Assembly: GCA_022790615.1 (NCBI GenBank)
Contig: JAAVXK010000048.1
Coordinates: 1-62,639 of the forward strand
Direction: 5' to 3'
Source of the DNA: Lachnospiraceae bacterium
GTDB lineage: Bacteria > Bacillota > Clostridia > Lachnospirales > Lachnospiraceae
DNA length: 62,639 nt
The notes under the pieces were generated by a model that was not told where the DNA came from, did not search any database, and saw only the letters and a list, made by a program, of their open reading frames with translations. Both the position numbers and the translations under genes were made by a program. Positions 1 through 62,639 of the stretch are shown here, in pieces (positions within the stretch are counted from its first letter, which is position 1; the number at the start of each line of letters is the position of its first letter).

Positions 1-563
1 GAATACTCATAGAGTCCTCATGTGAAACAGATGTATTTGACAAAAAATATGACGCCGGACACTGGAACGAGAACGGTGCTTATATCGGAATGAACAATAT
101 TCTAAATACGCTTTCCGTCTCATATCCCGAGATACCCGTAAATAGTCTGTCTGACTATACTGTTTCAGAAATTGTTCATGAAAAACTGCCGCTGTCAAAT
201 TTTATTATAAATGAACCGGGTGTATATTATGAAAGAAATAATGCCTCCGCAGTTGACGTTACGGAAAAAGATACAGATATAATGCTTGATGAAGAATACC
301 GCGATTTTTCTCATTATATTAACCCTGAGCGCCCTGAACTGCCCAAAATACTCGTATTCCGCGGCAGTTACTTTCTCGGCAAAGAAAAGTTTATGAACGA
401 AAGTTTTTCAGAAAGCATATTTGTTCACAGTTATCATAATATCTTTAATCTAAAATATTATGTTGAGAAATTTAATCCTGACATCGTACTGTTCGAATCA
501 GTTGAGTATGCCACAATTAACAAATACTTTCCAAAGGATATGTTGAAGGATACGGTTTTTTAA
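1..563 (+). CDS. AlgX/DHHW-like SGNH-fold protein, 3' end only
   Basis: The reading frame is open from base 3, so the gene begins left of the window and the ATG at 90 is an internal methionine. Upstream of that ATG the frame encodes a D-x-G-H-W-N-E-N-G-A motif, resembling the DxHW..G motif of AlgX-type acetyltransferase-like and DHHW-family proteins. Further on, PKILVFRGSYF sits where those families have the GDSF nucleophile block, and DIVLFESVEYAT matches the strand before their terminal helix. The Asp-Ser pair of GDSF is replaced by Ser-Tyr, so catalytic activity is doubtful. Such proteins act at the cell surface in polysaccharide acetylation. The assignment rests on motifs in about 185 residues and is moderate. 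Confidence 0.5.
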   Translation, partial: ILIESSCETDVFDKKYDAGHWNENGAYIGMNNILNTLSVSYPEIPVNSLSDYTVSEIVHEKLPLSNFIINEPGVYYERNNASAVDVTEKDTDIMLDEEYRDFSHYINPERPELPKILVFRGSYFLGKEKFMNESFSESIFVHSYHNIFNLKYYVEKFNPDIVLFESVEYATINKYFPKDMLKDTVF

Positions 564-873
564 CTCGCCATTCTCTATATTCTCACATATAATATATCTA
601 CGCTCTGCTTCAATCAGCGCCAAACGAACACCCAACGGGAGGCTAGACAAGCGAGATAAGGACAACAAATAGCCTAGTGGATGCTTGGACACTATAAAAA
701 ACAAGAAGAATCCCCGGACTGTGCTACAACACGGCTCGGGGATTCATTCTTTTGTCCTAATGGACTCGTCATTACTTTTTGCCTAATGGCATTATAGCAT
801 ATGCAAATTTTAATTGCAATATACATTTTCTTACAAACCAAAATCTTTATCTTTATCTAGTATTGGTAAATAT
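564..873. other. Intergenic region with one terminator hairpin
   Basis: This 310-base gap separates two convergent genes. A strong hairpin lies at 708-745 and is listed separately. The stretch 564-707 has no start with a ribosome binding site and no recognised RNA. Its reverse strand stays open for 68 codons at 498-704, but that frame runs into the antisense of the upstream gene and has no family resemblance I can defend. I see no function for it. Confidence 0.5.
708..745. terminator. Bidirectional intrinsic terminator
   Basis: GAATCCCCG at 708-716 pairs with CGGGGATTC at 737-745, with an inner GTG/CAC pairing. The right side is T-rich (ATTCTTTT) and the left side reads TTCTTCTTGTTTTTT on the minus strand. 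It lies between the convergent genes ending at 563 and 874 and can serve both. Confidence 0.7.
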
Positions 874-3435
874 TTATTTTTCTACAAGTTCAATTGAATT
901 TAATGTAATATCAGCTGCATCTGTTCTTGCTTCCTGTCCCTCAGGTACCCAAGTATTATACTTAAAGAACAATACCTTTGCAATTCCTGAATCTGCACTA
1001 AATTCTAATGTACCCTCACCTTTTACAGTATTAGCATAAACCGGATTTGGACCAAATACTTCGTCAGGCTTATAAGACCACCAAGTTCCGGTTCCATCTG
1101 ATTCTAATGCCGCGCAAAGTGGATAAGCGTCTGCCGCAGTGTAGTTTACAACAATCTTATACTTGGATAAATCAACACCGTCTGTTCCTTTCAGCTTCCA
1201 TCTAGCTCCATGGCCTGCACTGTCAGCTTCTAACATAAGTTTTACTTTTCCGTCAGCAGTATATTCTACTGTTGTATTAGTAATTACCTCATCAGCTTGT
1301 GTTAAAACAATTTTCTTATCATCAGGCTGTACCGGCGTATCCGTTGTACCAGGTTTTTCCGTTGTACCAGGTTTTTCCGTCGTACCAGGATCCTCTGTCA
1401 CGCCTTTCTTGATTAACTTCAGACGTTCAAAACGCTCTGGATTCTCATAAGCCGAATTCGTTGTGTCGTAAGCTGTTACCGTTCCTGCCCTGCTGGCTGT
1501 CGGAGCGCCAACTTCTCCCGTTTCCTCATTGACAACTCCCTCGACTGTGTAGCAGTCATTAATCTGAAGTTCCATACCAAGAACCGTGTTAGGCGCATGC
1601 TTGCTGTTAAGCTTAACAATGTACTGTGTCTGGTATCCGGTAGCTCCTTCAATCTTATCGTCTACCGTACCGTCCGAATGCTTGTAACCTACTGCATGGC
1701 CGACTACCGCATAGTTACCTGCTCCGGCATCGTTTGATGAGAATGCGTTGTTTGCAGCATCTATACGAAGCTGAACTGCGTCCTTTTTAGGATCATAAGA
1801 ATTACATTCACCGTCCTCGTCAAGGAAAAGCTCTGTTGAGTCAGTCGTGTAATGGTCTTCATTCGCAGGTGAGATATCCGGGTCTGTAATGTCAAACATT
1901 ACATAGAGATAATCGTCATCCCAGATAATATATGCCTGCGCCTGCTCCCTGCTTGTAGTGAATGTAGGCACGCCGTCCGCATCCAGTACAGGATTTCCGT
2001 CCGCATCCAGTACAGGGGTTCCAAGAGTAATCTCATCCGGATTGTTGATATATACTTTATCTCCCGTGTTGACCTTGCTGAACTCTATTGACTGAGCGCC
2101 ATGGTCTGCGTATGTGTCCGTCCAGAATTTTGCCGGAACATACTTAACTGTCTTAGTATTCGTTTCATTCTCTACAGCGTTTTCACCCTCGCCGGTCGTA
2201 ACCTTATCGAATGGTGCAGTTGCAATTCCTGATGCCTCAAGAATCTGTGCTCCAAACTCGGTGAAGAATGCCGATGTTGCCGGCGGCTTCTGTCCGAGAA
2301 GCGTTACAGGTCCCATAAGCTCGGCGTTATCGCCAACCTTAACTTCTGCATCGCCAAGTTCGAATTCCTTAGTCTCTTCATTATAAACCATTGCTGACCT
2401 TGTATCAAAATAGTTAACAGTGATATCACCCTTAGTCAGCTGGATATCAAAGCTTACATTGCTATCCACCTCAAGGTCAGTTTTTCCGGTAATCTTAGCC
2501 TCTACAACAATTGAACCGTCTGCCTTGACAGCCTTAGCTTCAACAGCGTAAGCGCTATTCGATGATGTAGCGGCTCCATCGCCTACAGGAATTTCAACCT
2601 TAGTCGCGGTATCCTTTGTTCCCTTTTTGTTCTCATCATAGTAGATGGTTACCTTGTCCGAATCACCTTTGGCAGTAAGGAGAACGTATAAGTCCTTTCC
2701 GCTCCACATAATCTTTGCTTTTGCCTCTGTTACAGGTATCTCTTTTGCCGCATCTACTTCAGAAGTATTCGGTTTTCTAACACCTAATGTTTTTGTAATG
2801 TCTGTAAGAAGGTTAATTTCATCCGCATCTTCCCAACCTTCGCCTGACTCAACCTTTCCATTAATGGTGTATGTTGCTCCGGTTGCAGCCTGCCATGCGC
2901 TCAGCGCGCCATTTTTTGCCTTTGGTCCCGGCGTAGGGGTCGGTCTCTCTGTAGGTACCGGAGTAGGGGTCGAGTTCACGGTTTCTGTAGGATTCGGTGC
3001 GTCAGTCACAGTACCCCCCGAACCTGTAGGCGCTGCCGTCGGAGTCTGCACGCCTCCGGTAGGTGCCGGCGTCGTCACACCGCCTTTCTTAGTAACCGAT
3101 AAAGTACATACAAGTTTCTTTGCTTTTTTCTTTCCTAACTTGTATGAAGCGGTAATCTTAGCTTTTCCTTTCTTAAGACCCTTAACTGTTGTCGCCTTGT
3201 TTCCCTTTGTTGATTTCTTAGTAACCTTGGCAATTTTCTTTTTGCTTGATGTCCATGTCACCTTGGCTTTTTTGTTTCCGTTTTTAACCTTAATCTTAAT
3301 GGTCTTGCCGACCTGTACGGAAGCTTTCTTTTTTACCGAGGGTTTCTTGGCTGCATCAGCGCCTGCCGGTGCAAGAGTTACTACCATAGCTGCCGCAAGT
3401 AACGTCGCTATGCCTTTTTTTAATACTCGCCTCAT
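874..3435 (-). CDS. Secreted carbohydrate-binding protein with Big_2-like and two CBM9-like modules
   Basis: The protein has 853 residues. Residues 1-28 are a signal peptide with cleavage near AGADAA. Residues 29-115 are very lysine-rich and fit a bacterial Ig-like (Big_2) fold (WTSSKKKIAKV). A Thr/Pro-rich linker at about 118-170 leads to a first CBM9-like sandwich (TINGKVESGEGW, KIMWSGKDLYVLL) and a second (FWTDTYADHG, AYIIWDDDYLYVMFDITDPD), then a TEKPGTTEKPGTT linker and a terminal domain with GTWWSY. No catalytic domain is visible. CBM9 modules bind xylan or cellulose chain ends, so a role in plant-glycan capture is likely. AGGAGG eight bases before the ATG supports the start. The first module also resembles DOMON-like sandwiches. 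Confidence 0.75.
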   Translation of the reverse strand: MRRVLKKGIATLLAAAMVVTLAPAGADAAKKPSVKKKASVQVGKTIKIKVKNGNKKAKVTWTSSKKKIAKVTKKSTKGNKATTVKGLKKGKAKITASYKLGKKKAKKLVCTLSVTKKGGVTTPAPTGGVQTPTAAPTGSGGTVTDAPNPTETVNSTPTPVPTERPTPTPGPKAKNGALSAWQAATGATYTINGKVESGEGWEDADEINLLTDITKTLGVRKPNTSEVDAAKEIPVTEAKAKIMWSGKDLYVLLTAKGDSDKVTIYYDENKKGTKDTATKVEIPVGDGAATSSNSAYAVEAKAVKADGSIVVEAKITGKTDLEVDSNVSFDIQLTKGDITVNYFDTRSAMVYNEETKEFELGDAEVKVGDNAELMGPVTLLGQKPPATSAFFTEFGAQILEASGIATAPFDKVTTGEGENAVENETNTKTVKYVPAKFWTDTYADHGAQSIEFSKVNTGDKVYINNPDEITLGTPVLDADGNPVLDADGVPTFTTSREQAQAYIIWDDDYLYVMFDITDPDISPANEDHYTTDSTELFLDEDGECNSYDPKKDAVQLRIDAANNAFSSNDAGAGNYAVVGHAVGYKHSDGTVDDKIEGATGYQTQYIVKLNSKHAPNTVLGMELQINDCYTVEGVVNEETGEVGAPTASRAGTVTAYDTTNSAYENPERFERLKLIKKGVTEDPGTTEKPGTTEKPGTTDTPVQPDDKKIVLTQADEVITNTTVEYTADGKVKLMLEADSAGHGARWKLKGTDGVDLSKYKIVVNYTAADAYPLCAALESDGTGTWWSYKPDEVFGPNPVYANTVKGEGTLEFSADSGIAKVLFFKYNTWVPEGQEARTDAADITLNSIELVEK

Positions 3436-3775
3436 TTTCTTTCCTCCTCATATTTATTTACTGCAAGTGAATGTGTTCCCGATGTTTCCGTGCCTCATAT
3501 CGCATAAGCGTCCATATATATTACGACATTTTGACGCATATGCAGCCGAATAGAAATTAGCTGAATACATATACTGGTTCACGAAATACCATACTATTAA
3601 TATATTAATAATAATAGAATACAGCCTTCATTCCAGTTGAAATATTCATGTACGCAATATGTACGGCAGGACATCAAGTATGAATCACTTTATGCTAGTA
3701 TTATCACACATTTTTACAATTATGGCAACACTTTTTTATTTTTTGTGATGCCAAATATATACAGCCAGACGCTTA
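3436..3775. other. Intergenic region; long 5' leader of the CBM9 gene
   Basis: This 340-base AT-rich gap lies between the AICAR transformylase stop and the CBM9 gene start, both on the minus strand. It contains the promoter listed at 3700-3728, so the CBM9 transcript would carry an untranslated leader of about 255 bases. No riboswitch consensus was recognised. An AT-only palindrome (ATTAATATATTAAT) occurs near 3597-3610. Confidence 0.5.
3700..3728 (-). promoter_or_regulatory. Sigma-A type promoter for the CBM9 gene
   Basis: On the minus strand TTGCCA (3728-3723) is followed after exactly 17 bases by GATAAT (3705-3700). Predicted transcription start is near 3693, which leaves about 255 bases of leader before the ATG. 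It is the best sigma-A match in this gap, and it was found by eye only. Confidence 0.5.
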
Positions 3776-4954
3776 TTAATGGTGGAATAACCGTATTCCG
3801 TTGCATGCCATCGCAATACCGTACTTGTTGCAGGTTTCTATGACGAGGTCGTCACGTATCGAGCCTCCCGGCTGTACGACATATTTCACACCGCTTCTGA
3901 CGCCGCGCTCTATACTGTCCCCAAATGGGAAAAATGCGTCGGACCCCAGCGAAACGCCGTCCATCTTGTCGAGCCATTCACGTTTTTCCTCATCTGTAAG
4001 TACATCGGGTTTTTCCTTAAATATCTTCTCCCATGCACCGTCGGCAAGAACATCCATATATTCATCACCAATATAATTTTCAATTGCGTTATCCCTGTCC
4101 GCACGTTTGATTCCATCCACAAATTTAAGCTCAAGTACTTTCGGACACTGGCGCAGAAGCCACTTATCAGCCTTATCGCCCGCAAGACGCGTACAGTGAA
4201 CCCTTGACTGCTGTCCGGCGCCGATACCTATCGCCTGTCCGTCTTTTACAAAACATACGGAGTTTGACTGCGTATATTTTAATGTTATAAGCGATATTAC
4301 AAGGTCTCTTGTGGCATTTTCAGGTATATCCTTATTCTCGGTAACTATATTGGCAAGGGCGTCCCCGTCAATCTTTGCATTGTTTCTTCCCTGCTCGAAT
4401 ACGACTCCGAACACTTCTTTATGTTCAACCGGCGCCGGTTCATAGTTCTCGTCAATTTCAATTACCGCATACGCGCCCTTTTTCTTAGCCTTAAGGATTT
4501 CAAGCGCCTCCGGTGCGTAACCCGGCGCAATAATACCGTCTGAAAATTCCTTTTTAATTATGTTGGCCGTCGATACGTCGCATACGTCAGACAAGGCGAT
4601 AAAGTCGCCGTAAGACGACATCCTGTCAGCTCCGCGGGCCCTGGCATACGCGCACGCAAGAAGCGACAGCTCTCCGGCGTCTTCCACAAAATATACTTTT
4701 TTCATGACGTCCGAAAGCGGTACGCCAACAGCAGCGCCGGCAGGCGATACGTGTTTAAACGACGTCGCGGCCGGAAGTCCGGTTGCCTCTTTCAGTTCAC
4801 GTACAAGCTGCCATCCGTTAAGCGCGTCAAGAAAATTTATGTAGCCGGGCGTTCCGTTAAGCACCTTAACGGGAAGTTCGCCGCCGTCAGACATATATAT
4901 TTTCGACGGTTTCTGGTTAGGGTTACAGCCATATTTTAATGCAAGTTCTTTCAT
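3776..4954 (-). CDS. purH: Stand-alone AICAR transformylase (PurH C-terminal domain type)
   Basis: This enzyme would transfer a formyl group from 10-formyl-tetrahydrofolate to AICAR, giving FAICAR, the ninth step of purine synthesis. The 392 residues match only the transformylase half of PurH. Visible signatures are LKYGCNPNQKP at the start, SFKHVSPAGAAVG (catalytic Lys-His region), YTQSNSVCFVKDGQAIGIGAGQQSRVHCTRLA, and FFPFGDSIERG near the end. The IMP cyclohydrolase domain of bifunctional PurH is absent; that step is supplied by the purO-like gene 52 bases upstream. GAAAGGAC about ten bases before the ATG supports the start. The symbol is used for the domain; databases may use another. Confidence 0.92.
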   Translation of the reverse strand: MKELALKYGCNPNQKPSKIYMSDGGELPVKVLNGTPGYINFLDALNGWQLVRELKEATGLPAATSFKHVSPAGAAVGVPLSDVMKKVYFVEDAGELSLLACAYARARGADRMSSYGDFIALSDVCDVSTANIIKKEFSDGIIAPGYAPEALEILKAKKKGAYAVIEIDENYEPAPVEHKEVFGVVFEQGRNNAKIDGDALANIVTENKDIPENATRDLVISLITLKYTQSNSVCFVKDGQAIGIGAGQQSRVHCTRLAGDKADKWLLRQCPKVLELKFVDGIKRADRDNAIENYIGDEYMDVLADGAWEKIFKEKPDVLTDEEKREWLDKMDGVSLGSDAFFPFGDSIERGVRSGVKYVVQPGGSIRDDLVIETCNKYGIAMACNGIRLFHH

Positions 4955-5006
4955 AATTTAATTTGTCCTTTCATTTATATTTTAAATAAAAATATTTTTT
5001 AACCGG

Positions 5007-5720
5007 TTATTTATTTTTGTTATATATCCTTGTCTCATATTTTCCGGTTTCAATGTTGATATACCTTACAAACAGTGAAACTTTATTTTCCGAATTCAGG
5101 CTTGTCCAAAGGATTTCTGAAAACTTGTCGATATCATCCTCAATACCTATCCGTTTAGGCTCGCCCTCAAAGCTTTTAAGCGGCTCGCCGTCACACATAT
5201 ATGTATGTATGAACCTACCCTCGCCTGCAGTCGGATTCTCATATGCATACGTATACCTGCAGCAGCTTTCCGGATTCCCGTTATTGCTCTTTAATATGGA
5301 CATCGCATAGTTATATATTCCGTCCTCTATATGTAATATTCCTGATATACGCGGCGTATAATTCGGCGCGTCAGGCTCGTATTTCCTGCTCCGTAACGAC
5401 TGTTCAAACGTCATCTGGCAATCCATTCCGTTATAGATTGTATCCGTCTGGTCTCCGTTTGTAACTATCGTCTTGTTGCCAAGCACGCGCACCGGGACGT
5501 ATATAATCAGCGACGGGTCTGATAATTTTGACGGGTCAAACGCCTGCGTACGTATTCCCTCGCCGTCCTCGACAAATACGCGGTTACGGCTGTTGACGCT
5601 TCTTCCCATTATAAAATAAGCCGTCACGGCATATATACCGTCTCCCGATTTTCCAATGATAATCCCCCGTCCCGGGTAATCGTTACCCTTTAATTCCTCT
5701 CCAATGTCTAATCTCTGCAT
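5007..5720 (-). CDS. purO: IMP cyclohydrolase, PurO type
   Basis: This protein would close FAICAR to IMP, the last step of purine synthesis. The sequence fits the archaeal-type PurO family (PF07826), with GNDYPGRGIIIGKSGDG near the start, FIMGRSVNSRNRVF, a TNGDQTDTIYNG block and YTPRISGIL. An ATG at 5735 also opens the frame, but GGAGGACGCTATT stands directly before the ATG at 5720, so I take the 237-residue form (MQRLDIG). The AICAR transformylase follows 52 bases downstream and supplies its substrate. A PurO enzyme paired with a split transformylase replaces bifunctional PurH. Confidence 0.88.
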   Translation of the reverse strand: MQRLDIGEELKGNDYPGRGIIIGKSGDGIYAVTAYFIMGRSVNSRNRVFVEDGEGIRTQAFDPSKLSDPSLIIYVPVRVLGNKTIVTNGDQTDTIYNGMDCQMTFEQSLRSRKYEPDAPNYTPRISGILHIEDGIYNYAMSILKSNNGNPESCCRYTYAYENPTAGEGRFIHTYMCDGEPLKSFEGEPKRIGIEDDIDKFSEILWTSLNSENKVSLFVRYINIETGKYETRIYNKNK

Positions 5721-5795
5721 AATAGCGTCCTCCATTTTATTTTATTCCCGCGAGCAACGAGTCCGGCAGCCGTGCTTGCATGGCTATTTGACTTT

Positions 5796-6569
5796 TCATT
5801 GCTTACGCAGCATATAATAATTAACAAATCTTTTCAGCATCTCATTCCATACTTTCCATTCATGTCCTCCGGGCATCTCTTCATACCGCACGTTTACGCC
5901 GTATCGTCCGGCGGCGTCCACGTAATCCCTCACCGCGCCGTATACGAAGTCGTCCGTCCCTACTCCGGCAAATATATCGGGGTACATGGATGGGTTTTTA
6001 CCGACCTGCGCAAGCATGTGAATTGTGTCGTATTCGCTTCCCCGAAGCTTATCGATGCCTCCCCATATCCTCATTACTTTTTCGTCGAGCTGTTCTTTCG
6101 TAAAAGGCCCTCCGGGCGTTGCGAACAGTTTGACAATATCAGACGCTCCCGAGAAATTACCTATGGCGGCAAATTTGTCCGGTCTCCTGAGTCCCCATGT
6201 GACAGCCCCGTATCCTCCCATTGACAAACCGGCCACAAACCTGTCCTCCCGGTTATCAGACAGTGGAAACATCATCTGCATTTTATCCATCAGTTCCGTG
6301 TCAATGTAAGTAAAGTAATCCGCCCCCTCATGCATGTCGCAGTAAAAACTTTCACCCCCGACTTCCGGCATTATGACGGCAAAGCCATGTTCCGACGCAA
6401 TACTATGCGCTTGCGAACAGTTCAGCCAGTCGTCCGCCGAACCGTCGCCTCCATGCAAAAGATACAGCGTCTTAAGTTTTGTGTCGTAATTGATAGACGG
6501 CATGACTACATTCACCTTCGTCCGCCCCTTCAAAACCTCTGACTCAAATTGAATAGTTACCGTACACAT
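5796..6569 (-). CDS. CE1-like esterase, alpha/beta hydrolase
   Basis: The protein of about 257 residues belongs to the putative esterase family (PF00756), which includes acetyl-xylan, feruloyl and tributyrin esterases. It shows LYLLHGGDGSADDW (oxyanion-hole region), the nucleophile elbow GLSMGGYGA and a catalytic His in MPGGHEW near the C-terminus. No signal peptide is present, so it acts in the cytoplasm. Candidate starts are GTG 6584, ATG 6578 and ATG 6569; only the last has a spaced GGGG (nine bases), so I use 6569. It lies 75 bases upstream of purO on the same strand. The substrate cannot be read from the sequence; acylated plant oligosaccharides are a guess from the neighbourhood. Confidence 0.8.
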   Translation of the reverse strand: MCTVTIQFESEVLKGRTKVNVVMPSINYDTKLKTLYLLHGGDGSADDWLNCSQAHSIASEHGFAVIMPEVGGESFYCDMHEGADYFTYIDTELMDKMQMMFPLSDNREDRFVAGLSMGGYGAVTWGLRRPDKFAAIGNFSGASDIVKLFATPGGPFTKEQLDEKVMRIWGGIDKLRGSEYDTIHMLAQVGKNPSMYPDIFAGVGTDDFVYGAVRDYVDAAGRYGVNVRYEEMPGGHEWKVWNEMLKRFVNYYMLRKQ

Positions 6570-6598
6570 AAGCATCATCCCCACATTCTATTTTATCA

Positions 6599-6708
6599 GA
6601 GGCTGTCGCAAAACTGCGGATTCGCACAATATGAAGCGCATCTATCCTGCCGCTTTCATTAACATACTGTGCATTCACTGTATTATGCAACAGCCCCTTC
6701 TGCATAAT
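6599..6708. repeat. Possible degenerate foldback element downstream of thiC
   Basis: GGCTGTCGCAAAA at 6601-6613 and GGCTGTTGCATAA (reverse complement of the right side, near 6683-6695) form imperfect terminal inverted repeats about 100 bases apart. ATTATGCA (6682-6689) and TGCATAAT (6701-6708) form a hairpin at the right end. No coding frame lies inside. It may be a decayed miniature element or only a hairpin terminator of thiC. Confidence 0.3.
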
Positions 6709-6737
6709 CATTTATCTGATTTTAGACGTAGTGCAGT

Positions 6738-8048
6738 CTACAGAATATCTATATACTCTCCGGCAAGGGCCTTATTCATACTCCTGACCGCGCAGAATTT
6801 GCCGCACATGCTGCAGGTATCGCTGTGGTCGTCCTCGGGACTTCTGCTCTCCCTGATCGCTTTCGCGGTATCGGGGTCAAGCGCGCATGCAAACTGGGCG
6901 TCCCAGTCAAGGTTTCTCCGCGCGTCCGCCATTCTGTCGTCAATCTCCCTCGCGCCCGGGATTCCCTTCGCTATATCGGCGGCGTGCGCCGCAATTTTAG
7001 ACGCTATGATTCCCTGCTTTACATCCTCCACATTCGGCAGTGCAAGATGTTCGGCAGGCGTGACGTAGCACAAAAATGCCGCGCCGTTCATCGCTGCCAC
7101 CGCGCCTCCAATCGCTCCCGTTATATGGTCGTATCCCGGCGCTATGTCAGTCACCAGCGGGCCGAGCACGTAAAACGGCGCTCCCATACATATTGTCTGC
7201 TGAATTTTCATATTCGCGGCAACCTGGTCGAGCGGAACATGTCCCGGGCCTTCGACCATGACCTGTACATTGTGCTCCCACGCCCTCTTTGTAAGCTCTC
7301 CAAGCCTTACAAGCTCCTCTATCTGGCATACGTCGGTCGCGTCCGCAAGACACCCCGGCCTGCAGGCGTCGCCGAGCGATATCGTTACGTCATGCTTCTC
7401 GCATATGTCAAGAATCTCGTCATAATATTCATAGAATGGATTCTCTTCCCCTGTCATGCTCATCCATGCAAATACAAGGCTTCCGCCCCTGCTGACTATA
7501 TTCATCTTCCTTTTGTGGCGTCTGATCTGTTCTATCGTCTTTCTCGTTATTCCACAGTGCAGCGTGACAAAATCAACTCCATCCTCCGCGTGCAGCCTTA
7601 CTACGTCTATGAAATCTTTTGCCGTAAGAGTTGAAAGGTCCCGCTGGTAGTGTATTACACTGTCGTACACCGGAACGGTTCCAATCATTGCAGGACACTC
7701 GCCTGTAAGCCTGCGCCTGAACGGCTGCGTATCGCCGTGGCTCGACAAATCCATGATAGCCTCGGCCCCCAGCTCCACCGCGCTCATAACTTTTTTCATC
7801 TCAATATCGTAATCCTTACAGTCCCTTGAAACGCCGAGATTCACATTAATCTTTGTCCGAAGCATACTGCCGACTCCCTCGGGTTCAAGACATTTGTGGC
7901 TTTTATTTGCGCATATTACCGCCTTTCCCTCGGACACAATTCTCATAAGCCCATCCACATCCATATTTTCTTTTTTCGCCACTTTTGCAATCTCAGGAGT
8001 AACAATCCCCTTTCTCGCGGCATCCATCTGCGTCGTATAATTTTCCAT
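6738..8048 (-). CDS. thiC: Phosphomethylpyrimidine synthase ThiC
   Basis: ThiC is a radical-SAM enzyme that rearranges aminoimidazole ribotide to HMP-phosphate for thiamine. The 436 residues fit the shorter clostridial form. Visible are NVNLGVSRD, the [13 protein letters not shown] strand, [31 protein letters not shown], and near the end C412-SM-C415-GKF-C419 for the iron-sulfur cluster. That motif is CX2CX3C, one residue shorter than the usual CX2CX4C. GAGGAGGGG lies nine bases before the ATG. It starts 26 bases after the transglutaminase gene, and I see no TPP riboswitch in front of it, which is unusual. No other thiamine gene is in the window. Confidence 0.95.
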
Positions 8049-8074
8049 ATAACAGGCCCCTCCTCAATATATTT

Positions 8075-10576
8075 CTATTTTATATTCCTTATATCTGATA
8101 AAATATTCATACACAGCTGTGCGTCTTCTTTTGAAACGTTCATGTCCGAATAAGCGGCTGTCCTGACAATTCCGGCATATGCCGACCATCTTTCGCCGTT
8201 TATATATCCGAACACGCTGCCCAGTGCGGCATAGTATTCATTATCATTTCTATAATATTTTTTTGCGCCGCGCTTTTTGATAAGATATATATATATTGTT
8301 CTGTTTATCTTTTTTACCGCCCTGTTATAATCCGCATCGCCTTTTACTTTGCCCTCGGGCACCAAATCCCTGTGCTTTAATACGCGGTTTATAGTAACTG
8401 CGGCGATTATTCCGGTAACTATGACAGCGGATAATACGATAATCGCTATCATTATTGTATTGCAAAAACCGCTCGTCCCGGATAATAAACCGGACTGTGC
8501 ATCTTTTTTATCGTTTTCATGAGCGGCAGAATTATTGTTATTATTGTCGCTGTTATTTTTCCCGTCTGTCTCAGGAATTGATGCCCCGCCGTATCTGGCT
8601 TCCATATCCTTACTTGTCCACTGCGTCGGAAGCTTATCCTCGTCAGCCGAATAGGCGGGGGTCATTTCATAAGGCACCCATCCAATCTGTTCGAGATAGA
8701 CCTCTACCCACGCATGCGCGGCATAATCCTTTACCGACGCTTCATATCGTCCGGAGTCCTTCGAATATTTAAAATCCCGGGGAAAAGCGACATATCCAGT
8801 GACATATCTGGCGGGTATTCCCATACTCCGCAGTATCATTACGCCTGCCGAAGCAAAATGGACGCAAAAACCTCGCTTGCTCTCTGACAGAAAATACTCT
8901 ATAACATCACTATCTCCATTGTTTGCCGGCTGCAGCGTATATTCGGCATTGTCGGCCAGGTAATCCGCCACCCTATATGCCATTTCATTCCTGTAATCGT
9001 TTGTCGAGTAATCGTCCGTAATAATATGATTTGTACCGTTATCACCATAAGTCTCAATCTCAAAAGAAACACTATATCCGTCAGAATAATCCTCTGTATA
9101 CTTATATGGGAACTTATTCTTGATTTCATCCGCAATAATACGGGCCGATTTCTGGTTATCCGGCACCGCAAGGTAATTTCTTTCAACAAAAGCAGAATAA
9201 TTATTGCCAATTGGAGATTCCGATAATATGGCCACACCCACACTCTGGTCCAAAAATGTTTTCCGGTAACTAGTATTATAGGGTTCAATATACCTTATCC
9301 CGTACATAAATATTTTGGAAACAGCATATCTTTTCGTTTTTATTTTATTAACGCTGCTATCCTTTATAAACCTATAATCTTCCGTTACATGTAACCCTTC
9401 ATTATCATCACGCCAGTATGACCAGTATGGCATATATGCCTTATTTCCATATATCCCCGTATATTCAATCTCTGCGTTTTCATAAACACTATCACCAAAA
9501 TGAGCGGCATTTCCCATATCGAACAATGTATCAGCGCACGCAGAGTCTTCCATATTCACGCTTTCACAAAAATCTTCATAACGATTACTGTCATATATCC
9601 ATTTGCCGTAATAATACTCTGACGAGTGATAACCTTTCAGATACATACTGCTTACCGGACGCTCAGGTTTCACTTTGTTATATTGATATGCATCCGAGCT
9701 TACGCTTATCTTCATAACCTCCTGCCCGTTATATTCCGGGGTATCGTTCGTCACCATACCGTCGCTGCCGGTATCGCCGTATTTTGTCCAATATTTTATA
9801 CTGCGCTCAATATCCCTCTGGAATTCTCTCACATTATCATGCGCGGCCACTATAGCGTCCGCAGGTTTTCCAAAAACAGTACACGACAGCAATATAATAA
9901 TAACAGACATGGCCGCCGTAATGCAAGAACCGGCTAAGCCGTATTTTTTGCCCCGCCTGCTCTCGACATCAGAATGCAGGGCAAGCAGCACGCCCGCCAG
10001 CATGCACATCATACCCTGCAGCTGCGGGGAGAGCCCGACAATCAGATGCCCGATAATGAACAAAACCGGATATAGTACAAATATAATTTTTCTCCTGCAT
10101 ATTCCCGATGCAACATGAAGTATTATTATGGCCAGTGCAGTTACGGCCATACAGAATACTGCCGCCCCCTCAATTCCATACTGCGGAAACGAGTACGTCG
10201 TATCAAAATAGTAGTTCCACTTTTGAATATATTCGTTTATCAGCTGCGCGCTGCCATTCGCACAGATTGACGCAAACCCGGACTCCCTCGCCACAATGAC
10301 ATATACAATGACTGCGGCAGCCAGAAAACCTATAATCAGGTCGGCGGCCCTGCTGTTAAGAACTGAGAACAAAAAAGCAGCGCACAAAAGTGCAATTATG
10401 TATAATGGCGGCATTTTATAGCTTTCAAAAAGCTCTCCGCCGATAATAATTCCTGATATTATCAAAAGCATACCGCCGGCTGCCCCCATGCCTTTCGCAA
10501 CAAGTCTGTTCTTAAGGGATATGTCTGGAGGTTCACTGTCAGAATAGATTTTTTTACATTTTATATGTCTGTCCAA
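8075..10576 (-). CDS. Membrane transglutaminase-like protein (TgpA type)
   Basis: The 833-residue protein has about six membrane segments between 33 and 235, a long external region, a transglutaminase core (PF01841) at about 555-645, a final membrane segment near 715-735 and a cytoplasmic tail. Catalytic residues are C571 (RGFCVHFAS) and H621 (AAHAWVEV). The expected Asp of the WV.yD.TP block is Glu637 (WVPYEMTP), a conservative change. TgpA-like proteins form the usual third member of MoxR/DUF58 operons, and the order here is the same. Start is TTG with AGGAGG eight bases upstream. The substrate is unknown; a cell-wall or surface protein is likely. Confidence 0.85.
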   Translation of the reverse strand: MDRHIKCKKIYSDSEPPDISLKNRLVAKGMGAAGGMLLIISGIIIGGELFESYKMPPLYIIALLCAAFLFSVLNSRAADLIIGFLAAAVIVYVIVARESGFASICANGSAQLINEYIQKWNYYFDTTYSFPQYGIEGAAVFCMAVTALAIIILHVASGICRRKIIFVLYPVLFIIGHLIVGLSPQLQGMMCMLAGVLLALHSDVESRRGKKYGLAGSCITAAMSVIIILLSCTVFGKPADAIVAAHDNVREFQRDIERSIKYWTKYGDTGSDGMVTNDTPEYNGQEVMKISVSSDAYQYNKVKPERPVSSMYLKGYHSSEYYYGKWIYDSNRYEDFCESVNMEDSACADTLFDMGNAAHFGDSVYENAEIEYTGIYGNKAYMPYWSYWRDDNEGLHVTEDYRFIKDSSVNKIKTKRYAVSKIFMYGIRYIEPYNTSYRKTFLDQSVGVAILSESPIGNNYSAFVERNYLAVPDNQKSARIIADEIKNKFPYKYTEDYSDGYSVSFEIETYGDNGTNHIITDDYSTNDYRNEMAYRVADYLADNAEYTLQPANNGDSDVIEYFLSESKRGFCVHFASAGVMILRSMGIPARYVTGYVAFPRDFKYSKDSGRYEASVKDYAAHAWVEVYLEQIGWVPYEMTPAYSADEDKLPTQWTSKDMEARYGGASIPETDGKNNSDNNNNNSAAHENDKKDAQSGLLSGTSGFCNTIMIAIIVLSAVIVTGIIAAVTINRVLKHRDLVPEGKVKGDADYNRAVKKINRTIYIYLIKKRGAKKYYRNDNEYYAALGSVFGYINGERWSAYAGIVRTAAYSDMNVSKEDAQLCMNILSDIRNIK

Positions 10577-10662
10577 AATATATTCCTCCTGACCGCTCAG
10601 TATAATGTAACGCGCACAGCCTTATATGGAATTTTGCCGCTTTGCGGCTGTACGCCGGCGCG

Positions 10663-10695
10663 ATACTCACGGCAAATCGCATTGACCGTGAGTAT
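10663..10695. repeat. Intra-operon hairpin
   Basis: ATACTCACGG (10663-10672) pairs perfectly with CCGTGAGTAT (10686-10695) around a 13-base loop in the 132-base gap between the DUF58 and transglutaminase genes. No T-run follows on either strand, so it is not a normal terminator. It may be an mRNA stability or processing element. Confidence 0.5.
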
Positions 10696-10708
10696 GTATT
10701 GGACGCCC

Positions 10709-11773
10709 TTAAAGTAAAATTTCCGTATGCTCAAGCTGCTTTGAAATAGTACCCTTACCATATATGGCAATCCTTTCTCCATTACGGTACATAGCCATCC
10801 GGCTGTCAAGAAATAGCCTGTGCAGTATATTCTCCGACCTATACCTCTCATTATATATATCTTCTATACCGGATGCTCTTTTGGCTTTTTTTTCTGACAA
10901 AAGATAGTTTAGCATGATGTAAAAACTCTCCTCATCATCAACGCGTATTCTTATTATATCATCTTTTATACCTGAAAACCACGCCACATAATGCGGACAT
11001 CTTATGTCCATAAGCGAAAAAGAATAGGATGCAATGACTTTTATATACCCCGGCATATCATCCGCACACAGCTCCGCCAGTATTACGGCGGAACATGCTT
11101 TCGGCAGACTATTTTCTTTTACCATCAGCGCATCGGACTTCGCGCTAAGTTTCCAATGGATGCTCTGTATCTTGTCACCGTCGGCAAACGGCCTTACGCC
11201 AAACCTTTCAGACGGGTCGTGTCCGGGCCTGACGTCGTCATACACATCGGCGTCGCCAAAAAAATTCTTGGTTCCCTCCGAAAGTTCCGCATGGACCGGA
11301 ACGATATCGGGCAAAACAATGATTTTACAGCTCTCATTCATCTTTTTCCGTATACACAATACTCCGGCAGGTTCATATATTTTTATCTTATTAATAGCCA
11401 CATGGAACTGTCCTGCCTCAGGAAAACTCATATTGTATATACCGGCTTCGCGCAATCGGAGTCTCTTTTTTCCCTTTCCCATATCGTTATTTATTTTAAT
11501 GCAATATCTGATTTTCCCTGCGTAAAATAATCCGGACGTACCGCCGTATACTTTAACGCCGACGTCTCTTCCGGGTTCGGTAACTGCTACCGGCGCTTCA
11601 ATCTTACAAGAGGCGCGAAACCACGCAAAAATAAGATACACATAAGAAAGCACCGCAAACGCTGCTACGGCAAGACCTGACAAAGCTAATGCGGTACTTC
11701 CATATATAATTGAAAGATATATTATTACAAAAATAACTGTTAATGTGAAGATTAAATTAATCAAAACGAACAT
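10709..11773 (-). CDS. DUF58 domain protein
   Basis: The 354 residues begin with two membrane segments (about 4-24 and 28-50) and contain the DUF58 signature DVRPGHDPSERFGVRPFADGDKIQSIHWKLSAKSDALMVKE in pieces: RPFADGD, SIHWKLSAKSD and LMVKE at about 185-225. DUF58 proteins have a von Willebrand A-like fold and work with MoxR AAA ATPases. Its ATG begins directly after the MoxR stop, with GGAG only three bases before it, which implies translational coupling. A membrane-anchored adaptor between the MoxR ATPase and the transglutaminase is the natural reading. The exact role is not known in most bacteria. Confidence 0.88.
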   Translation of the reverse strand: MFVLINLIFTLTVIFVIIYLSIIYGSTALALSGLAVAAFAVLSYVYLIFAWFRASCKIEAPVAVTEPGRDVGVKVYGGTSGLFYAGKIRYCIKINNDMGKGKKRLRLREAGIYNMSFPEAGQFHVAINKIKIYEPAGVLCIRKKMNESCKIIVLPDIVPVHAELSEGTKNFFGDADVYDDVRPGHDPSERFGVRPFADGDKIQSIHWKLSAKSDALMVKENSLPKACSAVILAELCADDMPGYIKVIASYSFSLMDIRCPHYVAWFSGIKDDIIRIRVDDEESFYIMLNYLLSEKKAKRASGIEDIYNERYRSENILHRLFLDSRMAMYRNGERIAIYGKGTISKQLEHTEILL

Positions 11774-12742
11774 CTACTCCATATATGATACCGGTGCCTT
11801 AATTTGTGTCATTATCTGTTCAAGAACGGCATCCTCCGCAACATGGGATACCCGCGCTTTCGTGTTAAGAACAATCCTGTGCCTTCCGACATCCTTATAC
11901 ATAGCCCCAACATCTTCCGGAATTACATAATTTCTGCCCTGAAAAAACGCTTTGGCTTTTGACAGCTTTGAAAGCGCTATAGTTCCCCTCGGGCTTATGC
12001 CGAGTTCGATATATGGATTGTCCCTCGTGGCTTTGTTAAGCTTGACAATATATTTGTATATATTGTCATGTATAAATATATGTTCGGTTACTTCCCGTAA
12101 TAACGCAAGATGCTCACGTCTTATAACAGGTTTGACTTTTTCAGCGTCATTAACCCTTCTGTCGTTCTTTGCAATCTCAATCTCATACTCGCTGTCAGGA
12201 TATCCCATACTCATACTGATCATGAACCTGTCAAGCTGCGCCTCCGGGAGAAGCTGGGTTCCCGCACTTCCTTTCGGATTCTGCGTTGCCATTACGATAA
12301 AAGGTTCGGGAACCTCCCTTGTAACACCGTCAACCGTAACCCGTTTCTCCTCCATTACTTCCAAGAGCGCCGACTGGGTTTTTGGCGACGTCCTGTTAAT
12401 CTCATCAGCCAGAAGCAGATTGCACATAACCGCCCCCGGCATGTATTCAAACCTGTCGGTCTCTTTTTTATACATTGAAAAACCAAGGATATCCGCCGGA
12501 AGAACATCCGGCGTAAACTGTACCCTGTTGTTATCAAGACCCATGACCTTGGAAAATGCAAGTGCAAGCGTCGTTTTTCCAACACCCGGAACATCTTCGA
12601 TAAGAATATGGCCTCCAGCGACTATAGCCGCAAATGCTTTCTCAACACATTCATCCTTGCCAACCACTATCTTCTTAACCTCGTCCATGACAAGCTGCGC
12701 GATATCCTGCGCCTTACTTACTGTTTCCATGTTCAAATCCAT
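11774..12742 (-). CDS. MoxR-family AAA+ ATPase
   Basis: The AAA_3 fold is clear: Walker A GVGKTT (EDVPGVGKTTLA), Walker B LLADEINR, sensor MATQNPKGSAGT and the lid block LGISPRGTIALSKLSKAKAF. MoxR ATPases act as chaperones that mature or regulate partner proteins, usually encoded next to them together with DUF58 and transglutaminase genes, as here. Three in-frame starts exist. ATG 12742 (the seventh codon of the longest form) has GGGGAG about ten bases upstream, while ATG 12760 has no ribosome binding site, so I use 12742. A TATAAT-like -10 on the minus strand at 12800-12795 could start the operon, but its -35 is poor. Confidence 0.92.
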   Translation of the reverse strand: MDLNMETVSKAQDIAQLVMDEVKKIVVGKDECVEKAFAAIVAGGHILIEDVPGVGKTTLALAFSKVMGLDNNRVQFTPDVLPADILGFSMYKKETDRFEYMPGAVMCNLLLADEINRTSPKTQSALLEVMEEKRVTVDGVTREVPEPFIVMATQNPKGSAGTQLLPEAQLDRFMISMSMGYPDSEYEIEIAKNDRRVNDAEKVKPVIRREHLALLREVTEHIFIHDNIYKYIVKLNKATRDNPYIELGISPRGTIALSKLSKAKAFFQGRNYVIPEDVGAMYKDVGRHRIVLNTKARVSHVAEDAVLEQIMTQIKAPVSYME

Positions 12743-12817
12743 ACCCACGGTACTCCCCATATAATTTTTACATTATCTGTACGTAAATTTCAGAATTATA
12801 TTTTGCAGTATTTAACA

Positions 12818-13231
12818 CTATGCTTCTATTACTTTAATGCCTGAACTTGTGAACAGGCCCGCAACCTTGTCTGGCTCCGCAACTCTTATTACCATCAGCG
12901 CGCCGTCCCCGTTCCTGTTAGGATATGTGTATGCATAATCTATACTTATCATTTCCTTATCAAGAACGGCAAGCGCCTTAGCCATCTCTCCAGCCGCATC
13001 CGGTATCTTAACGCATACGACCTGCGTCATATTGCACACCCAGCCGTTATCCTTGAGCAAAGTCAGCGTGTCAAACGGCTTGTCAACAATAATTCTGACG
13101 ATTCCATAATCGCTGTTATCAACAATCTGAAATGCGCTCATATCTATCTTATTATCTGCAAGAAATCCTGTCAATTTTGACAGGTTTCCCGGTTTGTTTT
13201 CAAGAAAAACTGAAATCTGGTTAATGTTCAT
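12818..13231 (-). CDS. Tandem ACT-domain protein
   Basis: The 137-residue protein consists of two ACT domains, about 1-70 (ISVFLENKPGNLSKLTGFL) and 71-137 (VCVKIPDAAGEMAKALAVL). ACT domains bind small ligands, mostly amino acids, and regulate partner enzymes. The gene follows the phenylacetate-CoA ligase-like gene by 57 bases on the same strand. This ACT plus PaaK-like pairing is common in Clostridia, where it often occurs with indolepyruvate oxidoreductase, which is not in this window. A role as amino-acid sensor for the ligase or for aromatic amino-acid metabolism is inference. Confidence 0.85.
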   Translation of the reverse strand: MNINQISVFLENKPGNLSKLTGFLADNKIDMSAFQIVDNSDYGIVRIIVDKPFDTLTLLKDNGWVCNMTQVVCVKIPDAAGEMAKALAVLDKEMISIDYAYTYPNRNGDGALMVIRVAEPDKVAGLFTSSGIKVIEA

Positions 13232-13288
13232 GCCTTACCCCTCCAATTCATCATAAATAAAATTCTTCGATACAAATCATCCTTCGCC

Positions 13289-14587
13289 TTATATCTTACG
13301 CTTATCTATAACCCTGACCGCTTTTCCCTCGGAACGCGTGATTGACTTTGGCTCAACCAGTTTGACCTTTGCATATATTCCGAGCATACTCTTGAGCGCG
13401 TTGACAATTTCTTTTTCTTTCTTCGTAATATCCGCAACCGAATCCGAGAACATCTCAGGCGTCATCTCAACATTAACTTCCATAGTGTCGCTGTTGTTCA
13501 CGCGGTCGACAACAAGCTGGTAGTTAGAAGGCATTCCGTGCTTTATAAGCACTTCCTCAACCTGCGACGGATATACGTTAACGCCCTTAATTATGAGCAT
13601 ATCGTCCGTTCTTCCCATAAGCCTGTGTATTCTTGCATGCGTACGGCCGCACTTACATTTCTCACGGGTAATATATGTAATATCCTTCGTCCTGTATCTT
13701 ATAAGCGGAAACGCCTCTTTTGCAAAGCTTGTGAATACAAGTTCCCCAATCTCGCCGTCCGGAACAGGAAGAAGAGTATCCGGGTCCACTATCTCCGGAA
13801 GGAAATAATCCTCGCATATGTGCATTCCTTCCTGCTCGGCACACTCAAACGCAACTCCTGGGCCTTCAATTTCCGTAAGGCCGTATATATCGTATGCCTT
13901 AATTCCCAGCCTGTCCTCTATATCATGCCGCATCTCCTCGGACCATGCCTCAGCGCCAAAAATTCCGGCTTTCAGCTTAATCTTATCTTTTATGTTTCTC
14001 TCGTGAATGGATTCGGCAAGATATGACGCATACGACGGCGTACAGCACAGAATTGTCGCTCCAAGGTCCGTCATAAACTGAAGCTGCCTGTCTGTATTTC
14101 CCGAAGACATCGGAAGCGTAAGGCATCCCACCTTATGCGATCCGCCATTGAGTCCGGGGCCGCCGGTAAAAAGTCCGTAGCCATACGATACCTGAACCAC
14201 ATCTTCATCATCCCCGCCTGCGGCAACTATCGCGCGCGCACATCCGTTCTCCCACATATCAATATCATTATGCGTATAGAAGTCAACTACCCTTCTGCCC
14301 GTTGTTCCCGATGTTGACTGTATTCTTACACAGTCCTTGAGAGGCAGCGCCATCAGGTCATATGGGTATGCCTCCCTCAAATCATCCTTTGTAAGGAACG
14401 GAAGTTTTGGAAGGTCCGCCGCGCTTTTAATATCGTCCGGCGTCACGCCCGCTTCTTCCATCTTCTTTCTGTAATACGGTACGTTTTCATACACTCTTTT
14501 TACAACATCAAGCAGGCCTTCGTTCTGCCATTTTTCAATCTGTTCTCTGGAGGCCGTCTCAATCTCCTCCTGAAAATATCTGCCCAT
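13289..14587 (-). CDS. paaK: Phenylacetate-CoA ligase-like enzyme
   Basis: This adenylate-forming enzyme would activate an aryl-acetic acid to its CoA thioester through an acyl-AMP. Visible are IQSTSGTTGRRVV (ATP-binding P-loop), AEAWSEEMRHDIE, YDIYGLTEIEGPG, LVFTSFAKEAFPLIRYRTKD, and the C-terminal GRTDDMLIIKGVNVYPSQVEE typical of PaaK. A GTG at 14608 opens the frame, but GAAAGGGA precedes the ATG at 14587, giving 432 residues. In Clostridia these enzymes are usually linked to oxidative breakdown of aromatic amino acids through aryl pyruvates and aryl acetates; the ACT-domain gene downstream fits that. The exact acid is unknown. Confidence 0.88.
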   Translation of the reverse strand: MGRYFQEEIETASREQIEKWQNEGLLDVVKRVYENVPYYRKKMEEAGVTPDDIKSAADLPKLPFLTKDDLREAYPYDLMALPLKDCVRIQSTSGTTGRRVVDFYTHNDIDMWENGCARAIVAAGGDDEDVVQVSYGYGLFTGGPGLNGGSHKVGCLTLPMSSGNTDRQLQFMTDLGATILCCTPSYASYLAESIHERNIKDKIKLKAGIFGAEAWSEEMRHDIEDRLGIKAYDIYGLTEIEGPGVAFECAEQEGMHICEDYFLPEIVDPDTLLPVPDGEIGELVFTSFAKEAFPLIRYRTKDITYITREKCKCGRTHARIHRLMGRTDDMLIIKGVNVYPSQVEEVLIKHGMPSNYQLVVDRVNNSDTMEVNVEMTPEMFSDSVADITKKEKEIVNALKSMLGIYAKVKLVEPKSITRSEGKAVRVIDKRKI

Positions 14588-14636
14588 AATATGTATCCCT
14601 TTCTTCACTAAATAGTTATCTTAACAATCCTCTCAT

Positions 14637-14665
14637 ATTTTACTACACACATATAAATTTATCAA
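14637..14665 (-). promoter_or_regulatory. Sigma-A promoter for the paaK-like/ACT operon
   Basis: On the minus strand TTGATA (14665-14660) and TAAAAT (14642-14637) are separated by 17 bases. Predicted transcription start is near 14630, about 43 bases before the ATG at 14587. The rest of the gap to 14778 is AT-rich with nothing else recognised. Confidence 0.55.
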
Positions 14666-14778
14666 CAAACACAATACAAAAAATAGGACAATCGTTTAAA
14701 ACAATTTTATTGGACCAATTACAATTTTAAGCGGCTGCCCACTACAATAATAAGTTTATAAAATCCTGTAAACACGCG

Positions 14779-15840
14779 TCAGGGTGAACATATACGTCCG
14801 ATTCTTTCTAATAAGACATCCATCTCCTCGTCCGTACCGATAGTAATCCTGAGATAATTATCAATCAGCGGCTTATTAAAATATCTGACGTATACATTAT
14901 CTTTTTTGAGCTCCTCAAAAATAACCTTCGCGGAAACCGTTTCATGTGTGACAAACAGAAAATTAGTCTGGGAGGGCAGCGCCTTAAAGCCAAGACTTTC
15001 TAACGACGCCTTTGTCTTTTCTCTCGTATGAATAATCTTTGCGATGACAGACCTGAAATACTCCTCGTCTTTGAGCGATTCCGTTCCCATGGCAATCGAC
15101 AGCATGTTCATTGTATAGGAATTGAACGAACCCTTAACGCTGTTAAGCGCCTTGATCAGTTCGCAGTTGCCGACTGCGTATCCGATTCTTACTCCGGCCA
15201 TCGACCTTGACTTTGAATACGTGCGGACGACAAGCAGATTATCATACCTGCCCGTAAGTGAAATCACGCTCTTTCCTCCGAAATCAACATATGCCTCGTC
15301 TATTATGACAACTGAATCCCTGTTTGACGCCACAATGCCTTCTATTGCAGATGGTTCCATCGCAACCGACGTCGGAGCGTTTGGATTCGCTATAACAATT
15401 CCTCCGTTCGGTCTGCTATAATCTCCCACGTTAATAGTAAAATCATCATTGAGCGCAGGCGTCTCATATTTTATCCTATAAAGGTCCGCCCACACATCAT
15501 AAAACGAGTATGTAACCGCCGGGAACAATATAGGTTTGTCCGAATTAAAAAATGTAAGAAACGACATGGCAAGCACATCATCAGAACCCACGCCGACAAA
15601 TACCATGTTGTCGTCTACCCCGTGATATTCGGCAAGAGCCCGCACAAGAAGCGTCACATCAGGGTCAGGGTAGAGCCTGAGTCTGTCCGTATCGGTGTCA
15701 CACAATAGTTTCTTAAGTCCCGGAGCCGGGGGATAGGGGTTCTCATTCGTGTTTAACTTTATCATTTTACCGTTCTGAGGCTGTTCACCCGGAATATAGG
15801 GAGTTACCGCCCGAACACTTTTTTTCCATTCCATTGGCAT
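14779..15840 (-). CDS. hisC: Histidinol-phosphate aminotransferase-like enzyme
   Basis: This fold-type I PLP enzyme of 353 residues would convert imidazole-acetol phosphate and glutamate to histidinol phosphate. Signatures are LNTNENPYPPAPG (N-terminal HisC motif), YPDPD, GVGSDDVL, IANPNAPTS, VVIIDEAYVDF, and the PLP lysine in RTYSKSRSMAGVRIGYA, followed by QTNFLFV and LRITIGT. No other his gene is nearby; it follows another aminotransferase by 41 bases. HisC-type enzymes also act on aromatic amino acids, so it may be a general aromatic transaminase. The ribosome binding site is weak (AAGAAG). Confidence 0.85.
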   Translation of the reverse strand: MPMEWKKSVRAVTPYIPGEQPQNGKMIKLNTNENPYPPAPGLKKLLCDTDTDRLRLYPDPDVTLLVRALAEYHGVDDNMVFVGVGSDDVLAMSFLTFFNSDKPILFPAVTYSFYDVWADLYRIKYETPALNDDFTINVGDYSRPNGGIVIANPNAPTSVAMEPSAIEGIVASNRDSVVIIDEAYVDFGGKSVISLTGRYDNLLVVRTYSKSRSMAGVRIGYAVGNCELIKALNSVKGSFNSYTMNMLSIAMGTESLKDEEYFRSVIAKIIHTREKTKASLESLGFKALPSQTNFLFVTHETVSAKVIFEELKKDNVYVRYFNKPLIDNYLRITIGTDEEMDVLLERIGRICSP

Positions 15841-15881
15841 GGTAAAATCTTCTTTCTATCAATATTTTTAAGGTTTTTAAT

Positions 15882-17063
15882 CTAACTGTAAAACGACGCC
15901 AGCTTTTCAAACGCAGGCAGCGAGCGCTTAATCATATCCGGCGATACGCAGTAAGCTATACGTACGTAACCCGGGCCGTTGAACGTCGTTCCCGGAACAA
16001 GCAGCAGGTTGAATTCTTTCGCCTTATCGCAAAATGCCTTATCATCCCCGCCTGGAGCTTTCACAAACAGATAAAATGCGCCCTGCGGCTTTATGCATTC
16101 AAAGCCCATATCCGTCAGGCTATTATACAGAAGTTCCCTGTTATAATTGTAAGCTTCGACGTCAACCTCGGCGTCCACACATTTTGCCACAGTTCTCTGA
16201 ATCAGTGAAGGCGCGTTCACGAAGCCGAGAATACGGTTTGCAATTCCCGCTGCCTGGATGATATTTTCAAAATCATCCAGCTCGTTCGGCATTACAAGAT
16301 ACCCTATACGCTCCCCCGGAAGCGACAGTGATTTGCTGTATGAATATCCAACGATTGTATTGTCGTAATATTTTGTCAGATACGGTACGCTTACGCCGTC
16401 GTAGACAAGCTCGCGGTACGGCTCATCGGCAATAAGATATATTGACGTTCCATATTCTTTCTGTTTTTTCTCAAGAACATCTACAAGTCTTTTAATTGTG
16501 TCCTCCGAGTATACGACGCCCGTCGGGTTGTTCGGATTGTTTATTATTACGGCCTTCGTCTTAGGCGTCAGCGCTTTTTCAAAAAGTTCAGGGTCAGGAA
16601 TGAAGTCATCCGTCGGCGGAACTATGACCAGCCTGCCGGAAAAATTCGCAACATAATTTCTGTACTCCCCGAAGAACGGTGAGAACGTAACGACCTCGTC
16701 GCCCGCGTCAATAAGCGTCTTAAGTATAACATTAAGGCCGCCGGCCGCACCAACCGTCATAAGTATATTCTTTAATGTAAACTTCGTTCCAAACTTTTTA
16801 TTGAGGGACTCCGCTATCGTTTCGCGCACATCCTCGTAACCGGCATTGTTCATATAACCGTGAACAAGATTCTGGTCTTCATTGCGGATAATGTCGACCA
16901 TCGCCTCTCTTACCTGCGCAGGGGGCTCAACGCTCGGATTACCCAGACTGTAATCGTATACATTCTCCGCGCCGTATATATCTGCAAGACGCTTTCCTTC
17001 CTCAAACATAGCCCTTATCACAGAGCTGCCTTTTACGTATTCAACCATACTTTTTGCAATCAT
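15882..17063 (-). CDS. Class I/II aminotransferase, aspartate aminotransferase-like
   Basis: This PLP-dependent fold-type I enzyme has 393 residues. Key blocks are YDYSLGNPSVEPP, the AAGGLNVILKTL nucleotide-fold region, INNPNNPTGVVYS, LIADEPYRELVYDG (Asp that holds the pyridine nitrogen), SYSKSLSLPGERIGY with the PLP lysine, and YVRIAYCVSP with the carboxylate-binding Arg. It fits the subfamily usually named aspartate aminotransferase; the true amino donor cannot be read. AGGAGG eight bases before the ATG. It begins 15 bases after the solute-binding protein gene, so the two are co-transcribed and perhaps coupled, an unexpected partnership. Confidence 0.88.
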   Translation of the reverse strand: MIAKSMVEYVKGSSVIRAMFEEGKRLADIYGAENVYDYSLGNPSVEPPAQVREAMVDIIRNEDQNLVHGYMNNAGYEDVRETIAESLNKKFGTKFTLKNILMTVGAAGGLNVILKTLIDAGDEVVTFSPFFGEYRNYVANFSGRLVIVPPTDDFIPDPELFEKALTPKTKAVIINNPNNPTGVVYSEDTIKRLVDVLEKKQKEYGTSIYLIADEPYRELVYDGVSVPYLTKYYDNTIVGYSYSKSLSLPGERIGYLVMPNELDDFENIIQAAGIANRILGFVNAPSLIQRTVAKCVDAEVDVEAYNYNRELLYNSLTDMGFECIKPQGAFYLFVKAPGGDDKAFCDKAKEFNLLLVPGTTFNGPGYVRIAYCVSPDMIKRSLPAFEKLASFYS

Positions 17064-17078
17064 TGTATTTCCTCCTCA

Positions 17079-18404
17079 CTACTTAGACATAGCTTCTTCC
17101 TGAAGCCTGTCAAATTCCTCCATGCACTCATCCACCGTAGCGCCTGCAAGCAATTTTCGCACTATAAGGCATGTATTGCCCCATTGTTCAACATTCATAC
17201 CCGCATTCGCCCCGAGAACATATACGTTATCCTCTATTTTGTCATTCAGCGGTTTTAATGCGGGAACACAGTCCACCTCCACATTTTTTGACGGAGATAT
17301 AACCTTGTTGGTCTCAGTGTATACCTGAAGCGCCTCGTCTGAAAGAATGACATCCATTACACGCATCGCATCCTCGGCATGTTCGGCATTAATACCGACG
17401 CCAAACCCGGTCATTGGCATAACCGGCATCTGTCCGCGGCTGCTTGGAAATCCTATAACCAACATGTTAAAATCAGTCTTTCCATAAGCTGTTTCCGTGT
17501 TGGCCGCACCCCAGTATGCCATTACAATCGGCGTTTTCTGGGAAAGAAAATCCTCGCCCTCGCCTTCAATGGCCTCGCTAACGCTTGCTTTTCCCGCGTC
17601 AACATAGCCAAGGTCTATCATTTTTTTAAGAAACTCAAATCCGGGGCGCATATAATCGCTGTACTTGCGCTCACCGCTGTTGAGAGCCGCGATTTCCGCC
17701 TCCGTGTTTCCACCATTATACAGATCCGCATAGGCCTGCGCAAGGACAAATGTCTCGAGCCACCATCTGTTTGCCCCTACCGGAGTTTCAATCCCGTTTT
17801 CCTTAAATACCCTGCAGCATTCCAGGAACTCATCGGGAGTTTCAGGCAGTGCAAGATTATACCGGTCAAACATATCCTTATTAATAAACAGGCCGTACGC
17901 CACAACCTCCTGCGGAATTGCTACAAGTTTTCCGTCGATAGTATTCGCTGCTTTCACAACGTCGCGCAGATTTTTTGCACACGCAAGACCTGACATATCC
18001 ATTAGTTTTCCTTCTTCTCCCAACAGCCTGATAGTATCAGGATTAAGCAGGTATATATCGTCCATATCGTTTCGCGCCCTCTCAATGGCTACATCGTCGT
18101 AAGATTTATCCTGATAGTTTTCCGCCGTATAGGTATTATAATTAACTGTCACGCCAAGCTGTTCCTCCGCCATGCAGATTGTCTTGTCCGTCGCGTTTCT
18201 TGCCACATTCTCAGCATTCGGGTTTATCTTTTCCATGGGACTGTACAGGTTCACACTCCGCTCGCTCCGGTCTTTTGACTGAAGCAGATTCACGTCGTCT
18301 TCCTCCCCGTTTCCACATGCCGCCATAGCAAACACCGCCGCGGCCGTAATGCATGCCGCCATCCTTCTCACATAATTCTTTTCTCTTTTTCTCATATCTC
18401 TCAT
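17079..18404 (-). CDS. Extracellular solute-binding lipoprotein, family 1
   Basis: The signal peptide ends in a lipobox-like MAAC, so the mature protein is anchored at the membrane by a lipidated cysteine at about residue 30. The body fits family 1 sugar-binding proteins: a DDIYLLNP strand, KLVAIPQEVVAYGLFINKDMFD hinge region, PETPDEFLECCRVFKENG, and MPMTGFGVGINAEH. The frame opens at 18428, but GGGAGG stands five bases before the ATG at 18404, so I use that (441 residues). No permease is adjacent. Downstream of a sensor kinase, it may act as a ligand receptor for signalling rather than for uptake, a known arrangement for periplasmic-binding-like proteins. The ligand is unknown. Confidence 0.82.
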   Translation of the reverse strand: MRDMRKREKNYVRRMAACITAAAVFAMAACGNGEEDDVNLLQSKDRSERSVNLYSPMEKINPNAENVARNATDKTICMAEEQLGVTVNYNTYTAENYQDKSYDDVAIERARNDMDDIYLLNPDTIRLLGEEGKLMDMSGLACAKNLRDVVKAANTIDGKLVAIPQEVVAYGLFINKDMFDRYNLALPETPDEFLECCRVFKENGIETPVGANRWWLETFVLAQAYADLYNGGNTEAEIAALNSGERKYSDYMRPGFEFLKKMIDLGYVDAGKASVSEAIEGEGEDFLSQKTPIVMAYWGAANTETAYGKTDFNMLVIGFPSSRGQMPVMPMTGFGVGINAEHAEDAMRVMDVILSDEALQVYTETNKVISPSKNVEVDCVPALKPLNDKIEDNVYVLGANAGMNVEQWGNTCLIVRKLLAGATVDECMEEFDRLQEEAMSK

Positions 18405-18482
18405 CAATTCCTCCCTTTTACTATTCATTTTCTTATATTTTATATTACATGAATATCCAGTACATAATCCTTCATCTTACTG

Positions 18483-21083
18483 TCACCTTTCAGACGTCTC
18501 CTTTTTGATATATTGGTTTATCACTTTCTTTAAAAGCTCCACATCAACCGGCTTGGCAAGATGAAAATCCATTCCCGAGTTCAAAGCCTCTTTTTCATCT
18601 TCTGCAAACGCATTTGCCGTCATTGCAATAATCGGAATTTCACCCGCATCTTTTCTTTCAAGAGCCCTAATTGCCCTTGTCGCGTCATATCCGTTCATAA
18701 CCGGCATCTGGACGTCCATTAAAATAGCGTCAAACTCTCCCTCCTCAGACTCCATAAACCGCTCAAGCACAAGCTGGCCGTTTTCAGCAATTACACAGCC
18801 CGCCCCTTCAACCGCCAGAATTTCAGACAGGATTTCCGCATTAATTTCGTTATCCTCGGCAGCAAGAAAATGAAATCCCTGCAGGCTATTTTCCTCTTGC
18901 GTTTCCACATTCATGTTGTCTGCCGTCTCTTCTTTCTGTATTTCCATTACGTTCTCTTTCAGCGCCGATACAAAAACCGGTTTCTCAAGTACCCCCGTAT
19001 AGCCAAACTGCAGCAATCCTTCCATGCAATCCGCATTGTCCTCATCATGCTCTGTAATAATAAGAAGGAACGATGTTGCAGACAGTTCTTTCCTTATCTG
19101 TTCCGCCATACCGAGTCCTCCTGCTCCAAGCGTAGCCCAGTCAAGCAGAACCATATTGTACTCTTCACCCTTGCCGCGCTTATCGCAAATCATACTAATG
19201 GCCTCATCCGCCTGAAGCGCCATGTCCATCTGTATTCCCATATCCCCCATCAGGGTTTGTATATTCTGAATTTCGCGCACATTCCCGTCAACAGACAGTA
19301 TGCGCGATATACCGCTTTTTTCCCAGAACATTCTATCTGCCTGACTTTCCGATATACGCAGCTCAATCTCTACCCTGAAAAGGCTTCCGTTGTCAACCTC
19401 GCTGAATACCTCGATTGTACCTCCCATAAGTTCCACAATATTTTTTGTAATAGCCATACCGAGCCCTGTACCCTGCACCTTGTTAGTAGTACTGTTTTCC
19501 GCCCTGGTAAATACATCAAATATAGTCTTTAAGTATTCCTCAGTCATTCCGTACCCGTCATCCTCCACTTCAATCCGGATACGTTCAAACTGGCTCGAAT
19601 ACTGCTTTAATCCAATAATCCGAAACCATATATTTCCTCCATCCGGCGTATATTTGACGGCGTTTGACAGAAGGTTAATCAGTATCTGGTTAATTCTGGT
19701 CTCATCACCCAGAAAGTACTCATGCTTAACGTCAGTTAACTCAACATGAAACTCCTGCGCTTTTGCACCCGCCATGGGGCGAATTATCGCATCTATTGAG
19801 GAAACCAGGTTATTAAGGGCAAATTCTTCCTCCGTAAGCACGACCTTGCCGCTCTCAATCTTTGAAACCTCAAGGATATCGTTAATAAGACTGAGCAGAT
19901 GCTGGCCTGACGCCATTATTTTTTTCGTATATTCCTTCACTTTGTCAGGATTGTGCGCATCCTTCGCAAGCAGAGTTGTAAATCCGATAACCGCGTTCAT
20001 CGGCGTACGTATGTCATGGGACATGTTAGACAAAAATGTCGTCTTGGCATTGCTCGCAAGTTTCGCCGCATGTAACGCCTCTGTAAGCTGTTTGTTGTGC
20101 TGTTCCCTTTCCGCTTCCCGCTCAAGCGTAATCCTTCTCTCTTTTCTCTGATTCAGATAATATAAAACAAAACACATCATAAACGCGCTTGTCATAATTC
20201 CGACAACAATAAGAAGATTATAATTGACTGTCTTGCTCTCCTGCTGGATTGCCTCTGTAGGCACATAGCCTGTAAGACATATCGTTCCGTCGTTTACCAT
20301 CCATATGAAGTTCAGGGCGCTCTTACCGCGTATGTCATGATAAAACATTATATCTTGTTTATCCTTAACACAATTCTTAATCTCATCCTTAAGCTTCCCA
20401 TCATGGATATCGTTTGCTCTGTAAAAATCCTCCAGATTCAGGTGTCCCGCATTCCGTTCACCCATACCTTTCGGCTTCAGCACAAATCTCTCGGTTTTTG
20501 CATCCATAATATAGAGCATCGTCTGTTTGTTGTAAAATCCATCCGGAAGCGACTTGTCAAGAGAGTCATAAGTATACTCCACATATAGAGTACCTGTTTC
20601 GACGCCCTCCCGTACCACGGGACACTTGATTGTATATGCCCAGGTTCCCATAAAATTAATGTACGAACTCGAAACCTCAAGCCCGTCAAGAACACTGCTC
20701 GCGGAAAAATCCATCCCCTCCTCCGAAAATGTTTCGCCCGTACTGGAGATTCCTTCCGTCTCGCCCGCACGGATCAGGGAAATTTTCACCATCGTCTTAT
20801 TATTCCGGTATGAACGTATATAATCCTCGGCATTCTCCCTCGCAGCGACTTCCTGCGCCATCAGCTTCTGGAATTCCGCTTCCTTGTTCCAAATGGACTC
20901 TATTGTACATTTTATCAAATCCAGATTTTCATTGAGGTTCTGAATCGCCGCCGAGGACATTTCTTTAGATATTTTGCGTGAAACAGAAAATACCACGCTA
21001 CCCAGAATACAAAAAACAATTATTATGAAAATAAAGAGAGTAAATTTTTTCTCTGTAACTTTTTTTATTTTTTTCTTCTCCAT
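18483..21083 (-). CDS. Hybrid sensor histidine kinase with two receiver domains
   Basis: The protein of about 866 residues has a membrane segment near 15-35, an extracellular sensor (about 40-285), a second segment near 290-312, a coiled region, HisKA with NMSHDIRTPMNAVIGF (phospho-His), HATPase_c with NLLSNAVKYTPDGG and GTGLGMAITKNIVELMGG, then two receiver domains. The first lacks the acidic pair (ILSVDGN) but keeps LLDWA; the second is complete (AAEDNE, ILMDVQMPVMNGYDATRAIR, MTAN, KPVD). Start: TTG 21095 is possible, but GGTGAG precedes ATG 21083. The solute-binding lipoprotein 78 bases downstream may deliver the signal. No separate output regulator is in the operon. Confidence 0.9.
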   Translation of the reverse strand: MEKKKIKKVTEKKFTLFIFIIIVFCILGSVVFSVSRKISKEMSSAAIQNLNENLDLIKCTIESIWNKEAEFQKLMAQEVAARENAEDYIRSYRNNKTMVKISLIRAGETEGISSTGETFSEEGMDFSASSVLDGLEVSSSYINFMGTWAYTIKCPVVREGVETGTLYVEYTYDSLDKSLPDGFYNKQTMLYIMDAKTERFVLKPKGMGERNAGHLNLEDFYRANDIHDGKLKDEIKNCVKDKQDIMFYHDIRGKSALNFIWMVNDGTICLTGYVPTEAIQQESKTVNYNLLIVVGIMTSAFMMCFVLYYLNQRKERRITLEREAEREQHNKQLTEALHAAKLASNAKTTFLSNMSHDIRTPMNAVIGFTTLLAKDAHNPDKVKEYTKKIMASGQHLLSLINDILEVSKIESGKVVLTEEEFALNNLVSSIDAIIRPMAGAKAQEFHVELTDVKHEYFLGDETRINQILINLLSNAVKYTPDGGNIWFRIIGLKQYSSQFERIRIEVEDDGYGMTEEYLKTIFDVFTRAENSTTNKVQGTGLGMAITKNIVELMGGTIEVFSEVDNGSLFRVEIELRISESQADRMFWEKSGISRILSVDGNVREIQNIQTLMGDMGIQMDMALQADEAISMICDKRGKGEEYNMVLLDWATLGAGGLGMAEQIRKELSATSFLLIITEHDEDNADCMEGLLQFGYTGVLEKPVFVSALKENVMEIQKEETADNMNVETQEENSLQGFHFLAAEDNEINAEILSEILAVEGAGCVIAENGQLVLERFMESEEGEFDAILMDVQMPVMNGYDATRAIRALERKDAGEIPIIAMTANAFAEDEKEALNSGMDFHLAKPVDVELLKKVINQYIKKETSER

Positions 21084-21123
21084 ATCACTCACCAAATTCT
21101 GACTTTATATTATTAAGCAGCTT

Positions 21124-21152
21124 ATTATATAATTTATTTGTTTATCAATCAA
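21124..21152 (-). promoter_or_regulatory. Sigma-A promoter for the histidine kinase operon
   Basis: On the minus strand TTGATT (21152-21147) and a perfect TATAAT (21129-21124) lie 17 bases apart. Predicted start near 21117 gives a leader of about 34 bases. This promoter probably drives the kinase, binding-protein and aminotransferase genes. Confidence 0.6.
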
Positions 21153-21332
21153 TATGACACTTTTTTCAACATAGTTACTGCTTTATTATAAACACATTTA
21201 CCGCTGTATGGCAACAATTTTATCTTTGCTTTATACGCTGTCGCAGCACTTTCAAAACTTTTCCAGGAAATCAGCCCTCAAAAGAAAAATGATAGTTTAG
21301 GTGTCGTTATGTCATATTTACTGCTTTTTTAC

Positions 21333-21359
21333 TTGACATATGCATATGTTCGGTGTCAA
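21333..21359. promoter_or_regulatory. Inverted repeat and possible promoter before araC-like gene
   Basis: TTGACA (21333-21338) and TGTCAA (21354-21359) form a 6-bp inverted repeat around a CATATGCATATG palindrome. TTGACA could be the -35 of the AraC gene with CAAAAT at 21357-21362 as a weak -10 (18-base spacer), placing the transcript start just before the ribosome binding site. It could equally be an operator. Confidence 0.35.
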
Positions 21360-21385
21360 AATGTGACTATTGGGAGGTGAGTGCA

Positions 21386-22228
21386 TTGAATCATTATACA
21401 ATTCCTATCGTGACTCCGGTCTGTTACCATATGTGCGGCAAATTTGAGTCTCTCTCTCCGGATTGGAAGCATGCGCATCTCAATCTTGACGACTATGAGC
21501 TCTTTGTTGTCACAAACGGAGTATTATATATAGAACATAACGGCAGCCGCTACAGAATTGAAAAAGGCGAGATGCTTTTGCTGCCCCCGGTTCCGCCGCC
21601 AGGCAATACGCGCAGGGGCTACCAGAGCTCCGCATGTACATTTTACTGGCTCCATTTCGGACTCGAAAACTGCAGGTCATTTGACGACTACAACACAGAT
21701 TCAATCGTTATACCCGCCTATTCTTTTCTTAAGTACCCTGAAAAGATAATAATTCTTATGAAACAGCTTCAGGACGCCGTAAGGAACAGCCTGTCACACC
21801 GAACGCTCAACTATATGACCTCGTCGATATTATGTAAGGTATACGATGATGTGACGCAGGGCCCCGTTCAGGACAATGCAAGGCGGACCGGAAAACAGCT
21901 TTACAACGACATTGAGGACTATGTAAAACACAACATACACACGCCCCTCACTGTCAGCTCAATCGCACGCAAATTCGGCTATAACGAGAAGTACCTCTCT
22001 CAGATGTTCAAAGCAATGTCCGGCGAGACGCTGAAGCAGTATATTATTAACAGAAAAATTGAGGAGGCTAATTTTCTGCTTACGGACACGAACCTTACTA
22101 TAATGGAAATCTCATATATACTCGGCTACTCGGACAACCACAATTTTATGAGAAGCTATAAAAAGGTAACCGGAATGTCTCCTACCGAATACAGGAACGC
22201 CTTTTCAAAACGCGTATTGAACCATTAA
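21386..22228 (+). CDS. AraC-family transcriptional regulator
   Basis: The protein has an N-terminal cupin-like sugar-sensing domain (about 10-130, with GVLYIEHNGSRYRIEKGEMLLLPP) and two C-terminal helix-turn-helix motifs (LTVSSIARKFGYNEKYLSQMFKAMSG and LTIMEISYILGYSDNHNFMRSYKKVTGMSPTEYR, given here as the recognisable family blocks). GTG at 21353 opens the frame, but GGGAGGTGA at 21372-21380 sits six bases before TTG 21386, which I take as the start (280 residues). It is 96 bases upstream of the GH127 gene on the same strand and is its likely activator in response to an arabinose-containing sugar. Confidence 0.88.
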   Translation: MNHYTIPIVTPVCYHMCGKFESLSPDWKHAHLNLDDYELFVVTNGVLYIEHNGSRYRIEKGEMLLLPPVPPPGNTRRGYQSSACTFYWLHFGLENCRSFDDYNTDSIVIPAYSFLKYPEKIIILMKQLQDAVRNSLSHRTLNYMTSSILCKVYDDVTQGPVQDNARRTGKQLYNDIEDYVKHNIHTPLTVSSIARKFGYNEKYLSQMFKAMSGETLKQYIINRKIEEANFLLTDTNLTIMEISYILGYSDNHNFMRSYKKVTGMSPTEYRNAFSKRVLNH

Positions 22229-22239
22229 ATATCAATTTC

Positions 22240-22263
22240 CCGCAATAGTATACCGCAATAGTA
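22240..22263 (+). repeat. Tandem direct repeat before GH127 gene
   Basis: CCGCAATAGTA occurs at 22240-22250 and again at 22253-22263, a 13-base period. It lies between the AraC gene and GH127, upstream of a TAAAAT at 22268-22273. A binding site for the adjacent AraC protein is likely. The period equals that of the repeat at 32406-32431, but the sequences differ. Confidence 0.55.
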
Positions 22264-22324
22264 ATATTAAAATATACGGCGAATTTTGCTGAATAATATA
22301 TTAAAAAAGAAAGGAAAAACGACT

Positions 22325-24223
22325 ATGGATGAAAAATCAAAACAGAACACGGATAATTGCCATTTTCTCACGGAGCTGCCTCTTGGCAGCGTGGCCCTAT
22401 ACGACGAAAGGCTTAAGCGTCACGAGCGCGACAACCGCGCCTACCTTATGGAGCTTACCACAAGAAATCTTTTGTACAATTATGAGCTTGAGGCGGCAAT
22501 CACACATGACGCAAACATTCCCGGCGATATTCACGGCGGGTGGGAATCGCCAACCTGCCAGCTTAGAGGGCATTTTCTAGGACACTGGCTTTCGGCTGCG
22601 GCAATGCATTACGCCGAGACCGGCGACATGGAGCTTAAAGCCAAGGCGGACGTGATTGTCGAACGTCTGGCCGCATGCCAGAAATCAAACGGCGGACAGT
22701 GGGTTGCGTCAATTCCGGAAAAATACCTGTATTTCATAGCGGACGGCCACGGAATATGGGCGCCTCACTATACAATCCATAAGACTTTCATGGGACTTGT
22801 CGATATGTACCGTTATGCCGGTAATGAAACAGCTCTCTCTGTAGCGGATAATTTTGCCGACTGGTTTTATGAGTGGAGCGGCAGGTTTGACAGGAAGCAG
22901 ATGGATAATATCCTTGACTTTGAGACCGGCGGCATGCTTGAAATATGGGTACAGCTATACGACATTACACGAAAAGATAAGTATAAGACGCTGATTGAAC
23001 GTTATTACAGACAGCGCCTTTTCACTCCTCTGCTCAATGGGGAAGACCCGCTTACGAACATGCATGCAAATACTACGATACCGGAAGTTATTGCGGCTGC
23101 CGAGGCATACAACGTGACCGGCGACGAAAAATACAGGGACATAGTTACCGCCTACTGGAACTCGGCCGTAACGGAGCGCGGAATGCTGGCAACAGGCGGC
23201 CAGACAAACGGGGAGATATGGGGCCCTAAAAAATCACTGTCGGCAAGGCTCGGACTCAAAACACAAGAGCACTGCACCGTATATAATATGATGCGGCTTG
23301 CCGATTACCTGTTCCGATGGACGAAGGATGCAAAATATGCGGATTACATAGAAAGAAACCTGTACAACGGCGTTCTCGCACAGACATACTGGCACTGGGA
23401 ACACACCAACGGATATTCGCCGGATTCCCCGGATTACGGTCTGATAGCATATTTCCTTCCAATGCGCGCAGGCGCAAGGAAAGGATGGGGAAGTAAGACC
23501 AACGACTTTTTCTGCTGCCACGGTTCCATGGTGCAGGCAAATGCGGCCCTCAACCGCTACATGTATTATCAGGACGGATCCGAACTATATGTAAACATGT
23601 ATTTTGACTCGGACGCTTCCTTTACTGTCGATGGAAAAACAATAAAGATAATGCAAAGACGCGACCCGCTTACCGGAAGCTTCCACCTGTCAAGTACCAG
23701 CAACGGCAAACAGACAGTTAACAGAACTGCCGCGGAATATCCGCACAATCCTGACACGCTCTGCGTATATCTTCAGATTGAAACAGACTCTGAAGCAGAG
23801 CTCAACATAAACGTGCGAATTCCGGAATGGATTACAGAGCCCGCAACCGTAGAACATAACAACAAGTTAATAGCAACCGCAGAGAAAGGAAGCAGCTTTG
23901 TAAGCATACGGGATAACTTCAAAACCGGAGACGTAATATGCGTCACAATGAAAATGGGTATCAGGACATACCCTCTTCCTGACGATGAAAATATGGTTGC
24001 GTTCATGTACGGCCCTGAAGTTCTCGCGGGCTTATGCAGCGAAGAACGTATTCTGTATGCCGGCGAAGATACGCCGGACAAGATTCTTGTGCATGAAAAT
24101 GAACGTGAATGGGGAAGTTGGAAAAATGACTTTAAGACGATAAACCAGCCGTCCGGAATACACTTCATTCCGCTGAACCGGATAGGATATGAAAACTACT
24201 GCGTATATTTTCCTATAAAATAA
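22325..24223 (+). CDS. GH127-like beta-L-arabinofuranosidase (DUF1680)
   Basis: The enzyme of about 632 residues would release beta-L-arabinofuranose from plant glycoproteins or oligosaccharides. It has an (alpha/alpha)6 barrel followed by beta domains. In the Bifidobacterium enzyme HypBA1 a zinc ion is held by Glu338, Cys340, Cys417 and Cys418, with Cys417 the nucleophile; here E315 and C317 (QEHCTVYN) and C397-C398 (DFFCCHGS) match, and E297 (TNGEIW) is a candidate acid/base. No signal peptide, so it works on imported oligosaccharides. AAAGGA nine bases before the ATG at 22325 sets the start. The AraC gene upstream is its likely regulator. Confidence 0.88.
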   Translation: MDEKSKQNTDNCHFLTELPLGSVALYDERLKRHERDNRAYLMELTTRNLLYNYELEAAITHDANIPGDIHGGWESPTCQLRGHFLGHWLSAAAMHYAETGDMELKAKADVIVERLAACQKSNGGQWVASIPEKYLYFIADGHGIWAPHYTIHKTFMGLVDMYRYAGNETALSVADNFADWFYEWSGRFDRKQMDNILDFETGGMLEIWVQLYDITRKDKYKTLIERYYRQRLFTPLLNGEDPLTNMHANTTIPEVIAAAEAYNVTGDEKYRDIVTAYWNSAVTERGMLATGGQTNGEIWGPKKSLSARLGLKTQEHCTVYNMMRLADYLFRWTKDAKYADYIERNLYNGVLAQTYWHWEHTNGYSPDSPDYGLIAYFLPMRAGARKGWGSKTNDFFCCHGSMVQANAALNRYMYYQDGSELYVNMYFDSDASFTVDGKTIKIMQRRDPLTGSFHLSSTSNGKQTVNRTAAEYPHNPDTLCVYLQIETDSEAELNINVRIPEWITEPATVEHNNKLIATAEKGSSFVSIRDNFKTGDVICVTMKMGIRTYPLPDDENMVAFMYGPEVLAGLCSEERILYAGEDTPDKILVHENEREWGSWKNDFKTINQPSGIHFIPLNRIGYENYCVYFPIK

Positions 24224-24321
24224 TACTGTCCCTATAATCTGCTTCATCTGCCTATTTCCGGTATAGGCAAATGCGGCTGTCTATCTTGATAATTAGCAAG
24301 ATACCAATATTATTAATTCAA

Positions 24322-24360
24322 GGGATGGTTCCAAGCCGCATGGCGGCATGGAACCATCCC
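24322..24360. terminator. Bidirectional intrinsic terminator
   Basis: GGGATGGTTCC (24322-24332) pairs with GGAACCATCCC (24350-24360), with further GCCGC/GCGGC pairing inside, followed by CTTTT. It lies between the convergent GH127 and ferritin-like genes and can stop both. Confidence 0.85.
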
Positions 24361-24392
24361 CTTTTATCTCTGGGAAATTACAAATTTACATG

Positions 24393-24971
24393 TCACATAT
24401 TACAGTCTACCGTCTCGTTCAACAGTGTCTTGAGCATCATTATATGGTACTCTTCGTCAAGTATAATTCTCTCAAGTACGGCGTTTACATGCCGGTCCTT
24501 AATCATCTTAATGTGCATCCGGTACTGATTGATTGCGGCCTTTTCCGCCTCGATGTCCGCTATAATCATACGTCTTACATTACCCGGAATATCCAAAAAC
24601 TTCGGCGTCCACATTACCTGTCTTCCGTTCTGCTGTCTGGCCGTATAATCAACCGTCCCGCCCAGAAGGCAGATAAGTTCCCCTAACTTCTGCAGATGCA
24701 TCATTTCAGCCATAGCGATTCCAAGCAGTGTCTTTGCCATCGGGCATCTCTCATTAGAAATACGGTTTTCGTTGTTGATGTACTGCGTAATAGCAGACAG
24801 CTCCGACGTGGAACCGCAGTAATCCGAGCTTAACAGGTTTGCATACGCCGTGTTCCTCTGTTCAACCTGTATAGGCGGATACGGCATATCCACCATAATA
24901 GGCCTGATGTTTGCAAAACTGCAGCTGTTTGTGTTTCCTTGGTTTGTGTTTTCCTTTCGTCTTTCCTGCAT
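24393..24971 (-). CDS. Ferritin-like diiron protein
   Basis: This 192-residue protein has a four-helix ferritin-like core from about residue 50. Metal ligands can be placed at E57 (TSELSAITQY), E89 and H92 (AEMMHLQKL), E141 or E143 (ADIEAEKAA) and E173 and H176 (LDEEYHIMML), the two ExxH motifs expected of a dimetal site. It resembles bacterioferritin- or manganese-catalase-like proteins common in Clostridia; some are spore coat components. It may protect against peroxide or store metal. GGGAG is seven bases before the ATG. The promoter and ribosome binding site overlap a terminator of the upstream operon (see 24974-25024). Confidence 0.75.
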   Translation of the reverse strand: MQERRKENTNQGNTNSCSFANIRPIMVDMPYPPIQVEQRNTAYANLLSSDYCGSTSELSAITQYINNENRISNERCPMAKTLLGIAMAEMMHLQKLGELICLLGGTVDYTARQQNGRQVMWTPKFLDIPGNVRRMIIADIEAEKAAINQYRMHIKMIKDRHVNAVLERIILDEEYHIMMLKTLLNETVDCNM

Positions 24972-24973
24972 AA

Positions 24974-25030
24974 AAAAACTCCCAATATCATTTATTAATA
25001 ATATATAAAATATTGAGAGTTTTTGTGCAA
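24974..25030 (-). promoter_or_regulatory. Terminator overlapping ferritin promoter and RBS
   Basis: AAAAACTCCCAATAT (24974-24988) pairs with ATATTGAGAGTTTTT (25010-25024) apart from one G-U type pair. On the minus strand the second arm ends in T7, an intrinsic terminator for the operon ending at 25051. The same DNA holds TTGCAC (25030-25025) and TATATA (25007-25002), a 17-base spaced promoter for the ferritin-like gene, and the terminator arm contains that gene's GGGAG. Confidence 0.6.
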
Positions 25031-25050
25031 TAAATTACATAATTCGATTT

Positions 25051-26112
25051 TCAGCGCCTAAGCCCCTTTATTTTACTTATCAGCTTCTCGGCTCCCTTTA
25101 CGGAAAATTTATATAGTTGAACGATTGACGGAAGCAGCGTAATAGCGGCAATGGCGGCAAATAATATAATAATCGCCACGGCTATCGCTGCAAAATCCTC
25201 TGTCATCCTACACTCGTTTTCCCAGAACGGATACATTATCCTGTTAGTTTTTGAGGAACGCTCTCCATATTGTCTTATCACTTTCCACAGAGATGTGAAG
25301 CCAAACCTTCTGTTCATGTCAATCACTTCAATGGAAGGAACATCCTCGACAGCCCCCTCTACATGCTCCATATTCTCATCAATGCCAAAAAGGGATTTTA
25401 GAACCTTTACAGCTTTTCCCGACACTATCTCCGGGTACACTGTCTCGTAGCATGTTATAGGTTTCTCATTATCACCAGCGCCCGAATATTCATCATAGTG
25501 CATGAATATTCGGCTCCTGATGCCGTATGTTTTCTCAGATATTTTACTATCGTTAGCTCTTACTACTCCCGCAATGTAATAATACTTGTTGTTTATTACA
25601 CATTTTTTCCCCTCTATATCTGAGCTTCCATACAAGGTCCATGCAGTATTTTCATCAATTACAATACGGTCATGCATAAGGTCGCTGTCACTGATATAAT
25701 TTCCGGACAACAGCTCCATCGGATGAAAGAAAAAGAAATCGCCGCCCACCGCGGTTACATTCACTTTATTTCCGCTCTTACCGAAATCTTTGAATACCTC
25801 CAGCTGCCCCTCACAGCTGTAAGCATCTATATAATTCCTGGCGGTGTCCGATATCTCAAGTGAATCCTCGAGCATAGTGCTCCTGTATTTCTCTTTAAAG
25901 GAATTGATTGTTTCAAGCTTAATTCCCTCATCCTCCGACATATATGCGGCCGCATAGCCGCTGTCCTCCCCGTCAGCCGACCACCGTTTTTCGGGCTGCT
26001 GCATGGAAATACTGCCTACAAGGCTAGATTTATACATATTTCCGGCAAATATGCACAAAACGCACACAATGCATATAATATACCGTTTGTGCCTAAATAT
26101 TAATTCCCGCAA
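25051..26112 (-). CDS. MacB-like periplasmic-core protein without ATPase
   Basis: The 353 residues comprise an N-terminal membrane segment (about 9-28), a large extracellular domain (about 35-305) and a C-terminal segment (about 312-335) with a basic tail. The extracellular part resembles the MacB periplasmic core (PF12704), with FFFFHPMELLSGNYI, DRIVIDENTAWTLYGSSDIEGK and a CVINNKYYYIAGVV strand. Real MacB/FtsX permeases have four membrane segments and an ATPase; both are lacking here. It follows the HlyD-like gene by 17 bases. The start is TTG with GGTGG five bases upstream. A partner of the adaptor protein is the most sensible guess. Confidence 0.7.
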   Translation of the reverse strand: MRELIFRHKRYIICIVCVLCIFAGNMYKSSLVGSISMQQPEKRWSADGEDSGYAAAYMSEDEGIKLETINSFKEKYRSTMLEDSLEISDTARNYIDAYSCEGQLEVFKDFGKSGNKVNVTAVGGDFFFFHPMELLSGNYISDSDLMHDRIVIDENTAWTLYGSSDIEGKKCVINNKYYYIAGVVRANDSKISEKTYGIRSRIFMHYDEYSGAGDNEKPITCYETVYPEIVSGKAVKVLKSLFGIDENMEHVEGAVEDVPSIEVIDMNRRFGFTSLWKVIRQYGERSSKTNRIMYPFWENECRMTEDFAAIAVAIIILFAAIAAITLLPSIVQLYKFSVKGAEKLISKIKGLRR

Positions 26113-26129
26113 GTTACCACCGTGCCTTT

Positions 26130-27836
26130 CTATTCCTTCAGTTTAACCTGTTCCCCGGGAGTTATTGCCTCCGACGCGGCAACAATGACATATTCATATC
26201 CATTTAAGTCGGTTGATATGGCCATCTTAGTATCATTTTGCGCCAGAACCTCAACATCATGTCTTGTAGCAATATACCTGTTTCCAAGCGGAGTATTTTT
26301 TGAATCAAGCGTTAGAACAAACTTGCCGTTGTTATCCTCGAAAACACTGCTTCTCGGAACGACCAAATCATACATTTTACTCTCTCCGCCTATAGAAATT
26401 GACACTGAATCCCCTTCGTTAATGCCCTCGCCTGATACGGCGAACGTAATAACAGAGCTGCCCGGATTTTCTGCGTCTGCTGAAATAGAGGCCACAACCG
26501 CTTTAATCTCCCCGGACCAGTAATTTTCAACAGTGGCATTCTGTCCGGCCTTTACCTTGGCCGCCTGTTCCTTTGTCACGGATACTTTTACCTCAAACCC
26601 GTCCTTGTCGGACGCTATAACTGCAAGAGGCATGTCAGGCTGCGAAATATCACCAGGCGCGGCCGCTATACTGGCAACCTGCCCTTCCTGTTCGGCCGTA
26701 ATCTCAGTCTTTGCTGAATCCGCCATCAAATCTTCCACAAGCTTCTTCTGCGCAATAAGGCGCTGCTTGGCAGCGTTAAGCTCAATCTTCTCCGTCTCCT
26801 GCGTGTGGTTATCCTCCCTCTTTTTGCTCTCATACTCCAAAACAAGGGTATTCCATGTATTCTCTTTCTCTTCAACCATCGCCTCGGCATCGGTTTTTAA
26901 TGGAACAGCTGATTTTAAAGTTTCAATTTCAGCCGATAACGTCGTCTGCTTCACTTTATATTTGTTAAGGTAGTTGGTTGCCTTTTCTTTATTGCTCTTG
27001 GCGCTGTCAAGAAGCTTTATGTTATCGTTCGCCTTCTTTACTTCATTATCCGCTATTGTCACGTCATTTTGCGCATTCGCAACCTCGACTCCCTTATCCC
27101 GCTTTTGACGCTCCAGTTCCAGTATGGCCGCCTGGTCGCCCCCCTGCGCCGAAAGCGCGGCCAAATCAGCCTCAATGTCAGTAAGTTCATTTTTAAGCGT
27201 AGTCAGTATGCGCTGTTTGGCGGTAAGGTCGGCCTGGAACATGGCTACATCGGTTTTTGACGACAAGTCGGCTATTTCGGTATCGTATGCTATTATCTTA
27301 TTCTCATACTTTGCAATCTTTGCGTCATATTTCGCCAGCTTTGCCTGTTTTTTTGTAATTGTCGCATTCTTGCCGTCAATTCCGTTTAACGTCTCAACTG
27401 CCTTATCATAATCATCCTTGGCATTCTTTATCGCGAGTTTTTCCTTATCATAACTGTAGTCCGTGCCAAGCAGTTTCTTCTGATATTCCGCCTGCAGTTC
27501 TATATATGTGCTTTTAGCGGTGTCAAGTTCGGTTCCATCCGACGGTTCAAGCGTGAACAAAACGTCGCCGACTTTGACTGCCTGCCCCACCTTGACATTA
27601 ATCTGTTTTATCGTCCTGCTTTCCTTGAGCTTAACCTGATAACCCTTGCTGAGTTCGGCTGCGCCCGTTCCCCTGATACTTTCCTGAATCTTTCCCGAAG
27701 TAACCGATTCGGTCGATACCTCCGGCAAATACATATTCATAATGGAATCCGAGCAGAATGTAAGTATAAGCATTACAATAAGAAATATTATTATAGCGTT
27801 CTTAATCCATTCTTTTCTGTTTCTGAGTTTTTCCAT
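26130..27836 (-). CDS. HlyD-like membrane fusion (periplasmic adaptor) protein
   Basis: The 568 residues include a membrane segment at about 12-32, a split lipoyl-like hairpin domain (IKQINVKVGQAVKVGDVLF at about 75-95 and ITAEQEGQVASIAAAPGDI near 380), a very long coiled coil between (about 105-365), and a beta-barrel plus membrane-proximal domain to the end. In Gram-negatives such adaptors join inner-membrane pumps to an outer channel; in Gram-positives they assist MacB-like or peptide exporters across the wall. It is 21 bases from the upstream sugar-type permease and 17 from the MacB-core gene, so all are one operon. The pairing with importer-type permeases is odd. Confidence 0.85.
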   Translation of the reverse strand: MEKLRNRKEWIKNAIIIFLIVMLILTFCSDSIMNMYLPEVSTESVTSGKIQESIRGTGAAELSKGYQVKLKESRTIKQINVKVGQAVKVGDVLFTLEPSDGTELDTAKSTYIELQAEYQKKLLGTDYSYDKEKLAIKNAKDDYDKAVETLNGIDGKNATITKKQAKLAKYDAKIAKYENKIIAYDTEIADLSSKTDVAMFQADLTAKQRILTTLKNELTDIEADLAALSAQGGDQAAILELERQKRDKGVEVANAQNDVTIADNEVKKANDNIKLLDSAKSNKEKATNYLNKYKVKQTTLSAEIETLKSAVPLKTDAEAMVEEKENTWNTLVLEYESKKREDNHTQETEKIELNAAKQRLIAQKKLVEDLMADSAKTEITAEQEGQVASIAAAPGDISQPDMPLAVIASDKDGFEVKVSVTKEQAAKVKAGQNATVENYWSGEIKAVVASISADAENPGSSVITFAVSGEGINEGDSVSISIGGESKMYDLVVPRSSVFEDNNGKFVLTLDSKNTPLGNRYIATRHDVEVLAQNDTKMAISTDLNGYEYVIVAASEAITPGEQVKLKE

Positions 27837-27857
27837 TATTCACTGTCACCTTCCCTT

Positions 27858-28772
27858 CTATCCTTTCAGCCCGCCGGCATATGTTATTCCGTCTATAAGA
27901 TATTCCTCGCTGTATAAAAACAGCAGAATACACGGTATCATATATATGGAAGCCACCGCAAACGCAAGACCAACCTCTCCCTGATTAATCTGCGCCAGAA
28001 ACACGCTCAGCGGATGCTTATCTACATCTGACAGCATTATAAGCGGCTGTTCAACCATATTCCAGTAATCTATAAACACAAGGATTGCAACAGAGACTAT
28101 TACACCCTTGCAAAGCGGAATATAAATCTTGGTAAATATGTTCCATTCATTCGCCCCGTCCATCTTAGCGGCCTCAACATATGACGATGGAATCCGCCTC
28201 ATATATTTCGTAAGGATAAACACGCTGAACGGAGAGAATATTCCCGGAAGAATAATAGACCAGTACGTGTTAAGCGTTCCCATCCAGTTTGCCACCATAA
28301 AATTGGGAACCAGCGTTACCTGATAAGGCATCAGCATAAGTATAATATACACGAAGAACATTATCTCCTTAAGCCGCCCCTTAAACCTCGCAAAGCTGTA
28401 TGACGCCCCCAGCGCCACCAATATCTGAAATATAAGTATAGGTATTACAAGCTTTACGGAATTCCAAAACTTAAACAAGTATTCCGGACTCTTAAATAAC
28501 ACCGAGGCATACTGCGAAAGCGTTACCCTTGAAGGCCTTATCTTTATCTCGACCTTATCGCTCTTGTATGTCGTATCTTTCTGCTGTTCATATGACCACC
28601 AGCCACTTGTCTCCTCCTGACCCTTAAATACCATTCCGTAATGGGCCATTATTTCAGTAGACGACATAAACGAATTCGCAAAGGTCACAATTGTCGGATA
28701 TAGGAATACAAGCGCAAATACCGCCGCAAGTATCGTTCCAAACAACCGTGCTATGAATTTTTTACGACGCAC
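27858..28772 (-). CDS. ABC permease, MalG type
   Basis: The 304 residues hold six membrane segments with the EAA cytoplasmic loop AAKMDGANEWNIFTKIYIPL near 195-215, which docks an ATPase. Between the first and second segments there is an enlarged extracellular stretch (about 35-90) with many charged residues. Its GTG starts directly after the stop of the partner permease, so the two are translationally coupled. No ATPase gene is in the operon; many Firmicutes use one shared MsmX-type ATPase for several importers. The solute is unknown, although permeases of this class usually carry oligosaccharides. Confidence 0.88.
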   Translation of the reverse strand: MRRKKFIARLFGTILAAVFALVFLYPTIVTFANSFMSSTEIMAHYGMVFKGQEETSGWWSYEQQKDTTYKSDKVEIKIRPSRVTLSQYASVLFKSPEYLFKFWNSVKLVIPILIFQILVALGASYSFARFKGRLKEIMFFVYIILMLMPYQVTLVPNFMVANWMGTLNTYWSIILPGIFSPFSVFILTKYMRRIPSSYVEAAKMDGANEWNIFTKIYIPLCKGVIVSVAILVFIDYWNMVEQPLIMLSDVDKHPLSVFLAQINQGEVGLAFAVASIYMIPCILLFLYSEEYLIDGITYAGGLKG

Positions 28773-29651
28773 TTACTCTTCCACTTCCTTTCCAAACTTG
28801 TTCTCCACGATAAACAATATTCCAATTATTATTATCATAAACACACACATGATAATCGCGGCCGTAGATATCTTTGGATAATCAAGTTTCTCAAACTGGT
28901 TATTCATGAAATGCTGCAGGTAATATATATTACCGTATGGATATCCGCCTGTGAGAAGATATACCTCTCTGAATATTTTAAATGAATTGATTAATGAAAT
29001 AATCGTCACAAAAAATATTGTCGGGGAAAGATACCTCATTTTTATTTTCCAGAATATCTGAAGACGGCTCGCATTCTCAAGCCTTGCAACCTCTATGAGG
29101 TCTCTCGGAATATTTCCAAGTCCCGCCATAAAAAGTATCATGTTATACCCTAGGTTTTTCCACAAAAACAGACTGAGAACTATGAGCTGGTTGTATTTGG
29201 AGTCAAGCCAGTCCACCGGATTTCCCCCCATTTCCGTAACGATACTGTTAAGGGCCCCGTGCGTGTGGAATATAACCTGCCATACAAGTACTATGGAAGC
29301 AACCGGTACGACTAACGGACTTAAAAATATTGTCCGAAACTGGCTCTTGAACGGAATTTTGCAGTCAAGAAGCATTGCCAGAAGCATAGACAATATAACC
29401 GCCAGCGGAACCGATATCAGCGAGAACACAAACGTGTTTGTAATTGCAGACTGGAACGCAGAATTCTGCATAACGCTTACAAAATTGTCGATTCCGACAA
29501 AATTCTTTTTGACCGGATTATCGACAAGGCTGTAATATATTATTACAATAAACGGCAGGAGAAAAAATGTAAGCACTCCCAGCCCGCTTGGGGCCAGGAA
29601 TGATACAGACTTTAATTTATCAACTATTTTTCTTTTCTGACGAATTTTCAT
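28773..29651 (-). CDS. ABC permease, MalF/UgpA type
   Basis: The 292 residues contain six membrane segments and the EAA loop VARLENASRLQIFWKIKMRY near 190-210. It pairs with the MalG-type protein downstream to form the translocation channel for the solute-binding protein encoded 18 bases upstream. It lacks the large insertion of enteric MalF. Its ribosome binding site is poor, which fits translational coupling to the binding-protein gene. The operon lacks its own ATPase, as for many carbohydrate importers in Lachnospiraceae. Confidence 0.9.
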   Translation of the reverse strand: MKIRQKRKIVDKLKSVSFLAPSGLGVLTFFLLPFIVIIYYSLVDNPVKKNFVGIDNFVSVMQNSAFQSAITNTFVFSLISVPLAVILSMLLAMLLDCKIPFKSQFRTIFLSPLVVPVASIVLVWQVIFHTHGALNSIVTEMGGNPVDWLDSKYNQLIVLSLFLWKNLGYNMILFMAGLGNIPRDLIEVARLENASRLQIFWKIKMRYLSPTIFFVTIISLINSFKIFREVYLLTGGYPYGNIYYLQHFMNNQFEKLDYPKISTAAIIMCVFMIIIIGILFIVENKFGKEVEE

Positions 29652-29669
29652 TTTACATCAGTCCATTCA

Positions 29670-32276
29670 TTATTTGTTTTCATTAACGTACTTGCTAATC
29701 TTATCCTGTATAATCTTAACTATATCGTCAATCGTCTTGGAGCCTTCGAAATACTTGTTAACCTCTTCTTCTATCAAACTATTAACTTCATAGCTGTCTG
29801 TTACAGCCCTCGATTTCTTAATAAGTTCTCTCAGCATCTGCACGTCTTCCTGCGACGACGGTTTGATTTTAACTTCAAAATCATTCCATCCATACGTTTC
29901 GTTTACAGGTTTGATTGTCTCGCCGTCCTCGTCAACATATTCTTCCGTCGTGGTTTTCTGTTTAACCATATCTTCAAAATAAACTTTTGATGAAGGAATT
30001 CCACTCCAGTATTTGTCTTTCTGCGTCATGACAAACTTGATAAAATCCCATACGGCATCCTTATTCTCACACGAAGTTGTCATTGCAAGGCCGCCATTAA
30101 TAACACTAAAATACGTTCCGTTCTTGTCGCTCGTCGGATAGCCTATATATTTTACGTCGTTGTCAAACAACTGTCCGTACAGCTGAAGATTAGAAAGCTC
30201 GCTCAGATACATCGTATTTAACAGGAGTTTTCCTTCCTTAATCTTTTTGTGTGATTCCTGATTTCCTTCGTCGTCATATTCTTTCGGAAATTTGTTACAG
30301 AATTCCAGTACCTTTTTGAATTCATCCGAATCAAATCTAACTTCCCCGGTACTCCAATCTATATAATTGCCAAGGTCAGTGCAAATCAGTTCATAAAATA
30401 CACCCATCTTTGTCGCAGTTTCGAAAAGTTCTGTTCCGGCAGGCTTTGAATTATAGTAATCTATCATTTCCTGCACGGTCCAGCCATCCTTGTAATCTTT
30501 CAAATCCGACGCCTTTCCGGCAATAGTCCTGAGCGCAAATTCTCTTACAAGATAATAATTCTTACCGTCAATAGTCAACGCATCCAGAACTCCGTCAACA
30601 AAGTAGTCTTTGTTCAGAGTATCATCCTTTTCAAGATACGGCCCAAGGTCCTCTATAATGCCCTTGCTTATCAAGTTGTTCACATCAACAGACCCGATGC
30701 TGATTATATCCGGAATATTTCCTGCAATAATGTCATTTGCAAACGCCGTATCAGGATTTTCCTTGTCTTCATAAGAAACATACTCTATCTTATATTCCGT
30801 ATTGGTTTTGTTATACGCTATTATCAACTCCTGTAGGTTACCGTCTACATAAGTCGAACCTACTTTAATTACTTTCTTTTCCGTTCCGCTCTCCGCAGAT
30901 TTTGAGAGTATGCCCGATTTGCTGTTTCCTTCAGCGTCCGTATATATACAGAATAATCTGCCGCCGCCAATTGGAATCACGTTATTAACATTATCCCCTA
31001 TAAGCCCGGAGTCAAGCCAATTTAATATCATGGTCTTTTCTTTTGCTTCACTGTCATACTTATATAGCGACTTGGAATCCTTTATAAAAAATGTAATATC
31101 TCCGTAGCCGGTCATGATATTTCCAAACGAGACGTCTCCTTCAATCCCTTCTAACGGTTCCCCAATTGCTTCCTTATCAAAATCAAGATAGGAATATACA
31201 AAATTATCATCCTTCATGTAACTTATAGCGACTTTTCCATTATTATCAACCGCCATGGTATCAACATAACCTTCGACCAGCACCTTTCCGTCAATCTCGC
31301 CGTCAGATTTTATTCTGAATATTGTAGTTTTGTTCGACTCCCCGTCAACATATGACACGTACAGATTTCCGTCCGGTCCAAACTTATTCTCGTTAATATA
31401 ACAATCCTCGCCTGGCGAACCGACTTTTATATCATGATTGAATTTATCCGTCATGTCAGTACTCGAGATGTCTTTCCCTTCGGCATCCTTTATGACTATA
31501 TTATATTTAACGGAACCTTCCATATCCTCCTTCTCCATGCTTTCCTCACCATAATCTGCCTGCAGCATAACAAGCCGGTTATCATTATCTATACAATATG
31601 CCAACATCTGCATAGAATCATTTTCTGAAAAATCACACACGTCTGCGACTTCTTCATTTTCAACATTATACCTGCATAATTTTATAACCATCTTTAAGTC
31701 TTTATATTTTTCTTCCAAATCTTCATATGTCTTTATATCAGTTCCGGACGAGTCACTGTCATCGTCTTTGCCGTCAGGCTTTTCCGTTGCCACGGCGTCG
31801 TCAGGTTTGTCGTCGCCGAACAAATCGTCAATGTCCCCCGTCAAATCGTCATCTGATATATCATCCGGATTATCTGCTTTGTCAGACGTATCTTTTTTAT
31901 CTTTTGTTTCCTCCTCAAGAGGCATGATTCCGCTGTCCGCATCATTCATTTGTTCCTCCAGCTTTTCAAGGTCGTCATAATATTCCTGCGGATATTCCGG
32001 GTACTCGTGATACATATAATATAATTCACTGCCCTTTAGGAAAAAGTTTGACATATAGGTCTCGCGATTTTCCGCTCCCTTACTAATTACCTTTTCTTCC
32101 AACGTATATAATCCCATTTCAAGATTGTCTGAGGTATTCTCTGCCTTACCGCCCGTATTGTCTACGGGATTATCCGTTTCCTTTCCCTCTTTTCCTCCGC
32201 CGCATGCCGTCATGCCGAGTACGCACAGTGCAGTTACAGCCGCTATAGCCTTACGCTTTAAATATTTTTTAAACAT
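29670..32276 (-). CDS. Solute-binding lipoprotein fused to a beta-propeller-like region
   Basis: This 868-residue lipoprotein is twice the usual size. The lipobox VLGMTAC places the lipidated Cys at about 25. An acidic low-complexity stretch follows (about 85-190). Residues about 195-480 repeat short strands such as LVMLQADYG, DGNLYVSYVDGES, TMAVDNNGKVAISYMKD and ITFFIKDSKSLYKYD, the pattern of a beta-propeller. From about 490 a family 1 solute-binding domain follows (LQELIIAYNKTNTEYKIEYV, DIISIGSVDVNNLISKG, WTVQEMIDYY). The longer frame opens at 32333, but GGAAGGA lies six bases before ATG 32276. It heads the operon of permeases, HlyD adaptor and MacB-core protein. The ligand is unknown. Confidence 0.82.
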   Translation of the reverse strand: MFKKYLKRKAIAAVTALCVLGMTACGGGKEGKETDNPVDNTGGKAENTSDNLEMGLYTLEEKVISKGAENRETYMSNFFLKGSELYYMYHEYPEYPQEYYDDLEKLEEQMNDADSGIMPLEEETKDKKDTSDKADNPDDISDDDLTGDIDDLFGDDKPDDAVATEKPDGKDDDSDSSGTDIKTYEDLEEKYKDLKMVIKLCRYNVENEEVADVCDFSENDSMQMLAYCIDNDNRLVMLQADYGEESMEKEDMEGSVKYNIVIKDAEGKDISSTDMTDKFNHDIKVGSPGEDCYINENKFGPDGNLYVSYVDGESNKTTIFRIKSDGEIDGKVLVEGYVDTMAVDNNGKVAISYMKDDNFVYSYLDFDKEAIGEPLEGIEGDVSFGNIMTGYGDITFFIKDSKSLYKYDSEAKEKTMILNWLDSGLIGDNVNNVIPIGGGRLFCIYTDAEGNSKSGILSKSAESGTEKKVIKVGSTYVDGNLQELIIAYNKTNTEYKIEYVSYEDKENPDTAFANDIIAGNIPDIISIGSVDVNNLISKGIIEDLGPYLEKDDTLNKDYFVDGVLDALTIDGKNYYLVREFALRTIAGKASDLKDYKDGWTVQEMIDYYNSKPAGTELFETATKMGVFYELICTDLGNYIDWSTGEVRFDSDEFKKVLEFCNKFPKEYDDEGNQESHKKIKEGKLLLNTMYLSELSNLQLYGQLFDNDVKYIGYPTSDKNGTYFSVINGGLAMTTSCENKDAVWDFIKFVMTQKDKYWSGIPSSKVYFEDMVKQKTTTEEYVDEDGETIKPVNETYGWNDFEVKIKPSSQEDVQMLRELIKKSRAVTDSYEVNSLIEEEVNKYFEGSKTIDDIVKIIQDKISKYVNENK

Positions 32277-32658
32277 AAAATCCTTCCTTTCTGATTTTAT
32301 AATGCAGTTCGCTAAACAACGAAAACTATACACAAGATTTATTACAGTTTATATATTTTTTTATTTCAAACATATTAAGATAAATATAATTTCACTTAAT
32401 ATATTCTACTCCCACAAACTACTCCCACAAAAATATATTCGTCCAAATAATTATTTTCTTACAAGATTTTTGAAATTTTTTTGATTTATTTTTGACATAT
32501 ATTTTTGCAATATATAACTGTTACTTTGATTATATCTGTGTCATGTCACATAATTGTAAAATAAAAATATCTTTTATTTTCCTAAACGCTATATTTCAAG
32601 ACAAAATATCATTGCATATTAACTGAAATGCCTATAGAATTATTATGAGGTGATTTCA
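32277..32658. other. Divergent regulatory region, SBP operon and AraC gene
   Basis: This 382-base AT-rich gap separates two divergent genes. It holds the promoter and tandem repeat listed at 32383-32431. For the AraC gene a TTGACA at 32492-32497 is followed by TATAAC at 32513-32518 (15-base spacer), a possible promoter with a leader of about 130 bases. No RNA gene was recognised. Confidence 0.5.
32383..32431 (-). promoter_or_regulatory. Activator-type promoter with tandem 13-bp repeat over the -35
   Basis: CTACTCCCACAAA occurs twice head to tail at 32406-32418 and 32419-32431. On the minus strand TATATT (32388-32383) is a -10, and the -35 position exactly 17 bases upstream is GAGTAG (32411-32406), inside the repeat and far from consensus. 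A poor -35 covered by a direct repeat is the layout of a class II activator promoter. The divergent AraC gene is the obvious source of the activator. Predicted leader is about 100 bases. Confidence 0.6.
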
Positions 32659-33426
32659 TTGTTTAATATAATAAGCGTGGACGTCAGAAGCCGGCATGGC
32701 GGCGATTTCATATATGACTTCAGCAACGGATTTGATACGTGGCTGCTTCTTCTTGTACACACCAGAAGCGTTTTCAGAATCGATGGTGAAGACCGCGTGT
32801 TCCCGGCGGACAGCCTTGTTCTGTTCAAACCCGAAATGCCGATATACTACAGGGCGTGCGGGGACTTATACAGTGATGACTGGCTTCATTTTCGCTGCTC
32901 GGAAAATGATATTAACGAAACGCTGGTTCCGCTCGGATTACCGATACGCACCCCTCTGCCGGAACAGTGCAGGGAACTGTTTCATCTTCTTACAGTTGAG
33001 AATTATCTTGACAACGAATATAAAAATCATACGGTTAACGCATTAATACATGCGCTTATACACAAACTTATAGAGGCATACCACTTAAGCGCGACGTCGC
33101 AAAAACACTCTGACCTCATGGAACTAAGAAAGGAAATATACAAATATCCCGGCGAGAAGTGGACGCTTGCAACAATGGCCGCCAAAGTTTTTCTTTCTGA
33201 GAGCCATTTGCAGTCGATGTATAAGAAGACGTTCAACGTATCGTGCATTAACGATGTTATCAATGCAAGAATCCAGCTTGCAAAATCTCTTTTAAGTTAT
33301 ACAGATTACACAATTTCATATATCTCCAAAAGCTGCGGTTATAACTCGTCGCAACATTTTTTCAGGCAGTTTAACAAAATGGCGGGATGTTCGCCGAACG
33401 AATACCGCAAATCGTTTCGGATGTAA
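32659..33426 (+). CDS. AraC-family transcriptional regulator
   Basis: The protein of about 255 residues has an N-terminal cupin-like domain (SVFRIDGEDRVFPADSLVLFKP near 35-60) and a C-terminal pair of helix-turn-helix motifs (WTLATMAAKVFLSESHLQSMYKKTF and YTISYISKSCGYNSSQHFFRQFNKMAGCSPNEYRKSF in short blocks). GAGGTG at 32647-32652 sits six bases before TTG 32659, which I take as the start. It is divergent from the binding-protein/permease/HlyD operon and probably activates it through the tandem repeat at 32406-32431. The inducer is likely the solute of that transporter or a sugar derived from it. Confidence 0.87.
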   Translation: MFNIISVDVRSRHGGDFIYDFSNGFDTWLLLLVHTRSVFRIDGEDRVFPADSLVLFKPEMPIYYRACGDLYSDDWLHFRCSENDINETLVPLGLPIRTPLPEQCRELFHLLTVENYLDNEYKNHTVNALIHALIHKLIEAYHLSATSQKHSDLMELRKEIYKYPGEKWTLATMAAKVFLSESHLQSMYKKTFNVSCINDVINARIQLAKSLLSYTDYTISYISKSCGYNSSQHFFRQFNKMAGCSPNEYRKSFRM

Positions 33427-33450
33427 AACTTTTTCCATATGGAGATACAC

Positions 33451-33486
33451 AAAAAAACCTGCCAGGAACTTCTGCTTCCGGGCAGG
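33451..33486 (-). terminator. Intrinsic terminator of the subtilase gene
   Basis: On the minus strand CCTGCC (33486-33481) with GGAA/TTCC inner pairing and GGCAGG (33463-33458) form a stable hairpin followed by seven T residues (33457-33451). It lies about 200 bases beyond the stop of the subtilase gene and just past the convergent AraC gene. Confidence 0.8.
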
Positions 33487-33689
33487 ATACATAAAAAGAA
33501 AAGAAATGCGAAGAAAATAATTCTTAAGCGAGTTGAATCATCTTCCTATAGAAAATTGATAAGATTTCCTACAGGTAGTAGTGTATAATACGGCATACTT
33601 ATTTGCAATCACATATCATCCAATCGCAATCACATATCTAATGATTATAATATATTCTTTTGTTTGTTCTTCAAGCTTTTTTTGCCGGA

Positions 33690-35411
33690 TTATTCACTTA
33701 TCTCGACAAATGTATTGTATATGTCAACCCTTCCCCATCCCCAGCTCCTGTTAGGGACGTTAAGCCCTTCCGTATCGGCGCCGCGCACAAGGTATTGTTT
33801 TGCGGCTACACTGTTAGTCGGAACCTGGGGGTTACTCCATTCCGCAAATAACGCAAGTATGCCTCCTCCAATTGCAGACGCAAGACTGGTTCCCGAGCGG
33901 AATTCATAACGCGTCCTTCCCTCGGGTCCGGGAACAATTGTAAATATATCCTCCCCAGGCGCAGTGAGGTCGGGTTTGATTCTTCCGTTTCTGGTATACC
34001 CACGGCTGGAATTGACATATATCCTGCTGCCGTCAACGGAACTCGCGCCAAATGTAATAATATTCTGCGTGTTACCGGGCTCGCATATAGTTACGTCCGG
34101 GTCCGGTTCCACAAATGATGTTTCCGCAGACAGAAAATCTTCCATCGGAAGCCACATATCATACCTGCCGGGGCTGTCGCTGTCCTGAATCACCCGAATC
34201 GTCCAGATTCCCGGGGCAGGGTCGATGATTCTTATATGAACAAGCTGGTCGCCGGTACTTTTTTCAACTATTTCCGAAAAAACCTCCGCCCTGCTTGCGG
34301 ACAATCTGAAATCAAATTGCCGTACCTGGGAGGAACGTGCGTCTACCACCCCTGAAAACTCACCTATCGGAGGTTTGATTCTTACGGAAAAAAAAGAAGC
34401 GGCGTCCGACCATAATTCCGTGGTAAAGCCCTTATTACTTCTTGCCGCGCCTTCCTGTTTTACAAGTATTTCAACATCCTGGGATGTTCCCTTCGTTAGT
34501 GTGTTTCCCCTGAAATGATGTTGAAATCCGGTCTCATTGCCTGCCGCCGTACACACATATATGCCCGAAAGGCTTGCTATGGAATTGAGATACTCCGCAA
34601 ACGGACCCGTCCCATTATGGTCTCCCTGATTCGTACCGATACCCAGACAGATTACAAGCGGCCTCTTTAACCTCTTGGCTACATCGACCAGATATCTCAC
34701 GCCGAGCATCACGTCGCTTTCCATAAATGCGACAGCCGAATCCTTTATCTCATAATAATCTCTGAAAAACTGTTTTGCCTGCTTAAGTTTTACCGCGACT
34801 ATCTCCGCAAGCGGGGCGATTCCTGAAAAATCTTCTTCCGGATTCGAATTTCCAACTGCTACTGCAGCCATTGAGGTTCCATGTCCGTTTTCATCAATCA
34901 GCTTATCAATGTAACTGTACTCAGCATTGCCCCTTAAGGCTTCGTTGATATCCTCCGCCGTATAGCGCGTGCCATACGAAAGACCGGACGGAGGGGAGCC
35001 GCTTCGGTCCTCCTGATTCCAAGCCTCGACAATTTTCGTAGTTCCATCCTGCCATACGAATGCATCGCTCCGGTAATCAATTCCACAGTCAAGCATCCCA
35101 TATAAAACATTCTGTCCATACAAGTTAATAAAAGGCTGCCGCCTCAGCTTCAGCACCCCGGTCTCCTCAAGCGCCTGGGTGTCAAGAAGCCCGTAACATT
35201 TCGGAATACTGCGGTATCCTACGCGTGAAAGCAGATAGCCAAATGTCGGCACGGCCGTATAGGCGACAATATAGTTATTACTGACTACCTGTACGCAGCC
35301 GGTGTAACAGGTTTCTCCCTCGCAATTCTCAACGATTCGGTTATCAAGTATTGTATCTATATGATCTTCTGAGTATATAATATTTTCGCAGTTCGACACT
35401 GTATTTTCCAT
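33690..35411 (-). CDS. Csp-like subtilisin-family protease (S8), cytoplasmic
   Basis: The 573 residues have no signal peptide. The triad is D108 (GMLDCGID), H177 (ENGHGTSMA) and S509 (SGTSLASA), with oxyanion N292 (AAGNETG), so it should be active. Residues about 300-445 form an insertion between the oxyanion Asn and the Ser that matches the jelly-roll domain of clostridial CspB/CspA/CspC germination proteases. Residues 1-90 may be a prodomain. CspB cleaves pro-SleC during spore germination in some Clostridia, but Lachnospiraceae carry many such subtilases of unknown target. A ClpX paralogue lies 79 bases upstream on the same strand. Confidence 0.88.
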   Translation of the reverse strand: MENTVSNCENIIYSEDHIDTILDNRIVENCEGETCYTGCVQVVSNNYIVAYTAVPTFGYLLSRVGYRSIPKCYGLLDTQALEETGVLKLRRQPFINLYGQNVLYGMLDCGIDYRSDAFVWQDGTTKIVEAWNQEDRSGSPPSGLSYGTRYTAEDINEALRGNAEYSYIDKLIDENGHGTSMAAVAVGNSNPEEDFSGIAPLAEIVAVKLKQAKQFFRDYYEIKDSAVAFMESDVMLGVRYLVDVAKRLKRPLVICLGIGTNQGDHNGTGPFAEYLNSIASLSGIYVCTAAGNETGFQHHFRGNTLTKGTSQDVEILVKQEGAARSNKGFTTELWSDAASFFSVRIKPPIGEFSGVVDARSSQVRQFDFRLSASRAEVFSEIVEKSTGDQLVHIRIIDPAPGIWTIRVIQDSDSPGRYDMWLPMEDFLSAETSFVEPDPDVTICEPGNTQNIITFGASSVDGSRIYVNSSRGYTRNGRIKPDLTAPGEDIFTIVPGPEGRTRYEFRSGTSLASAIGGGILALFAEWSNPQVPTNSVAAKQYLVRGADTEGLNVPNRSWGWGRVDIYNTFVEISE

Positions 35412-35443
35412 ATGAATCCCATATATGAATATACTTGATATAT

Positions 35444-35472
35444 AATATACGCAGCAATTTACTTTCTGTTAA
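35444..35472 (-). promoter_or_regulatory. Sigma-A promoter for the subtilase gene
   Basis: On the minus strand TTAACA (35472-35467) and TATATT (35449-35444) are 17 bases apart in the gap after the ClpX-like gene. Predicted start near 35437 gives a short leader before the ATG at 35411. Confidence 0.5.
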
Positions 35473-35490
35473 CGGCATGGTCCGTCATTA

Positions 35491-36966
35491 TTAATAATTT
35501 CCCCTTAACTGTATACGCGGGCCACCCTTGCCTTCAATATAATCCCCGGTTATCGTAACGCGTCCTATCATCTCATCCTTAGGAATCTCATACATGATGT
35601 CAAGCATATATTCTTCCAGTATCGCCCTAAGGGCCCTCGCCCCAATTTTTTTCTCAACTGCCTTTTGTGCAATAATCTTCAACGCATCGTCCTGAAAGTC
35701 AAGTTCCACCTCGTCAAGCCGGAGCAATTTTTTATACTGTTTTATTATTGCATTCTTAGGCTCTACAAGAACTCTCACAAGCATATCTTCCGTCAGCGCC
35801 CCAAGCGAGCATATAATCGGCAGCCTGCCCAAAAATTCAGGAATCATTCCATATTCCCTCAAATCCTCCGTGGACACCTTGTCAAGTATATCTGCATCGT
35901 CGTCGGCATTGAGTCCTATTTCTGCCCCGAATCCTATAGAGCCCGTCGACTTAATACGCTTTGCAATTATTTTTGTAATGTCCGGAAATGCCCCGCCGCA
36001 TATGAATAGAATATTTGAAGTATTGACAGTACACAATGGGACCATTGCATTCTTACTGCTTGCGCCAACCGGAACCTCAACGTCGCCGCCTTCAAGCAGC
36101 TTTAACAGCCCCTGCTGGACAGATTCGCCGCTTACATCCCTCGAATGTGCGTTTTTCTTTTTTGCTATCTTATCAATCTCGTCTATGAATATGATTCCAT
36201 GCTCCGCTTTTTCCACATCATTATCGGCGGCGGCAAGAAGCTTTGATATTACGCTCTCAACGTCATCGCCAATATACCCGGCCTCAGTCAGCGCCGTAGC
36301 GTCCGTAATCGCAAGCGGCACCTGAAGCATATCGGCAAGAGTTTTTACCATATGGGTCTTGCCGCTGCCGGTAGGTCCCAGCATGAGTATGTTTGACTTT
36401 TCAATGTTAACGCCGTCCTCGTCGCTATTGGAGAGCACTCTCTTGTAATGATTGTATACAGCGACAGACAGAACCTTTTTTGCCTTTTTCTGACCAACAA
36501 CGTACTCGTCAAGCCCGGCCTTTATAATATGCGGGGCGGGGAGCGTTTTCATTGTAAGCTCCGGAACTTCCTGTTCCTTACCGTCCTCTTTCTTTTCTTC
36601 TTTATGCTTTTCCTTTTTCTTAATCGTCTGTTTGTTCCTATACATGTTCTGGATACTTTCCATATTAGGAATATCCATAAACAGATTCATTCCGTTACTG
36701 TTAATATGGTTAAAAGTATTCTGCATACAGTCCGTGCATATATTGATATTGTTAGGCAGCTTTATTATTTTTCCCGCCCTGCTTTCCGGTCTGTGGCAAA
36801 GATAGCATATATCTTCATATTTTACATTCTTTCGTCCGCCGTTGTCTTTACTGTTTTCATTTTTATCGGTAGTGTCGGCGCTTTTTTCATCTGAATCACT
36901 GTTTTTATCCGTATCTTCCTTTTTATCAATTACATCTATATCATCTTTATCATTATCTCTGTCCAT
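35491..36966 (-). CDS. clpX: ClpX-like AAA+ unfoldase with acidic N-terminal extension
   Basis: The protein has 491 residues, about 60 more than typical ClpX. Residues 1-48 are an Asp/Lys/Asn-rich extension. A zinc-binding domain follows with C54, C57, C77 and C80. A highly charged linker (about 112-135) leads to the AAA+ module with Walker A GPTGSGKT (197-204), Walker B IIFIDEIDKI, and the ClpP-docking loop TGSIGFGAEI. It should therefore dock ClpP. The extension and charged linker mark it as a divergent or second ClpX; no clpP is adjacent. GGGAGG seven bases before the ATG fixes the start. Confidence 0.88.
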   Translation of the reverse strand: MDRDNDKDDIDVIDKKEDTDKNSDSDEKSADTTDKNENSKDNGGRKNVKYEDICYLCHRPESRAGKIIKLPNNINICTDCMQNTFNHINSNGMNLFMDIPNMESIQNMYRNKQTIKKKEKHKEEKKEDGKEQEVPELTMKTLPAPHIIKAGLDEYVVGQKKAKKVLSVAVYNHYKRVLSNSDEDGVNIEKSNILMLGPTGSGKTHMVKTLADMLQVPLAITDATALTEAGYIGDDVESVISKLLAAADNDVEKAEHGIIFIDEIDKIAKKKNAHSRDVSGESVQQGLLKLLEGGDVEVPVGASSKNAMVPLCTVNTSNILFICGGAFPDITKIIAKRIKSTGSIGFGAEIGLNADDDADILDKVSTEDLREYGMIPEFLGRLPIICSLGALTEDMLVRVLVEPKNAIIKQYKKLLRLDEVELDFQDDALKIIAQKAVEKKIGARALRAILEEYMLDIMYEIPKDEMIGRVTITGDYIEGKGGPRIQLRGNY

Positions 36967-37019
36967 TGCAAAGCCTCCCGCGCTATAGAAAATAGAAAAA
37001 AATGTTATGCATACCTGTC

Positions 37020-37048
37020 ATTATACATAATATCAGCGCCAATGACAA
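37020..37048 (-). promoter_or_regulatory. Sigma-A promoter for the ClpX-like gene
   Basis: On the minus strand TTGTCA (37048-37043) and a perfect TATAAT (37025-37020) are separated by 17 bases. Predicted start near 37013 gives a leader of about 47 bases. Confidence 0.65.
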
Positions 37049-37063
37049 GACGGATATAATAAA

Positions 37064-37089
37064 AACCGTACGCGGCGCGGCGTACGGTT
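37064..37089. terminator. Hairpin terminator
   Basis: AACCGTACG (37064-37072) pairs with CGTACGGTT (37081-37089). T-rich tracts follow on both strands (TTTTTATTAT leftward, AAAATTTTATTTTTT rightward). It stands just beyond the ABC ATPase remnant and immediately upstream of the ClpX-like promoter. Confidence 0.8.
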
Positions 37090-37153
37090 CAAAATTTTAT
37101 TTTTTATTTTCTGCAGCTGTCTCCGGTCTGTATATACCGCCTGTTAAAAGTAT

Positions 37154-37294
37154 TCATAACATTTCGTGCAGTTTTCCGTCTTTCATGCGCAGTACCACGT
37201 CGGCCTGTTCGGCAACTTCCATGTCATGCGTAACAATGATAACACAATATCCTTTCTTGTGTGCAATGCTGCATAATATAGATTTACTTCCCAT
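37154..37294 (-). pseudogene. C-terminal remnant of an ABC transporter ATPase
   Basis: A 46-codon frame encodes AHKKGYCVIIVTHDMEVAEQ, then ADVVLRMKDGKLHEML and a TGA. This is the end of a LolD/MacB-type ABC ATPase: the strand and switch His of the H-loop (IIVTHD) followed by the terminal VVLRMKDGKL block. Walker A, signature and Walker B are all missing, and upstream sequence to 37451 has no matching frame. The few codons before AHKK no longer resemble the family. It is a decayed gene end, left by a deletion. The hairpin at 37064-37089 may be its original terminator. Confidence 0.75.
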
Positions 37295-37377
37295 AGATTT
37301 ACAGGACCAGCAATGATTAAAAACACTTCATCTCAAAGCTGTTACCTCTAAGCAAATATCAGGCAATTAAACTACAC

Positions 37378-37423
37378 CAAAAAACAGGCCGCCGCAAAGG
37401 ACATGCCTGTTTTTACAAATATA
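37378..37423. terminator. Terminator, copy 1 of a repeated 46-base unit
   Basis: AAAACAGGC and GCCTGTTTT form a hairpin with a CGCCGCAAAGGACAT loop, with T-runs on both sides. It ends the leftward genes that stop at 37452. The same 46 bases recur at 44284-44329 with three differences by eye. Confidence 0.75.
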
Positions 37424-37451
37424 ATTTTATATATCATTTTACGTACAGCTC

Positions 37452-37682
37452 TCAATTCAAATTATTTGCCGCACCTGATATTGCCGCTGTATACTCTGCC
37501 AATTTTGTTGGCATATTGAGTTCTATATTATTTTTTTCTATAAACATCACATAAAATCTATCCTTTCCCGCTGCACATATACCAAACACTCTGCATTGCT
37601 CAAAATTAGCATCATCCTTTGCATCATAATTCTGTTTAATCAATAGTATAAAAACTGCCAGCAGGGTAATCGCCCTGTACAA
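37452..37682 (-). CDS. Small hypothetical membrane or secreted protein, possibly a gene fragment
   Basis: The 76-codon frame begins with a hydrophobic stretch (YRAITLLAVFILLI) and ends with MFIEKNNIELNMPTKLAEYTAAISGAANNLN in parts. No family is recognised. The only start is TTG at 37682 with no good ribosome binding site. It is in the same frame as the preceding 345-residue gene and separated from its TGA stop by five sense codons, so it could be the end of a gene cut by a stop, a coupled small gene or a fragment of another gene. The frame has native-looking composition, so I keep it at low confidence. Confidence 0.4.
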   Translation of the reverse strand: MYRAITLLAVFILLIKQNYDAKDDANFEQCRVFGICAAGKDRFYVMFIEKNNIELNMPTKLAEYTAAISGAANNLN

Positions 37683-37697
37683 CCAGTATAATAAATA

Positions 37698-38735
37698 TCA
37701 CCTGCTATACCGAACAATTTTAGACGGGCCGTCAAATTCATTATAGTCTTTTATATCTTCAAACATAATATAGATTGTGTTTTTATCTTTTACACATATA
37801 TCTACTGCCCCATATTCCGTTCCAAAATATTCGTCTCCTTCTGCATTATAATACAGCTTGAATCCACCGCTGCCTTTCACATTCCATCTGTATATACCAT
37901 TCCTGTTACAATAATATACATAATTTCCACATACAGAAAAATGGTTGAATTTTAGATATATAACTTCCTCACCGTCTACTATATCGATTCTTATTTCCCT
38001 CTCACCACCAGGAAGGCCACAGGTTTTTAACAGCTTACCGTTAAGTGAATACACATTTATTTTTTCTTTGCACAATACGTATATCTTCCCTTTTTCAATT
38101 CTAATGCGTGCGTCCGTATGGAAGTCAATATCCTTTACATTCAGTTTAAAAGAACGCATGTCTTTAACCTTTTTGTTTTTCTTATTTATGCTCCTTGTAT
38201 GAACCACATATGAGTTTTCATCACGGCTCATTATCACATAAGTATAATATATATTATCGCCGTCATCCCAGCCATGCAAGCTAAATGCATTGTTAAGGTT
38301 TTTATCATCTGTATATTTGAAAATAATATTACCCTTTTTATCGTATTCCTTAATATAAACTTTATTCTTTTTTTCATATATATTCGTCATTATGATAAGA
38401 TTATCATTATCATCTAATGGTCTTACAGCAAAAAAATTCTCATCGGTATCGAAACTTCTGTCTTTAAATAAACTAATTCTATTAATTTTCTTCCCATTTA
38501 TATAATCTCTTTGAAACTCCGTACATTTTTTATTATAATTGTATCCATACCTCATATACTGGACTTTTCTATTGTCTGTGCAATACATCTGGGATGTCTC
38601 ATACATTTGTTTGCCGGCATATGTGAACTTTGTATCCTGCCTCTTAAATTTTTTCTCTTTAGCATCGGAAATATCTCCACATGTACATACGCATAAAAAT
38701 ATCATAAATAAAACCAGAATCATTTTTTTCTTCAT
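37698..38735 (-). CDS. Secreted beta-propeller-like protein of unknown function
   Basis: The 345 residues begin with a signal peptide (MKKKMILVLFMIFLCVCTCG), possibly lipidated at one of the cysteines near 18-20. The body repeats short strand pairs such as NLIIMTNIYEKKNKVYIKEYDKKG, GKIYVLCKEKINVYSLNGKLLK, GNYVYYCNRNGIYRW and NTIYIMFEDI, a pattern typical of beta-propellers such as DUF5050-like proteins. No catalytic motif is visible. AAAGGAG eight bases before ATG 38735 decides the start over ATG 38753. A 26-bp palindrome lies just upstream. It may belong to the agr neighbourhood, but a miniature element separates them. Confidence 0.6.
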   Translation of the reverse strand: MKKKMILVLFMIFLCVCTCGDISDAKEKKFKRQDTKFTYAGKQMYETSQMYCTDNRKVQYMRYGYNYNKKCTEFQRDYINGKKINRISLFKDRSFDTDENFFAVRPLDDNDNLIIMTNIYEKKNKVYIKEYDKKGNIIFKYTDDKNLNNAFSLHGWDDGDNIYYTYVIMSRDENSYVVHTRSINKKNKKVKDMRSFKLNVKDIDFHTDARIRIEKGKIYVLCKEKINVYSLNGKLLKTCGLPGGEREIRIDIVDGEEVIYLKFNHFSVCGNYVYYCNRNGIYRWNVKGSGGFKLYYNAEGDEYFGTEYGAVDICVKDKNTIYIMFEDIKDYNEFDGPSKIVRYSR

Positions 38736-38763
38736 TCGATATTCTCCTTTCAATCACTGCTCT

Positions 38764-38789
38764 TTTTAGGCGTTTCGAAACGCCTAAAA
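38764..38789. promoter_or_regulatory. 26-bp perfect palindrome upstream of the propeller-like gene
   Basis: TTTTAGGCGTTTC (38764-38776) is followed without a gap by its exact reverse complement GAAACGCCTAAAA (38777-38789). It lies about 15 bases before the ribosome binding site of the gene starting at 38735. No T-run follows on the coding strand, so an operator or a leader structure is more likely than a terminator. Confidence 0.6.
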
Positions 38790-38879
38790 TCTTCTGAATA
38801 TGTTATGTTTCAGAAATATTTCCGAAAGCAAAGAGATTTTTGCGCTTTTTACATTGTCCTGTATTGTTCCAAATTTACT

Positions 38880-38941
38880 TAGAGCGTGTCTGAAAAATGC
38901 TTTCCGACAGATGGTGGGAATGAATTTTCAGACACGCTCTA
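38880..38941. mobile_element. Miniature foldback element A (MITE-like, TA flanks)
   Basis: GAGCGTGTCTGAAAA (38882-38896) and TTTTCAGACACGCTC (38925-38939) are perfect 15-bp terminal inverted repeats, flanked on both sides by TA. There is no coding capacity. It matches the outer parts of element B at 51040-51213 and lacks B's central 102 bases. TA flanks suggest mobilisation by an IS630/Tc1-like or IS5-like transposase, none of which is in the window. Confidence 0.75.
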
Positions 38942-39049
38942 GTGTAAGCAGGCTTTCCCGCCGGACTTACAATCGGTTTTAGACAAGTCTGTGACCGGAC
39001 CGTTATACCGGCGTATTGATAAATACAAAACCTCGCGATTACCTAATAT

Positions 39050-41095
39050 TTAATCCGCATAACTTACTGCGTATACATTCTGCCAAGTAGCTTTTGAATA
39101 AGAGAATCCATTCGGCGCTGCCTCGCAATATGTTTTAAATCGTTCTAATTTGAACCTTTTGGGCCTGGAAAGGTTTATCATTTTTTCAAAGTCATAATCA
39201 TCTATACCGGGGTTGATATTACTGCTCCAACTTGCCAGAACCCATGCACAGGATTCTTTTGCACATAAAAATCTACTCTTACTATCATTAGGTGCATATA
39301 TGTCATCATTGTCCATTCCCATATCTCCTATCGGCCTCCACGTATTCGTGTTTGCGTCATATACGCCTGCCTTATGTGCAAAAGTATCACCCATAACATG
39401 CATTGCCACACCCATCATTATCAAGGACGCATTCTTGTTAGTGTAAGGATATTTATTAGCCAGCATAACTTTGATTTCCGGCTCACCCAGCCAGCTGCGT
39501 GCTGTTTCACATTCACCATATATGCCGGGATTGCCGTCAGGGTAACCCATTAACATTGCGCTGTTATGCCCATATAGTTTACATCTTATCGACATATTCA
39601 TTATCTGTTCATATACCTTCACATAATTAAATGGACCCATTGCATGGAGCATACGATGGCTTGGATACACATTTGACGGGCAATGATCATCTGGCGCTCT
39701 TGCCCCAAGCTTTACTATTGCAACCTGTGTCGACGTCAAATCTCCAGCGCTGCTATCTGCATATTCGACTGTACTTTCATGTTTGGGTCTGCTCCACCTT
39801 GCTTCAACCTCACCCTCATAGCTTTTCACTTTACCTTTATTTTTTTTGTAGCTTTTGCCCGTCTTTTTGCCATTATTGCCACTGTTCTTATAAGTTCGGG
39901 ACATATCATCATATATTTTTTCCGCATATGTAAAATCAATATAGGAAAACTCTTCCCCTTCCTCATCGGCTATAGTTTTTGCACTTGCTTTCAGCAGCTC
40001 TCTTATAAACTTTGCCGGCTTTGTTATATCTTTCTGCCATAATAAGCTCGCTACGCCTACTGCATGAGGTACGGCCATACTTGTTCCGTTACATTTGACA
40101 TCCATTCCCAGCCATCCCACAGAATCAATCTCTTCTCCGGGTGCAACAAGTTCAAGTTCTTGTCCCGTTGAAGTGATTTCGGACACTTTCCCGGTCTTTG
40201 ACGCCGCACCGACAGCTACCACTTCTTTAAATGCTGCCGGATACTCTACCATGCTATTTTCGCCGCCCTCGTTTCCTGACGCGGCAAACATGAGAATTCC
40301 CTTTTTTTCCGCCGACTGAATAGCATTATGTAACGCCTTGGAATATGTCTTAGTTCCAAAACTCATATTAATTATTTTGACATCATTCTCTATAGCCCAG
40401 TATATTGCCTCTACTATTCTGCTTATCGGAGCTTTGCTGTTATCATCCAATACACGCGCGGAATATATCATAACATTAGGATTGATACCTTTGACTGTAT
40501 CATCACATCCGTCTGAGGCTATAATGCCGGCTATAGCCGTCCCGTGGCCCGTATTATCTTCATACAAAGGGGATACTTCGTCACCAAGAAAATTTTTTCT
40601 TTCCACAACATTGATATTTTCGTTAAAATCTATACCGGAATCAATGACCGCAATTTTAATCTTTTCCTTACTATCATCTGTTTCTTCCGGAATCACCTCA
40701 ATTGAACGCATATTCCAGTCGTCTCTGTCCTTATGTTCTTGTTGGGTTTTATTATTATGTGCAGCCCCCTCCACACATTCATCATACTCAACAGTTACTC
40801 CTAAATCTATTATTTCTTCCTTGATATCCTCCGGCAGCTGCACGGCAATAACATTATTATCCTCAAGTATAACAGAATCATCAACAGCCGCATCATTTAC
40901 TATGCTGCATACTCGATTATATGTAACTGCATTGCCACAGTCTATAATATAATTTTCTTTTGACTGATTGGCGCAGTCTGCTCTGCCAACACTACTGTTA
41001 TCAAAATTCTTTGCATGAATAGCTACATTGCCCGACAATATCATTGCGGCGGCCAAACATGTGCTTACTATTCTTTTGAAAAAGTTTCTTTTCAT
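39050..41095 (-). CDS. Secreted subtilase with C-terminal phospholipase C-like domain
   Basis: The 681 residues start with a signal peptide (about 1-28). A propeptide region extends to about 140. The subtilase domain (about 145-375) has D152 (AVIDSGID), H184 (NTGHGTAIAG), N275 (ASGNEGG) and S339 (CNGTSMAVPHAVG), so it should be active. A basic linker (about 400-430) leads to a terminal domain with H566-xxx-D570-xxx-H574 in AMHVMGDTFAHKAG, the metal-ligand pattern of zinc-dependent phospholipase C and related proteins. AGGAG precedes the ATG. It lies 87 bases downstream of agrD on the same strand and is a candidate quorum-controlled exoenzyme or AIP-processing protease. Confidence 0.82.
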   Translation of the reverse strand: MKRNFFKRIVSTCLAAAMILSGNVAIHAKNFDNSSVGRADCANQSKENYIIDCGNAVTYNRVCSIVNDAAVDDSVILEDNNVIAVQLPEDIKEEIIDLGVTVEYDECVEGAAHNNKTQQEHKDRDDWNMRSIEVIPEETDDSKEKIKIAVIDSGIDFNENINVVERKNFLGDEVSPLYEDNTGHGTAIAGIIASDGCDDTVKGINPNVMIYSARVLDDNSKAPISRIVEAIYWAIENDVKIINMSFGTKTYSKALHNAIQSAEKKGILMFAASGNEGGENSMVEYPAAFKEVVAVGAASKTGKVSEITSTGQELELVAPGEEIDSVGWLGMDVKCNGTSMAVPHAVGVASLLWQKDITKPAKFIRELLKASAKTIADEEGEEFSYIDFTYAEKIYDDMSRTYKNSGNNGKKTGKSYKKNKGKVKSYEGEVEARWSRPKHESTVEYADSSAGDLTSTQVAIVKLGARAPDDHCPSNVYPSHRMLHAMGPFNYVKVYEQIMNMSIRCKLYGHNSAMLMGYPDGNPGIYGECETARSWLGEPEIKVMLANKYPYTNKNASLIMMGVAMHVMGDTFAHKAGVYDANTNTWRPIGDMGMDNDDIYAPNDSKSRFLCAKESCAWVLASWSSNINPGIDDYDFEKMINLSRPKRFKLERFKTYCEAAPNGFSYSKATWQNVYAVSYAD

Positions 41096-41182
41096 ATTTC
41101 ATTTCTCCTCTCGTATAAAAAACTAGTATAATAACTTTCTCAAACTACAACACGACAATTTCTTTGAAACTCTTCGCACTCA

Positions 41183-41350
41183 TCATTTTTGCGTGTCCTT
41201 AATACTGTTAACAAACTCCTCAAACCCATCCGGTTCTTCCGGCTGATAGTATTTACACCTGCATATTTCCGACGCCATCGGTGCAACGGCGCATGCCGCC
41301 ATACATAACACTTTTCCTGCCATTTTAACTATTTTTTTTACTTTTACCAT
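41183..41350 (-). CDS. agrD: AgrD-like cyclic lactone autoinducer precursor
   Basis: This 55-residue peptide has the three-part AgrD layout: a basic amphipathic helix (MVKVKKIVKMAGKVL), a short middle (ASEICRCKYY) and an acidic tail (QPEEPDGFEEF). By comparison with the Clostridium perfringens precursor, where the ring CLWFT precedes HQPEEP, cleavage before Y35-Q-P-E-E-P would give a ring of C30-R-C-K-Y34. AgrB, encoded divergently at 41604, would process and export it. AAGGGG eight bases before ATG 41350 fixes the start; the frame is open further upstream but without a usable start. The comparison peptide is from memory. Confidence 0.85.
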   Translation of the reverse strand: MVKVKKIVKMAGKVLCMAACAVAPMASEICRCKYYQPEEPDGFEEFVNSIKDTQK

Positions 41351-41449
41351 ATTAAACACCCCTTCTCGTATATTTTCTTTTGTTATAATATCAGCTGACA
41401 AAAGAATCTTACCACATATTCTCCAATATTCCTGAAAATTTCCCCCAGT

Positions 41450-41525
41450 GGTCAAAATTCCGGAACAAACGGCAAATTGTATTATTACTCTTTGCAATTC
41501 GACCGCTTGTTCCGGAATTTTGACC
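41450..41525. promoter_or_regulatory. 19-bp inverted repeat between agrD and agrB, candidate AgrA operator
   Basis: GGTCAAAATTCCGGAACAA (41450-41468) and its exact reverse complement (41507-41525) flank 38 bases. Each arm contains the small palindrome TTCCGGAA. The repeat lies between the divergent agrD and agrB genes and just upstream of the agrB promoter. LytTR regulators bind pairs of short sites; ACCGTTTAA at 41523-41531 partly overlaps an arm and resembles such a site. A shared AgrA-type operator is the likely meaning. Confidence 0.6.
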
Positions 41526-41539
41526 GTTTAATGATAAGA

Positions 41540-41570
41540 TTGCTTATCACGCTATAAAATATGATATAAT
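41540..41570 (+). promoter_or_regulatory. Candidate agrB promoter with long spacer
   Basis: TTGCTT (41540-41545) and a perfect TATAAT (41565-41570) are 19 bases apart. Over-long spacers are typical of promoters activated by AgrA-type LytTR regulators. It lies immediately beside the right arm of the inverted repeat at 41450-41525. Confidence 0.5.
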
Positions 41571-41603
41571 TTTTTTAATATATATTTTAAGGGGGCGGCA
41601 GCA

Positions 41604-42194
41604 ATGTCAAAGGTAAGCATGGGAAATCGTCTGGCTGAAACATTTTATAATATGGATATAATAAAACAAAAAGAAATTGCTATTTATTCCTATTTATTTA
41701 ATTATTTATTTGGAGGGATTCTATACGATGTGTGCATACTGTTCATCGGGCTCCTTATTAATCAGATTGACATCTCGCTTTGCTATATCCTCACAACAAC
41801 GCCCCTGCGTCAATTTGCCGGCGGATATCACGCGAAAACTCCCCTTAGATGTGAAATTATTTCATACCTTACATATTTCCTTATACTAATATTGTCAACT
41901 TCAAATATATGCGGCTTACTCCCTCCAATAATATATATAATTACTTACATTTTGTGCTGGACGGTTATATTTCGAATTGCGCCTGTTGATACCGCCGCCA
42001 AAAGATTATCGTTATCTCAAAAAAGAAAACTCAAATCTTTCCTTATAATAACCTTTTTGATAATGACGTTTATTTCTTTCTTATTTTTAATATATAAAAT
42101 ACATCTTTTTATTACGGTATGTATGTGTGTTATAATCTTTACAATTGGATTATATTCGGCATATATTATTAATGCAAGACAGGAGACTTTCTAA
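41604..42194 (+). CDS. agrB: AgrB-like autoinducer processing endopeptidase
   Basis: AgrB is a membrane cysteine protease that cuts AgrD, forms the thiolactone and helps export the signal. The 196 residues have about five or six membrane segments and the catalytic pair H76 (FAGGYHAKTP) and C83 (LRCEII). The seven-residue spacing equals that of H77 and C84 in the Staphylococcus aureus protein. A GGGGGCGG ribosome binding site precedes the ATG. The stop overlaps the start of the response regulator gene by one base (TAATG), so they are coupled. Its substrate gene agrD is on the opposite strand, 253 bases away. Confidence 0.93.
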   Translation: MSKVSMGNRLAETFYNMDIIKQKEIAIYSYLFNYLFGGILYDVCILFIGLLINQIDISLCYILTTTPLRQFAGGYHAKTPLRCEIISYLTYFLILILSTSNICGLLPPIIYIITYILCWTVIFRIAPVDTAAKRLSLSQKRKLKSFLIITFLIMTFISFLFLIYKIHLFITVCMCVIIFTIGLYSAYIINARQETF

Positions 42195-42925
42195 TGCTAT
42201 TGAGAATCGGATTATGCGACGATACGCAGGAGGACCTTAACATTCTAGCGGAACATTTTAACCATTATCTTTTTAAAAATGACATAGATATTGAGGTAAG
42301 GCAATTCACTTCAGGAGCCGAATTAGTCCGGGCACACGAACGAAGCGAATTTCACATAATTATGCTTGATATTGAGATGCCCGGCCAAAGCGGACTGGAG
42401 CTCGCAAAATATCTGCGCTATGAAATCAGTGATGAAACCTATATAATATTCACGACTTCATATCCTGAATATATGCAGGACAGCTTTGAATTCCAGCCTT
42501 TTGGTTTTCTGACAAAACCAATCACATATGCCGCGTTTGAAAAAATGATTCATAAATTGATACATAAAATGCTTATCTCCCAGAACACGCGCATTGTTGT
42601 CGGTCAAAATGGGGAAGAACATATTATACCGCTCAGGGATCTGATATATGTTTCGACGATAAAGGGAGAAAAACAAATGTTGGAATATCATTTTGTTAAT
42701 GGTATAATGCCGGTACGCGGCTCAATATCCGAGCTTGAAGCTTCCCTTGCGGAAAGCGGATTCATATCCCCCGCCAGAGGCCTGTTAATAAATATCCGCC
42801 ACATCCATTCCTTTAACGGAACAAGAGTATTAATGAAAAATAATACGGAGCTGCCCGTAAGCCGCAGAAAATCAAAGGAGCTTCAAAAAATATATGCAAA
42901 TCATATAATTAAAATACTGAATTAA
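42194..42925 (+). CDS. agrA: LytTR response regulator (AgrA type)
   Basis: The 243 residues comprise a receiver domain (about 1-125; acidic pair CDD, phospho-acceptor D59 in IIMLDIEMPG, Lys of TKPIT) and a LytTR DNA-binding domain (about 135-243; ILINIRHIHSFNG-like LLINIRHIHSF, PVSRRKSKELQK). LytTR regulators bind direct or inverted short repeats upstream of quorum-regulated promoters. The start codon overlaps the agrB stop and the kinase gene follows 14 bases after. In staphylococci the gene order is agrBDCA; here it is agrB, agrA, agrC with agrD divergent. The 19-bp inverted repeat upstream of agrB is its likely operator. Confidence 0.92.
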   Translation: MLLRIGLCDDTQEDLNILAEHFNHYLFKNDIDIEVRQFTSGAELVRAHERSEFHIIMLDIEMPGQSGLELAKYLRYEISDETYIIFTTSYPEYMQDSFEFQPFGFLTKPITYAAFEKMIHKLIHKMLISQNTRIVVGQNGEEHIIPLRDLIYVSTIKGEKQMLEYHFVNGIMPVRGSISELEASLAESGFISPARGLLINIRHIHSFNGTRVLMKNNTELPVSRRKSKELQKIYANHIIKILN

Positions 42926-42939
42926 GGAGCCTTTTTCAT

Positions 42940-44247
42940 ATGAACACAGTAATTAATATCGCATCTTCGTTTTTCGACGGCATTATTTCATACATATTTT
43001 TTAGTATATTTTTTTCAGCAAGACCGCTAAAAACATCGAAGCTGTCCATGCCCGCTGCCGTGTCCGTATTTTGTCTGTCCCATACCGCTTATTATTTTCT
43101 TTTAAGCAGTATGAACGGCCGGGTTGCATGGGATTCAACCATCATAAGGACTTCTCTTGTCTTAATTATGTATTTCCTTCTTTCTTTTATGTTCCACGCC
43201 CGAATCATCGCAAGGATTCTCTCGACTGCCAGTTATATGATTGCCATCTCCTTATGCGAAGACGTATCCTATTATATAATAACTAAGTTCCTTTCTATAG
43301 ACATCCAATCTGAAAGTATGCCTGAATTAACTTTCACAGGCATATCTCTTGCCACGGATTTATTATTATTTTTATTAACTATGATACTGGTTGCCGTATG
43401 GAAAAGGAAAATTGAACAATATTCAAAGTTATATCTCTGCCTTTTGCTTTTAATTCCCGCCCTGTCCATAATCCTTTCTCTGTCGAAGCCTTTTTTTATG
43501 CTGAACACCATTTGGCCGGATACGTACATCATGATAGTGTCATTTATTCTGTTAATCAACATTGTGAATTATATTTTGCTGAATAACATATTGAAATACG
43601 AAGAGTTGAAGTCCGAGAACAAACTTATTAATAATCAGATATCCTATCAAAAGAGCAAATATCAGCAGTTGGGGGAAGCATATAAAAATATACGAAGCTT
43701 CATGCATGACACGAAAAAGCATTTATTTTATATTGAAACCTGCGTTAATAATAAAGATTACGATTCCATAATCCCTTATACCCGGACTACAATGAACGAC
43801 CTTGAGTCAAGGTATTGCACCATCAATACGGGCAATCTTGTAGTTGATTCATTTGTAAGCAATCTTTTACTTCAGACAAGAAAGCATGGTATAACGCTGC
43901 AGACTAATTTTAAATTTGACATTAACACAATCCCGTTAAGCGACTATCACATGACGGTCATTCTGGGAAACCTGCTTGACAATGCATTTAACGCATGTCT
44001 TGAACAAAACGGTGGCGACATTAACCTGACGATTCAGACTGTCGAAGATACATTTACAATCTATATCACGAATACATATACGCCTGCTCCCGGCGCCAAA
44101 CCAATAGAGGACGTCGATAATTTTGATTTTATTCACGGGTATGGCCTCAAAAATGTGAAAATATCCACGCTTCACTATCACGGCGTATGCATGATTGACT
44201 ACGAAAATGACATATATTCCGTAACTGTAATCATTCCAATTGATTAA
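42940..44247 (+). CDS. agrC: GHKL sensor histidine kinase (AgrC type)
   Basis: The 435 residues begin with six or seven membrane segments (about 8-215), the usual sensor of AgrC for its peptide. A coiled coil (about 220-250) joins the kinase: phospho-acceptor H256 in SFMHDTKKHLFYIE, N box GNLLDNAFNAC (N344, N348) and G box HGYGLKNVK. The dimerisation motif fits the HPK10/GHKL class. It is the last gene of the rightward agrB-agrA-agrC operon and would detect the AgrD-derived ring and phosphorylate the LytTR regulator. A terminator at 44284-44329 follows. Confidence 0.92.
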   Translation: MNTVINIASSFFDGIISYIFFSIFFSARPLKTSKLSMPAAVSVFCLSHTAYYFLLSSMNGRVAWDSTIIRTSLVLIMYFLLSFMFHARIIARILSTASYMIAISLCEDVSYYIITKFLSIDIQSESMPELTFTGISLATDLLLFLLTMILVAVWKRKIEQYSKLYLCLLLLIPALSIILSLSKPFFMLNTIWPDTYIMIVSFILLINIVNYILLNNILKYEELKSENKLINNQISYQKSKYQQLGEAYKNIRSFMHDTKKHLFYIETCVNNKDYDSIIPYTRTTMNDLESRYCTINTGNLVVDSFVSNLLLQTRKHGITLQTNFKFDINTIPLSDYHMTVILGNLLDNAFNACLEQNGGDINLTIQTVEDTFTIYITNTYTPAPGAKPIEDVDNFDFIHGYGLKNVKISTLHYHGVCMIDYENDIYSVTVIIPID

Positions 44248-44283
44248 AATTAAGAATCATAAAACAAAACACAAGCTGCACCA

Positions 44284-44329
44284 CGAAAAACAGGCCGCCG
44301 CGAAGGGCATGCCTGTTTTTACAAATATA
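44284..44329. terminator. Terminator, copy 2 of a repeated 46-base unit
   Basis: AAAACAGGC and GCCTGTTTT form a hairpin followed by T5 on the right and A5 (T5 on the minus strand) on the left. It lies between the convergent agrC and htrA genes and can end both. Copy 1 is at 37378-37423. Confidence 0.8.
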
Positions 44330-44353
44330 TTTAAATGAAAGAGGGGGCATATT

Positions 44354-46069
44354 TTACCACGAGAACATATCGCCAAACCAGTCGTCCATATCATCTCTGC
44401 CGCCGTCATTTCTCTGGCTGTCATCTCTCTGTCCGTCGTCATAATCGTTTCCGCTGTCTTTGTCCTGTCCGCTGCCTGCGCCTTTTACGTCTATACCGGC
44501 TTCTTCCGCGGTTCCAAGAGTTGCGGTTATATCGATTTTTTCATATCCGCTGCCCGACGCCTGCTGTCTGTATACGACAATGTTAACATCGGTTCCTGAG
44601 CGGTAACTGTTAATCTTGTCAGAAGCAGCTGATTTTGAATTAACTTCAACCGAGTTAATCTCCGTAATAATATCACCCGCCTTGATTCCGGCCTTCTCGG
44701 CAGGTCCGCCGGCCGATACGCTGTCGACATATACGCCGTCCGGTACATTATACATCTCAACTGCATCTTTTGAGACGTCTGTCAGAGAAACCCCGAGATA
44801 ACCTCTTTCTTCATCAGAAAGCGTCTCCCTGTTCATAAGCTCGTTAATAATAGGAATCGCCGACGAGATAGGAATCGCGTAACACATTCCCTCAACCTGC
44901 GTATCGCTAATTTTTGCGCTGTTAATTCCCACAACGTTACCGTTGATATCTACAAGCGGTCCTCCGCTGTTACCTCCGTTAATCGCCGCGTCCGTCTGGA
45001 GGAAATTCATCGTCTTCGTTCCGCCGTTGGCATTATCGCTCATGTCAAGCTCCCTGTCCTTGGCGCTAATATATCCGACTGTAACCGACTGGCCCATTCC
45101 CTGTGCGTTTCCTATTGCAATTGCAATCTGTCCGACCTTAACCTCGTCAGAATCGCCAAGCATTGCAACTTTGATTGCATCCCTTGTCTCGCTTTTCAAA
45201 TCTGATTTCTTTACCGCAACAACCGCAAGGTCCGCCTGCGCGTCCGTTCCCTTGACAACTACCTGTGCCGTTGATTCATCGCAGAATGTAACCTGAATAG
45301 CGGTCGCGTTCTCAACAACATGGTTATTGGTTGCGAGCAGCAGCTCGTCGTCATTCTCTCCGACAATAAATCCCGTACCCGCTGAAGATATCTCCTGCTC
45401 GTAGCGCTGTCCGAATATCGAATAACCCTGAACCGAAGCTGTACTTGTTATAGATACAACGCAAGGCATAACCCCTTCTACGATTCCTGAAACATCTGTT
45501 ACGGCTCCTGCGTTTCCTCCCGCCTTAGTAACGGATACCGGCGCGGTAGTTGCGGACGGTGCGTCTGTCTTTTTACCGGCTTTATCCGACTCATCCTGAT
45601 TCTCCCACGCTATCTTTTCTGAATCAGGGTTATATTTGTCAAGATAACTGATAACTCCTTTTACTCCTGTTCCGGCAATTGCAAATACTCCCAATGCAGC
45701 CGCAACGCATGCCGCAATTGCAATCTTTTTCTTTCCCGAATTATTATTTTTCGGCGGCTGGTTGAAGTTGTTGAATCCATTCTGGCCATTCATACCGTTA
45801 AACCCTCCGGCATTATTCTGCCCATAGTCCTGACTGGCATTGTAACCGGAGTTATTCTGTCCACAGCCCTGATTCGCATTATAATTCTGTCCAAAGGACT
45901 GTTCGCTTCTTTGAGCGCCGTCACCCGGCTGTTCATAATATCCACCGGTACTGCTGTCGTGTTGTTCCTGGCTGTTGTCCGTATTCTGCTCTACATTCTG
46001 TCCAACATCCTGTGCATTGTTTTCTTTATCAGTATTATCATCATAATTTCCGTAACGTTCATCCTGCAT
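44354..46069 (-). CDS. htrA: HtrA/DegP-like membrane serine protease
   Basis: The 571 residues start with a cytoplasmic, Asn/Gln/Gly-rich segment of about 110 residues, then one membrane helix (about 114-137), a Thr/Ala-rich linker, the trypsin-like domain with H250 (TNNHVVEN), D280 (AQADLAVV) and S368 (NGGNSGGPL), and one PDZ domain (about 415-505; RGYLGVSLTD, AGIKAGDIITEINS). A polar tail follows. HtrA degrades or refolds misfolded exported proteins at the outer membrane face. AAGGAGAG eight bases before the ATG fixes the start. The Q/N-rich extension is much longer than in standard HtrA. It converges on agrC. Confidence 0.92.
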   Translation of the reverse strand: MQDERYGNYDDNTDKENNAQDVGQNVEQNTDNSQEQHDSSTGGYYEQPGDGAQRSEQSFGQNYNANQGCGQNNSGYNASQDYGQNNAGGFNGMNGQNGFNNFNQPPKNNNSGKKKIAIAACVAAALGVFAIAGTGVKGVISYLDKYNPDSEKIAWENQDESDKAGKKTDAPSATTAPVSVTKAGGNAGAVTDVSGIVEGVMPCVVSITSTASVQGYSIFGQRYEQEISSAGTGFIVGENDDELLLATNNHVVENATAIQVTFCDESTAQVVVKGTDAQADLAVVAVKKSDLKSETRDAIKVAMLGDSDEVKVGQIAIAIGNAQGMGQSVTVGYISAKDRELDMSDNANGGTKTMNFLQTDAAINGGNSGGPLVDINGNVVGINSAKISDTQVEGMCYAIPISSAIPIINELMNRETLSDEERGYLGVSLTDVSKDAVEMYNVPDGVYVDSVSAGGPAEKAGIKAGDIITEINSVEVNSKSAASDKINSYRSGTDVNIVVYRQQASGSGYEKIDITATLGTAEEAGIDVKGAGSGQDKDSGNDYDDGQRDDSQRNDGGRDDMDDWFGDMFSW

Positions 46070-46262
46070 ATTTCATCTCTCCTTGTTATATATTTATTTA
46101 ATAATTTTTATATTTGTTTTACTTTGATGTGCTTCATTATAGATTCAATTTGTGTATGTTCTGTGAAGATAAAAAGTTTATATTGTGAATTTAAACATTT
46201 TCGGTTATCATGTAAATCTAAGGGAATAATTGTTATATACTACAATGAAAGGATGAATCCAT

Positions 46263-47693
46263 TTGATAAAGGAGAATCAGAGATTACTTAATTTAATACA
46301 TTTGCTTATTGATGCATTCATTATGATTTTCTCATTTATGCTTGCGTATTTTTTGAGATTTGACGTTGCACACAGCCCTTTAATCTGGCTTAGAATAATA
46401 AAGGAACCTTCCGGAATCTACCTTCCTATGATTAATTATATGGAGATGCTTATATTTTTAGTCCCTTTCTATATAATTGCATATTATTTTTTTCATCTGT
46501 ATGACCCGAAGCGCACTGCGCGCAGGCGAACCACCTTATCGGCGCTCATAAAGGCAAACGCCACTGGAATATTATATTGTACCGCGGTGCTTTACTTTTT
46601 TAAGTCGACATATTATGCAAGATTATTTTTGGGTATATTCTTCATATTGAATACAGTTTTCGATTTCCTGTTCAGGCATATCGTATCAAGAATACTGAAG
46701 AAACTCCGCCGCAGCGGAAAGAACTTAAAGCATGTACTTTTGGTAGGCTACGGCCGCGCCGCCGACGGATATATTGACAGAATGCTGACGCACAATGACT
46801 GGGGCTATTATATACATGGCGTTCTTGACGATAACATGTCGCCTGGAACAAGATACAAGGGAATAGAAATAATAGGGAAAATTGACGAACTTCCCAGTCT
46901 GCTTGCAACAAATGAATACGACGAAATTGTAATTACTCTTAATCTTACCGAATACGATAAACTTGAGAAGATTGTCGTGACGACGGAGAAATTCGGCGTA
47001 CATACCAAATTTGTACCCGATTACAACAACCTCATACCGACAAAACCATACACCGAAGATTTGGACGGGCTTCCGGTTATACATGTTCGAAACGTACCGC
47101 TTAGCAGCCCGGTCAACAAGTTCATAAAGCGCCTTGTCGATATAGCAGGCTCCATATTTTTTATTATATTGTTTTCACTGCCGATGCTGATTGTCTCCGC
47201 ACTAGTAAAATTCACATCGGACGGCCCGCTTATATTCAAGCAGAAAAGAATCGGTCTGCACAACAGAGCTTTTAATATGTATAAGTTCCGCTCCATGCGC
47301 GTACAGAATGACGCCGACGAGAAAAAAGCGTGGACGACGATGAACGACCCGCGCGTTACGCCTGTTGGAAAGTTCATAAGAAGCACAAGTCTCGACGAGC
47401 TGCCTCAGTTTTTCAACGTGCTCAAGGGCGATATGAGCCTTGTCGGCCCAAGGCCTGAAAGACCGTTTTACGTGGACAAGTTCAAAGAGGAGATTCCCCG
47501 GTATATGGTAAAACATCAGGTAAGACCCGGGATTACCGGATGGGCCCAGATAAACGGTTACAGGGGGGATACATCGATTGAGGGGCGCATAGACTGCGAT
47601 ATATACTATATAGAGAACTGGACGCTTGGACTTGACATTAAGATTCTTTTCCTCACAGTGTTTAAGGGATTCATTAATAAGAATGCGTATTAG
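46263..47693 (+). CDS. Polyprenyl-phosphate glycosyl-1-phosphate transferase (WbaP/EpsL type)
   Basis: This membrane enzyme would start exopolysaccharide or wall-polymer synthesis by moving a sugar-1-phosphate from UDP-sugar to undecaprenyl phosphate. The 476 residues have four N-terminal membrane segments, a CoA-binding-like domain (about 150-265; HVLLVGYGRAADGYID), a re-entrant segment near 300 and the catalytic domain with FKQKRIGL, FNMYKFRSM, TSLDELPQFFNVLKGDMSLVGPRPE in blocks and RPGITGWAQ. The start is TTG with AAAGGATG seven bases upstream. The LCP gene follows, so the two likely make and attach a surface polymer. Confidence 0.92.
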   Translation: MIKENQRLLNLIHLLIDAFIMIFSFMLAYFLRFDVAHSPLIWLRIIKEPSGIYLPMINYMEMLIFLVPFYIIAYYFFHLYDPKRTARRRTTLSALIKANATGILYCTAVLYFFKSTYYARLFLGIFFILNTVFDFLFRHIVSRILKKLRRSGKNLKHVLLVGYGRAADGYIDRMLTHNDWGYYIHGVLDDNMSPGTRYKGIEIIGKIDELPSLLATNEYDEIVITLNLTEYDKLEKIVVTTEKFGVHTKFVPDYNNLIPTKPYTEDLDGLPVIHVRNVPLSSPVNKFIKRLVDIAGSIFFIILFSLPMLIVSALVKFTSDGPLIFKQKRIGLHNRAFNMYKFRSMRVQNDADEKKAWTTMNDPRVTPVGKFIRSTSLDELPQFFNVLKGDMSLVGPRPERPFYVDKFKEEIPRYMVKHQVRPGITGWAQINGYRGDTSIEGRIDCDIYYIENWTLGLDIKILFLTVFKGFINKNAY

Positions 47694-47707
47694 CTTTTGA
47701 AAAACAA

Positions 47708-47790
47708 AGAATGTCGCTTGCGACATTCTCCGCGCCGAGCGCGTGTAGCGAATGCAACTAACTACATATCGCGCAAGTGCGCATCTATGG
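47708..47790 (+). repeat. Cluster of short hairpins in the leader of the LCP gene
   Basis: AGAATGTCGC (47708-47717) pairs with GCGACATTCT (47720-47729), probably closing on a CUUG tetraloop. CGCGC/GCGCG at about 47731-47743 and GCGC/GCGC at about 47771-47782 follow. They lie between the transferase stop and the LCP ribosome binding site. No T-run follows, so a repetitive extragenic palindrome or mRNA element is more likely than a terminator. Confidence 0.5.
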
Positions 47791-47799
47791 GAGGGCAAA

Positions 47800-48819
47800 T
47801 TGGCGGATATAAAAACAAAAAAAAGACGTCACCGCAGGAGAAAGCTGCTTCTTATAGCAGAGATACTATTAATCATTCTTGCAATATATATCGGCTTTAT
47901 GGCTTATATATATTCGAAACTGCAGCGCGGCGAATGGAGCGACAAAGATATCTATATGAACGAAAATATCGGCGGCAATATTGACAAATACACCAATATC
48001 GCCCTTTTTGGCGTTGACTCAAGGGAGAACAGCCTGACGACAAACACCAGAAGCGACGCGATAATCATCGCCAGCATGAACCGTCTTACCCATAAACTAA
48101 AGCTCGTTTCCATATACCGGGACACCCTCGTATATATACCGGATCACGGATATACGAAGCTCAACCACGCCTACGCGTACGGCGGCCCGAAACTTGCAGT
48201 AGAAACTATTAACCGGAATTTTGATATGAATATAACGGACTTTGTAACGGTTAATTTCAGCGCGCTCACAGACCTCGTGGACGCGCTCGGCGGAGTCACG
48301 GTCGAGATTACCGAGGAGGAACTTGACGAAGTCAACAGATATGCAAAAGACGTCGCCAATATCAACAAAAAAGACTGGAGCAAAATAAAATCCGCCGGCG
48401 AGCAGCTTCTCACCGGCGTTCAGGCTACCGGCTACTCAAGGGTACGCTATACAAAGGGCGGAGATTTTACAAGGGCCGAGAGGCAGCGCACTGTCATCAA
48501 GGCCATTATAGCTAAGGCGAAGCACACCAACCCTGTAAAACTGCTAGGAGCAGCCGATAGCGTTCTGCCGCAGGTTTCAACAAGTCTTAGCGGGACAGAA
48601 TTTGTATGGCTCGCCTCTTTCTTTCCATTTTACAGCGTGAACGAACAGGATGGATTCCCATTCGATAAGGCTAACCGCAAGATTAACAAGGCTTCCGTGG
48701 TCGTGTGTGATACTCTCTCGTCAAATGTCTCCGCACTTCATGAATACCTGTTTGGAACAAAAGACTACGCCCCGTCCGATACGGTGATATCCATCGACAA
48801 AGAGCTTTCATCATTATAG
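47800..48819 (+). CDS. LytR-CpsA-Psr (LCP) family wall-polymer transferase
   Basis: LCP proteins move polymers from undecaprenyl diphosphate onto peptidoglycan outside the cell. The protein of about 339 residues has a basic cytoplasmic start (KTKKRRHRRRK), one membrane helix (about 14-38) and the LCP domain with NIALFGVDSRE, TRSDAIIIASMN, LVSIYRDTLVYIP, KLNHAYAYGG and GYSRVRYTKGGDFTRAERQR, which include the Asp and Arg residues that bind the diphosphate. An ATG-less upstream frame opens at 47752, but GGGAGGG sits six bases before TTG 47800. It follows the sugar-phosphate transferase and is probably its downstream partner. A strong terminator follows at 48842-48876. Confidence 0.9.
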   Translation: MADIKTKKRRHRRRKLLLIAEILLIILAIYIGFMAYIYSKLQRGEWSDKDIYMNENIGGNIDKYTNIALFGVDSRENSLTTNTRSDAIIIASMNRLTHKLKLVSIYRDTLVYIPDHGYTKLNHAYAYGGPKLAVETINRNFDMNITDFVTVNFSALTDLVDALGGVTVEITEEELDEVNRYAKDVANINKKDWSKIKSAGEQLLTGVQATGYSRVRYTKGGDFTRAERQRTVIKAIIAKAKHTNPVKLLGAADSVLPQVSTSLSGTEFVWLASFFPFYSVNEQDGFPFDKANRKINKASVVVCDTLSSNVSALHEYLFGTKDYAPSDTVISIDKELSSL

Positions 48820-48841
48820 TGTGTTATACCATGCATTTTTA

Positions 48842-48876
48842 GGCGGCATCAGGCTAACTGCCCTGCCGCCTTTTTT
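48842..48876 (+). terminator. Intrinsic terminator of the LCP gene
   Basis: GGCGGCA (48842-48848) pairs with TGCCGCC (48864-48870), followed by T6. It overlaps the last codons of the convergent MATE gene, which ends at 48849. Confidence 0.85.
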
Positions 48877-50243
48877 GTCCTGCCGCGCTTCTCCCATACA
48901 CCCGACAGGAAGTATATTGCTCCCGGTATTCCCGTTCCGTATGCCGCAAGACCGTATCCCAAAAAGAACCCATATAATTCTAGACCCATAACAATACCAA
49001 ATATATAACTTAACAATATCCTAAACACAAATCCGTCAAGCAGTGCAAAAACAAGAGAAATTCTCGCATTGCCTATTCCCTGAAGGAATCCGTTGCTTCC
49101 CCTCATGATTACCATCGCCGGATAATTCCACACGATCGCCGCAACATATATGCCCGACAATTCTATTACTTTCGCATCCTCTGTAAACAGCGAGAAAAGT
49201 TCTTCCCTGTTCGTAAAATAAAGCAGGACATATACAGCATAACATACTGCGCTTATCGCCCAGCCGCAGAATACAGTCTTTCTAACCCTGCTAAAATTGC
49301 CTGCGGCATAGTTCTGCCCCACCATCGAAGACACTGCAAAAGTTACTCCCTGCGTCACCTTATTAATTAAGTCGTCAACTCTGATTCCTACTCCAAAAGT
49401 AGCGGACGACTGATAACCCGTGCTGTTTACAAGACTTCCGACAAACATCATGGATATATTGATTGCACAGCCCTGCAGTGCAAACGGTATACCAAGCCTT
49501 ATAAGTTCTCTCAAAGCTCCTCTGTCTATCCGTATGCTTTTTGGATTAAAGTCAAATCCAAACTCGCTCTTGTTATGTACAATGAAAATTAACGCGGCTA
49601 TAAAGGAAAATGCCTGCCCGATAATAGTGGCGGCGGCAGCACCGATAACGCCCATATCCATATACTTGACAAAAACGATGTCAAGTATAATGTTTATGAC
49701 AGACGCAATTACTATGAAAATAAACGGATGTCTGGAATCGCCCATGCCGCGGAATACGGCCGATATCATATTATACCCGAAAGTAAATACAATGCCGGCG
49801 CAGCATACAAACATATATGAGACCGCCATATCGTATGATTCCGGCTGAACATTTAAGAGCGAAAGAATATTTTTAGAAAAGACAATGCCAATGCATGTCA
49901 TCACAGCCGCAAGAATCAACAGCACGCAGAACATAGTGCCAATCGTCTTTTTTATTTCATCTTTTCTGCCCGCGCCTATAAGGTGCGATATGTTGACCTG
50001 TCCGCTTGTTGCGATACCAATACAGAACATCGTCATGAACATCATGGGCTGGCTTGCGTTAGATACGGCGGCAAGCCCGTCGGAACCGACATACTGCCCT
50101 ACGATAGCCATATCTACAAGCGTATACAAAACCTGCATCAGATTCGACAGCATAAACGGCACGGCGAACACCACTATCTGCTTTACTATATTCCCTTTTG
50201 TAAAATCATTTATTATTTTACTGCTTTTTTTTCCGGTACTCAA
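48849..50243 (-). CDS. MATE-family efflux transporter
   Basis: The protein of about 464 residues has 12 predicted membrane segments in two six-helix halves, each starting with the MATE pattern (PFMLSNLMQVLYTLVDMAIVGQYVG in the first half and IPFALQGCAINISMMFVGSLVNSTGY in the second, quoted as family blocks). Such transporters expel drugs or metabolites in exchange for sodium or protons. It belongs to the DinF/NorM-like branch common in Firmicutes. GTG 50252 opens the frame, but AGGTGA is spaced five bases before TTG 50243. The phosphatase gene upstream ends 12 bases before, so they form an operon. The substrate is unknown. Confidence 0.9.
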   Translation of the reverse strand: MSTGKKSSKIINDFTKGNIVKQIVVFAVPFMLSNLMQVLYTLVDMAIVGQYVGSDGLAAVSNASQPMMFMTMFCIGIATSGQVNISHLIGAGRKDEIKKTIGTMFCVLLILAAVMTCIGIVFSKNILSLLNVQPESYDMAVSYMFVCCAGIVFTFGYNMISAVFRGMGDSRHPFIFIVIASVINIILDIVFVKYMDMGVIGAAAATIIGQAFSFIAALIFIVHNKSEFGFDFNPKSIRIDRGALRELIRLGIPFALQGCAINISMMFVGSLVNSTGYQSSATFGVGIRVDDLINKVTQGVTFAVSSMVGQNYAAGNFSRVRKTVFCGWAISAVCYAVYVLLYFTNREELFSLFTEDAKVIELSGIYVAAIVWNYPAMVIMRGSNGFLQGIGNARISLVFALLDGFVFRILLSYIFGIVMGLELYGFFLGYGLAAYGTGIPGAIYFLSGVWEKRGRTKKAAGQLA

Positions 50244-50255
50244 TTTTATCACCTG

Positions 50256-50978
50256 TCAAACGTATTCCTGAAATGCCTCCGCAAAATAACCGGATTCCGA
50301 AACGGGCTCATTTCCCATATGCAGATGCGTGACGTCTCCGACAACCTGGCATCTGAAATAAGCATTACCGCCCATTCTCTCTTCCGTGTTAAGAATTGTA
50401 ACCGACGTCGGCGGCAGAAAGAAACCATGCAGCAACACCGGCGCCGCTATTCCCAGCAGATGGGACATCATTACCATTGTAACACCAAAGTGACAAAAAA
50501 TCACTATTGTTTTATCGCTGTGTTCCCTGACCCTATAGTATCTGTCGTTTCTTATGTACCCATAACGCGCAAGAATGTCGTCAATTCCATTACATACACT
50601 CCGCCACTCCTCATGAATGTCAATAGGGCTGCCAAGCATTATGTCGCTGAGCGCCCAGTTATCCCTGTCGTACATTCCTTCTGAATTCGTCCAGTAGTCA
50701 GGCATAAAATCCCAACAGATACCGTCACGGCCCGTCGCAGGATTGACAACACGCCCCTCAAATTCCCTTAAAAACCGGAAAGTTTCGGCGGTGCGCCCTA
50801 TCTTATCAAGAGTACACGAAGCCGTGTCCCTTGCCCTTCCGAGCGGGGAACAGTAAAAGTCGTCAACATTCCACCTGCTGACCCTCTCAGCCAGCAGTCC
50901 TGCCTCCCTCCATCCTTTCTCCGTAAGAGAATCTCTCTTATAATCAGGGTCCCCATGTCTAATAAATATAACTCTCAT
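50256..50978 (-). CDS. Histidine phosphatase family protein
   Basis: The 240 residues carry the RHG motif at the start (FIRHGDPDY, phospho-His) and a second His in IVIFCHFGVTM, with an Arg in SPLGRARDTA, the four-residue pocket of this superfamily. Residues about 80-150 form a larger helical insert. Substrates range from phosphoglycerate to sugar or nucleotide phosphates and cannot be told here. The frame is open to 51023, but GGGAGG nine bases before ATG 50978 decides the start. It is the first gene of an operon with the MATE exporter. Its promoter region carries foldback element B. Confidence 0.87.
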   Translation of the reverse strand: MRVIFIRHGDPDYKRDSLTEKGWREAGLLAERVSRWNVDDFYCSPLGRARDTASCTLDKIGRTAETFRFLREFEGRVVNPATGRDGICWDFMPDYWTNSEGMYDRDNWALSDIMLGSPIDIHEEWRSVCNGIDDILARYGYIRNDRYYRVREHSDKTIVIFCHFGVTMVMMSHLLGIAAPVLLHGFFLPPTSVTILNTEERMGGNAYFRCQVVGDVTHLHMGNEPVSESGYFAEAFQEYV

Positions 50979-51005
50979 ATATGTAACGCCTCCCATGAAA
51001 AAGAA

Positions 51006-51034
51006 AGTATATCTGAACACCAAAAATATATGCA
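51006..51034 (-). promoter_or_regulatory. Candidate promoter of the phosphatase/MATE operon
   Basis: On the minus strand TATACT (51011-51006) is a good -10; the position 17 bases upstream reads TGCATA (51034-51029), a poor -35. The -35 overlaps the left half (51031-51040) of a 20-bp palindrome that element B has split. Confidence 0.4.
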
Positions 51035-51039
51035 GATAT

Positions 51040-51213
51040 TAAACACGCTCAGAGCGTGTTTAAAAATTGCTTTCTGCCAGATGCGTTTCACACTTTGTGG
51101 GAGATTTGTGCCAAATGAGGGAAGCGCAGCGGGCTACGTGGCCTGAATTTGGCGTAAATATACCGCAAAGTGGGGGACGCAGATGGCGGGAATGAATTTT
51201 CAAACACGCTCTA
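51040..51213. mobile_element. Miniature foldback element B (MITE-like, TA flanks)
   Basis: GAGCGTGTTTAAAAA (51052-51066) and TTTTCAAACACGCTC (51197-51211) are inverted repeats with one mismatch. The left end carries ten extra bases that make a second small palindrome (AACACGCTC A GAGCGTGTT). Inside, CACTTTG/CAAAGTG and GCCAAAT/ATTTGGC pairs continue the foldback. TA stands at 51040-51041 and 51212-51213. No coding capacity. It shares both ends with element A at 38880-38941. Confidence 0.75.
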
Positions 51214-51257
51214 ATATCTGCAATAAAATCTTATCATTATAATTATAATATAAGGTA

Positions 51258-52046
51258 TTATACCAACATACCCCTTTTTCGCAACAATTTATTCTCAATT
51301 GTCGAAAAGACAAATCTATCTACGGCAATTCCCAGTAGAATGATTACAATCATAACCATGCCAACCTGATTAATATCCGCCATATCCCTTCCTGATTGCA
51401 GCGAAAATCCGAGACCGATTGTTGCAGACATTACTTCCGCGGACATCAGAGCCCTCCATGCAAACGACCACGCCTGACGCAGGCCTGACACGACCATTGG
51501 AAGTATGGCCGGTAACAGTACATATCTGTAAAGCGATACATTATCGGCTCCCAGCGTCCTGGCAACCTTCACATACATAGGCGGCACTGATTTAAACGAG
51601 CTGTCAATAGCAACTATAACGCTGCATATCGAGCCCATAACGATAACGAACAATATCGAACTCTCTTTTAATCCAAACCACAATATTGCAAACGGAACCC
51701 AGCATACGCTCGGAAGCGACTGTATTCCCGAAATAAGCGGTTTTACGGCGTTTCCCGCCTTTGGAAAAAATGAAATGAACAATCCCAGTATAACTCCGAG
51801 AACAACGGATATCGCAAATCCGATAAGGCATCTTTTAAAGCTGTATAATATGGCTATAACGAGTTTTCCTTCCTCCATCAGGCCGACAAAACTCATGGCA
51901 ACGCCCTGTGGATTCGGAAACGCATATGGTTTCCACCATCCAAACGTGTTCGCCCCCAGATAATATATTATCTGCCACAGACCAATTAAAACAACGTAAA
52001 ACAACAGCACAAAAATTTTATTTCGAATCGTATTCTTCTTTTTCAA
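51258..52046 (-). CDS. ABC permease, SsuC/TauC type
   Basis: The 262 residues have six membrane segments and the BPD_transp_1 loop ARTLGADNVSLYRYVLLPAI (about 155-175). Proteins of this class import sulfonates, taurine, nitrate or related oxyanions. The gene overlaps the 3' end of the ATPase gene by 29 bases. Start is TTG with AGGTGG about seven bases upstream. As the last gene of a cluster with CysD, CysN-CysC and an arylsulfotransferase, its substrate is most likely a sulfur compound: sulfate, an aryl sulfate or a sulfonate. Confidence 0.88.
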   Translation of the reverse strand: MKKKNTIRNKIFVLLFYVVLIGLWQIIYYLGANTFGWWKPYAFPNPQGVAMSFVGLMEEGKLVIAILYSFKRCLIGFAISVVLGVILGLFISFFPKAGNAVKPLISGIQSLPSVCWVPFAILWFGLKESSILFVIVMGSICSVIVAIDSSFKSVPPMYVKVARTLGADNVSLYRYVLLPAILPMVVSGLRQAWSFAWRALMSAEVMSATIGLGFSLQSGRDMADINQVGMVMIVIILLGIAVDRFVFSTIENKLLRKRGMLV

Positions 52047-52791
52047 CTTTATCCACCTCTTTCCTTACATATCCAAGGAGATTCTTCCTCAACGAAATAA
52101 AATCCGCATCTTCAATATGCCTTGGTCTTGGAAGGTCATTTACTATAATCTTTTTAATTGTGCCCGGATTATCAGACAGCACAATTATTTTATCCGCAAG
52201 ATACACGGCTTCTTCTATACTGTGCGTAATAAAAAATATTGTTTTTCCGGTCTCCGCCCATATTGACGTAAGCTCCTCGCGAAGCTTGTTCGTAGTCTGT
52301 TTGTCAAGCGCAGAGAACGGTTCGTCCATAAGAAGTATATTGCTTTCCATACAGAGCGACCGGGCTAACGAGGTTCTCTGTTTCATTCCGCCCGATATTT
52401 CATGTACGGAATAGTCCCTGAAATCCCAGAGATGCACCATCTTAAGATAATGCATTGCGCGCCTCTCCTGTTCGTCACTGCCAATACCAATAAACTTCAT
52501 GCCAAGCCGAACATTTTGAATTACGCTAAGCCACGGATATAGCGCAGCCTCCTGAAACATGACAACCCTGTCTGCACCCGGGCCCGTTACTTTCCTGTCG
52601 TTAACGCTTATTGTTCCCGACGTGGGTCTGTCTAGTCCTGCGATAAGATTGAGCATTGTGGACTTGCCGCATCCTGACGGACCTACCACGCATACAAATT
52701 CCCCATCCTCAATATTTAAGGTTATATCACTAAGGGTCTCTCTTTTTGTACCTTCAAAAGTCTTACATACGTTTCTAAGAATTATACCCAT
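52018..52791 (-). CDS. ABC ATPase, SsuB/TauB type
   Basis: The 257 residues contain Walker A GPSGCGKST, Q loop MFQEAALYPWLS, signature ISGGMKQRTSLARSL, Walker B ILLMDEPFSALD and switch FFITHSIEEAV, all intact. It powers the permease encoded with a 29-base overlap downstream. AGGAGAG precedes the ATG. Between it and the binding-protein gene is a hairpin at 52888-52914 that may lower expression of the membrane components relative to the binding protein. Confidence 0.92.
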   Translation of the reverse strand: MGIILRNVCKTFEGTKRETLSDITLNIEDGEFVCVVGPSGCGKSTMLNLIAGLDRPTSGTISVNDRKVTGPGADRVVMFQEAALYPWLSVIQNVRLGMKFIGIGSDEQERRAMHYLKMVHLWDFRDYSVHEISGGMKQRTSLARSLCMESNILLMDEPFSALDKQTTNKLREELTSIWAETGKTIFFITHSIEEAVYLADKIIVLSDNPGTIKKIIVNDLPRPRHIEDADFISLRKNLLGYVRKEVDKVEKEEYDSK

Positions 52792-52887
52792 TTATAACTT
52801 TACTCTCCTATTATTTCCTTAATATCATGAATCTCATATATAATGACTCTAATATAGAATCAATCCGGTAATGTTACATCAATAATA

Positions 52888-52914
52888 TTGGGGTCAAAAC
52901 CTCTTTGACCCCAA
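52888..52914 (-). terminator. Intercistronic hairpin after the binding-protein gene
   Basis: TTGGGGTCAAA (52888-52898) pairs perfectly with TTTGACCCCAA (52904-52914) around five bases. On the minus strand only TATTATTG follows, so it is a weak terminator or a 3'-end stabiliser. It directly follows the binding-protein stop at 52921. Confidence 0.7.
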
Positions 52915-52920
52915 CTGAAA

Positions 52921-53904
52921 TCAGCGGTATAAAAGACCCGTATCAGGCTTACTACTAATAAACTCCTGCTTTTCACACATATCAATAAATACGTCCATCG
53001 CATCTTTTCTAATATCCGTACTTACCGTAAGCCTTTCAAACGCACTCTTTAGAATATCAACTTCATATTTCTTACCTTTAAGTTCTTCTATTTTATTATT
53101 AATAATACCGGCGGCTTCGTCTTTGTTATTGTTAAAATAATCCGTCATCTCGCTGTGTATTCCAAGGAACTTTTCAACCACTTCCGGATGGCTGTCCATG
53201 AATTCATTTCTTGCTATTACAACAGCCGTAGGATAGTTGCCGCTAAGCATTATCTCATCATGACCCAATACAACCTGCGCCCCGCAGTTTCTCTCTAATA
53301 TACTGCCCCACGGTTCAGGCGGAAGCGCGGCGTCAACATGTCCTTTCTCAAACATTGTCTGAAGCTGAGCGTTCTCTACCGCTACTATAGTAACGTCCCC
53401 GCCTTCCTCGGTACTCTTAAGCCCGTTTTCCTCAAGCAGACTCAAAAGGCACAGATGCTGCGTATTGCCTACCTGCGGTATTGCAACGGTTTTGCCTGCA
53501 AGGTCCTGAACACTGTTAATGTCGACGTCGGACCTCTTAATCAGAACTGCGCCCGCATCACATGCGTTAGACAACACACTTATCTCGCCGTTTGTTTTTA
53601 CATTGGCGTTGATTGCAGGTACCGGTCCGATGTAACCGATATCAATCTCTTGTGCAACAAGCGCTTCCACCTCGGCGGGACCGGCGTTAAACGAAGTCCA
53701 TTCAACCTTATACGAATCACCAAGCTCCTCCTCAAGACGTCCGCTGTCCATTGCAAGAAGCGCCTGCGCATGGGTGATATTCGGGAAAAAACCTATGTTG
53801 ACGGTATTGTCATCATTTCCTCCGCATCCTGCCGTGAACATAACCGCCATACAGGCCAATGCGGCGGCAATCGGCGCTTTTTTTACAAATCTCCTCTTAA
53901 ACAT
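52921..53904 (-). CDS. Solute-binding lipoprotein, SsuA/TauA/NrtA type
   Basis: The 327 residues start with a lipoprotein signal ending FTAGC (Cys27). The body fits the NMT1/SsuA family: VNIGFFPNITHAQALLAMDSG, FNAGPAEVEALVAQEIDIGYIGPVPA in blocks, GKTVAIPQVGNTQH, and ALPPEPWGSIL. The Pro-Glu-Pro-Trp motif is typical of aliphatic sulfonate- or nitrate-binding members. AGGAGG nine bases before the ATG. It lies 44 bases after the CysN-CysC gene, so uptake of sulfate, sulfonate or aryl sulfate is likely. The true ligand cannot be told from sequence alone. Confidence 0.88.
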   Translation of the reverse strand: MFKRRFVKKAPIAAALACMAVMFTAGCGGNDDNTVNIGFFPNITHAQALLAMDSGRLEEELGDSYKVEWTSFNAGPAEVEALVAQEIDIGYIGPVPAINANVKTNGEISVLSNACDAGAVLIKRSDVDINSVQDLAGKTVAIPQVGNTQHLCLLSLLEENGLKSTEEGGDVTIVAVENAQLQTMFEKGHVDAALPPEPWGSILERNCGAQVVLGHDEIMLSGNYPTAVVIARNEFMDSHPEVVEKFLGIHSEMTDYFNNNKDEAAGIINNKIEELKGKKYEVDILKSAFERLTVSTDIRKDAMDVFIDMCEKQEFISSKPDTGLLYR

Positions 53905-53948
53905 TAATACAAATCCTCCTGTAAAATATATTATAATTTAAGCTTTAA

Positions 53949-55766
53949 TTATAGTCCAAGCTTATCCATTATCTCGTCCACACACTCCTCAACGTCTCTG
54001 CCGGTCGTATCGATTACCAAATCAGCGTGGTCCGGCACCTGATATTCGCTTGAAACACCTGTAAAGTTCGGTATCTCATTCCTCCTCGCTTTCTCATACA
54101 GCCCTTTTACATCACGCTTCTCGCACTCCTCAATTGATGTGGATACATATATCTCCCGGAAGCTGTCACCGATTATTTTTTTTGCATTTCTCCTGTCTCT
54201 ATCATATGGCGCAATGCACGATACCATTACAATTATTCCCGCGTCATTGAGAAGTTTTGATGCTTCGGCAATTCTCCGTATATTCTCCGAACGGTCGGAG
54301 TCAGTGAATCCAAGGTTGTTATTAAGTCCGTGCCTTACATTGTCCCCATCGAGAATCATCGTATGCCTTCCCATCATAATAAGTCGTTTTTCAAGCGCGT
54401 TTGCAAGCGTTGACTTTCCGGCTCCGGACAATCCCGTAAACCAGACGGTACGGGCATGCTGTCCAAGCTTTTCTTCCCTTAACTTTCTTGTCACATCCAT
54501 GTCCTGCCATACAATATTCTGTCCGCGCCTCAGCTCATGTTCAACAACGCCGCATGCGGACGTCATATTGCTTTCACTGTCTATCAATATATAACACCCT
54601 ATCTCCCTTATATCGTCAAACGGCGCAAATACGGTTTTTTCGGCAAGCATTACCTCAACAACGCCAATCTCGTTCTTTACAAGCGTATCGCACGCAATAT
54701 GGTTGCCGGTGTTAACGTCAATCTTATATCTTATACGTATAACCGATGCCGGAACCTTTTTTGTACCGACCTTGAGATAATAACTCTTTCCCATTTTGAG
54801 CGGTTCGTCGTCAAGCCAAAGCATCTTTCCCTTAAACAGGTTGTTTACGGAAACCTTTCTGCCCGACGCTATAACGCACCCTCTGGATATGTCCATTTCT
54901 CTGTCTATAACTATCGTAAGCGGCTGTCCTGCAACGGCCCTTTCCGTCTTCTTATCCAATATATACAGCTCTTTTACCGAGGCTTTCTCACCGCTCGGAT
55001 AGGATATAATCTCATCGCCCGTGCTTATACTGCCTCTCTCCACCTGGCCTTGAAATCCCCTGAAGCTGTAATCGGGACGGCACACTCTCTGCACCGGCAT
55101 AACAAACCCGCCGTCGCCGCTGTTGTCCTCTATTTCAATCTCCTCAAGGTATGATAAAAGCGGACTTCCGTCAAACCACTTCATATTTTCGGACGGATTC
55201 GTTATATTGTCACCCTTCGTCGCAGATACCGGAATTACATACAGACTGTCAATATCCATATCATCCGTAAGCTGCTCGATATCTTTCTTTATCTTATAAT
55301 ACACATCTTTATCATAGCCAGTAAGGTCCATCTTGTTAACTACAAAAACAAAATGCCTGATTCCCATAAGGGCACATATTCTTAAATGTCTCTTCGTCTG
55401 TACCATAACGCCTGCGGACGCATCAATAAGAAGAATCGCAAGCTCGGCAAATGAAGCGCCGACCGCCATGTTTCTGGTATATTCCTCATGTCCCGGCGTA
55501 TCGGCTACTATGAAGCTGCGTTTCTCCGTCGTAAAATATCTATATGCAACGTCTATTGTTATTCCCTGTTCCCTCTCCGCCATAAGTCCGTCAAGAAGCA
55601 GAGAATAATCAAGCTCGCCGCCCGTACTTCCTATTTTGCTGTCCATCTCGAGCGCTTTCTTCTGGTCGGCAAATATGAGCTTTGCGTCATAAAGCATATG
55701 CCCTATCAACGTCGACTTTCCGTCGTCGACACTTCCACACGTAATAAATTTCAGAAGGCTTTTCAT
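53949..55766 (-). CDS. cysNC: CysN-CysC fusion: sulfate adenylyltransferase large subunit and APS kinase
   Basis: The protein of about 605 residues joins two enzymes. The CysN GTPase part (about 1-430) has GSVDDGKSTLIGH (G1), DTPGHEEYTRN (G3), NKMDL (G4) and two beta-barrel domains; it drives APS formation by CysD. The CysC part (about 435-605) has the P-loop GLSGAGKSTLA, LDGDNVRHGLNNNLGF and a terminal Asp-rich tail; it makes PAPS from APS. The frame opens earlier, but GGAGGG and the adjacency to the CysD stop indicate ATG 55766. No PAPS or APS reductase is in the cluster, so PAPS may be meant for sulfation. Confidence 0.94.
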   Translation of the reverse strand: MKSLLKFITCGSVDDGKSTLIGHMLYDAKLIFADQKKALEMDSKIGSTGGELDYSLLLDGLMAEREQGITIDVAYRYFTTEKRSFIVADTPGHEEYTRNMAVGASFAELAILLIDASAGVMVQTKRHLRICALMGIRHFVFVVNKMDLTGYDKDVYYKIKKDIEQLTDDMDIDSLYVIPVSATKGDNITNPSENMKWFDGSPLLSYLEEIEIEDNSGDGGFVMPVQRVCRPDYSFRGFQGQVERGSISTGDEIISYPSGEKASVKELYILDKKTERAVAGQPLTIVIDREMDISRGCVIASGRKVSVNNLFKGKMLWLDDEPLKMGKSYYLKVGTKKVPASVIRIRYKIDVNTGNHIACDTLVKNEIGVVEVMLAEKTVFAPFDDIREIGCYILIDSESNMTSACGVVEHELRRGQNIVWQDMDVTRKLREEKLGQHARTVWFTGLSGAGKSTLANALEKRLIMMGRHTMILDGDNVRHGLNNNLGFTDSDRSENIRRIAEASKLLNDAGIIVMVSCIAPYDRDRRNAKKIIGDSFREIYVSTSIEECEKRDVKGLYEKARRNEIPNFTGVSSEYQVPDHADLVIDTTGRDVEECVDEIMDKLGL

Positions 55767-55767
55767 T

Positions 55768-56667
55768 TTAAAAATATCCCTCCCTTTTTCTTCTTTCCAT
55801 ACTTGCAGATTCCTCATGGTCTATAACACGGCTTGTCCTCTCTGAAGATACCGCGCTTAAAGTCTCGTTAATTATGTCATGAAGATTGTCCGCCGACGAT
55901 TCGACCCCTCCCGTAAGCGGATAACAGCCAAGCGTACGGAAGCGAATCTTTTTCTTCTTGACCTCTTCCCCCGGAAGAAGCTTCATCCTGTCGTCGTCCA
56001 CCATAATTATATTGCCGTCCCTCTCAACAACAGGACGCTCTTTCGCATAATACAGCGGAACAATCGGGATATTTTCACGTTCAATGTATTGCCATATATC
56101 TCTTTCCGTCCAGTTTGAAAGCGGGAACACACGAATACTTTCCCCTTTGATAATCTGGGAGTTATATAATTTCCACATCTCCGGCCTCTGCTTTTTCGGC
56201 TCCCATGCATGGTTGGCATTTCGGAACGAGAAGATTCTCTCTTTCGCCCGCGACTTTTCCTCGTCACGCCTTCCGCCGCCGAAAGCCGCGGTAAAACCAT
56301 ACTTGTCAAGCGCCTGTTTAAGGGCCTGCGTCTTCATTACGTCCGTATATATAGAACCATGGTCAAAAGGATTAATACCTTTCTTAACGCCTTCTTCGTT
56401 CGTATAGACGATAAGCTCCATGCCCGACTCTTTCGCCATCTTATCCCTAAACGCAATCATCTCGCGAAATTTCCATGTCGTATCAATATGCATTAACGGA
56501 AAAGGCGGTTTTTCAGGATAAAATGCTTTCTTCGCAAGGTGCAGCATAACCGAGCTGTCTTTTCCTATCGAATAAAGCATTACAACCTTCTCGCACTCGG
56601 CGGCTACTTCCCTCATAATATAGACGGCCTCTGCCTCGAGCTTATCCAGATGTGATAATTCTGCCAT
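55768..56667 (-). CDS. cysD: Sulfate adenylyltransferase small subunit CysD
   Basis: CysD joins ATP and sulfate to APS with help from CysN. The 299 residues carry the PP-loop [44 protein letters not shown] in blocks and [13 protein letters not shown], all characteristic of the PAPS reductase-like ATPase fold of CysD. The frame opens at 56721, but ATG 56667, seven bases after the arylsulfotransferase stop, has GGAG upstream within the overlap of the two genes. Its stop is one base from the CysN-CysC start, so all three genes are tightly coupled. Confidence 0.93.
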
Positions 56668-56674
56668 AATAATT

Positions 56675-58753
56675 TTACTCTCCAATTTGAATATATTTTT
56701 TTGTATCATATAACGTGTCAAAACATTCCACGTACAAACTGTAACGTCCTTTTTTCACAGTGTCAAGCGGCACCGGCATATAATATCCATAGTTTACGAA
56801 TATTGCCGGAATCTCCTGTTCCGTCTTTGAATAATCCATCGTATAAGACGCATCGTCGGAAACCATATATAGACGGCTGACTATATGGTCTATTCCCCAA
56901 AGAAAAAGAATATTACCGCACATCCTGAAACCTGTCTGTGCAATCCTTTCCGTATGGTCAAGCTCGGCCCATGTCTTTCCATGCGTCATTTCCTGCCATT
57001 CCTTTTCTTTCTCAGCACGTGTTTTCATATTTTTGCGCTTATTCTCAAGCGATTCTGCCTCTCTGTCCACCACGTCGAGAAAAACAGCCGAATCCGTATG
57101 AATTCTCTCAACCGGAACAGGCCTGTCAAGCTCGCCGAATATCGCATTATCATAATCGACGGGTTCTGCAAGCGATTGAAAATCGAATTTGAAAGGATAT
57201 GCCCGGTAGAACTGGTCCTTTATCAGATATTTCCTTTTCAGCTTTCCGGTTGAATATTTGTAATCGTATATGAGCGCTCTTCCGTTCTCATATCTGTCTT
57301 TCAGGCATCCGCTCATTACGTCGAACCTGTCCTTATCCGGATAGTATACCACGTTTGAGCGCACAGGCGACTTTTTACTTTCAAATGATTTACACAGTAA
57401 AACTGTTTTTTCCTGTTCATTTACATCATATATAAGTCCGTACGAGTTAACGTCCCCGTCAAAATTATCCGTCTTTCTCCTGCTCTGCCAGTGGTTGTCA
57501 TATATTGCAATCTTCACTACCGGTCTGCCGTCAGAATGTTTTTTATCCAGCTGAAACGATGAATGCGCCTGGTAAAACCATTTTATATTATCACCAACCG
57601 GGCGTAAAACATACTTCTCCATCGTCGTTCCCTTCCAGAAAAACGGGTCTCCAAGTATCCATATAAGCTTTTTAGTCTTCCAATCAAGTTTTAATACGCT
57701 GTGCAGATTCCTTAGGCATACGAGTACCGAGCAATCGTCGTTATTGTAGGAAACTGTGTTCATATGCGCCCAGTCAGCCGTATCCTTTACCGATTCTTCG
57801 GTCACTATATCGTCCATATTAATTTGTTGTACTGTTTTTCCGGTTTTATAGTCTATCTCAGCCACAGCGTCCTCACAATAATTTTCAAGAGAACTCGTGG
57901 CTACCAGATAATTACCGCTCCCTGCCATCTCGACGGCGTCATGGTGAAGTCCGTTTCTGACATACAGCGTCTGCCTAATCCTTCCGAACGCGTCCATTTT
58001 GTGTACGGCAAGCGAATGCGGAACGCCGTAGCTTGGCTTTAAAATATACCTGTCAGAGTGCAGCAGCATACCCCCTGACATCGGAAACACTCCGTAATTC
58101 TTACATGGTTTCGTTATATAATACCTTATCTTTCCGTTTCTGTCGAACACATACGGAAACCACGAATCCACTCCCGACACATAATAAAACGGACTGGCAG
58201 GCTCGCCGTTATCCGTCAATATCTTAACCATACCGCGCATGTCCTCCGGAAGTTCCTTCGTCTCGAGGACAAATTTCATTCTTTTTACTAAGTGTTCTTT
58301 ATCATACAGCTCTATAGTCACATAATTACTGCTCGCGGGAAACAACCCTATAATTGGAATACGGTGATTGACCGCAGGCGGGCATTCGCCTACTATCTTA
58401 GTGTCTCCCGGAGCGTCGACCCACATCTTGCTCCTTAATGGTTTTTCGGTCTTAAATATTGCAACCGCGGAAAGCGGCACATAACCGTAAGGGTTCATAA
58501 CTATAAGGCATTTTTCCGGACTGTATTCCCCAAGCCGGCACAGTCTCTTAATAACATTCTCCCTGGCCGCGGTTTCCATATGCATGTCGGGAATATAATT
58601 AATATTGCAGTCTGTTACTTTTGTATTCGCAGACATAATCGCCTCAAGCTCTTTTTTCGCCTCAGACTCAAGCTTTTTCTCATCATAAAGCAAAATTTCA
58701 TCTTTAAAGGTCAACTTCTGTACTACCCTTTTAAATTTGACAGCCAAATTCAT
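56675..58753 (-). CDS. Arylsulfate sulfotransferase (ASST family)
   Basis: ASST enzymes move sulfate between phenols through a sulfo-histidine. The protein of about 692 residues has a beta-propeller core. In the E. coli enzyme His252, His356, Arg374 and His436 are catalytic; matching residues are H271 (GLHHDAVE), H330 (DWAHMNTV), R348 (CLRNLHS) and H397 (FYQAHSS). The 18-residue His-Arg spacing is identical. There is no signal peptide, so it is cytoplasmic, unlike the E. coli one. GGAG precedes ATG 58753; earlier starts are possible. It heads the operon with cysD and cysNC. Known ASSTs do not use PAPS, which makes the pairing notable. Confidence 0.88.
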
Positions 58754-58873
58754 ATATTTTCTCCAATTCATGCTCAATCTTCTCTTTCCTGCATTTTGGA
58801 AATAGTATGAACAGTTTATTTGTTAAATGTGTGACCCATTCAAAATTTATTATTCACTTTTATCACAAAAATA

Positions 58874-58896
58874 TGTCAAATTTATTTCATATGACA
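58874..58896. promoter_or_regulatory. Inverted repeat upstream of the sulfur operon
   Basis: TGTCA (58874-58878) and TGACA (58892-58896) with matching inner AT positions form an imperfect 23-base palindrome about 120 bases before the arylsulfotransferase start. On the minus strand the left half contains TTGACA, a possible -35, but no good -10 follows. An operator for a sulfur regulator is possible. Confidence 0.35.
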
Positions 58897-58941
58897 AAAA
58901 TTATTATATTAATGTAAACGCGCCGGACGTGTATCATTTTC

Positions 58942-60711
58942 TCAATTATATTGGGCCATATACATATTGTAATACTCCCCTTTTTTCTCCATGAGGGTCC
59001 TGTGGCTGCCCTGCTCCATAACCGTTCCGTCCTTTATGACTAATATTATGTCGGCATTTTCTATTGTTGATAATCTGTGGGCTATAATAAAGCATGTCTT
59101 ATCTTTCATTAATGCAAGCATGGCCTTTTGTATCTGCTTCTCGGTATGCGTATCGACATTCGAAGTAGCCTCGTCGAGTATTAATATTTTCGAATCCACA
59201 AGCATTGCCCGGGCAATAGTCATAAGCTGCTTCTGCCCTTTTGACAAGTTGCCGGCATCCTCCGTTATGACGGTATCATATTTGTCCCTAAGATTATTTA
59301 CATAAAATGATATTCTGGCTGATTTTGCCGCCCGCTCTATGTCCCCGCGCGACGCTTCCGGGTTGCCGTATGCGATATTCTCGGCTATTGTTCCTCCAAA
59401 AAGCCACGTATCCTGCAGTACCATAGTAAACGACTTCCTTAGCTCGTCCCTTTTAATGTCCCTTATATCAATTCCATCCAGCAGTACTTGTCCGCCGCAT
59501 ACGTCATAGAACCTCATCAAAAGGTTGATAAGGGTAGTTTTTCCCGCGCCTGTCGGCCCAACAATTGCAACTACCTGTCCCGGTCTGACCCTGAGATTGA
59601 AATCCTCTATTATTATTTTTGATTTATTATATCCAAAATTCACATTTTTAAATTCAACCTGCCCTTTGACTTCCCCAAGGCTTACCGCATCCCCTTTATC
59701 CGTAACTTCCTCTTCTTCATCAAGAAAATTAAATACCCGTTCCGCCGCCGCAAGCGCGGAAAGAATCTCATTGTACATGTTGGCGATTTCATTCACCGGC
59801 CCTGAAAATTTTCTTGAATATAATATAAACGACGATATCTGACCGATGCCTGTCATATTGTTCAGATACAGCACGGAGCCCGCTATTGCGACGAGCGCAA
59901 GCGATATATTGTTGATAAATCCGACGCTCGGGCCTATTATCGCACCGTAATAATCTGCTTCATAGTATGCGTCCGCTGCAGAAGTGTTTATTACGTCAAA
60001 TTTAGATATAATGTTTTTCTCCTTTGCATATGCCTGAATCGTCTTCTGCCCGGAAAACATTTCTTCAGTATAACCGTTCAGCTCCCCATATTTTTTTGAG
60101 CGGCGCCTAAAAAGAGGCCTTGTCTTGCCCGTCATATATTTTGTATATATCACCGAGGCCGGCAGCGTGACAAGCACGACCAAAACTAATTTACGGCTGA
60201 TGAACAACATCATTCCAAATGAGCCGGCAACAGTAATAATACTTGTTATTACCTGCGTAATGTCCGCCGATACCGAGGTATTGACAACATCGATATCGTA
60301 TGAAACCCTGCTTATAATATCACCCGTCTGGTGCGTGTCAAAATACCCCACCGGGAGTTTTGTTAACTTGTCGAATACCTCCTGCCTCATTTTTTTCGAA
60401 ACATTCCTTCCAAGCCGTATCATAATTACCGACAAAGAGTACGTCATTATCCCTGCCAGAATATATATACATACAAGTATGGCCACATAAAAAAATACTT
60501 TTTCAAAATCAACGCGTCCGCTGCCAAGCCCTATTACGTCAATTGCCTTACCGGAAACAGCCGGACCCGCAAGAGCAAGTATATTACCGGAAACGGCAAG
60601 AATTATTGCCGCAATCAGGCTAATCTTGTATTCGAATATGTAGACAAGCAGACGCCTCATGGCCCCGCCGGTATCCTTCGGCTTGTCTGTTTTACTGCTT
60701 ACAGGCGCCAT
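58942..60711 (-). CDS. ABC exporter half, consensus-site subunit
   Basis: The protein of about 589 residues has six membrane helices (about 25-310) and a nucleotide-binding domain with Walker A GPTGAGKTTLIN, signature LSKGQKQLM, Walker B ILILDEATSNVD with the catalytic Glu, and switch IIAHRLSTIE. The signature LSKGQ deviates from LSGGQ. Together with the partner upstream it forms a heterodimeric exporter of the BmrCD or TM287/288 type. Start ATG 60711 overlaps the partner's stop by one base (TAATG) and has GGAGGTG upstream. The substrate, drug or peptide, is unknown. Confidence 0.9.
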   Translation of the reverse strand: MAPVSSKTDKPKDTGGAMRRLLVYIFEYKISLIAAIILAVSGNILALAGPAVSGKAIDVIGLGSGRVDFEKVFFYVAILVCIYILAGIMTYSLSVIMIRLGRNVSKKMRQEVFDKLTKLPVGYFDTHQTGDIISRVSYDIDVVNTSVSADITQVITSIITVAGSFGMMLFISRKLVLVVLVTLPASVIYTKYMTGKTRPLFRRRSKKYGELNGYTEEMFSGQKTIQAYAKEKNIISKFDVINTSAADAYYEADYYGAIIGPSVGFINNISLALVAIAGSVLYLNNMTGIGQISSFILYSRKFSGPVNEIANMYNEILSALAAAERVFNFLDEEEEVTDKGDAVSLGEVKGQVEFKNVNFGYNKSKIIIEDFNLRVRPGQVVAIVGPTGAGKTTLINLLMRFYDVCGGQVLLDGIDIRDIKRDELRKSFTMVLQDTWLFGGTIAENIAYGNPEASRGDIERAAKSARISFYVNNLRDKYDTVITEDAGNLSKGQKQLMTIARAMLVDSKILILDEATSNVDTHTEKQIQKAMLALMKDKTCFIIAHRLSTIENADIILVIKDGTVMEQGSHRTLMEKKGEYYNMYMAQYN

Positions 60712-62438
60712 TAACCCTGCACCTCCCCCATCTGAAGCTTGAACAGGCCACGGTACAGCTCGCATTCCGCAAGCAGCGCTTCGTGTGTCCCGCTTCCAAT
60801 TATTTTTCCTTCATCCATTACAATTATGTTGTCCATATTCATTACCGAGCTCACTCTCTGGGCTATGACAATCTTTACAACACCCTTATATTCCGCAAGC
60901 AGCCTTGCCCTTATTCCGGCATCCGTCCTGTAATCGAGTGCGCTTGACGCATCGTCAAGTACAATTATGTCAGGATCCCCCGCCAGCGCTCTCGCTATAA
61001 GAATACGCTGCCTCTGTCCGCCGCTTAAGTTCATTCCCTTAATTGCCGCCATATAGTTATATTTTTCTTCCAAACCCTCTATGAATCCTGCTATGCCGGC
61101 GTCGTCCGCGGCACGCCTTACTTCACTCACAGCAAGATTTCTTCCAAAGCTTATGTTTTCATACAGCGTGTCGTTGAATATCATGTCATTCTGAAAAACC
61201 ACTCCGAACCTGCTCCTTAAGTCTTTAAGTCCCATATTCCTGACATCAGTCCCATCTATTAAAACTCTTCCGGCGTCAACATCATAAAACCTCATCATAA
61301 GGTTAAGAACGGTCGTTTTTCCGCATCCGGTCGCTCCTATAATACCGAGAGTCCCTCCTCTGCGAACCTTAAATGATACGCCTTTTAGCCCCATCTTATC
61401 AATAGATACATCTTCAAACTCTATCATGTAGTCCGAATCATGTCCCTTTTCCGGCTCTACAGCGCCGGATATCTCATTTTCTTTCTGTCCAAATGAATCA
61501 CCGCACTCAAGCACTTCCTGTATTCTGTCTGCCGAAGCGCCCGCTTTCGAGTATGAGATAAATATTCTGTTTACCCCCATTACAGCCATTATTATTATAT
61601 TGAAATATGTAAGAAACGCAAGAATTACCCCTGTCTTCATGACTCCGGCATCGACCCGGTACGCCCCGACAAGTATAACGCATGTAAGTCCAAGATTTAA
61701 AAAAAGGTTCATAACGGGGTTCGGAAGCGCCATAATCTCACCCGCATGTATATCCTCGTCGGTAAGCATGTCATTTGCCCTGCCGAACCGTTCTTTTTCG
61801 TATTCAGTCATGGACAACGCCTTTATGACACGTATTCCCGATATATTTTCTCTCATTACCCTTACCACATGGTCCACCTTGCCCTGAACCCTTCGAAAAA
61901 GAGGAATTCCCTTTTTAGAGATAAATATTATAACCGAAAGAAGAACCGGCACCATACATACAAGTATGAGCGTAAGGCCCATATCCATGCTGCATGCCAC
62001 AGCAATTCCTCCCGCAAGAATTATCGGAGCCCTGACGCCCATTCTCTGTATCATTCCAAGAAAATTCTGCACGTTATATGAATCTGAAGTCATCCTCGAA
62101 ATAAGAGACGGAAGCGTTACGTCGTCAAAATCATCCCCGCAAAGATACATTGTCTTTGAAAAAAGGTCGCCCCTTACCGCCCGAATGGCGTCCCTGGCAG
62201 TCTTTGTCGCCATACGGTTGGCCGTAATATTGAGCCAAAACGCCGCAACAGCACAGAATACCATAATAACCCCGTACACACATATACGTTCAACATCCTC
62301 CGCCGGAGCCGCAACGTCAATCATTGTTTCAAGTATGTATGGAATCAGCAGTTCAAAAATAACCGCCGCGAACTTAAGAAATATCGTTATTGTTATTCTA
62401 AGTCTGTACGGAGACATGTACTTTAACATAAGCCTCAT
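60711..62438 (-). CDS. ABC exporter half, degenerate-site subunit
   Basis: The protein of about 575 residues has six membrane helices and a nucleotide-binding domain with Walker A GATGCGKTT and a perfect signature LSGGQRQRIL. The Walker B ends in IIVLDDASSALD, with Asp in place of the catalytic Glu, and the switch reads IAQRVSSV, with Gln in place of His. These two losses define the non-hydrolysing site of heterodimeric ABC exporters, and its partner supplies the intact set. GGGAGG nine bases before ATG 62438 decides the start although the frame is open to 62540. Palindromic repeats stand upstream. Confidence 0.92.
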   Translation of the reverse strand: MRLMLKYMSPYRLRITITIFLKFAAVIFELLIPYILETMIDVAAPAEDVERICVYGVIMVFCAVAAFWLNITANRMATKTARDAIRAVRGDLFSKTMYLCGDDFDDVTLPSLISRMTSDSYNVQNFLGMIQRMGVRAPIILAGGIAVACSMDMGLTLILVCMVPVLLSVIIFISKKGIPLFRRVQGKVDHVVRVMRENISGIRVIKALSMTEYEKERFGRANDMLTDEDIHAGEIMALPNPVMNLFLNLGLTCVILVGAYRVDAGVMKTGVILAFLTYFNIIIMAVMGVNRIFISYSKAGASADRIQEVLECGDSFGQKENEISGAVEPEKGHDSDYMIEFEDVSIDKMGLKGVSFKVRRGGTLGIIGATGCGKTTVLNLMMRFYDVDAGRVLIDGTDVRNMGLKDLRSRFGVVFQNDMIFNDTLYENISFGRNLAVSEVRRAADDAGIAGFIEGLEEKYNYMAAIKGMNLSGGQRQRILIARALAGDPDIIVLDDASSALDYRTDAGIRARLLAEYKGVVKIVIAQRVSSVMNMDNIIVMDEGKIIGSGTHEALLAECELYRGLFKLQMGEVQG

Positions 62439-62485
62439 GACAGGATTCCTCCCTCTGAATTGAAAAATATGCTGCAGCAAGGCTG

Positions 62486-62639
62486 CGCGAACCAGTGCAG
62501 GTATAATATCTGTCGATATTATAACATGTCCTCCGGACATGCCATGTTATGCACACGGTTCGCTATTGAATCTGTCCTCCCTTTGGTCGGACGCGAACCA
62601 GTGCGGGTATAATATCTGTCGATATTATAACATGTCCTC
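62486..62639. repeat. 48-base direct repeat with internal palindromes, upstream of the ABC exporter
   Basis: CGCGAACCAGTGC-AGG and the following bases at 62486-62533 recur at 62592-62639 with a single difference, a 106-base period. Each copy holds TATAATATC-TGTC-GATATTATA (62502-62523 in copy 1). Copy 1 is followed by CATGTCC/GGACATG and by TGCACACGGTTCGC, an imperfect reverse complement of its start, so 62486-62564 folds back. The second copy ends at the window edge and may continue. Confidence 0.7.

Follow-up and report, generated by a model that had tools for sequence, protein, structure and literature searches.

The window, by which we mean the whole stretch of DNA analysed (62,639 nucleotides), carries an agr quorum-sensing locus split over two strands: agrB, agrA and agrC lie on the plus strand, and agrD and a gene for a putative secreted subtilase with an HxxxDxxxH domain lie on the minus strand. 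We consider it likely, with a probability of roughly three in four, that this is a divergent agr locus whose two back-to-back promoters are both driven by AgrA~P. Acting at the first promoter, AgrA~P would switch on the receiver operon agrB-agrA-agrC, and acting at the second, agrD together with the effector, here the S8/HxxxDxxxH protein. As the peptide accumulates, AgrC would activate AgrA and, since AgrA would drive both operons, signal and exchangeable secreted effector would rise together. The enzyme would be carried, in a feed-forward arrangement, on the signal's own transcript, with the slot after agrD holding different cargo in different relatives. Neither a divergent agrD-exoenzyme layout nor an S8-PLC fusion was found described in the open-licence papers that made up the literature searched.

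Genes of the locus and the signal precursor

The genes on which this reading rests are the following.

41604..42194, plus strand: agrB, AIP-processing membrane peptidase (Pfam AgrB, E=3e-30; H76, C83)
42194..42925, plus strand: agrA, response regulator with a LytTR domain (LytTR, 1.4e-15; Response_reg, 3.3e-14)
42940..44247, plus strand: agrC, GHKL-type histidine kinase (HATPase_c_5, 6e-12; histidine at residue 256, in HDTKKH)
41183..41350, minus strand: agrD, 55-aa signal precursor (ATG at 41350, stop at 41183; NCBIfam AgrD match and alignment of ten relatives)
39050..41095, minus strand: putative secreted fusion protein of 681 aa, with an S8 protease domain (residues ~144-375) followed by an HxxxDxxxH domain (~434-681) (Peptidase_S8, E=6e-44)

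AgrB has both the His and the Cys, the LytTR response regulator and the GHKL kinase adjoin agrB, and the genome contains a single AgrB. The gene and domain matches bear out the layout given in a preliminary description of this DNA, which placed AgrB, a LytTR regulator and a GHKL kinase on the plus strand and agrD and an S8 gene on the minus strand, and the AgrB residues H76 and C83 are exactly the pair that it named.

The identity of agrD deserves closer scrutiny. Against the NCBIfam AgrD model (TIGR04223) it scores 15.6 bits (E=0.013), under the cut-off of 19; with a profile made from six relatives its E-value is 8e-27, the window sequence itself forming one row of that profile. The sub-threshold NCBIfam score would suit a small peptide other than a signal, either secreted or acting as a leader, encoded in the exoenzyme operon. 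This we regard as extremely improbable, since a Cys, a Tyr, a Glu-Pro and a Gly are common to all ten aligned AgrD sequences, the agr region of the window showed no second agrD-like gene, and the genome has just the one AgrB. We take C30 as the ring cysteine and QPEEPDG as the C-terminal tail, with putative ring boundaries.

The gap between agrD and the S8 gene is 87 nt. A consensus scan of 38700-41750, this gap included, revealed no terminator-like site on either strand, in keeping with the co-transcription that we propose for the two genes. Against it stands a weak promoter-like match (9/12) at 41211-41182 on the agrD strand, overlapping the end of agrD.

Recurrence of the layout in relatives

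This type of agrD occurs, with the window included, at ten loci in five Lachnospiraceae-type genomes of three genera, six of the ten not being independent because six loci with the divergent layout went into the agrD profile; L102, L103, L104 and L105 were detected by the profile alone and their layout was established afterwards. Counting the window and nine rows of our agrD-locus survey table, the upstream neighbour of agrD is an opposite-strand agrA or agrB at all eight loci where it is known, and the downstream gene is non-agr cargo on the agrD strand at 10/10. The cargo is a subtilase fusion at five loci (among them a decayed mosaic and a copy truncated by the end of its contig) and another protein at the other five. 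Among the 33 other surveyed agrD rows (31 distinct loci) there is none in which agrD has both an agr neighbour on the opposite strand and cargo other than agrB. AgrC proteins from eight divergent-layout loci form one clade with 99/99 support in a tree of 42 rows, indicating common ancestry. The count of three changes from the AgrA tree was set aside, as one class-labelled row is an unrelated hybrid-kinase receiver in L103.

The preliminary description contrasted this locus with a classical one in which agrD sits between agrB and agrC. The contrast stands, but the reference needs refinement: in the surveyed loci agrD lies most often between agrC and agrB, in the C. difficile-like A-C-D-B order rather than the staphylococcal B-D-C-A order, and other layouts occur too. 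The same description proposed a search of related genomes for the agrD-S8 order as a test of its own reading, and the pair is conserved there, with agrD directly before an S8 fusion in two separate genera (G000 and G002; G011).

This recurrence bears on two other explanations of the pairing. A mobile or duplicated exoprotein gene might have arrived beside agr under its own control, which would fit the varied cargo, the location of most of the S8-fusion genes found away from agrD, and the decay and shuffling seen in the region, as in the mosaic ORF of G002. Such a chance pairing is unlikely, however, given its repetition in separate genera, the invariably same-strand cargo and the short agrD-cargo gaps (5-148 nt where measurable). 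Alternatively, the protease could be a maturase that trims the AgrD leader extracellularly after the AgrB step, help in maturing the peptide having also been raised in the preliminary description; the S8 gene adjoins agrD on one strand, and S8 peptidases mature other peptides. We rejected this as the principal interpretation, since the slot lacks an S8 gene at five of the ten loci with the same agrD type. S8-fusion genes moreover occur elsewhere with no agrD upstream (L037, L038, L042 and L047-L050), and G002 keeps agrD and agrBAC even though its S8 part begins after the catalytic Asp and His, all of which makes a role in peptide maturation very unlikely.

The probable divergent promoter region

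Between the two operons we found LytTR-type direct repeats facing both ways.

41502..41531, plus strand: LytTR-type direct repeat ACCGCTTGT-12-ACCGTTTAA, facing agrB (rank 1 of 375,660 window dimers)
41444..41473, minus strand: weaker LytTR-type direct repeat GCCGTTTGT-12-ACCACTGGG, facing agrD (rank 71 of 375,660)
41565..41570, plus strand: -10 candidate TATAAT for the agrB promoter, 63 nt from where the box starts
41406..41411, minus strand: extended -10 candidate TAAGAT for the agrD promoter, 62 nt from where the box starts

The ranking matrix was built from Streptococcus mutans repeats as excerpted from PMC6193735 and is independent of the window. Two 23-nt arms (41450-41472 and 41503-41525) are 96% complementary. 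The region thus has the 9-nt direct repeats, ~12 bp apart and upstream of promoters, of a LytTR divergent promoter, strong on the agrB side and weak on the agrD side, and is probably a two-way promoter switched on by the signal's own regulator.

In relatives, the same matrix placed a G001 site at rank 1 of 89,826 and an agrD-side site of G002 at rank 2 of 119,826, and did not single out the G011 sites (rank 27 and lower for L044, L103 and L104; rank 3 for L102). All seven promoters to which this check was applied have a TAnnnT element at position +62 or +63 relative to the box (each with a shuffle frequency of 0.05-0.14), the agrD-side box and offset of G001 having been picked by eye; the agrB side of G160 and the G011 promoters do not cleanly follow this offset. 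Across the ten regions, direct repeats are most often spaced at 20-22 nt (21, 30 and 14 pairs), with smaller peaks at 26 (17) and 30 (16). At least nine pairs were found in 5/10 locus regions versus 11/356 random AT-rich 250-nt windows, and no pair reached the threshold of the spacing scan in the G001 and G011:C37 regions. The region of our window is moderately unusual, its value being reached by 9 of 200 dinucleotide shuffles.

A genome-wide scan for an AgrA regulon gave no more places with at most two mismatches (8+6) than a backwards-pattern control (12+7). One further place with a single mismatch lies within an open reading frame, and the perfect match at the agrB-side site arises by construction, since the pattern was written from it.

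Since the agrD-S8 pair is conserved and a regulator-type site faces its operon, the quorum-controlled exoenzyme suggested in the preliminary description is the best reading of the protease, to which the operon-like conservation of the pair and the site are now added.

The putative secreted S8 fusion protein and comparison with known systems

The S8 domain scores 150.8 bits against Peptidase_S8 (PF00082; cut-off 21.8) and contains D152, H184, N275 and S339, with the Asp/His/Ser triad of a subtilase; the signal peptide was judged by eye. The C-terminal domain contains H566, D570 and H574. It matches DUF6765 (PF20551; E=2.6e-4, 21.2-22.3 bits, cut-off 26.6) and Zn_dep_PLPC (PF00882; E=0.018, 15.4 bits, cut-off 26.8) below threshold, and of nine relatives six match the former and four the latter at E<=0.01 (best 7.7e-6 for Zn_dep_PLPC). 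This domain had no match in plasmid and phage records.

Downstream lies a further gene.

37698..38753, minus strand: putative secreted protein of ~350 aa (351 aa), 3' of the S8 fusion gene (relatives follow S8 fusions elsewhere)

A 297-nt gap with a repeat element separates it from the fusion gene. No Pfam match was found for the protein, relatives of which adjoin S8 fusions at L033, L034, L037 and L038. Its AlphaFold model, run like that of the S8 protein with two alignment rows, is beta-rich at low confidence (pLDDT 47.8).

A possible addition to the divergent-agr reading, and one compatible with it, is that the protein is a self-activating zymogen. The subtilase would cut directly before Trp434, in cis or in a neighbouring molecule, and the freed N-terminal tryptophan, of the kind that zinc phospholipase C enzymes need, would complete the C-terminal metal site. 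Consistent with this, the motif V/A-x-[AG]-x-W-x(4-6)-H is present in 17 of the 18 S8-fusion ORFs that cover this stretch, and the S8 triad, H439, D469, H484, H566, D570 and H574 are invariant in 12/12 aligned sequences. There are precedents in the excerpted accounts of two enzymes: one extra residue before W1 abolishes the activity of Listeria PC-PLC, from which a protease takes off the propeptide (PMC10576769), and in S1 nuclease zinc is bound by the N-terminal main chain of the first Trp (PMC5201275). On the other hand, the G001 fragment L033 has the His without the Trp, both Pfam matches are under their cut-offs, and conservation before the Trp could be structural. A solved-structure search with the C-terminal profile gave a lone match that we take as chance (E=0.33), and the AlphaFold model is poor (pLDDT 35.2, C-terminal helices at low confidence). 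The His-Asp-His spacing is 4, 6 in PLC and P1 nuclease, and 4, 4 here. We therefore put self-activation at somewhat short of an even chance.

If the divergent-agr reading is true, signal and effector dose would be tied through one transcript, and a cheater losing the enzyme genes by an early event would therefore also risk the signal; the slot would let a lineage exchange effectors while the sensing circuit stays. The subtilase-before-Trp arrangement, if true, would be a compact, testable self-activating secreted enzyme and would aid the assignment of DUF6765/PLC-like domains. Joining the two, we tentatively suggest, as a rather doubtful possibility, a distinct agr class in which the AgrA-driven transcript carries the signal gene and then an interchangeable secreted weapon or enzyme, here a zymogen with its own activating subtilase that frees an N-terminal tryptophan for a metal-dependent hydrolase.

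In Enterococcus faecalis, gelE-sprE adjoins fsr, the fsr signal gene sits with fsrB and fsrC rather than heading the protease transcript, and the fsr promoter is not known to be a divergent signal-plus-enzyme pair. The point of comparison is that, in the excerpted account, an agr-type peptide system governs secreted proteases that include a serine protease (PMC3673130); here such control of a protease operon is proposed from sites and layout. The Listeria pair offers a likeness in the possible protease activation of an enzyme needing an N-terminal Trp; there PC-PLC and Mpl are involved, whereas in the window the two activities would reside in a single polypeptide, tentatively linked to the PLC family by a below-cut-off match. 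With C. difficile agrACDB (so named in the abstract of PMC3754575) the locus shares its gene set, A-C-D-B being the common order in the surveyed loci, but it differs from C. difficile-type agr, in which all genes are co-directional and agrD adjoins agrB. Similar in promoter architecture is Staphylococcus aureus agr, where, as excerpted from PMC4227749, the divergent promoters P2 and P3 each have a direct-repeat pair for AgrA. While P2 drives agrBDCA and P3 drives RNAIII, the second arm in the window would make agrD and an exoprotein.

The split agr locus and its distribution

The five genes named in the preliminary description, among them the subtilase behind agrD, were all confirmed at the locus as stated:

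41604-44247, plus strand: agrB-agrA-agrC
41183-41350, minus strand: agrD
39050-41095, minus strand: predicted secreted S8 (subtilase) fusion, 681 aa
A further minus-strand gene, at 37698-38753, encodes a predicted secreted protein of 351 aa.

The ATG at 41350 is the best start of agrD and follows a Shine-Dalgarno-like stretch, while the S8 ATG at 41095 follows an AGGAG-type site (both by eye). On the minus strand 87 nt separate agrD from the S8 gene; a consensus scan found no terminator-like site in this gap, and a single promoter-like match, itself weak, overlaps agrD at its end. The most likely reading, at roughly 75%, is one of AgrA-controlled divergent promoters and a co-transcribed agrD and effector: AgrA would control both promoters, and agrD and the effector gene would share one transcript. 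One AgrB was counted in the incomplete draft genome (G000; 2.63 Mb, 141 contigs, 85% complete).

The layout survey covers 42 agrD rows taken from 49 loci: nine of the genus and G011 sets, twenty chosen as top-ranked AgrB hits and twenty as agrD-profile hits. The sample is non-random, its twenty AgrB loci being the best scores, nearly all one per genome; L056 duplicates L113, and L063 duplicates L109. This agrD type is carried by nine of the rows and by the window. Upstream, an opposite-strand agrA or agrB is present in all eight loci whose agr-side neighbour is known; of the other two, one (L044:325) has none within 345 nt, where an unrelated same-strand gene lies, and in L045 agrD is near a contig end that cuts off the neighbour. 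Downstream there is a same-strand non-agr gene in 10/10. Among the 33 other agrD rows (31 distinct loci), agrB lies directly downstream in 15, and none combines an opposite-strand agr neighbour with non-agrB cargo; L108 has the opposite-strand agrA, yet agrB follows agrD. Some other-type loci (e.g. L063, L111, L112) also carry secreted cargo after agrD on a common strand, and such cargo is therefore a wider theme. At L067 1-3904 (G096:C4), a different S8-like protein without a signal peptide lies two genes past an agr locus.

The S8-protein C-terminal domain and AgrB each occur in 5/10 genomes of the genus scan, and in 9/397 and 138/397 of the family scan. An agrD profile built from six sequences (alignment A1: window, G001, G002, three of G011) matched strongly (E<=1e-12) eight times across three of the 397 family genomes (six in G011, one each in G000 and G160) and, in the ten-genome genus set, once apiece in G000, G001 and G002. 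Combined, these make ten different places, spread over five genomes from three genera; matches of lower strength were mostly ordinary agrD adjoining agrB or agrC, or chance.

Cargo in the slot after agrD

The window carries the S8 fusion and then the 351-aa protein. In G002, of the same genus set, an intact agrD precedes a 612-aa in-frame mosaic ORF (L034 7857-9695) comprising a ricin-like fragment (44% over 41 aa to the G001 cargo, E=3e-8), an AgrB fragment best matching one in L102 (E=7e-11) and, from residue 241, the S8 fusion; we read this ORF as a probable relic of cargo turnover. In G001 the slot holds a 911-aa protein that matches CBM96 (3e-9) and, weakly and below cut-off, a ricin lectin; it also shows an HExxH-type stretch by eye. 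In G011, from another genus, the S8 fusion is present twice near L044 (with one of the two truncated by a contig end) and once in L045, followed by BspA-type leucine-rich-repeat proteins and agrB; L102 and L103 carry small 143-aa secreted proteins. At L104 4043-9913 (G011:C37) the gene after agrD encodes a 158-aa secreted protein; genes for two permease-like proteins, a binding protein and an ABC ATPase come next, and then agrB, a set that might be a bacteriocin-type cassette. G160, of a third genus, has as its cargo a membrane protein of 170 aa, encoded 148 nt beyond agrD. AgrC from eight loci of this type forms one clade (99/99 support; tree of 42 rows), and thus the loci have the circuit in common and differ in cargo.

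Two further features were also seen. In G003:C30, L036 6019-7878 is a single 619-aa ORF that passes from AgrB (6e-31) to a secreted Amidase_6 protein (4e-22) with no break in frame. A short inverted-repeat element with AGAGCGTGTYTGAAAA ends lies at window 38881-38940 and 51051-51212, one copy separating the S8 and 351-aa genes; its ends have 57 exact matches in the draft genome versus 0 for a backwards control, many in opposite orientation about 145-160 nt apart: a MITE-like family.

The predicted S8-fusion enzyme

S8-fusion genes also occur away from any agrD seen (L037, L038, L042, L047-L050), and the proposal that the S8 protease is the maturase appears very improbable. L050 7730-8922 has a LytTR regulator and a kinase-like ORF before the fusion gene, with neither agrD nor agrB seen; L038 7007-10592 and L037 10729-12964 have two or three tandem relatives of the 351-aa protein after it.

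The S8 triad and W434, H439, D469, H484, H566, D570 and H574 are invariant in 12/12 aligned full-length relatives, and the motif flanking the Trp is present in 17/18 ORFs covering that stretch, the exception being the L033 fragment. The nearest Pfam families to the C-terminal part, DUF6765 and Zn_dep_PLPC, score under both cut-offs. In S1 nuclease the first Trp contributes its N-terminal main chain to zinc binding (PMC5201275), and Listeria PC-PLC is inactive with one extra residue before W1, its propeptide being removed by a metalloprotease (PMC10576769). We infer that a cut before the Trp would be made by the fused subtilase itself; such self-activation of the S8-fusion protein is conceivable, if tentative.

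The putative divergent promoter region

For the reading of AgrA-controlled divergent promoters, the 253-nt divergent region in the window contains 23-nt inverted arms (96%), each with a 9-12-9 direct repeat. With a matrix made from eight published S. mutans repeats, the agrB-side site ranked 1 of 375,660 in the window and the agrD-side site 71; within their own loci a G001 site and a G002 site ranked 1 and 2, and the G011 and G160 sites scored lower. Matrix-free self-similar pairs across the ten regions peaked at spacings of 20-22 (21, 30 and 14 pairs); lesser maxima stood at 26 (17) and 30 (16). The pair count was reached by at most 2 of 200 shuffles in six of the ten regions and by 9/200 in the window region; counts in the G001, G011:C37 and G011:C3 regions were not unusual against shuffles, and the high count of G011:C24b includes A-rich runs. 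At least nine pairs were found in 5/10 regions versus 11/356 random AT-rich windows. All six G000, G001 and G002 promoters, together with that of agrD in G160, have a TAnnnT hexamer at a distance of 62 or 63 nt from the start of the box (product of shuffle frequencies 4e-8, with boxes and offset picked after viewing the sequences).

LytTR systems use repeats of 9 nt that are mostly separated by 12 bp, lie immediately before the -35 and are poorly conserved in sequence (PMC6193735). In S. aureus, a pair of direct repeats for AgrA precedes each of the two divergent promoters (PMC4227749).
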